Virus record (IMG/VR): IMGVR_UViG_3300017987_002823
Span: 1 to 24,931 of that record
Length of the DNA: 24,931 nt
Direction: 5' to 3' (one strand)
From: a virus
The notes under the pieces are model-generated. The model saw nothing but the letters and a program-made list of their open reading frames with translations. It ran no database searches and was not told the DNA's origin. Of this stretch, positions 1-24,931 are shown one piece after another. Every line of letters begins with the position of its first letter. The stretch's first letter is position 1. The translations under genes were made by a program, and so were the position numbers.

Positions 1-1100
1 AAACCTAAGAACGCTTTAGGAACTCTTAGTGAAGTCAAAAGTTTCTTTTGTATATACTCAATATCTGCAATCTCAGATAGGTTTTGAGCACCAGGTAAAG
101 TATCAATTGGATTAGGTGCGTTAGGGTCACGAACAGGAATAAAATAATCTTGGTCAACAGCCATCTGATTATATCTCAAATCAACGTTACCATTTGTTGA
201 GTCCACAATCTGGTCTCTTTTAAACTTATTTGCAACTCTGTTTACGTATGGTTCAACATCTTTATCATCCATGTTACCGACAAAGACTTTAAACACCCTT
301 CTTTCGGGTGCTCTTGATGTTCTATAGATTAACATCGCATCCTCAGAAAGGATAAGTTGTTTCCATATACGTCTACCTTTTTCTAACATAGAAGTACCGT
401 AAGGAAGTTTTCTATCATCACCTAATAATCTAAAGTGAGCAATTTCCCACGTATTAAACTCCATGTCTTTATTTTGCCACAAGAACTTTAATGCGTCATT
501 TTCAGTTTCCGTGGTATTTCTTTCAGGTTTAATTTTCATACCTCTTTCCTGACGAGTAATTTCTATGTTAGGTAATTGTTGAGCACCCATAATACCTTTT
601 TCAGGGTCTAACTTTAGATATACAAAATTATCACCATACTTACACGTATTACGTGTCCACATAGGTAAGTTTGTATTAATATCTAATCTATTATTAAATA
701 AGTCACCAAGTATTGATTTTATTCTTTTACTTTCAGAATAAATTTGTAAGATGTATCCATCTTCATCCGGTGTTGTTGACTCTTCTGAATATATGTCTAA
801 AGCTGCAGAAATTTCAGGAGTATATTCCATACTCTCATAATCATAAAACGAAGCTAAACGAGTTGGTTCATAATAAACGGCTTGGGTGTATAGATTATTT
901 TCAATCTTTTGCCATTGCTGACCCAAATAAAGAGTTTGTTGTGCTTGTAATTTCTCTCTTTCGTATTCTTTTTTATCGGGTGTTTTTAATATTTGTTTTT
1001 TGTCAAACTGATATACCGGTGCTTGTTGGTCTAAAGTAGAGTCAGGACCAAAAACCTTACCTAGTCTTTGCCAAATTGTATAATTATTATTCTGAGCCAT
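1..1100 (-). CDS. Portal protein, T4 gp20-like (3' part cut by window edge)
   Basis: This frame is open from an ATG at 1100 down to base 1, giving 366 complete codons; the C-terminus lies outside the window. The protein begins MAQNNNYTIWQRLGKVFG. It carries features I associate with T4-type portals: an arginine-rich strand followed by an acidic 'VGN' segment (RAPERRVFKVFVGNM, about residues 263-277), the segment LPGAQNLSEIADIEYIQKKL (about 335-354), and LRVPKAFLG just after it. The T4 family has closely similar LPGGQNL...EIADV...KKL...LNVP text here. The portal forms the dodecameric head vertex through which DNA is packaged, and the terminase gene directly upstream in the same direction fits that role. 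A TATTTAT motif lies 10 nt before the start, so this gene may also have its own promoter. Function is confident; total length is unknown. Confidence 0.92.
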   Translation of the reverse strand, partial: MAQNNNYTIWQRLGKVFGPDSTLDQQAPVYQFDKKQILKTPDKKEYEREKLQAQQTLYLGQQWQKIENNLYTQAVYYEPTRLASFYDYESMEYTPEISAALDIYSEESTTPDEDGYILQIYSESKRIKSILGDLFNNRLDINTNLPMWTRNTCKYGDNFVYLKLDPEKGIMGAQQLPNIEITRQERGMKIKPERNTTETENDALKFLWQNKDMEFNTWEIAHFRLLGDDRKLPYGTSMLEKGRRIWKQLILSEDAMLIYRTSRAPERRVFKVFVGNMDDKDVEPYVNRVANKFKRDQIVDSTNGNVDLRYNQMAVDQDYFIPVRDPNAPNPIDTLPGAQNLSEIADIEYIQKKLLTSLRVPKAFLG

Positions 1101-1110
1101 CGTTTTTTAG

Positions 1111-1117
1111 ATAAATA
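1111..1117 (-). promoter_or_regulatory. TATTTAT motif before portal gene (candidate late promoter)
   Basis: On the minus strand TATTTAT is followed by 10 nt and then the portal ATG. The same heptamer occurs 10-15 nt before four other minus-strand transcription-unit starts in this window. The promoter role is inferred from position only. Confidence 0.45.
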
Positions 1118-1143
1118 TAATCTTTACTTAAATTAATTAAAGG

Positions 1144-2922
1144 TTATCTCCTCATACCACCAAACAACCATCCATAGTCTTCATAATCCTTTTTTGTATA
1201 ACCATCAATACGTCTATGATGGTTTTGATTGTTCGGCATAACAGGTAAACCTGGATTAAAATCTCTTGTCGCATTTTTAACAGGAGTTTCATTAACCATC
1301 CAACTTTCCATCATTGCCTTGGTTTGTTCTGTAACTTTTTCAAGTTGTGTAAATGAATTTTCACCAACATAAATCGCCATGGCCATAGCCATTATAAGGT
1401 CATCATGTTGTCCCTTAATATGGTCAGGTCTTCCGTTTATATATACAAATGTATTTAATTCGTTTATCAAACGAGAAGAACGAACGATAAAGTTATGTCT
1501 TAATGCTTCTTCAAAAGATGCAACGATTTGAACACGTTTTGAATTAAAATTCAATCCTGGTATCTTTTCTATTGTTTTTGGATTGTATTTCCATTTGTCT
1601 GCTGCGTTTATACCATCAACATACAAATCCTTATAATTCATTTCCTGAAGTTTACGAGCGGTAGAAACCCCCATACCTCCAGTGATATCAATCACAATAA
1701 AAGCGGAATACATGGTTGCCCATTTAAACGCAACCTCAGCAGCGACATCAGGTGGTATCTTACCCAAATATTCTAATACCTGTTCCCGTTCGTCAAAGTC
1801 TATAATACAGAATGTGGTAAAGTCTTCACTATCACCACGAGAAACATCAATACCCATAATATATTTGTGACCCACCACAGGTTCTTTCCATTGCCATAAC
1901 GCACCCCCCATAAATTTGTTTTCAGGTTCACGAATAAAGTTTTCCTTAATTTTTTCTACCGTATCAGAAGGAATAACATTATCACCTGAACCTAAGAAGT
2001 TACACTCCAATTCCTGAGCAATCTTACGCCTGTCAAACTTAAGTTTTTTACTCATACCTTCAAACCATGTGGAGTATGGTTTGTATCCGTCCAAGAAATG
2101 TGTTTTAATTTCGTCAAAATCCCGTTTCATCGGGTCAACCATAGAGTAGTCCAAAGTTATTTCTTCGTCCTTATAATCCTCTCTGTTTAACATATAATGA
2201 ACGATATCATTACATTTAATCAGTTTCAAATCTTTTGCATAACGAGGGTCACGATACCAATACATCTCGGTAATCTTAAAGTCGTTCATACCTCGTAACG
2301 ACTGGTCATAGATAGAATAATATATGGGGTCAAAACCGTTGGGGGTAGAAATTACAATAACTTTACCACCTGTAGAAAGTGATGCCATACATGCAGACCA
2401 AAAATCGTTATCTGCTTCAATAAACGCGGCCTCATCAAATACAAGTATCGTGGGGGTATATCCACGAAGGGCGTCCTTAGATGTTGCAACCGCTTTTACC
2501 TCACATCCGTTGGTTAACTTATAGTGCCGTTGTGAGTTCTTTTCATTAGAAAAGTTAACACCAAACCATGACGGCCATTGTTCAATAAACGCTCTTATCT
2601 TACTTGCCATCTCCACAGAGGTGTCAAGTTTGTTGGCGATGATAAGGATTTTTTCAGGTTTTGATTTGGATGCGGTAACAAGTTTTTTGGATATCCATGC
2701 CGAAGTTACTGTTGATACACCTGCCTGACGGTATTTAAGTGCGATATTTTCTTCGTGAGTATCGTAGTCTTTTATTAAACTTTCTTGGTCAGGAAACAAC
2801 TCCAAAGGAACATACTTAGACTGAGTATTATCGTATGTTTGTAGATATGTCTTTAACGCATACGAGGTGTCTTTTACACACCTCGCATACTCTAATAATA
2901 CTTTCTCTTTTGTTAACGCCAT
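1144..2922 (-). CDS. Terminase large subunit, T4 gp17-like
   Basis: A 592-aa packaging motor with both expected halves. The ATPase half shows a Walker A-type loop (YRQAGVST, 64-71), Walker B with catalytic Glu (ILVFDEAAF, 159-167) and a coupling motif (ISTPNG, 191-196). The RNase H-like nuclease half shows the acidic residues expected for headful cutting: GIDVSRGDSED (D359), the strand VIDITGGMG (D412) and HDDL (D507/D508). Length matches the family (about 550-610 aa). The protein would cut concatemeric DNA and drive it through the portal encoded 43 bp downstream. The P-loop is the variant form typical of phage terminases rather than the canonical GxxGxGKT, so this is not a defect. The gene sits in a run of co-oriented virion genes, 29 bp after the upstream one. 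Confidence 0.97.
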   Translation of the reverse strand: MALTKEKVLLEYARCVKDTSYALKTYLQTYDNTQSKYVPLELFPDQESLIKDYDTHEENIALKYRQAGVSTVTSAWISKKLVTASKSKPEKILIIANKLDTSVEMASKIRAFIEQWPSWFGVNFSNEKNSQRHYKLTNGCEVKAVATSKDALRGYTPTILVFDEAAFIEADNDFWSACMASLSTGGKVIVISTPNGFDPIYYSIYDQSLRGMNDFKITEMYWYRDPRYAKDLKLIKCNDIVHYMLNREDYKDEEITLDYSMVDPMKRDFDEIKTHFLDGYKPYSTWFEGMSKKLKFDRRKIAQELECNFLGSGDNVIPSDTVEKIKENFIREPENKFMGGALWQWKEPVVGHKYIMGIDVSRGDSEDFTTFCIIDFDEREQVLEYLGKIPPDVAAEVAFKWATMYSAFIVIDITGGMGVSTARKLQEMNYKDLYVDGINAADKWKYNPKTIEKIPGLNFNSKRVQIVASFEEALRHNFIVRSSRLINELNTFVYINGRPDHIKGQHDDLIMAMAMAIYVGENSFTQLEKVTEQTKAMMESWMVNETPVKNATRDFNPGLPVMPNNQNHHRRIDGYTKKDYEDYGWLFGGMRR

Positions 2923-2951
2923 ATAGACATTATAATAGTTTTTTATGTCTA

Positions 2952-4241
2952 TTAAAGACCCAAGTCACTCAAATCAATATCATCAATATTGAAATCGTCG
3001 TCATCATCGTCATCACCATATTGAGACATTGCATCGTCATACTCTTGTTGTTTTAATTCAGAGATGATATCGTTCACCATTCTTTCTAAGATTTTTTTAC
3101 CTTGTGGTGAACCTGACAAAATTAAACGAGCCACCTCAAAGAATTCATCTGTAGATAAAGCTGAAAAACGAGAGAACAAATAGTTTTGAATTTCTCTCAT
3201 ATCGTCTTCATACAACTTTTCAGGGTACGCTTCGGTGAACTTTCTCCAAATAACGGGACCCAATCTCAAATCCCAAACCTCGTATGGTAAGGTATCAGTT
3301 TGACCCACAACCATTTCAGAAGCTCTTGGGTCGTCAGGTAATCCATGTGTACCCATCACCTCATAAACACCCTTAATCAATTCGTGAACCAATACAGGAA
3401 AGAACAAACCTTTTGCTCTAATAGTTGGAGGGTCTGTAGTATCATCAATTTCTTCAGAACCTTGTACTCCTTCTCCACTACCCGCAGCGCTCATAACCAT
3501 TTGGTCAGGCATAATCCAATACAACAAATCGTTGATGGACATCAATACACCGTACAAGTTAATCAACTCAGGATTAATTGTATTTAATTGCTCCTCAACC
3601 AAGTGGAACATATAGTGACCTTTTTTAGACGCTCCTTGAATAAGAGAATTAATAAATCTTCTCTTAGCCTTTTCCATATCAAACTTTTCAAAAGCTGCCA
3701 TGAAGTTTTCCAAATCATCTTCAGCTTCGTCTGAATTAACGCCAAACTGTTGTTGCACTTCCTCGTCGTCAAGTTCTTCAGGTTCAGAAATCATTTTAGA
3801 TGTATCAATCTGACCCGGCATAGATGTTAATTCAACATCGTATTGAAAAGCGTCGCCAGGGAGAGATAACTCCTGTTTTACCAAATCAACCGCAAGTTGT
3901 TCCAAAAAACCCTCGTTATTTGACTCAATAGCTTTTGCTTTTTGTACCGCACCCATCAAGGACATTTGTAATTGCATAAGAGCATTTTGACCCGATATGT
4001 TTTCCATACCAGTGTATCTCTTAACTTTTTCTACAACTTCCTTAAATCTTTCTGACGCAACTAATTCGGCAAATGAGTTATCAAACTCGTCTTCGTCTTT
4101 ACCAGGAAAAGCTGGGTTATCTGAAAGTGGAGTTTCTCCACTTGAAATTTTTCTTTCTATTTCTCTATCCATTCTTTCAGGACCATCGTACTGAATTTGT
4201 TCTTGTACGGCTTTTCGTATTTTTTTCTTTAAATCACTCAT
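2952..4241 (-). CDS. Conserved-looking acidic phage protein, function unknown
   Basis: 429 aa. I do not recognise a named family. The N-terminal 35 residues are basic/amphipathic (MSDLKKKIRKAVQEQ), a central part is acidic and helical, and the C-terminus ends in a run of aspartates followed by FNIDDIDLSDLGL. A hydrophobic helix-rich section (LINLYGVLMSINDLLYWIMP, then LFFPVLVHELIKGVYEVMG) looks like the folded core. The HELIKG string is not a HExxH zinc-protease site. Its place directly before the terminase in an overlapping gene run (8-nt overlap with the upstream gene) suggests a role in head or neck assembly or packaging, but this is inference from context only. Confidence 0.85.
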   Translation of the reverse strand: MSDLKKKIRKAVQEQIQYDGPERMDREIERKISSGETPLSDNPAFPGKDEDEFDNSFAELVASERFKEVVEKVKRYTGMENISGQNALMQLQMSLMGAVQKAKAIESNNEGFLEQLAVDLVKQELSLPGDAFQYDVELTSMPGQIDTSKMISEPEELDDEEVQQQFGVNSDEAEDDLENFMAAFEKFDMEKAKRRFINSLIQGASKKGHYMFHLVEEQLNTINPELINLYGVLMSINDLLYWIMPDQMVMSAAGSGEGVQGSEEIDDTTDPPTIRAKGLFFPVLVHELIKGVYEVMGTHGLPDDPRASEMVVGQTDTLPYEVWDLRLGPVIWRKFTEAYPEKLYEDDMREIQNYLFSRFSALSTDEFFEVARLILSGSPQGKKILERMVNDIISELKQQEYDDAMSQYGDDDDDDDFNIDDIDLSDLGL

Positions 4242-5184
4242 CTCTAAACTTGATATTTAAGTTGTTAAATTTAAGGAATTCTGGTAATCCTCCCTCATCA
4301 CCCGCTTTAGGTTTTGGATTACTACCCGGTTTAGTCCTATAAGGACTAAATCTTTCAGGTTTTGTCCCTGGGTCGACTTTGGGTTGCGCGGGTTTGACCT
4401 CTGTACCTGCTTTAGGTTTTGGATTACTACCTGGTTTAGTTCTATAAGGACTAAATCTTTCAGGTTTTGTCCCTGGGTCGACTTTGGGTTGTGCAGGTGC
4501 AATCTTAGGTTCTTCTGAAAGAATATCTTTTTTAGTTATCACTTTTCCTTGAGTTTTCTTAATCAAAGATACGATACTTTCTTCAATTTGTCTAATCTTT
4601 TCTTCTTTACTCACTTTTTCAGGTAAAGATTTGAAGTCTTTTGTGTCATCGGAAAACTCTTTAGCCATTTTACACCACTTTGATTTTGGTCCCTCTTCCT
4701 CACACTTAGCATAAAATAATCTTTGTTGTGATTTCGACTCAAATTTCTCATCAACTTCACCCTCAAACATACCTAATGTAGTAATCGGTGTTTTCATTTT
4801 TTTCTTAGGTTTACCAAATAAAGCTTCCAAAACTTCATCTTCATTTATATCACCAAAAAAATCTTCATTCATACCATCGTTGGCATTCATATTATCAGAA
4901 GGACCATCGTCATTCCCTACACTGTTACCAGCATATGGGTCGTACCCACTTTCCTTTTCAACAGAGTTGTCCAAATCGTCATCTTCGGTGACCTCAATTG
5001 TTGACCCATCAGGTAAATCGTTTTTAACAACATCTTTTAATTTTTCGGCAGGTACACGAACAACCATCTCTTTCACCAATCTGTTATATAACATATTAAT
5101 ATGTGTGTCAGACATTTTCTTAATCGTATCATAAGAAAACCCCTCCTCCAATAAGGATACTATTTTTTTTTCTCTGTTAGTCAT
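4234..5184 (-). CDS. Uncharacterised virion-cluster protein with two 35-aa Pro/Lys-rich repeats
   Basis: 316 aa. The N-terminus (MTNREKKIVSLLEEGFSYDT) looks like a small helical domain. About residues 155-190 hold a compact Cys-containing motif (KSQQRLFYAKCEEEG followed by KWCKMAKEFS) of a kind I have seen in other phage proteins without a known function. The C-terminal third contains a near-identical duplicated segment rich in Pro, Lys and Gly (PKVDPGTKPERFSPYRTKPG in each copy), likely disordered. It overlaps its upstream neighbour by 8 nt and its downstream neighbour by 8 nt, so translation is probably coupled. No enzyme signature is visible; an assembly or internal head role is possible but unproven. 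Confidence 0.85.
   Translation of the reverse strand: MTNREKKIVSLLEEGFSYDTIKKMSDTHINMLYNRLVKEMVVRVPAEKLKDVVKNDLPDGSTIEVTEDDDLDNSVEKESGYDPYAGNSVGNDDGPSDNMNANDGMNEDFFGDINEDEVLEALFGKPKKKMKTPITTLGMFEGEVDEKFESKSQQRLFYAKCEEEGPKSKWCKMAKEFSDDTKDFKSLPEKVSKEEKIRQIEESIVSLIKKTQGKVITKKDILSEEPKIAPAQPKVDPGTKPERFSPYRTKPGSNPKPKAGTEVKPAQPKVDPGTKPERFSPYRTKPGSNPKPKAGDEGGLPEFLKFNNLNIKFRDE
4304..4496 (-). repeat. Two tandem near-identical copies of ~88 bp, period 105 bp
   Basis: On the plus strand copy 1 begins GCTTTAGGTTTTGGATTACT at 4304 and copy 2 begins with the same 20 bases at 4409. The copies run about 88 bp with only a few substitutions, separated by about 17 bp encoding TEVKP. The period is 105 bp (35 codons), so the duplication is in frame inside the 316-aa gene. 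Confidence 0.9.
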
Positions 5185-5584
5185 GTGTCACAAAACTTTT
5201 TTCGTATGAAAGGACAATGTCTCTCTCATATAATTTATCTTCTACGGACTTTACAGACTCACCATATCTGAAAACCAACCTCTTGTAGTTTTCGTCAACA
5301 ACAAACTCTGAATCTGATTTTTCCCAACCCAACGCAATAACATCTTCAACTGCGTCATAAACAGAAAAAAAGTCTGAGTTTTGAACTAAGTGTAACTCAA
5401 TATCTGAGTTTCTCAAAACACCGACTTTCTTAATGTATTCAATATTAGGGGGTGATGGTCGACCTGAAGCTGGTTCAGCGTCCCACTCATCACCCCATAC
5501 TTCTTCTACGTCAGAGAATATAAACTCATAGATATTATCTCCCTTATAATTGGGACCTAACTCATTGACGTAGATTAATCTCAT
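5177..5584 (-). CDS. Small uncharacterised virion-cluster protein
   Basis: 135 aa beginning MRLIYVNELGPNYKGDNIYEF, acidic, with mixed alpha/beta character and no motif I can name. The start overlaps the stop of the upstream 478-aa gene by 4 nt (ATGA) and its own end overlaps the next gene by 8 nt, which supports both the chosen start and co-translation. Given a fixed place between an acidic putative core protein and the terminase run, a structural role (for example neck, tail-completion or core) is the best guess, but nothing in the sequence proves it. Confidence 0.85.
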   Translation of the reverse strand: MRLIYVNELGPNYKGDNIYEFIFSDVEEVWGDEWDAEPASGRPSPPNIEYIKKVGVLRNSDIELHLVQNSDFFSVYDAVEDVIALGWEKSDSEFVVDENYKRLVFRYGESVKSVEDKLYERDIVLSYEKSFVTHD

Positions 5585-7017
5585 AATAATTCACCCTTTG
5601 TAGAAACTTTCAATTGCTTTCCGTCTATCTCAAAGACCAAGTTGTTTTTATTTGTTTTTCCTAAAAACTTTGTGTTTTTGTTTTCTTTCATCAAAAATTC
5701 TGAAGTTAATTCTTGCTCAAAAGTTTCTGACATTTCTTTAATTTCAGATTTTACTTTTACTTTTTGAACTTTTTCTGTGATAAACTTCTTTACATTTTTT
5801 GAGTCAGTTTCTTTCTTTTCTTCTTCAGTAATCACAAAATACTTTGATAAAACTTTATCTACTTTAGATTCCGCAAAAACCTCATCCAATACGGTATCAA
5901 TAGGTGAGTTACCCTTTCTTCTACGTAGTTTAATAGGACCCATTTCTGCGTATTTATCATACAAATCAGGTCTTTCTCTACTAAATACTTTTTGGTTGTC
6001 AGGTAATATACCTAATAATTTTTCAAAGTCATCGGGACCAAATTCTTCATCGTCTTCATATTCAAAATCAAACTCCCCACCATAAGGTCTATCAAACTCA
6101 TCCATCCACTGACCATCATAAGGATTTTGTAAGTACATACTACCCTCAGATAATTCTTCATCTGCAGATGATTCATCACCCAAATCCAAATCTAAGTCCA
6201 AGTCTTCTTCACTACCCGCTTCCATATCCACATCACCCTCTAAGTTATCGTAGTCTATTTCTTCCTCTTCAAAATTTTCCAAAATTTCTTCCAAGTCTTC
6301 TTCAGTTAGATTCTCCAAATTAACTGCAGAGATAACAGAATTTAAGACATATTTAATATCTTCAGAATCCATACCTTCTGTTTTATCTAATGTTCTGATT
6401 TTTTGACCTAATTTACCTGTTAATTTTTGAATTGTTTTAAATGATACATCTTCATCATCTTCACCTTCAGGTGCTTCATCTCCCATATCTAAATCTAAAT
6501 CCAATTCTTCATCACCACCTTCAGGTGTCTCTAAGTCTAAATCCAAATCTAAATCTTCTCCACCTGTTTCAGGCGCGGGTTCAGGTGCAGGTGCTGGAGG
6601 TGGAACATCTCCACCCATATCACTCATTCCTGCCTCCGCAGATTTTGGTGTCTTAAGTACAAACTTTTTTTGTTCACCTATTAGATTTATATTTTCAGTT
6701 TGTTCATGAATTCGGTTTAATTCTCCCGCCAATAAATTAATTTTTTTCATCGCCTGAGAATAAGACTTATGATATTTTCTATTTTTCATAGGTTCGATGT
6801 AATCTAACTCAGATTCATTAATTCCTTTTTTAACGATATAACCGTTTTTTTCATTAACAATTCCATAGTAATTACCATCAGCCAATTGTATTGTATAATC
6901 TGACTTACTTTCATTTAAATTTTGTGAAGGCTCATTATAACGAGCGATTTCAAGGATACGATTAATTTTATCCATTCCTTGTAATTTTTCACTACCTAAA
7001 GGTCTTAAATCTGCCAT
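5581..7017 (-). CDS. Acidic, Asp-Leu-repeat protein, putative virion/scaffold-like component
   Basis: 478 aa. Parts in order: an N-terminal helix with DKINRILEIARYNE (16-29); a small beta-rich section (YTIQLADGNYYGIVNE, 41-56); a Pro/Ala linker (about 138-150); three blocks of alternating Asp-Leu (from about 155, 172 and 270) in a strongly acidic region; an ordered helical domain between them (FKTIQKLTGKLGQKIRTL, 193-210, and following); and a basic, Lys-rich C-terminal part. Strong charge segregation and low complexity resemble phage scaffold or internal core proteins. That role is inferred from composition and location in the head-gene run, not from a recognised family. It follows the 58-aa gene by 21 nt, so both may share the TATTTAT promoter at 7231. 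Confidence 0.87.
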   Translation of the reverse strand: MADLRPLGSEKLQGMDKINRILEIARYNEPSQNLNESKSDYTIQLADGNYYGIVNEKNGYIVKKGINESELDYIEPMKNRKYHKSYSQAMKKINLLAGELNRIHEQTENINLIGEQKKFVLKTPKSAEAGMSDMGGDVPPPAPAPEPAPETGGEDLDLDLDLETPEGGDEELDLDLDMGDEAPEGEDDEDVSFKTIQKLTGKLGQKIRTLDKTEGMDSEDIKYVLNSVISAVNLENLTEEDLEEILENFEEEEIDYDNLEGDVDMEAGSEEDLDLDLDLGDESSADEELSEGSMYLQNPYDGQWMDEFDRPYGGEFDFEYEDDEEFGPDDFEKLLGILPDNQKVFSRERPDLYDKYAEMGPIKLRRRKGNSPIDTVLDEVFAESKVDKVLSKYFVITEEEKKETDSKNVKKFITEKVQKVKVKSEIKEMSETFEQELTSEFLMKENKNTKFLGKTNKNNLVFEIDGKQLKVSTKGELL

Positions 7018-7038
7018 ATTTTTGTTTTTAAAATTCGT

Positions 7039-7215
7039 TTAACTATTTAATCCTGCACCACCTAATCTTACAGAGCGACACTGTATTGATTCAACAATTG
7101 TAGTGCCTGATGCTGATTCACTATATTCATATGAATTCATTATTGGATGAATTGTAGGAGTGTCTCCAGAGAATAATTTATATTCGGTCGCGTCTGTACA
7201 AGCCGTTATTGCCAT
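7039..7215 (-). CDS. Small 58-aa protein at the head of the virion operon
   Basis: An ATG at 7215 opens 58 codons ending at TAA (7039-7041). The protein starts MAITACTDATEYKLFSGD and ends RSVRLGGAGLNS. It fills an otherwise empty 253-nt gap, lies 21 nt before the 478-aa gene, and is preceded by the TATTTAT motif at 15 nt and an A-rich leader, all arguing that it is real. It has two cysteines, no membrane segment and no family I can name. An abundant small virion or decoration protein is one possibility, but there is no direct evidence. Confidence 0.7.
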   Translation of the reverse strand: MAITACTDATEYKLFSGDTPTIHPIMNSYEYSESASGTTIVESIQCRSVRLGGAGLNS

Positions 7216-7230
7216 TGTGATATTTTCTTA

Positions 7231-7237
7231 ATAAATA
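7231..7237 (-). promoter_or_regulatory. TATTTAT motif before the 58-aa gene (candidate late promoter)
   Basis: Minus-strand TATTTAT followed by a 15-nt A-rich leader and the ATG at 7215. It would head the 7215-to-portal gene run. The role is inferred from recurrence at other unit starts. Confidence 0.5.
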
Positions 7238-7270
7238 TGCATTAAATACATAATTTTCTATTTTATGTAC

Positions 7271-8029
7271 TTATGTGTTTATTTTTTCTTGTATAGATAA
7301 GGTTTTATCAATAATTTCATTTTTATTATCAAATAATTTTTGTATATAATTATTACGTCTTAAAAATTTAAAAACCAAATTTTCATAGGAGTATTCTCCA
7401 CCTCTTTCTAACCCACTACTTCTGAACTTTTTGATTTTATCCTTAACTATATCTAACTTATTTATTGAAGACTCCAAATCTTTTTCTCCTTCTATATCTT
7501 CAATTGTGGAGTCAATAATATCCATCCAGTTCTGTGCTTTTGTTTCTATCTTATCTCTATCAATTTCTACCTTTTCAGGTTTTGGTTGAGTTAACCACTC
7601 ATCATATAAAACAGAATAAACACCTGTGGACATATGTGGCTCACTCATATCTTGAACATAAGTCTCAACCTCATATCCTTTAACTGTTATGTCGTGTTGA
7701 GAATTAAATACCGTTCTTTTTAAGTTAAATAATTCTTTAAATAATTCTTCCTGTTCGCCCGACTCCTTAAAGTCATATATTATATGTAAGTCTATATCAG
7801 AAAATTCAGACCAGTTAAAATTAGCTAAAGAACCTGTCATGGTTACATCCTGAACAAAAATATCAAAACCTAAGAATTCAATAAAATTATTTGCAATATC
7901 CAAAAGACCATCACGAATAACTCCCTTCATTTTTGAGTTTTCCACATCGTCATGGTTTTCCCAAATTTCAGGATTTAGTGTATCTTTAACATAGAAAGAA
8001 CTAATTATTTTATTTTCCTTCTCCATCAA
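7271..8029 (-). CDS. Predicted nucleotidyltransferase (DNA polymerase beta-fold)
   Basis: 252 aa. The motif TGSLANFNWSEFSDIDLHII (65-84) is the classic GS...DxD signature of the Pol beta-type nucleotidyltransferase superfamily, with D78 and D80 as metal ligands. A likely third acidic residue lies in the strand YEVETYVQD (E121 or E123). The helical C-terminal half has no further motif. The substrate cannot be told: the superfamily includes tRNA-tailing, antibiotic-modifying and nucleotide-second-messenger enzymes. Similar stand-alone proteins occur in marine T4-like phages. The start could be either of two adjacent ATGs (8029 or 8026); the gene overlaps the KTSC gene end by 20 nt and has its own TATTTAT motif 13 nt upstream. 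Packaging of this protein into the head is possible but not shown. Confidence 0.85.
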   Translation of the reverse strand: MMEKENKIISSFYVKDTLNPEIWENHDDVENSKMKGVIRDGLLDIANNFIEFLGFDIFVQDVTMTGSLANFNWSEFSDIDLHIIYDFKESGEQEELFKELFNLKRTVFNSQHDITVKGYEVETYVQDMSEPHMSTGVYSVLYDEWLTQPKPEKVEIDRDKIETKAQNWMDIIDSTIEDIEGEKDLESSINKLDIVKDKIKKFRSSGLERGGEYSYENLVFKFLRRNNYIQKLFDNKNEIIDKTLSIQEKINT

Positions 8030-8273
8030 TTTCTAATTTCTTATAAATATACTTTTTAGCAATCTCTTTACTAAAATAACTACCCTGAGATTCCGCCATT
8101 CTAAACTTGGTGTAGATAGAATGAGGAACTTCTTCATATTCATACTGTGCACCGTTTTTAAAAGTTGCAATCAACTTTTTTGTGGAAGTATCATATTCAG
8201 TTTTCTGAACTGTCGATGACTCAATCTCACAGATTATCTTCTTACCTATTATTCTTTCTGATTTTATACTCAT
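8010..8273 (-). CDS. KTSC domain protein
   Basis: 87 aa, nearly all one KTSC domain. Key features are SSTVQKTEYDTSTKKLIATF (19-38), GAQYEYEEVPHSIYTKF (41-57) and the end AESQGSYFSKEIAKKY, matching the family pattern of S-S-x-I...Y-D...L-x-V-x-F...G...Y-x-Y-x-x-V-P...A...S-x-G-x-Y-F. The domain is named after a similar part of some lysyl-tRNA synthetases; its biochemical role is not established and it is frequent in phages. The start overlaps the stop of the upstream gene by one nucleotide (TAATG), indicating translational coupling. It overlaps the downstream nucleotidyltransferase by 20 nt. Confidence 0.9.
   Translation of the reverse strand: MSIKSERIIGKKIICEIESSTVQKTEYDTSTKKLIATFKNGAQYEYEEVPHSIYTKFRMAESQGSYFSKEIAKKYIYKKLEIDGEGK
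8043..8049 (-). promoter_or_regulatory. TATTTAT motif before nucleotidyltransferase gene (candidate late promoter)
   Basis: Minus-strand TATTTAT lies inside the end of the KTSC gene, 13 nt before the ATG at 8029, the same spacing as at other unit starts. It could let the nucleotidyltransferase be transcribed separately from the KTSC gene. As it is within coding sequence it could also be chance. Confidence 0.35.
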
Positions 8274-9070
8274 TATACACCTACTGTTATTTCTTTTTTA
8301 CTATTACCTAAATTAAGAAATCTAGGAGTGATGCTCACTATTTTTAACCTATTATCATCATTAGTTGATGCCAAAGTTACATCTGTTTTCGTTGTTGTGG
8401 TACTCCCGTCATCATTATTGGTGACTTTAGTTTCAGGTGATGTTGGTCCCTCTATATCTTTTATTTTATTACTTCTGGCAATAGTATCAGATTGAGATGA
8501 ATTAACTCCAATACCATAGTAGAACCTTACACCATCGATATCAAAATACCCGTTTCTGGTATTAGCGGTTAAAGTATCAAAGTCAACTGCATAACTTTTA
8601 TCATTATATTCTATTGTGAAATTTTGAGGTTTTGATGACGTATCTGATTTATCACCTTCACCGAAAAATGACTCAGGTATTTCTTCGTTTGGTATTTTGT
8701 AAGTTGCAATATTATTTTTTGTCCCTTGGTAATAATCTGGTTTATTTGGGTCGTTTAGTAACTTACTCAACCCTAAATTTTCTAAGGCAATATTTAAATT
8801 AAAATGTCCGTTTACTGCGCCTTTAGTGTCATAGTAAAATTCGGTGTGATTAGAACCTCTTTTATAGGTAATATCTATAGTTTCACCATTAGGTCTTTCA
8901 TATGATAATTCACCCTCTTCGGACGAATTATTAAACAAATTCTTTACGAATTCTTTACCCTTATTGAAACCCTGTCTTATAGCAGTTCCGAGTTGCTCAT
9001 CAACCTCAGATTCATTCAAACCCATAAGTTCACGATTTCTTTTTACTTCATTTAAAATCTTTTTATTCAT
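8273..9070 (-). CDS. Uncharacterised protein with capsid-targeting-like N-terminus
   Basis: 265 aa from the ATG at 9070. A longer reading from 9121 would run through the terminator hairpin at 9106-9130 and the TATTTAT motif, so the shorter start is preferred. The protein begins MNKKILNEVKRNRELMGLNE, nearly the same as the start of the 484-aa protein at 14780-16234 (MKRNILNEVNRMREIMGL). The segment ending in LNE fits the (L/I)xE cleavage rule of the T4 prohead protease gp21. The rest is polar and beta-rich (for example the YYDTKGAVNGHFNLN stretch) with a Thr/Ser/Asp linker near the C-terminus; no family is recognised. An internal head protein is a reasonable hypothesis. Confidence 0.82.
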   Translation of the reverse strand: MNKKILNEVKRNRELMGLNESEVDEQLGTAIRQGFNKGKEFVKNLFNNSSEEGELSYERPNGETIDITYKRGSNHTEFYYDTKGAVNGHFNLNIALENLGLSKLLNDPNKPDYYQGTKNNIATYKIPNEEIPESFFGEGDKSDTSSKPQNFTIEYNDKSYAVDFDTLTANTRNGYFDIDGVRFYYGIGVNSSQSDTIARSNKIKDIEGPTSPETKVTNNDDGSTTTTKTDVTLASTNDDNRLKIVSITPRFLNLGNSKKEITVGV

Positions 9071-9083
9071 AATAGTTTTTACT

Positions 9084-9090
9084 ATAAATA
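9084..9090 (-). promoter_or_regulatory. TATTTAT motif before the 265-aa gene (candidate late promoter)
   Basis: Minus-strand GTATTTATAGT lies 13 nt before the ATG at 9070 and just downstream of the terminator of the UVR-motif gene, exactly where a new transcription unit would need a promoter. Confidence 0.5.
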
Positions 9091-9105
9091 CTATAATAAA
9101 CAAAA

Positions 9106-9130
9106 AACCCCTCACTTTCAATGAGGGGTT
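9106..9130 (-). terminator. Intrinsic terminator after the UVR-motif gene
   Basis: Perfect 9-bp stem AACCCCTCA/TGAGGGGTT with a 7-nt loop, followed on the minus strand by TTTTTTG. It lies 6 nt past the stop codon of the gene at 9136-9579. There is also a T run on the plus side, but no plus-strand gene needs it. Confidence 0.9.
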
Positions 9131-9135
9131 GTTTT

Positions 9136-9579
9136 TTACGACTTCAACTTATTCAGTTTGTCTCGTAGTTTGATTGCGGATTCAAAATCTTGTTTGTTTA
9201 CCGCTTCGTCTAATTTTAATTGGATTTCATCAATCTTTTCTTTATTAGACTCAATATTTTTGATTTGGTCTCTTAGTTTAGCGGCTGTTTCATAATCCTG
9301 TTTTTCAACAGCATTTTTTAATTCACGTTCTAACACACTAATTTCATTTGATTTTTCTTTTGGTGTGTTTCCGTTATAACGGTATATAGATGTAATTTGA
9401 TATGTTCCATCATCTGATGTAAAGGTTTCTTTTGTCCAAGTACCATCTTCATCATCACCTGATTCTACATTCTTTTTACCTCTAACCATTAATGGATTAG
9501 AACCATAAGAGTTAAATCCGTCAAATAATGAGTCAAACTCAGAAAACAAGTCGTTAAAATTAAATCTTCTACGTAACAT
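9136..9579 (-). CDS. UVR-motif protein, possible Clp partner (McsA-like C-terminus)
   Basis: 147 aa. The N-terminal half (MLRRRFNFNDLFSEFDSLFD, then a Gly/Asp-rich section GDDEDGTWTKETFTSDDGTY) is unrecognised. The C-terminal half holds two UVR motifs: LERELKNAVEKQDYETAAKL (83-102, continuing RDQIK) and LKLDEAVNKQDFESAIKLRD (121-140). UVR motifs occur in UvrB/UvrC, in the middle region of ClpC-type unfoldases and in the ClpC regulator McsA, and mediate protein-protein contacts. The divergent neighbour is a ClpC-like unfoldase with the same motif ([10 protein letters not shown]), so an adaptor or regulator of that unfoldase is the natural guess. No zinc-finger cysteines like those of McsA are present. 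The gene is a single unit with its own terminator. Confidence 0.87.
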   Translation of the reverse strand: MLRRRFNFNDLFSEFDSLFDGFNSYGSNPLMVRGKKNVESGDDEDGTWTKETFTSDDGTYQITSIYRYNGNTPKEKSNEISVLERELKNAVEKQDYETAAKLRDQIKNIESNKEKIDEIQLKLDEAVNKQDFESAIKLRDKLNKLKS

Positions 9580-9660
9580 TTTTTGTATTTTTTATTTAAG
9601 TTTATTAATTTTACACTCATATTATCAATACCATGCCAAATCAAAAAATATTATGTTTAA

Positions 9661-9705
9661 CTGACATTCTGTCAGATAAGTTTAAAACAAACTGACACAA
9701 AGTCA
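9661..9705. promoter_or_regulatory. Two matching palindromes, likely operators, between UVR and ClpC genes
   Basis: Site 1 is CTGACATTCTGTCAG at 9661-9675, a perfect palindrome around TTC. Site 2 is TGACACAAAGTCA at 9693-9705, with the same 5-3-5 layout and one mismatch. The cores start 31 bp apart (9662 and 9693), close to three helical turns, so proteins bound at both would face the same side. Site 2 ends 4 bp upstream of the TTG at -33 of the ClpC promoter. The regulator is unknown. Confidence 0.6.
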
Positions 9706-9709
9706 AACC

Positions 9710-9741
9710 TTGATTTAATGGTATAATCTTTACTATATTTG
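9710..9741 (+). promoter_or_regulatory. Bacteroidota-type promoter of the ClpC gene
   Basis: TTG at 9710-9712, 21 nt, then TATATTTG at 9734-9741, matching the Bacteroidota consensus TTTG / TAnnTTTG. The start codon follows 20 nt later. Confidence 0.75.
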
Positions 9742-9761
9742 TAACAAATAATTTTATAACT

Positions 9762-11786
9762 ATGATAGAATCAGTAGACCCAAATGAAAAAAGTGGTGGA
9801 GGAAAGAAAAAAGAATCAAGTAATTCAAGAACTCCTGTTCTTGATAACTTCTCTCGTGATTTAATTAAACTTGCGTCAGAAGGTAGGTTAGACCCCGTTA
9901 TCGGTAGAGATGACGAAATAAAAAGAATTGCACAAGTTCTTTCTCGTAGAAAGAAAAATAATCCTATTATTATAGGTGAACCTGGATGTGGAAAAACAGC
10001 AATAGTTGAAGGACTCGCTATGAAAATATTTGAGGGTGACTGTCCTCAAAATCTGTGTGATAAACGAATTGTATCGTTGGAGATGACTTCAATTGTTGCG
10101 GGAACAAAATATCGTGGACAATTTGAAGAGCGTATGAAAGTTATTTTGGACGAACTTCAAGATAATCATGATATTATCGTGTTTATTGATGAAATCCATA
10201 CCATTATTGGTGCAGGTAATTCATCGGGTTCATTGGATGCGTCCAATATCTTTAAACCCGCGCTTGCTCGTGGTGAGCTACAATGTATCGGAGCAACCAC
10301 TCTTGACGAATATCGAGAGAATATTGAAAAAGATGGTGCTTTAGAACGTAGATTCCAAAAGGTAATGGTTGACGGTTCAAGTCCTGAAGAGACTTTGGAA
10401 ATTTTAAAAAACCTTAAAGAACGTTATGAAGACCACCATAAAGTAAATTATTCCGATGAGTCATTAGAAGCTTGTGTTACTTTGGCAGATAGGTACGTTA
10501 CGGATAGAGAGTTTCCTGATAAGGCAATTGATATTATGGACGAGGTAGGTGCTCGTGCACAAATTAATGTAAAACTTCCTGAAATTATTGAAGAGTTGAG
10601 ACAAGAGGCAAACCTCATAAAAGAACAAAAATTACAAGTAGTTAAAAGTCAAAAATATGAGGAAGCGGCACAACTTAGAGATAAGGAGCGTAAACTTATT
10701 GAAAAACTTGAATCGGAAAAGATAAAGTTTGAAAAAGAAAAAAATACCAAAAGGAAGGACATTACAGAAGATATGGTTTTTGAAGTTGTATCACTTATGA
10801 CTAAAATTCCTTTATCACGTCTTACCACTGATGATAAAGAATCATTACTTGATTTGGAAACCAATCTCAACAGTTCGGTAATCGGTCAAGAAGACGCAGT
10901 AAAGACTATTTCAAAAGCCATCAGAAGAAACCGAGTGGGAATTAAGGACCCAAATCGTCCAATCGGTTCATTTATTTTCTTAGGTTCAACAGGTATCGGT
11001 AAGACTCACTTAGCCAAACAACTGGCAAAAGAAATTTTTGGTGATGAAGATGCATTAATCAGGGTTGATATGTCGGAATACCAAGAAAAGTTCTCAATGA
11101 GTCGTTTAATTGGTTCACCTCCAGGTTATGTAGGATATGAAAAAGGAGGTCAACTTACTGAAGCGGTTAAAAACAAACCATATTCTGTGGTATTGTTTGA
11201 TGAGATTGAAAAAGCAAACAAAGACATTTTTTCACTTCTTCTTCAAATGATGGACGATGGTCACCTAACAGATTCTTTTGGTAGAAAGATTAACTTTAGA
11301 AACTGTCTGATTATTATGACCTCAAACTTGGGTGTTAAAAAACTTCAAGATTTTGGTACAGGATTAGGATTTGATACCAAATCAAGTATGTCCAATAACG
11401 AGGAGATGAAGAAGGCTCTTTTACAAAAGGAATTAAAAAACCATTTTACTCCTGAGTTTTTGAATCGTGTTGATGAAGTGGTTGTATTTAATCCACTTCG
11501 TGAAAATGAGGTTGAAAAAATCGTTGAGATTGAATTACTTAAATTAGAAAAACGTTTGGTTAAGATGGGGTACAAAATTACGATTGACCCCAAAGTCAAA
11601 AAGTTCTTGTCCGAAGTAGGATTTGATGAAAAATATGGTGCCCGTCCTATCAAACGAGCAATTCAAGAAAAAATTGAAGACCTTATTTCTGAAGAAGTTT
11701 TGAAAGGTAATATCGTAGAGGGTAAACCTTGTAAACTTAGGATGAAAGGAACTGAAGAAGTTGTTTTATCAAAAGGGAGAAGTTAA
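9762..11786 (+). CDS. clpC: ClpC-like AAA+ unfoldase lacking the N-terminal domain
   Basis: 674 aa with two AAA+ modules. D1 has Walker A GEPGCGKT (72-79), Walker [10 protein letters not shown] (138-146), pore-loop Tyr in KYRGQFEER (Y117) and Arg fingers R196/R197. A short middle part has a UVR-type motif ([17 protein letters not shown], 295-311) as in ClpC, not the long coiled coil of ClpB. D2 has Walker A GSTGIGKT (408-415), pore loop GYVGYE (455-460), Walker [10 protein letters not shown] (476-484) and [17 protein letters not shown] (532-537) sits where ClpC carries its VGF ClpP-docking tripeptide, so docking to a host ClpP is plausible. Typical ClpC has about 810-850 aa; the paired N-terminal repeats that bind adaptors are absent, replaced by about 22 polar residues before [11 protein letters not shown]. 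The gene ends in its own terminator. Symbol given by similarity. Confidence 0.95.
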
Positions 11787-11798
11787 TTCTCCCTTTTT
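11772..11798 (+). terminator. Intrinsic terminator of the ClpC gene
   Basis: Ten-bp stem AAAGGGAGAA/TTCTCCCTTT around a 5-nt loop, ending in a T run. The stop codon TAA (11784-11786) lies in the loop, so the hairpin overlaps the coding end. Confidence 0.9.
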
Positions 11799-11799
11799 A

Positions 11800-11831
11800 T
11801 TTGTTTATTTAAAAATATTTACATATATTTG
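11800..11831 (+). promoter_or_regulatory. Bacteroidota-type promoter of the M20 peptidase gene
   Basis: TTTG at 11800-11803, 20 nt, TATATTTG at 11824-11831, then 19 nt to the ATG at 11851. It starts right behind the ClpC terminator, so the two genes are separately transcribed. Confidence 0.8.
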
Positions 11832-11850
11832 TATACAAATCAATAAACAA

Positions 11851-12933
11851 ATGAATAACGCTCAACTTACTCGTCTCAAAGAAGTACTCTCAGTACCTAC
11901 CAAAACTTATAAGGAAGATGGTATGGTTGAATTTATCTGTAAAACTCTTGATAATATCGATGAGGTCAGTTATTATACTGATGAGATGAACAATGTGTAT
12001 GCTACTAAGGGTCATCTACCCGAAGGTCAGTATTATCCAATGTTCATCGCTCATACTGACACAGTTCATGAGTTGGTTGAGCAGATTGTTGTTGAAGAAG
12101 AGATGCTCGAAAAACCCCCTACCTTTGGTCGAACGTTTACAGAAGAACTTTACTTGAGTTTGAAAGGTTACACTCCACAGGGAGTTCCAACGGGAATCGG
12201 TGGTGATGATAAATGTGGGGTTTTTCTTGCTCTCGAACTCCTTCGTTCTCTTGAGTTTGTTAAGGTAGGACTTTTCGTATCTGAAGAAACGGGATGTCAT
12301 GGTTCTCGTGAATGTGATGTTGAGTTCCTCAAAGACGTGGGTTACGCTGTTCAGTTTGACGCACCTGGTAATCACTTGGTTACCGAAGTATGTTCAGGTA
12401 TCCGTTTGTACGAGCAAGGTGGTGAGTTCATCAATCGCATTCTTCCTGTGTTTGAGGAGACTATGGGAGTCTCGGCGTACCAACAGTCACATCCTTATAC
12501 TGATGTTTCTCAGGTTAAACTAAAGGGTGACTTCTCTTGTATCAACTTCTCTTGTGGTTACTACAACATGCACACCGCAAATGAGTTTGTTGTGATTGAT
12601 GATGTGGAAGACTCGTTTAACCTTGCTATGGGTATCGTTAAGGAACTCGGTTGTAACAAGTTTGGTTATGTCTATGAACGACCGACTTATCAACACTACA
12701 GTCAAGGTAATTTGTTTGACACCAATTACGACGATGATGATTTGTATGATGATGATTACGAATACAAGTCATCCGAATGGGACGAAAGTAAAAATCACTA
12801 CTTTCACATTGAAGAGGACAGTATTGAAATTGAGTCCAAAGAAACTGGTGATGTAATTAAGTTGGACATGCAAGATATGGCTAGTCTTTACCTACTTATC
12901 CGAGAGCGTTTGTTGGAAAACGAGGAGATTTAA
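11851..12933 (+). CDS. M20-family metallopeptidase (peptidase T-like)
   Basis: 360 aa from the ATG at 11851; an in-frame extension to 11761 would run through the ClpC terminator and this gene's promoter, so it is rejected. All metal-site residues of the M20 fold are visible: AHTDTVH (H68, D70), GIGGDDKCG (bridging D119 or D120), SEETG (catalytic E145, metal E146), FDAPG (D170) and YYNMHTANE (H241). This is the set for a two-zinc aminopeptidase or related amidohydrolase. The C-terminal about 80 residues are acidic (NYDDDDLYDDDYE) and not part of the usual core. Next to a Clp unfoldase, trimming of Clp-derived peptides for amino-acid recycling is an attractive role, but substrate is unknown. 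Codons more often end in C than in neighbouring genes. Its stop overlaps the convergent gene by 4 nt. Confidence 0.92.
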   Translation: MNNAQLTRLKEVLSVPTKTYKEDGMVEFICKTLDNIDEVSYYTDEMNNVYATKGHLPEGQYYPMFIAHTDTVHELVEQIVVEEEMLEKPPTFGRTFTEELYLSLKGYTPQGVPTGIGGDDKCGVFLALELLRSLEFVKVGLFVSEETGCHGSRECDVEFLKDVGYAVQFDAPGNHLVTEVCSGIRLYEQGGEFINRILPVFEETMGVSAYQQSHPYTDVSQVKLKGDFSCINFSCGYYNMHTANEFVVIDDVEDSFNLAMGIVKELGCNKFGYVYERPTYQHYSQGNLFDTNYDDDDLYDDDYEYKSSEWDESKNHYFHIEEDSIEIESKETGDVIKLDMQDMASLYLLIRERLLENEEI

Positions 12934-14780
12934 AAAAGGTCAAAAAGTGTGTAGTTGGTTAACAGTTTAATTATTGTTTCCAACTTCGCACTTCCTTTTT
13001 TTTCTTCGTCATCCTTAACTAATGTGAATTTAACTTTATTTGTTTTTGGGTCCACACCGTTAAACAATATCATAGTCTCTTCGTCCGCACTTTTTATTTT
13101 GTGGGGGGTATTAAAACCAAATTTGTTTTCAATATAGTTACTAATTCTTTTGTATTGTTTTGAATCCAATACCAAACTATCATCTGACTCAACTCTATCC
13201 AATTCTTTTTCTAACGCCTTTTCCATATCATTATCGAAATAATGTCTAAACTCATCTTCATCACGATATACATCGGACATTTCATAAGGGTATTCATTTA
13301 ATTCTAAATTACCTAAAACTTGGTTTTCTAATACCTGTTCTATTGGGAAGTTTTTGTTTGATTCCAAATCGTCTTCATAAAACTCCAATAACTTGTCTAC
13401 CGATATTTCATATTGCTCAAAACAATCTGAGTCTTCCATCTTTTTTAAACCGATGTCTTCATATATGTCACATATATCACTTTCTAAATAATCAAGAAAA
13501 CCTCTATGTGTTGCCCTGTCTTCAGCCTCACTATATGCGTAACTAAATGATACATATAAGTCAGGTAAATTATCCTTTATAAAATCTGCAACTTTTTCTA
13601 AATCATCCCTTTTTATATCATTACCTTCAAAACTTGATAATAACTGTGGCTCTAATATTTCAATAATCGCCTTTAATGTATCTATTTGTTCTGATGTTAA
13701 AGAATATAATGGATATCCTTCTGACATATCATCATCAAACTTACTTGTGTCGTAAAAGAAATCTCCGTTTGGGTTCTGATACATCCAGTTATAATAACCT
13801 AATGCGTCATCTCCAACCTCATCTCTAAAGAAACCTAAGTAGGACTCAATCTCACCTTTAAAGTTAAACACTGCCTTATCACCAATAAACCTATCAAAAT
13901 AATCCGAATTCAAAGCTTCGTACATTCCGAGTTTAGGGTTTTGTTTTACCTTCTTTAATGTTTCGTAATCATCAGATTTATTAATTAACTCAAGAATTTT
14001 TTCTTTAATCGGTTCAAATCTCTCCAATAAGAAATTTAATGTCTCTCCTTGGTCTTGTTGGTTATATATCTCATAAGCACCTTTTCCGTGAGGAACAAGT
14101 AATGCCATTTTACCATAAGTACGGTTGTTTGATTTTTTATCTAAGATATAATATAACTTACCTCGTGATGTGTATTTGTTAAAGTAATCGTCGTTATCTT
14201 TTGTTGTAGTACACCATGTCGTGTTAGCACCATAATAACAAGATGACTTATGTGATAAAGGTCTAATAATTAAAAATCTATCATCTTCGTATATTCTTTC
14301 AGATTCTTTTTTAATTTGTTTTTCGTCATCAGCAACTTTTAAAAATTCATCGTATTGTTCGATAAAATAAAGTAAATCCTGTATGGTATCAAAAGAGTTG
14401 ATGTCTTTTGGTTTTGACTTTATCTTGTTTTCGGTTTCTTCACTTGAAAAGTGTCCCTCCAACTCCAAAAAATTAAACATCTTTTCAACTTTTTCAGGTG
14501 ATAACTGTTCAACGATATCATGATACATTTTAGCTCTTGTCCACGCGGTACTAGCAATTGTAATTGGTGGTCGGCTTTCAAAATTCCACGTAGGATTTTT
14601 AACTGTGTCTATAAACTTTTTAATACCCCACTCTGAATACTTCTTAGTAACACTAGGGTCATTATCTATAATTTTTTCTGCAAGTGATATTGCATCATCA
14701 GACAGACCCTCAAGTTGTGGTCTGAACTTATCTATAAGTCGTTCTTTTTTACCTTCGTTAAGTATCTGTATGATATTCAT
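12930..14780 (-). CDS. Large uncharacterised protein with WCTT motif and capsid-targeting-like N-terminus
   Basis: 616 aa from the ATG at 14780, which overlaps the upstream stop by one base (TAATG); this start is preferred to one 18 nt further up. The N-terminus MNIIQILNE|GKKER fits the short capsid-targeting pattern ending in LxE. A conserved-looking core at about residues 165-235 contains RPLSHKSSCYYGANTTWCTT, then YFNKYTSRGKLYYILDK and KMALLV. I recall similar 'YG..T.WC' blocks in other T4-like phage proteins, but without a known function. The remaining two thirds are acidic and helical with several Asp/Glu/Tyr-rich stretches. The gene converges on the M20 gene with a 4-nt tail-to-tail overlap and no terminator between them. 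Confidence 0.85.
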   Translation of the reverse strand: MNIIQILNEGKKERLIDKFRPQLEGLSDDAISLAEKIIDNDPSVTKKYSEWGIKKFIDTVKNPTWNFESRPPITIASTAWTRAKMYHDIVEQLSPEKVEKMFNFLELEGHFSSEETENKIKSKPKDINSFDTIQDLLYFIEQYDEFLKVADDEKQIKKESERIYEDDRFLIIRPLSHKSSCYYGANTTWCTTTKDNDDYFNKYTSRGKLYYILDKKSNNRTYGKMALLVPHGKGAYEIYNQQDQGETLNFLLERFEPIKEKILELINKSDDYETLKKVKQNPKLGMYEALNSDYFDRFIGDKAVFNFKGEIESYLGFFRDEVGDDALGYYNWMYQNPNGDFFYDTSKFDDDMSEGYPLYSLTSEQIDTLKAIIEILEPQLLSSFEGNDIKRDDLEKVADFIKDNLPDLYVSFSYAYSEAEDRATHRGFLDYLESDICDIYEDIGLKKMEDSDCFEQYEISVDKLLEFYEDDLESNKNFPIEQVLENQVLGNLELNEYPYEMSDVYRDEDEFRHYFDNDMEKALEKELDRVESDDSLVLDSKQYKRISNYIENKFGFNTPHKIKSADEETMILFNGVDPKTNKVKFTLVKDDEEKKGSAKLETIIKLLTNYTLFDLF

Positions 14781-16234
14781 TAGTCGTATGCTGCACAAGG
14801 AATACCTCCACTACCCTTAAATATATTACCTCCACCTTCTTTAATTCTCCTAATTATTATCCTATTTCTTCCTCCACCGTCACCACCGGTTTTACTAATT
14901 ATTTTTATACCCCACTCACCAAGTGTTGATGGTGGTTTTATAGACGGACCTTCCGGTTCGTCATAATTAAACTCTATGGCTAATTGTACTATACAAAACT
15001 TATATTGTTCATATTCATTAGATGACGTATGTGGTTCCATATTATTAAATGTTCTTTCTCCACTATCTTTAAATGAATTTGGTTCACCTCCTTCCATAGA
15101 AAATTTATTTGGTGATGGTGGATTTGGACCTGATGAACCGTCACCATTTCTACCGTCTGAATTTAAAATCACTTTGGCATTACCAATATCAGTAACTACA
15201 GAAGATAATTGATTTACAATGTAATCGTATACACTTTGTGCCCTCGCTTCTGATAACTGTTTAAAACTCATTTGTTCAGCTTGACCTGTGTTTCTATATC
15301 TCGATGCTGAAGTCCAAATAGTAAATGGATAGTTCTGTACTGAACCATCCACAGTTACTTTATTAGCAACTGAAACTCTACCTCCTGGGTAAGTCTTTTT
15401 AAATAGGTTAATATTTTGTATGACCTCATTAACCCAATCAATTACACCTTGACCAACTTGTGTTGAGTTATTTGGGAATGGTTCACCTTGAGTGGTTGGG
15501 TTTATGTTGGATTGAAACCTAACCGCCGGCATTGGTTCACCTTCAGTCCCTTCTTTGGTTTGTAAAGAACCTGGATTTAATTTTATTTTGTCAATATTTT
15601 TTCTACATTCACCCCAATCAGGACTGTTAGTATCATTTTTTTCAGGATATTTTTTGGTACACCATTCAGTAAAGTATTGTATAAAACCATCTTTAACTTC
15701 TTCTGTCATAGGTGGTACTTCCGCTCCTGATTGTCTTTTTTGTGAACCTGTAACTCTTTCACCAGCCTTATAGTCACCACTACTACAAGTTTTTAATGCG
15801 GATTCGTTGTAATCAGGATTTATAGAATCGTCACCTAAAGGGAAACCTGTTTTAGGTTGACCTAGTCTGTCTCCGTTTTGGTCTTCAATATTCCTTAATT
15901 CTTTAGAAGATGACCTGTATTGACTATCATCATTAAAATAACCTTTAGGTATATAGTTATAACTTGAATAAAAATATTGTCCTTCAACTCCTCTTTTACT
16001 TGTTACACTTTCGGGTAATTTATCTGATTTTAATTCACTTATTGGGAATCTATACTTAAAATAATATTTAGGACTACATACGAAGTCAGAACCCGCACTT
16101 TCCCAATATATTTTACTCTTTTCGTCTAAGAGACTAATAAATAATCTTTCACGAGTATCTGTTTGTTCTAATATGGTATTTAACCCCATGATTTCTCTCA
16201 TACGGTTAACTTCGTTTAAAATATTTCTCTTCAT
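14780..16234 (-). CDS. Uncharacterised protein with capsid-targeting-like N-terminus and weak OmpA-like segment
   Basis: 484 aa from the ATG at 16234 (MKRNILNEVNRMREIMGL); a longer reading to 16279 would cross both divergent promoters and is rejected. The N-terminal 18 residues closely match those of the protein at 8273-9070. The middle is polar, with Cys residues (FVCSPKYYFK, KTCSSGDY, WCTKKYPEK, GECRKN). Around residues 340-390, FKQLSEARAQSVYDYIVNQL resembles the 'LS..RA..V..YL' helix of OmpA-type peptidoglycan-binding domains, with NSDGRNGDG after it. This match is weak. The C-terminus is Gly-rich (GGDGGGRNRI). It is translationally coupled (TAATG) to the 616-aa gene. An internal or tail-associated virion protein is likely but unproven. 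Confidence 0.83.
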   Translation of the reverse strand: MKRNILNEVNRMREIMGLNTILEQTDTRERLFISLLDEKSKIYWESAGSDFVCSPKYYFKYRFPISELKSDKLPESVTSKRGVEGQYFYSSYNYIPKGYFNDDSQYRSSSKELRNIEDQNGDRLGQPKTGFPLGDDSINPDYNESALKTCSSGDYKAGERVTGSQKRQSGAEVPPMTEEVKDGFIQYFTEWCTKKYPEKNDTNSPDWGECRKNIDKIKLNPGSLQTKEGTEGEPMPAVRFQSNINPTTQGEPFPNNSTQVGQGVIDWVNEVIQNINLFKKTYPGGRVSVANKVTVDGSVQNYPFTIWTSASRYRNTGQAEQMSFKQLSEARAQSVYDYIVNQLSSVVTDIGNAKVILNSDGRNGDGSSGPNPPSPNKFSMEGGEPNSFKDSGERTFNNMEPHTSSNEYEQYKFCIVQLAIEFNYDEPEGPSIKPPSTLGEWGIKIISKTGGDGGGRNRIIIRRIKEGGGNIFKGSGGIPCAAYD

Positions 16235-16248
16235 TAGATATTTTTTTA

Positions 16249-16255
16249 ATAAATA
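16249..16255 (-). promoter_or_regulatory. TATTTAT motif before the 484-aa gene (candidate late promoter)
   Basis: Minus-strand CTATTTATT lies 14 nt before the ATG at 16234. It directly abuts the -33 box of the divergent CAP-gene promoter, leaving the two starts only 58 nt apart. Confidence 0.5.
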
Positions 16256-16256
16256 G

Positions 16257-16287
16257 TTTGTGTAAATAAAAAATAACACTATATTTG
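16257..16287 (+). promoter_or_regulatory. Bacteroidota-type promoter of the CAP-domain gene
   Basis: TTTG at 16257-16260, 19 nt, TATATTTG at 16280-16287, then only 5 nt to the ATG at 16293. The transcript would be leaderless or nearly so. Confidence 0.8.
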
Positions 16288-16292
16288 TAATT

Positions 16293-16856
16293 ATGAAATA
16301 CTTTATTACCCATATCTTAATTTGTCTTAGTTTAATTGTTCAAGCACAAACATTTACGTGGAACCCGCAACAATGTTATAAAATAGTTGGAAATGATACG
16401 ATGCTAGTGGACTGTGATTTTGCTTGGCCAACCCCCGTATTTAATGGTAATGTTGACTCTTTATGTCTTGAAATGGAGAAACGATTTGTTGAGACTTTAA
16501 ATGAGTGGAGACGAAATCATGGAATTCATGAATTGGAATATGACTATGATATGCAATCATTATTGACTGTACCATGGAATGAAAGTCAAGTACAATCAGG
16601 TAAGATTAGTCACGGTGAAGGTTATAACAGTTTTAAAAATAGAAGTAATAGAGCTGGTATTCGTGGTTGTGGTGAGTGTTGTGCCCATAATAGTAGGTCT
16701 GATGTGGGTGATACTTCACAATTTTTTATTCAGTATAAGGACAGTCCTCAACACTGGAAAATTCTAACCAGTGATGATTACAACTACATTGCGGTATCGG
16801 TACTATACGACAAAGAAAAAAATCGGTATTATTCAGTTGTAAATGTTAGAATGTAA
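16293..16856 (+). CDS. Secreted CAP-domain (SCP/PR-1-like) protein
   Basis: 187 aa. Residues 1-19 form a signal peptide (MKYFITHILICLSLIVQAQ) with likely cleavage near QA|Q, so the mature protein would be exported by Sec. The mature part shows CAP-family hallmarks: an early helix with LNEWRRNHGIHELEYD, a histidine in KISHGEGYN, the strand IRGCGECCAHNSR, the helix QFFIQYKDSPQHWKILTS, and a final strand pair YIAVSVLYDKE and YYSVVNVRM. The usual metal-site histidines and glutamate appear present. Bacterial CAP proteins of this YkwD-like type are secreted and poorly understood; a phage copy could act on the envelope or at the cell surface. It is a single gene with a host-type promoter and no clear terminator before the tmRNA promoter. 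Function beyond the fold is open. Confidence 0.85.
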   Translation: MKYFITHILICLSLIVQAQTFTWNPQQCYKIVGNDTMLVDCDFAWPTPVFNGNVDSLCLEMEKRFVETLNEWRRNHGIHELEYDYDMQSLLTVPWNESQVQSGKISHGEGYNSFKNRSNRAGIRGCGECCAHNSRSDVGDTSQFFIQYKDSPQHWKILTSDDYNYIAVSVLYDKEKNRYYSVVNVRM

Positions 16857-16857
16857 G

Positions 16858-16888
16858 TTGTTTATTTAAATAAAAGTATTTATCTTTG
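16858..16888 (+). promoter_or_regulatory. Bacteroidota-type promoter of the tmRNA gene
   Basis: TTG at 16858-16860, 20 nt, TATCTTTG at 16881-16888, 19 nt before the mature tmRNA 5' end. The -33 box begins right at the CAP gene stop. A TATTTAT heptamer (16878-16884) overlaps the -7 box, so late transcription is also possible. Confidence 0.7.
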
Positions 16889-16907
16889 TGGTGTTCTTTG
16901 AAAATAT

Positions 16908-17292
16908 GGGGGCGTTTTTGGATTTGACTGGTACAGTCAGGCACAGAGTGCATGTAGTGAGAGGATACCTATCACTTTAATACACGGTTTCAAAACACAA
17001 ACGGCGAAACTATCGCAAAACTTCAGGCTGTCGGTTTGGTCCGCACTGAAGAGGTTTACGCAGCCTAAGGCTCCGTCTACCGCGGGTCGGTCAGGACATA
17101 TACCTATGAACAGAAGTCCGTTGTTGTGGTGGAGAAGTGACTAAACCCTAAATTGAGTCACACATCTATTGTTAGTGAAGGATGCAAAAATTCAACTTTC
17201 TATTTCGGGGCATTGTGAATAATGTCGTCCTAAACATGTAGTACTCTCTGTTTGGGGTATGCAGGACCTGGGTTCGACTCCCAGCGCTTCCA
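16908..17292 (+). ncRNA. ssrA: tmRNA (transfer-messenger RNA)
   Basis: The 5' end GGGGGCG (16908-16914), followed by TTTTTGGATTTGACTGG, pairs with CGCTTCC (17285-17291) as the acceptor stem, with two G-U pairs. A T-arm CTGGG-TTCGACT-CCCAG precedes it, and A17292 is the discriminator. The next bases are CAA, so the 3' CCA is not encoded and must be added. The tag frame ends GTT TAC GCA GCC TAA (stop 17066-17068). The likely resume codon is GGC at 17003, as in Bacteroidota tags that begin GE. The 21-residue tag would start GETIAKLQAV and end RTEEVYAA, much longer than the usual host tag (about 9 residues) and ending YAA rather than LAA. It would rescue stalled ribosomes together with SmpB, which is not in this window. 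Some other phages also carry tmRNA genes. Confidence 0.95.
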
Positions 17293-17298
17293 CAAAAA

Positions 17299-17333
17299 AA
17301 TTCTCCGATTGTTTTGGCAGTCGGAGAATTTTT
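17299..17333 (+). terminator. Intrinsic terminator of the tmRNA gene
   Basis: Ten-bp stem AATTCTCCGA/TCGGAGAATT (17299-17308 with 17321-17330) and a 12-nt loop, followed by TTT. The loop contains the TTTG -33 box of the next promoter. Confidence 0.88.
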
Positions 17334-17343
17334 ACTATATTTG
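17313..17343 (+). promoter_or_regulatory. Bacteroidota-type promoter of the zinc-ribbon gene
   Basis: TTTG at 17313-17316 inside the terminator loop, 19 nt, TATATTTG at 17336-17343, then 22 nt to the ATG at 17366. Confidence 0.8.
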
Positions 17344-17365
17344 TAGAACAATAAACATCACCACC

Positions 17366-17944
17366 ATGACTAACTCAGAAGTAATCGAAAAAGTACAGAA
17401 CTACGAAGGAACCAACAACTTCATGAACTCTTTGAAGAAGGGTTATGAAAAATATGGTCGTTTGACTGAAAACCAAATTTCAGCAGCCGTTCGTACCATT
17501 GAAGGAATGCGTCGTCGTGAGCAGTCACAAAAACCTATGAACATCAAGTTGGTAGGTGATACTATCAAAATCGGTCGTAAGATTGCTTTGGGTATCAAAG
17601 AGGAATACAACTTGGATTTCCACCCCATCTTGATTGATGTGACCGCGGTAACCGCAATGACTGACCGAGCACTCCGAGTCAAAGGAAAACTCACCAAAGA
17701 AAACGGAGGTATCTGCCGTTGTTGTGCAAAGACCCTCACCGATGAGATGTCACAGGTCACCGGTATCGGTCCCGTATGTGCAAAGTACGTAGGTGTAGAA
17801 CACCCCAAGACCAAGGCAGATGTGGAGAAGTTCAAAGAGGATATGTCCAAAAAGATTGATGAAATTGGTGAGTTTGAGTTTTGGATTCCAAAACGAGCAG
17901 TCGTAAAATGGGACGGAATGGGTGGTGTGATGTTGAAGATGTGA
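17366..17944 (+). CDS. DUF6011-like zinc-ribbon phage protein
   Basis: 192 aa from the ATG at 17366; a longer in-frame reading starts inside the tmRNA gene and is rejected. The N-terminal half has NFMNSLKKGYEKYGRLTENQ, a helix pair common in phage DNA-metabolism proteins. Residues 114-143 form a four-cysteine zinc ribbon: GICRCCAKTLTDEMS then GIGPVCAKYVG. It resembles the DUF6011 pattern, Cys-x-x-Cys, 'L.D..S', 'GIGP.C'. No catalytic residues are visible; nucleic-acid or protein binding is a reasonable guess. Codons frequently end in C (AAC, ATC, TTC, CTC), unlike the surrounding AT-ending genes, which suggests strong expression or a different origin. It has its own host-type promoter and a strong terminator directly after the stop, so it is a single-gene unit. 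Confidence 0.85.
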   Translation: MTNSEVIEKVQNYEGTNNFMNSLKKGYEKYGRLTENQISAAVRTIEGMRRREQSQKPMNIKLVGDTIKIGRKIALGIKEEYNLDFHPILIDVTAVTAMTDRALRVKGKLTKENGGICRCCAKTLTDEMSQVTGIGPVCAKYVGVEHPKTKADVEKFKEDMSKKIDEIGEFEFWIPKRAVVKWDGMGGVMLKM

Positions 17945-17970
17945 AAGAGGGGGGTTTACCCCCCTTTTTT
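17944..17970 (+). terminator. Intrinsic terminator of the zinc-ribbon gene
   Basis: Six G-C pairs GGGGGG/CCCCCC around TTTA, extended by A-T pairs and followed by a T-rich run; it begins at the stop codon. Confidence 0.92.
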
Positions 17971-17990
17971 CTTTTTTGTGACTTCCGTAA

Positions 17991-18014
17991 TATTTATAGG
18001 TAATAAACTATAAA
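17991..18014 (+). promoter_or_regulatory. TATTTAT motif with inverted repeat before the holin-like gene
   Basis: TATTTAT at 17991-17997 is followed by AGG. A 7-bp inverted repeat, TTTATAG (17993-17999) and CTATAAA (18008-18014), overlaps it. The start codon is at 18025. No host-type TAnnTTTG box is seen here, so a phage-specific promoter is inferred. Confidence 0.45.
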
Positions 18015-18024
18015 ATTTTTTATT

Positions 18025-18258
18025 ATGGAAACAGCTCAAATTAAAAGCTTAATCAGACACGCGTTAACCGCGATTGGTACCTTGTTGGTGTTAACAGGGT
18101 TAAACAGATTCTTACCGTTGGTAGAATACTTAACGGAGAATGTTGATTCAACTTTCCAAGCAATTGAAGTATTGGTGGGTGTTGTTGTTGCGGTATTTGG
18201 TTTCTTACGGAACAAAAATCGTTTCAAGGAAGTGGCCGAAGCCGAGGCTAAACAATAA
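18025..18258 (+). CDS. Small two-helix membrane protein, holin candidate
   Basis: 77 aa with two hydrophobic segments: about residues 13-33 (LTAIGTLLVLTGLNRFLPLV) and 44-61 (AIEVLVGVVVAVFGFL). A charged tail follows (RNKNRFKEVAEAEAKQ). The short length, two membrane spans and basic/charged C-terminus fit a class II holin or a related small phage membrane protein. No endolysin is recognisable in the window, so lysis context is missing and the role is only probable. The gene is a single unit: the TATTTAT motif precedes it and an intrinsic terminator lies 12 nt after its stop. The promoter class suggests expression with the virion genes, as expected for lysis proteins. Confidence 0.8.
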   Translation: METAQIKSLIRHALTAIGTLLVLTGLNRFLPLVEYLTENVDSTFQAIEVLVGVVVAVFGFLRNKNRFKEVAEAEAKQ

Positions 18259-18270
18259 TTAAAACAAATT

Positions 18271-18301
18271 AAAACCCCCGACCACAAATCGGGGGTTTTT
18301 C
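18271..18301 (+). terminator. Intrinsic terminator of the holin-like gene
   Basis: Eleven-bp stem AAAACCCCCGA/TCGGGGGTTTT with a 7-nt loop, then T residues. Confidence 0.92.
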
Positions 18302-18333
18302 TTTGACATATATAATAAACTTTGTTATTATTG
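18302..18333 (+). promoter_or_regulatory. Host-like promoter of the HNH gene
   Basis: TTTG at 18302-18305, 20 nt, TATTATTG at 18326-18333 (one mismatch to TAnnTTTG), 13 nt before the ATG. It directly follows the preceding terminator. Confidence 0.55.
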
Positions 18334-18346
18334 AAATAAAAAAATT

Positions 18347-18838
18347 ATGAGTAATGTTCTTGTTTTAAATGCGGACTACTCCCCCTTAAATATAACCTCT
18401 TTACAAAGAGGTTTCGTGTTAGTGGATAAAGGAAAGGCGGAGATATTAAAAAAAGGTGAAGAAGATATTATCACAAGTATAGGAAATTTTGTAAGACCCG
18501 TTATTATCAGACTTTTAAATTATATTCGTTTTAGACCAAAAAATTTAAAGGTCAGCAGAAAAAGAATTTTTAAAAGGGATAAAAATACGTGCCAATATTG
18601 TGGTTCAAAAAAACATTTAACTATTGACCATGTCATGCCGAGGTCACGAGGAGGTGGTAATACATGGAAAAATTTGGTCACCTGTTGTTCTGGATGTAAT
18701 GTCCGTAAAGGTAATAAGACTCCAAAAGAGGCTGGTATGAGGTTATTGAACAAACCATATGAACCTTCTGTATTTTCATCTGTTTTATATGATGAAGCGG
18801 AAGATATATGGTTGGAATTTAAACAATCATTTAGGTGA
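18347..18838 (+). CDS. HNH endonuclease family protein
   Basis: 163 aa. The N-terminal part (VLVLNADYSPLNITSLQRGF) and the length match a family of stand-alone HNH proteins common in Bacteroidota and phages. The C-terminal HNH fold shows CxxC (C82, C85), the catalytic stretch TIDHVMPRSRGG (H95), W107-K108-N109, and a second zinc pair C114-x-x-C117 with NVRKGNKTP. All core residues are present, so nuclease activity is plausible. It is not flanked by split genes or an intron, so it is not obviously a homing enzyme. Roles for phage HNH proteins include assisting terminase cleavage or degrading foreign DNA; which applies here cannot be told. The stop is followed by about 64 nt before the next start. 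Confidence 0.92.
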   Translation: MSNVLVLNADYSPLNITSLQRGFVLVDKGKAEILKKGEEDIITSIGNFVRPVIIRLLNYIRFRPKNLKVSRKRIFKRDKNTCQYCGSKKHLTIDHVMPRSRGGGNTWKNLVTCCSGCNVRKGNKTPKEAGMRLLNKPYEPSVFSSVLYDEAEDIWLEFKQSFR

Positions 18839-18856
18839 GATTGTAACATTAAAAAC

Positions 18857-18900
18857 TATTTATAGGTATAAAGTTCTTAATAAACGTTAAACCTATAAAT
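18857..18900 (+). promoter_or_regulatory. TATTTAT motif within a perfect 10-bp inverted repeat before the T9SS-domain gene
   Basis: TATTTAT at 18857-18863. ATTTATAGGT (18858-18867) and ACCTATAAAT (18891-18900) form a perfect inverted repeat with a 23-nt spacer, ending two bases before the ATG at 18903. It may be a promoter with an operator, or an RNA hairpin limiting translation. Confidence 0.5.
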
Positions 18901-18902
18901 TA

Positions 18903-19100
18903 ATGATGTTTAATTTTCTAAAAAGGATAACTAATGTCCTACTAATCCCTCCGCTATTATTTTTTGTAAATGAAGTGGTGGCACAATGTGATGTATTTAT
19001 TGAACCTGGTTCAGTGTCGTCACAGATAATGGTAGTGGTGTCAAATTTACATTTGATATTACTAACAACTCGTCTACCGATTGGTATGGTGATGACTTAA
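18903..19100 (+). CDS. Signal-peptide fragment, 5' part of the frameshifted T9SS-domain gene
   Basis: This 65-codon frame starts MMFNFLKRITNVLLIPPLLF and has a clear Sec signal peptide with cleavage expected at about VVA|Q (27|28), followed by CDVFIEPGSVSS. After about residue 40 its sequence no longer resembles a protein, while the -1 frame takes over with TDNGSGVKFTFDITNNS, which continues into the large repeat protein. The two pieces would join smoothly if one base were restored near 19022. I therefore regard this as the beginning of the gene that continues to 22189, giving about 1095 aa if joined. Either adjacent ATG (18903 or 18906) could start it. Confidence 0.7.
   Translation: MMFNFLKRITNVLLIPPLLFFVNEVVAQCDVFIEPGSVSSQIMVVVSNLHLILLTTRLPIGMVMT
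19004..19100 (+). other. Apparent -1 frameshift joining signal peptide to repeat protein
   Basis: The signal-peptide frame ends at TAA 19098-19100; the downstream frame is open from just after TGA 19001-19003. The best protein-level junction is at 19020-19024, where TCA then a re-read A gives SVSS|TDNGSG. No X-XXY-YYZ slippery heptamer is present there, which argues for an indel or sequencing error rather than programmed shifting. Confidence 0.7.
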
Positions 19101-19102
19101 AG

Positions 19103-22100
19103 ATGTATTGGTCTCTTAATTCGGGAGCACCTATTTGGAACATCGACTACAGTCAGAACGTAAACCAACCACCTATAGGTCCTGGTGAGACCCGTACTAT
19201 AAAGACACCATGGTTTGATATTCCAAACTTACCGTCATGGTTTCCTGACGACCCCACCACCGCTCAGCCGTGGGAAGAGTCCATGGAATGGCCATATTAT
19301 AACCTATCTTTCCCTTTCCAAGGTTCTTGGTCTCCAATGAACTTAAGATTGGGTAGTTGTGGTTTGGGTGACGGTGCATGGATATATGACTCAAATGGTG
19401 AATTATATTATGGACCTTTTGATACCGATTGTCCTGATGTTAACAATGATGCAATGTGTGATTGTGACATTGAGATAACAAGTTTTGACCCCGTATCTTT
19501 GGATATTGAGGTTGAGGTTGTTAGTCATTGGAACTGTGGTCAACCTTTAAATGGTTTGGGTAATTTTGGTTCATCTAATAATGATGCTGTGGATATGATA
19601 CATTTCGGTATTCATGTACCGGGATGGGATTATCAATGGGGTTGTACTACAGGAAATAACCATCCAGGTTGGTCTTTTGGTGGTTGGACCGCGTTAAATA
19701 ACCCAAACTTATTTTTGTATTCTGGTGACATATATCAAGGAAACCTAAATGACCTATCTTTAAATGGTTGTTTTGGTGAAATTTTAAGTAGTGATACCAT
19801 AAGTGAATGTAAAGAAATTGTGTTATGGCAAATAAACTATTCTCAAACATTAAATGTTGCGGATGGTGGATGGGCAGTATTTCCAAATTCAGGTAATGAG
19901 ACACAAGAATACCCTGATTTTAGTATCATAGATAACAGTATTTTAATTTGTGGTATTCCTGATGTAAATGGTTGTACAGACCCCGTAGCGTCAAACTACA
20001 ATCCAAATGCAAATGTGGATGACGGTTCTTGTGAATACCTTTATCCTGACGCAAATCCTGGTGTTAATTTAAATAGTACAACTTGTTTAGATGGTACACC
20101 TGCTAACATATACAATATTACAATATATAATCCAGGTGATGATACATTATTTTACTATTGTGTTGAAATACCTGAATTAAATTATGATGAGTGTTTTGAT
20201 GGTTATCAGACTGGTCAATATTGGATTGAACCAGGTGCTGGTCAAACAATTACACAAGTCACAATACCTGAAGGTATTGAACAGATAACCATAAATGTAT
20301 ATGAATCTGAAGGTGAAGTAGAAGGGACATTTTCTGATAATATTGAAGTATTTCCTATAGTATTTAACGGTCCTGACCCATGTCCAATACCAGGTTGTAC
20401 CGACCCAAATGCTAACAATTATAACCCTGATGCAAACGAAGAAGACGGTAGTTGTACATACGACGAACTAACTTTAGACTTAGGTGGAGATATCATATGG
20501 ACCCCTCAGGGTACTTGTGTGAACCCATTCTATAATCAATCATTTGTTGTTAACAACACAGGTGAAGGTGTTATAAATAACTTTAGTTTAGAGGTTGTCG
20601 TAGAGACATGGGATGGAAACCCCGTATTTCAAGGTACACAGGATTATAATGTATCTATAGACCCTAACGGTAGTTATACGGTGTCTGACTTCCCTGATGT
20701 ATTTACAGGGGATTTAAACTATGTTTCTGCAACTCTAACATGGGTAAATGAGTTAGGTAATATAGAAACCGATACACAATCATTTAATTTGATATTGTAT
20801 TGTTGGGGATGTACTGACCCTGAAGCTAATAACTATACTGAAAGTGAGTATATCTTTGACGAGGTACAAACTCATTGGTTAACGGCCTTCCCAAACATTC
20901 AACCCCCTTCTCCTGAACAGGTAGAATGTACTTATGATATTACAGAATTAGATTACTTAGGTGCAGAATGTACAGTATATTGTGATGAGAACGGACCTTA
21001 CTATTATGTTACCACCACATTCCAAAATACAGGTAATGTTACGATTACTGACTTTTGTGCTGAATGGAATGTAATAGGAGGACAAGAAGATATTCAATGT
21101 TTTAATGGTACATTAGAACCAGGTGAAACTATTGAATTGGTTCACGGTCCTATATATGTTAATGGTACTGGTGTTGTTTGGGTATATCTACAGGAATTAA
21201 ATGGTGTTGTATTAGACCCCGAAATAGGATTTTATGAAAATCTAACCTGTAATTTAAATGCTGAAGAAGTATGTGATTATGGTTGTACTGATAATACCGC
21301 CAATAACTATAACCCTGACGCGGATTTAGATGACGGTAGTTGTACTTATGATGTTTTAGGATGTACAGACCCTGAGGCCAATAACTATAATCCTAACGCT
21401 AACGTAGATGACGGTAGTTGTGAATTCTTAGGATGTACAGACCCAATAGCGTTAAACTATGACCCGAACGCAACCATAGACGATGGTTCTTGTAATTACA
21501 TCTATGGATGTACAGACCCCGAAGCGGATAACTATTGGCCCGATGCAACTATGGACGATGGTAGTTGTATATACTTAGGATGTACAGACCCAAATGCTAA
21601 CAACTATGACCCTGACGCGACAGTGGATGACGATAGTTGTGTATATGATGTATTAGGGTGTACAGACCCTGAAGCTAATAACTATAATCCTAACGCAAAT
21701 ATAGATGACGGTAGTTGTACTTATGATGTTTTAGGTTGTACAGACCCTAACGCTTTTAATTACAATCCACTCGCGACTGTAGATGATGGTAGTTGTATTT
21801 ATTTAGTATATGGTTGTACAGATATGGATGCTTTAAACTACAACCCATCCGCTAGCATAGATGATGGAACTTGTATTTATCCAGGTCCTTGTGATGAGTT
21901 TGACGGTAGTGCATTCGCACCAAACGCATTTACACCAAATAACGATGGTTTAAATGACGCATGGAGAGTGATAACGGAAGTTGAATGTTGGAACAAGTGG
22001 GAGTTACTTATCTATAACAGGTGGGGTCAAGTAGTCTATGAAATGGATGACCCTTCACAAGTATGGGATGGTAGTTTTAGAGGTGGTGACCACTATGTTT

Positions 22101-22189
22101 CAGACGGAGTATATGCTTATACACTCAGAGCTGTGGCATGGAATTTGGAAACAATAGAACTAACAGGTTTTATAACCGTTCTAAGATAA
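19103..22189 (+). CDS. Giant repeat protein with T9SS type B C-terminal sorting domain
   Basis: 1028 codons from the ATG at 19103; this frame is open from 19004, so the start is probably artificial and the true N-terminus is the signal peptide at 18903 in another frame. Parts in order: an N-terminal aromatic-rich domain; then immunoglobulin- or CARDB-like beta domains separated by GCTDP...DDGSC repeats (single copies from 19970, 20393 and 20807); an array of eight such repeats (21281-21882); and a C-terminal domain from about 21898 with APNAFTPNNDGLNDAWRV, LLIYNRWGQVVYEM, VWDGSFRGG and a terminal ITVLR. That last domain matches the gliding-motility/T9SS type B sorting domain of Bacteroidota. 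The repeats have paired cysteines and Asp-rich turns, suggesting disulfide and possibly calcium binding. It could be a surface protein exported by the host T9SS or a virion adhesin. A terminator follows 22 nt after the stop. Confidence 0.9.
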   Translation: MYWSLNSGAPIWNIDYSQNVNQPPIGPGETRTIKTPWFDIPNLPSWFPDDPTTAQPWEESMEWPYYNLSFPFQGSWSPMNLRLGSCGLGDGAWIYDSNGELYYGPFDTDCPDVNNDAMCDCDIEITSFDPVSLDIEVEVVSHWNCGQPLNGLGNFGSSNNDAVDMIHFGIHVPGWDYQWGCTTGNNHPGWSFGGWTALNNPNLFLYSGDIYQGNLNDLSLNGCFGEILSSDTISECKEIVLWQINYSQTLNVADGGWAVFPNSGNETQEYPDFSIIDNSILICGIPDVNGCTDPVASNYNPNANVDDGSCEYLYPDANPGVNLNSTTCLDGTPANIYNITIYNPGDDTLFYYCVEIPELNYDECFDGYQTGQYWIEPGAGQTITQVTIPEGIEQITINVYESEGEVEGTFSDNIEVFPIVFNGPDPCPIPGCTDPNANNYNPDANEEDGSCTYDELTLDLGGDIIWTPQGTCVNPFYNQSFVVNNTGEGVINNFSLEVVVETWDGNPVFQGTQDYNVSIDPNGSYTVSDFPDVFTGDLNYVSATLTWVNELGNIETDTQSFNLILYCWGCTDPEANNYTESEYIFDEVQTHWLTAFPNIQPPSPEQVECTYDITELDYLGAECTVYCDENGPYYYVTTTFQNTGNVTITDFCAEWNVIGGQEDIQCFNGTLEPGETIELVHGPIYVNGTGVVWVYLQELNGVVLDPEIGFYENLTCNLNAEEVCDYGCTDNTANNYNPDADLDDGSCTYDVLGCTDPEANNYNPNANVDDGSCEFLGCTDPIALNYDPNATIDDGSCNYIYGCTDPEADNYWPDATMDDGSCIYLGCTDPNANNYDPDATVDDDSCVYDVLGCTDPEANNYNPNANIDDGSCTYDVLGCTDPNAFNYNPLATVDDGSCIYLVYGCTDMDALNYNPSASIDDGTCIYPGPCDEFDGSAFAPNAFTPNNDGLNDAWRVITEVECWNKWELLIYNRWGQVVYEMDDPSQVWDGSFRGGDHYVSDGVYAYTLRAVAWNLETIELTGFITVLR
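21281..21882 (+). repeat. Eight tandem GCTDP...DDGSC protein repeats
   Basis: The array codes eight units of about 22-26 residues, each starting GCTD and ending DDGSC or a close variant (one DDDSC, one DDGTC). Three earlier copies stand alone at about 19970, 20393 and 20807, the third degenerate. DNA copies differ at many third positions, so the array is not a very recent expansion. Confidence 0.93.
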
Positions 22190-22210
22190 CAATCAATTAA
22201 TTAAAAAAGA

Positions 22211-22236
22211 AAAGTGACCTTCGGGTCACTTTTTTT
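22211..22236 (+). terminator. Intrinsic terminator of the T9SS-domain gene
   Basis: Nine-bp stem AAAGTGACC/GGTCACTTT capped by a TTCG tetraloop and followed by a T run. Confidence 0.93.
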
Positions 22237-22245
22237 ATATAAAGA

Positions 22246-22275
22246 AAAAAGGACTGACACCGTCAGCCCTTTTTG
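22246..22275 (-). terminator. Intrinsic terminator of the 22310-24931 minus-strand gene run
   Basis: On the minus strand GGGCTGAC-GGT-GTCAGTCC forms an 8-bp stem with one G-U pair, followed by TTTTTTC. The mirror reading on plus has an A-C mismatch, so it favours the minus strand. Confidence 0.8.
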
Positions 22276-22309
22276 TAGATTAATTTTACCCCCTTTTTTT
22301 TATAAAAGT

Positions 22310-22945
22310 TTATGAAAGTACACTATCTCTAATGCCCTTCAATTTCGAGTCCATATTAGACTCTATGGTCTCCAATAAGGATTCCAATGCTGTTGTGAAT
22401 TTATCTTCTAATTCTCTTTTAAAATCTTCGTTATCTATTCTACTTATTAATAAGTCTTTTGTCATATCAGTTAACCCATCTAAGTATTTTTCTCTAAATT
22501 CTCTAATGAAAGTATCTGTTATTTTTCTCGGTAAAAATCTTTTGTCGGAAAATATTTTAGCAAACTCATCTTCATCTATCTCAACAATAGTTTGAGTTAA
22601 AACATCTTTTTCAAAAGTATCCATTTGTAGTTTTGACTCCAAATAAGAAATTAACCTTTCTTTTAATGTTTCTATTACTCTTGCATTTTCGTCACCCATA
22701 AGTCCTTTAAGTACCATAATTAAATCTTCATTAATTACAGACTCATTAATACCCATTTTAACCAAGTTATTGGTTTCTATGAATAGTTTGTTAAAAAACT
22801 TTGTGGTTTGAATCTTTGAATTAAAGTTAACTGATTCAGATATAATACCTAATCTACCTTTAACAATTTTAGATTCTGTGAGTTGAGTTTTCTTAACCTT
22901 TTGGGTTTCTGTTAAGTTCCTTTTAACTACTTTCTTTAAGTTCAT
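22310..22945 (-). CDS. Uncharacterised helical protein with N-terminal LTE sites
   Basis: 211 aa from the ATG at 22945, chosen because it overlaps the upstream stop as ATGA; an ATG 18 nt further up (22963) is also possible. The protein begins MNLKKVVKRNLTETQKVKKT and soon has QLTESKIVKG: a basic N-terminus with two LTE sites that fit the (L/I)xE rule of T4-type prohead proteases. The rest is predicted mostly helical, with alternating charged segments (for example FIREFREKYLDGLTDMTKDL) and an end rich in Glu/Leu heptads, suggesting a coiled coil. No family recognised. It is the last gene of its run, followed by a terminator about 35 nt downstream. A head-core or internal protein is a guess. 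Confidence 0.8.
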   Translation of the reverse strand: MNLKKVVKRNLTETQKVKKTQLTESKIVKGRLGIISESVNFNSKIQTTKFFNKLFIETNNLVKMGINESVINEDLIMVLKGLMGDENARVIETLKERLISYLESKLQMDTFEKDVLTQTIVEIDEDEFAKIFSDKRFLPRKITDTFIREFREKYLDGLTDMTKDLLISRIDNEDFKRELEDKFTTALESLLETIESNMDSKLKGIRDSVLS

Positions 22946-24225
22946 TTTCCTTTGGGTTTCCACGCTTTTATTGATTCGTTGAATTCCTTACTATTAACTC
23001 TCACTCTTTCATAAATATCTGCGTTTTCTGGTTTAGACAACTTAAATCCCTTTTTTTTTAAATTTTCTAAAACCTCTTTTTGACGCTTTGTGAGGTCATT
23101 TGTAACGTCTCCTTTTTCCAATAATGACGCCAAACCTTGTTGTTCTTTTTTCTTCATAACTTCTTCAAACGGTTCGTCCATCTCTGCCATTTCTTGCTCA
23201 TGACCGTGAGTATAATTATCTAACGCAATTTCCTCCTTCTCATTGTCGTTAAATTCTACTTCGCGTATCTTATCACCTCCAACTATCCTAAAGTCCCTAT
23301 AATCAGGTCCCTCGTTGTTTATGATGGTGAAATAGATTATACCTCCGTCTAATAACTTACCTAAACCATTCATTTGTGAATTAAATGGTAATTCAATATC
23401 TGCGTTGTTATAGTAAGAGCCTAATCTAACAACAGGTTCTCCTGTTTTCTTATCTTCACCTTTTGCAACTACTACCGCTCTGATAAATGCAATATCTTCA
23501 GGGTACTTTTTGATTAGGTCATCAAATTCTCTACTAATCTCTTCTCTATCTTCGTCAGTAAAAACTACTTTCTGTTTTCCTTTATCGTTAGCTGAATAGA
23601 AATTAAACTCTCTGAGTTTATCATCTATCATCTTTGGTAGTGTATCGTTCGTTTCTTCTTCGTTTAAAATATTTTGTAGACCTAAAGTGTTCTCATTTAT
23701 TTTTCTATAACCGTTAAATGGGTTCCATTCACCGTCTTGAGTGTGGTTAATCCATCCCATTTCTTCGGGATTATTAGGGTTTGGACCAACTAAATAAATC
23801 ATGGGTTTTCCGTTTAGGTCTTGACCAAACATCACAATTCTATCTTCAGTATTTGTTGGCACACCGTCAGGTAATTTATCAGAATTATCTGTAGGTTTTT
23901 GTATCCACAATAGTTTTGAAACGTACGCGTTTGGACTATACGGGTCGTTTCCACCTCTAACATCTTTAAGAAGTTGTTTGTATTGTGTTTCTAAATCAGG
24001 ATTACTTGACCTGTTAGTTAATTTCCATTGAGTGAATTTTGGTTTTTTGTCAAAGATACGACGCCTATCTCGTCTATCAGTATCTGTGTCATCAGTATCT
24101 GTGTCATCAGTATCTGTGTCATCAGTATCTGTGTTATCAATATCTGTGTCATCTTCCGAACCATCCGGTTCGTTTGTATGAATATCATCATCAGTTATCT
24201 GTTCTGTAATAAAATATTTCATCAT
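22942..24225 (-). CDS. Uncharacterised protein with Thr-Asp tandem repeats and capsid-targeting-like N-terminus
   Basis: 427 aa if the first of two adjacent ATGs is used (24225; alternative 24222). From the second Met it starts MKYFITE|QITDDD, matching the short N-terminal peptide ending in IxE typical of T4 capsid targeting. Next comes a low-complexity acidic tract of DDTDT units encoded by a 15-bp tandem repeat, then a basic patch (RRDRRRIFDKKPKF). The folded part has aromatic/Gly-rich strands (for example RIVMFGQDLNGKPMIYLVGP) and a helical, Lys/Glu-rich C-terminus. A second LNE site occurs at NILNEEETND. No named family is recognised. It overlaps the upstream gene by 4 nt and the downstream gene by 4 nt, so the three genes are likely co-translated. 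Confidence 0.85.
   Translation of the reverse strand: MMKYFITEQITDDDIHTNEPDGSEDDTDIDNTDTDDTDTDDTDTDDTDTDRRDRRRIFDKKPKFTQWKLTNRSSNPDLETQYKQLLKDVRGGNDPYSPNAYVSKLLWIQKPTDNSDKLPDGVPTNTEDRIVMFGQDLNGKPMIYLVGPNPNNPEEMGWINHTQDGEWNPFNGYRKINENTLGLQNILNEEETNDTLPKMIDDKLREFNFYSANDKGKQKVVFTDEDREEISREFDDLIKKYPEDIAFIRAVVVAKGEDKKTGEPVVRLGSYYNNADIELPFNSQMNGLGKLLDGGIIYFTIINNEGPDYRDFRIVGGDKIREVEFNDNEKEEIALDNYTHGHEQEMAEMDEPFEEVMKKKEQQGLASLLEKGDVTNDLTKRQKEVLENLKKKGFKLSKPENADIYERVRVNSKEFNESIKAWKPKGK
24076..24150 (-). repeat. 15-bp tandem repeat, five units, coding Thr/Asp
   Basis: On the plus strand ATCAGTATCTGTGTC is repeated; units 1-3 are identical and units 4 and 5 have one change each. Being 15 bp long, gain or loss of units keeps the frame and only changes the length of the DDTDT tract. 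Confidence 0.92.
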
Positions 24226-24931
24226 TTAATATAATTTTGACCTTTTTCTAAAGGATATTGTTTATAAACTTTACCACTAGTTGGTGGAATATGGATATAC
24301 CATTTATTTTCTTCAAATGTTATTGGGTAGATTATTTTGCCTTTTCTAATATAAAACTTATATTTATCAATTTCATTTTCATCTAATTGATATAAATCAT
24401 CTTTGTGTTTTGTATCTAATAAATCTTTTAAAGCTAAGAAATCTCGGTCCGCCTTAAGCCAAGCTAATAACGAAGATGCCCACCCAACTGGTGGAAATGC
24501 GAGCGTCGCTATAAAATCCTCCCATGTTCTACCATCTAAGATTTGGTCCGTCACCGAACCGTAAAGAACATCTTTACCTGATTGTTTGTCCGCAAAAATA
24601 TTAGTAACCCTTAGTAGTTCTCTAAATATTTGAATAACAACGGAACTAAAATAAACATTCCTAATTTTAGTAATAACAGTTTTCCACGACCATTTTCCAT
24701 CAATTCCAAGAGATATTCGTTTGAACCATGTTAAAGGATTAGGTCCCCACGGCATTTCTTTAGTTATATTTTCAATTGTTTCTTTCAATAACTTTTCTTT
24801 TTGAGACAAAGTCAATGAATCCCACATTTTTTCGGCTTCAATATCATTCATCAGGTTTTTAAAGTCTTTAGAAAACTTTTGCTTAACAATTCCGTACGCT
24901 TCCTCAACATAGGAATCAACATCTGATTTAG
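24222..24931 (-). CDS. Uncharacterised protein, 5' end beyond the window
   Basis: The frame is open from the window edge to TGA at 24222-24224. An ATG at 24851 would give 209 aa, but the in-frame codons upstream of it look like protein (SDVDSYVEEAYGIVKQKFSK), so the start is probably outside the window and this entry is partial. Visible features: a charged helical N-terminal part (LTLSQKEKLLKETIENITKE), a section with IFRELLRVTNIFADKQSGKD, a hydrophobic stretch (FIATLAFPPVGWASSLLAWL) that could be a buried helix or a membrane segment, and a beta-rich C-terminus with KWYIHIPPTSGKVYKQYPL. No family is recognised. It overlaps the next gene by 4 nt, so it shares that gene's operon. Confidence 0.78.
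   Translation of the reverse strand, partial: KSDVDSYVEEAYGIVKQKFSKDFKNLMNDIEAEKMWDSLTLSQKEKLLKETIENITKEMPWGPNPLTWFKRISLGIDGKWSWKTVITKIRNVYFSSVVIQIFRELLRVTNIFADKQSGKDVLYGSVTDQILDGRTWEDFIATLAFPPVGWASSLLAWLKADRDFLALKDLLDTKHKDDLYQLDENEIDKYKFYIRKGKIIYPITFEENKWYIHIPPTSGKVYKQYPLEKGQNYIK

Follow-up and report, generated by a model that had tools for sequence, protein, structure and literature searches.

Which peptide a phage-encoded tmRNA appends to stalled products, and what that peptide serves for, are the questions raised by this locus. The window, by which we mean the whole stretch of 24,931 bases analyzed, is an IMG/VR virus record that carries a T4-type terminase large subunit and is therefore a fragment of a tailed phage. 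Its initial annotation described a tmRNA with an expanded tag ending in VYAA, treated that tag as a peculiarity of this phage, and suggested that the altered peptide could change which host protease sees tagged proteins, possibly to the advantage of the phage's own unfoldase. Our results bear on what the tags of phage tmRNAs serve for. The RNA itself is a plain tmRNA; what is probably new is a lineage-wide type of tag together with a probable private protease.

The tmRNA gene and its resume codon

ARAGORN identifies a single tmRNA in the window, at 16908-17293 on the plus strand, and the Rfam model RF00023 matches 16908-17295 along its entire length (model positions 1-374 of 374), with 96.1 bits against a gathering threshold of 47 and an E value of 1e-36. 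Both agree with the initial annotation, whose tag frame at 17003-17068 proved exact. The mature ends were taken from the acceptor stem, which makes 17292 the discriminator A; CCA is not encoded at the 3' end, where CAA comes next. The features on which this part of the argument depends are as follows.

1144..2922, minus strand: terminase large subunit, T4-type, marking the element as a tailed phage
16908..17292, plus strand: tmRNA (ssrA) gene, from ARAGORN, Rfam RF00023, covariation in relatives and acceptor stem analysis
16908..16914, plus strand: 5' strand of the acceptor stem, GGGGGCG, with a G3-U70-type pair to 17285-17291, from the sequence
16999, plus strand: A at -4 of the resume codon, the equivalent of E. 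coli A86, from its invariance in phage and Bacteroidota tmRNAs
17003..17068, plus strand: tag reading frame with its stop, encoding GETIAKLQAVGLVRTEEVYAA, from ARAGORN, relatives and the selection test
17285..17291, plus strand: 3' strand of the acceptor stem, CGCTTCC, from the sequence and acceptor stem analysis

The tRNA-like domain of the window RNA has the G-U pair and the T-arm of a tmRNA. A G-U at pair 3-70 is the alanine identity mark of tmRNAs, and it is kept in 52 of 53 relatives. In a 20-sequence alignment of phage tmRNAs, compensatory changes occur at 32 of 50 predicted base pairs, a count that covers the predicted pairs of the aligned RNAs with the pseudoknots not separated. Folding of the single sequence gave a z score of -1.5, and a nucleotide search against named phages returned nothing beyond T-arm or chance matches. 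Judged from its sequence, the window RNA is a genuine, intact and ordinary member of the tmRNA family. Among the phage tmRNAs, blocks in the pseudoknot region look swapped (L060, L062, L065, L086 and L113 versus others; alignment columns ~236-350), as if tmRNA modules recombine.

Whether the tag is long depends on where translation resumes. In E. coli, A86, four bases 5' of the resume codon, sets the tag frame (PMC2481249). The corresponding A is invariant, being present in all 63 distinct phage tmRNAs and all 40 chromosomal tmRNAs of Bacteroidota, and the distance from the 5' end to the resume codon is ~90-98 nucleotides in phages and 93-101 in hosts. Conservation of the tag at the amino acid level is seen in this register only, which in the window runs to a TAA stop at 17066-17068, and near the resume site no other start with an A at -4 yields a short LAA-like tag. 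These comparisons indicate that the resume codon is fixed by the invariant A at -4, so that alignment with host and phage tmRNAs upholds the codon initially chosen. ARAGORN does call shorter tags, or miss the gene, in some relatives, as might be expected were the resume codon misplaced and the true tag short and ordinary. Such a tag is nonetheless ruled out by the A at -4, the host-like 5' distance, the in-frame selection described below, and the lack of an alternative start, and we assign a misplaced codon next to no probability.

The tag across the phage lineage and its hosts

Relatives of the window were gathered from IMG/VR by searches with the downstream gene and the ClpC-like ATPase, giving 120 viral loci, some of which share one contig and which include short fragments. 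A tmRNA nucleotide profile finds the gene in 90 of the 120, and ARAGORN misses or misreads many. Sixty-three distinct tag-coding sequences resulted, 52 encoding 21 residues and 11 encoding 22, with a consensus of roughly G[NED][VT][LIF]xK[ML]xx[VIL]GL[ILVT][RK]xExVxVA. Every one of the 52 tags of 21 residues has Gly11-Leu12 and 51 have a final Ala, and conserved hydrophobic positions alternate along the peptide (3-4, 7, 10, 12-13, 18 and 20). The end is -VA in 47 of the 63, mostly as -TVA, -AVA or -VVA across the lineage. The -YAA end is found in 4 of the 63 distinct tags, the window's included, and these form a small subclade of the window's close relatives.

Substitution patterns point to selection on the peptide. 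When the 52 tags of 21 residues are compared in pairs, divergence at the three codon positions is 0.39, 0.25 and 0.54. The dN/dS ratio in the tag frame is 0.29-0.39 over three divergence bands versus 0.73-2.6 in the other two frames, values that are indicative because they come from simple Nei-Gojobori counts on overlapping pairs; in 90% of sequences those other frames are interrupted by stops. By this measure the tag is under purifying selection, with the peptide maintained alongside the RNA itself. A chance frame is ruled out by the 63 homologous tags and the in-frame signal, and an oddity of one contig is ruled out by the length of 21-22 residues in all 63. Comparison of the relatives thus makes the long tag a trait of a deep lineage of large phages and not, as had been supposed, of this phage. 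Relatives with a canonical tag, which would have spoken against an altered one, were looked for, and the relatives carry the same long tag.

A pattern scan of viral contigs recovered further tags of the same type and two related forms, GDVFANATVGHFVTEGATVAA and GNVFANATVGHFVTEGATVAA, in which the length is unchanged and the core replaced. The remaining tags in that scan are mostly of the ANDENYALAA type, and these are probably host genes at prophage borders. Three loci (L309, L360 and L341) likewise keep the start of the tag and its length of 21 residues around a different core (G[DN]VFANATVGHFVTEGATVAA); ClpP and a ClpC-like ATPase are both encoded in the 226-kb record from which L309 comes.

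The hosts of the lineage are probably Bacteroidota, as suggested by the GE/GN start of the tmRNA tags and by the nearest cellular ClpC proteins, which share 57-61% identity and are essentially all from Bacteroidota. Host tmRNAs were located in 46 of 50 Bacteroidota genomes, and in 40 of these a short tag could be read. Every one of the 40 chromosomal tags is 9-10 residues long and ends in LAA or MAA (e.g., GENNYALAA, GESNYAMAA and DNTSYRLAA), and the window tag, at 21 residues with a YAA end, falls outside this type. The initial claim of a long tag altered with respect to Bacteroidota is thereby borne out; GE, GN or DN starts are shared by the phage and Bacteroidota tmRNAs. The emphasis on Tyr near the end holds for the window and its close relatives; the general change is from LAA/MAA to xVA. 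In a tree built without the tag, phage and host tmRNAs lie on two sides of one branch (SH-aLRT 100). A cellular origin of this tag type was considered and rejected: a degenerate 21-residue-tag pattern, which matches 41 phage loci and whose reach excludes the 22-residue and -YAA variants, had 0 matches in genome_contigs.

Clp genes of the lineage and possible fates of tagged proteins

What might read such a tag is suggested by the genes upstream of the tmRNA.

9136..9579, minus strand: small protein carrying a pair of UVR motifs, encoded divergently from clpC (Pfam UVR, 5e-21; the UVR part is weakly similar to McsA)
9762..11786, plus strand: ClpC-like double AAA+ unfoldase of 674 residues without N-domain, with UVR-type middle domain and ClpP-docking LGF loop (Pfam/PHROG/NCBIfam, PDB ClpC homologues, loop and N-domain comparison)
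11848..12933, plus strand (ORF start at 11761 possible): M42/PepT-like metallopeptidase, directly after clpC

The unfoldase has the two AAA+ modules, UVR-type middle domain and [ILV]GF ClpP loop of ClpC, the loop being LGF in the window protein. NCBIfam ranking of ClpB versus ClpC reached no cut-off, and comparison with the PDB favors ClpC: the protein is best matched by solved ClpC structures, only from chain residue ~146-152 onward. The first AAA module is preceded by 40-74 residues in the phage ClpCs, counted from the first possible Met, versus 204-220 in Bacteroidota ClpC, and the N-terminal double-repeat domain is absent in all 79 phage ClpCs with a measurable start; because of this absence we term the protein ClpC-like. 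The [VIL]GF docking loop is present in 74 of 80 phage ClpCs.

Wherever at least 6.5 kb of downstream flank is available (45 of 45 loci), clpC is followed by the tmRNA at a distance of 2.0-6.3 kb. No relative without clpC was found in the lineage, most of whose loci were gathered by the ClpC search; ClpC and tmRNA therefore co-occur across one lineage found partly through ClpC, and shared ancestry alone could explain their linkage. The window is too short to contain clpP, which is known from relatives: of 25 partial records, 14 encode ClpP (PF00574, E values of 1e-51 to 1e-59), among them all 7 of at least 150 kb, and in those that were checked the gene and the tmRNA are tens of kilobases apart. 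The Ser-His-Asp triad spacing in all 12 relatives' ClpPs examined is 25/49, the canonical spacing, as in E. coli ClpP. SmpB was found in 2 of the 25 records (L134 and L135, contigs of 309 kb and 113 kb); unless theirs has diverged or lies in the unsequenced part, most members must therefore depend on the SmpB of the host. The M42/PepT-like peptidase is present in 103 of the 120 loci, short fragments among them, and a UVR-motif protein beside clpC was detected in 56 of the 120; the window's copy is a candidate ClpC partner or adaptor.

Other genes of the window are of separate interest. Directly 5' of the tmRNA, 16293-16856 encodes a CAP/SCP-domain protein with a signal-like N-terminus, found in close relatives only (11 of 120 loci). 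An unusual phage cargo is encoded at 19103-22189: the protein is very large, contains numerous GCTDP.A.NYNP.A..DDGSC repeats, and has at its C-terminus a sorting-like domain as in secreted Bacteroidota proteins. Several window proteins (8273-9121, 14780-16279 and 12930-14798, all on the minus strand) have an N-terminal leader like ILNEVNRMREIMGLNE, which we take to recall the T4-type propeptides or capsid-targeting leaders cut by prohead protease.

The reading that we favor, at slightly better than even chances, is that the phage tag is a degron for the phage ClpC-ClpP, as its conservation and the gene linkage suggest. During infection, the phage tmRNA would be charged with alanine and would enter stalled ribosomes with SmpB, usually the host's and sometimes the phage's, and the lineage-specific peptide of 21-22 residues would take the place of the host tag, which has 9-10 residues and ends in LAA or MAA. 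The N-domain-less ClpC of the phage would read this tag and hand substrates on to the phage ClpP. A machine under phage control would in this way degrade the tagged products and recycle their amino acids, presumably to the benefit of the phage. Loss of the ClpC N-domain is not a bar in principle, as M. tuberculosis ClpC1 lacking its NTD still unfolds an SsrA-tagged protein (PMC6274998). The gene content is compatible with the initial suggestion that the tag might favor an unfoldase of the phage, since the lineage encodes both its own ClpC-like unfoldase and ClpP.

Our estimate is held near even by the shared ancestry mentioned above, by a counter-case and by possible tolerance in the host. In the crAss-like phage cr130_1 (L276, NC_055901.1), an annotated tmRNA at 1439-1829, called as permuted by ARAGORN, has the tag DNYNVVDYTHVA with a non-LAA end, and neither ClpP nor a ClpB/C-type ATPase was found in its 95-kb record, which counts against a ClpC-ClpP degron. 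In addition, host ClpX of Bacteroidota might tolerate -VA or -YAA ends. Bacterial tags often vary in length and end, with ...AVAA in Caulobacter and ...LVAA in cyanobacteria. Given such variation, the tag could still be a degron for host ClpXP or ClpCP whose divergence reflects nothing more than the age of the phage tmRNA and the tolerance of the proteases for many hydrophobic ends; the phage Clp proteins would then have other roles, for instance in capsid maturation, host takeover or the stress response. The phage end does stay hydrophobic, with Ala last in nearly all tags, and the reliance of most members on host SmpB is in keeping with a host route. We nevertheless consider host degradation unlikely, as amino acid constraint extends to K[ML]xx[VIL]GL in the tag body, far from the C-terminus, which would not be expected were a short hydrophobic end all that counted, and as all 40 host tags keep the LAA/MAA that nearly all phage tags avoid.

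The conserved alternation of hydrophobic positions would also suit binding by a separate adaptor that delivers tagged proteins to ClpC or elsewhere, a part that the UVR protein divergent from clpC, for example, might play. ClpC family members classically use adaptors, and the UVR protein is encoded at nearly half of the loci, as counted above; many loci that keep the tag have no detected UVR protein, though fast divergence could hide it, and we find adaptor binding distinctly unlikely as the role of the tag body. A contrasting proposal is that the tag was chosen against quick degradation, with the phage tmRNA only freeing ribosomes and competing with host tmRNA, so that tagged products escape host ClpXP. 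In its favor, the C-terminal LAA/MAA read by ClpX in characterized bacteria is missing in most members, and for phage growth in published assays ribosome release needs no function of the tag peptide (PMC2481249). Escape predicts loose conservation of the peptide, however, and constraint is seen along most of the tag's length; the same phages, moreover, retain an unfoldase and ClpP. We therefore judge it quite unlikely.

Returning to a degron for ClpC-ClpP, a broader proposal may be put forward more tentatively, as possible but short of even odds: a largely self-contained pathway from trans-translation to proteolysis, in which the phage would bring its own tmRNA with a private degron of 21-22 residues, its own N-domain-less ClpC and ClpP, sometimes SmpB, and an adjacent M42/PepT-like peptidase. 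Such a pathway would be orthogonal to the host SsrA-ClpXP and would turn stalled proteins into a phage-controlled supply of amino acids. The phage lineage has swapped its hosts' tag for a different peptide, kept under selection, with matching protease genes. If the pairing is true, it would constitute a new degron/protease pair and a case of a virus re-routing host ribosome quality control to its own protease.

Relation to other phage tmRNAs and to known tag and protease systems

Compared with Bacteroidota tmRNA (RF00023), the phage RNA shares its architecture, the A at -4, the G-U alanine-identity pair, the resume-codon distance and the GE/GN/DN start, and differs in its tag of 21-22 residues, whose core is conserved and whose end is mostly -VA, and in its separate branch of the tree. 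The protease components resemble the ClpC/ClpP of cells (S. aureus 6em8; B. subtilis ClpC 3j3s/7abr) in their two AAA+ modules, middle domain, ClpP loop and ClpP triad; unlike S. aureus and B. subtilis ClpC, all phage ClpCs measured have lost the N-domain.

Phage-encoded tmRNAs as such have precedents. They have already been listed in mycobacteriophages Bxz1, Catera, Wildcat and others and in Bacillus phage G (PMC4131195), and huge phages with tmRNA and SmpB are known (PMC7162821). The likeness to our lineage lies in a phage-encoded tmRNA, sometimes with SmpB; the available portions of these papers do not describe a conserved long tag that spans a lineage and is linked to ClpC and ClpP. The Sinorhizobium jumbo phage AP-J-162 has been annotated with a tmRNA and Clp-type genes (PMC11242549), an annotation only, with the tag and any tie to the Clp genes undiscussed in the available part of that report. 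The open-licence literature gave no account of an altered tag that is shared across a lineage and linked to ClpC and ClpP, which is weak evidence of absence. Among individual genomes, no tmRNA above the cut-off was found in the huge phages LR745206 and LR756502 (ClpC 56-57%), and none was found in Flavobacterium phage immuto. The 484-kb uncultured phage LR756508.1 (L220) has a tmRNA at 1501-1944 with a possible tag of more than 30 residues, GVNNADYESAGFTAEDFAQMDGESLYHGSERKPAAV, where ARAGORN's own tag call looks wrong; a ClpC-like ATPase is also present in that record.

Among cellular systems, the SsrA tag of Mesoplasma florum is unusually long. It is read by that organism's Lon and is largely orthogonal to E. 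coli proteases (PMC9097571). Our lineage differs from M. florum in that the tag belongs to a phage and not a cell, the candidate protease is ClpC-ClpP and not Lon, and the tags have no obvious similarity. What the two would have in common, if our best reading is right, is a long, lineage-specific tag joined to a particular protease.
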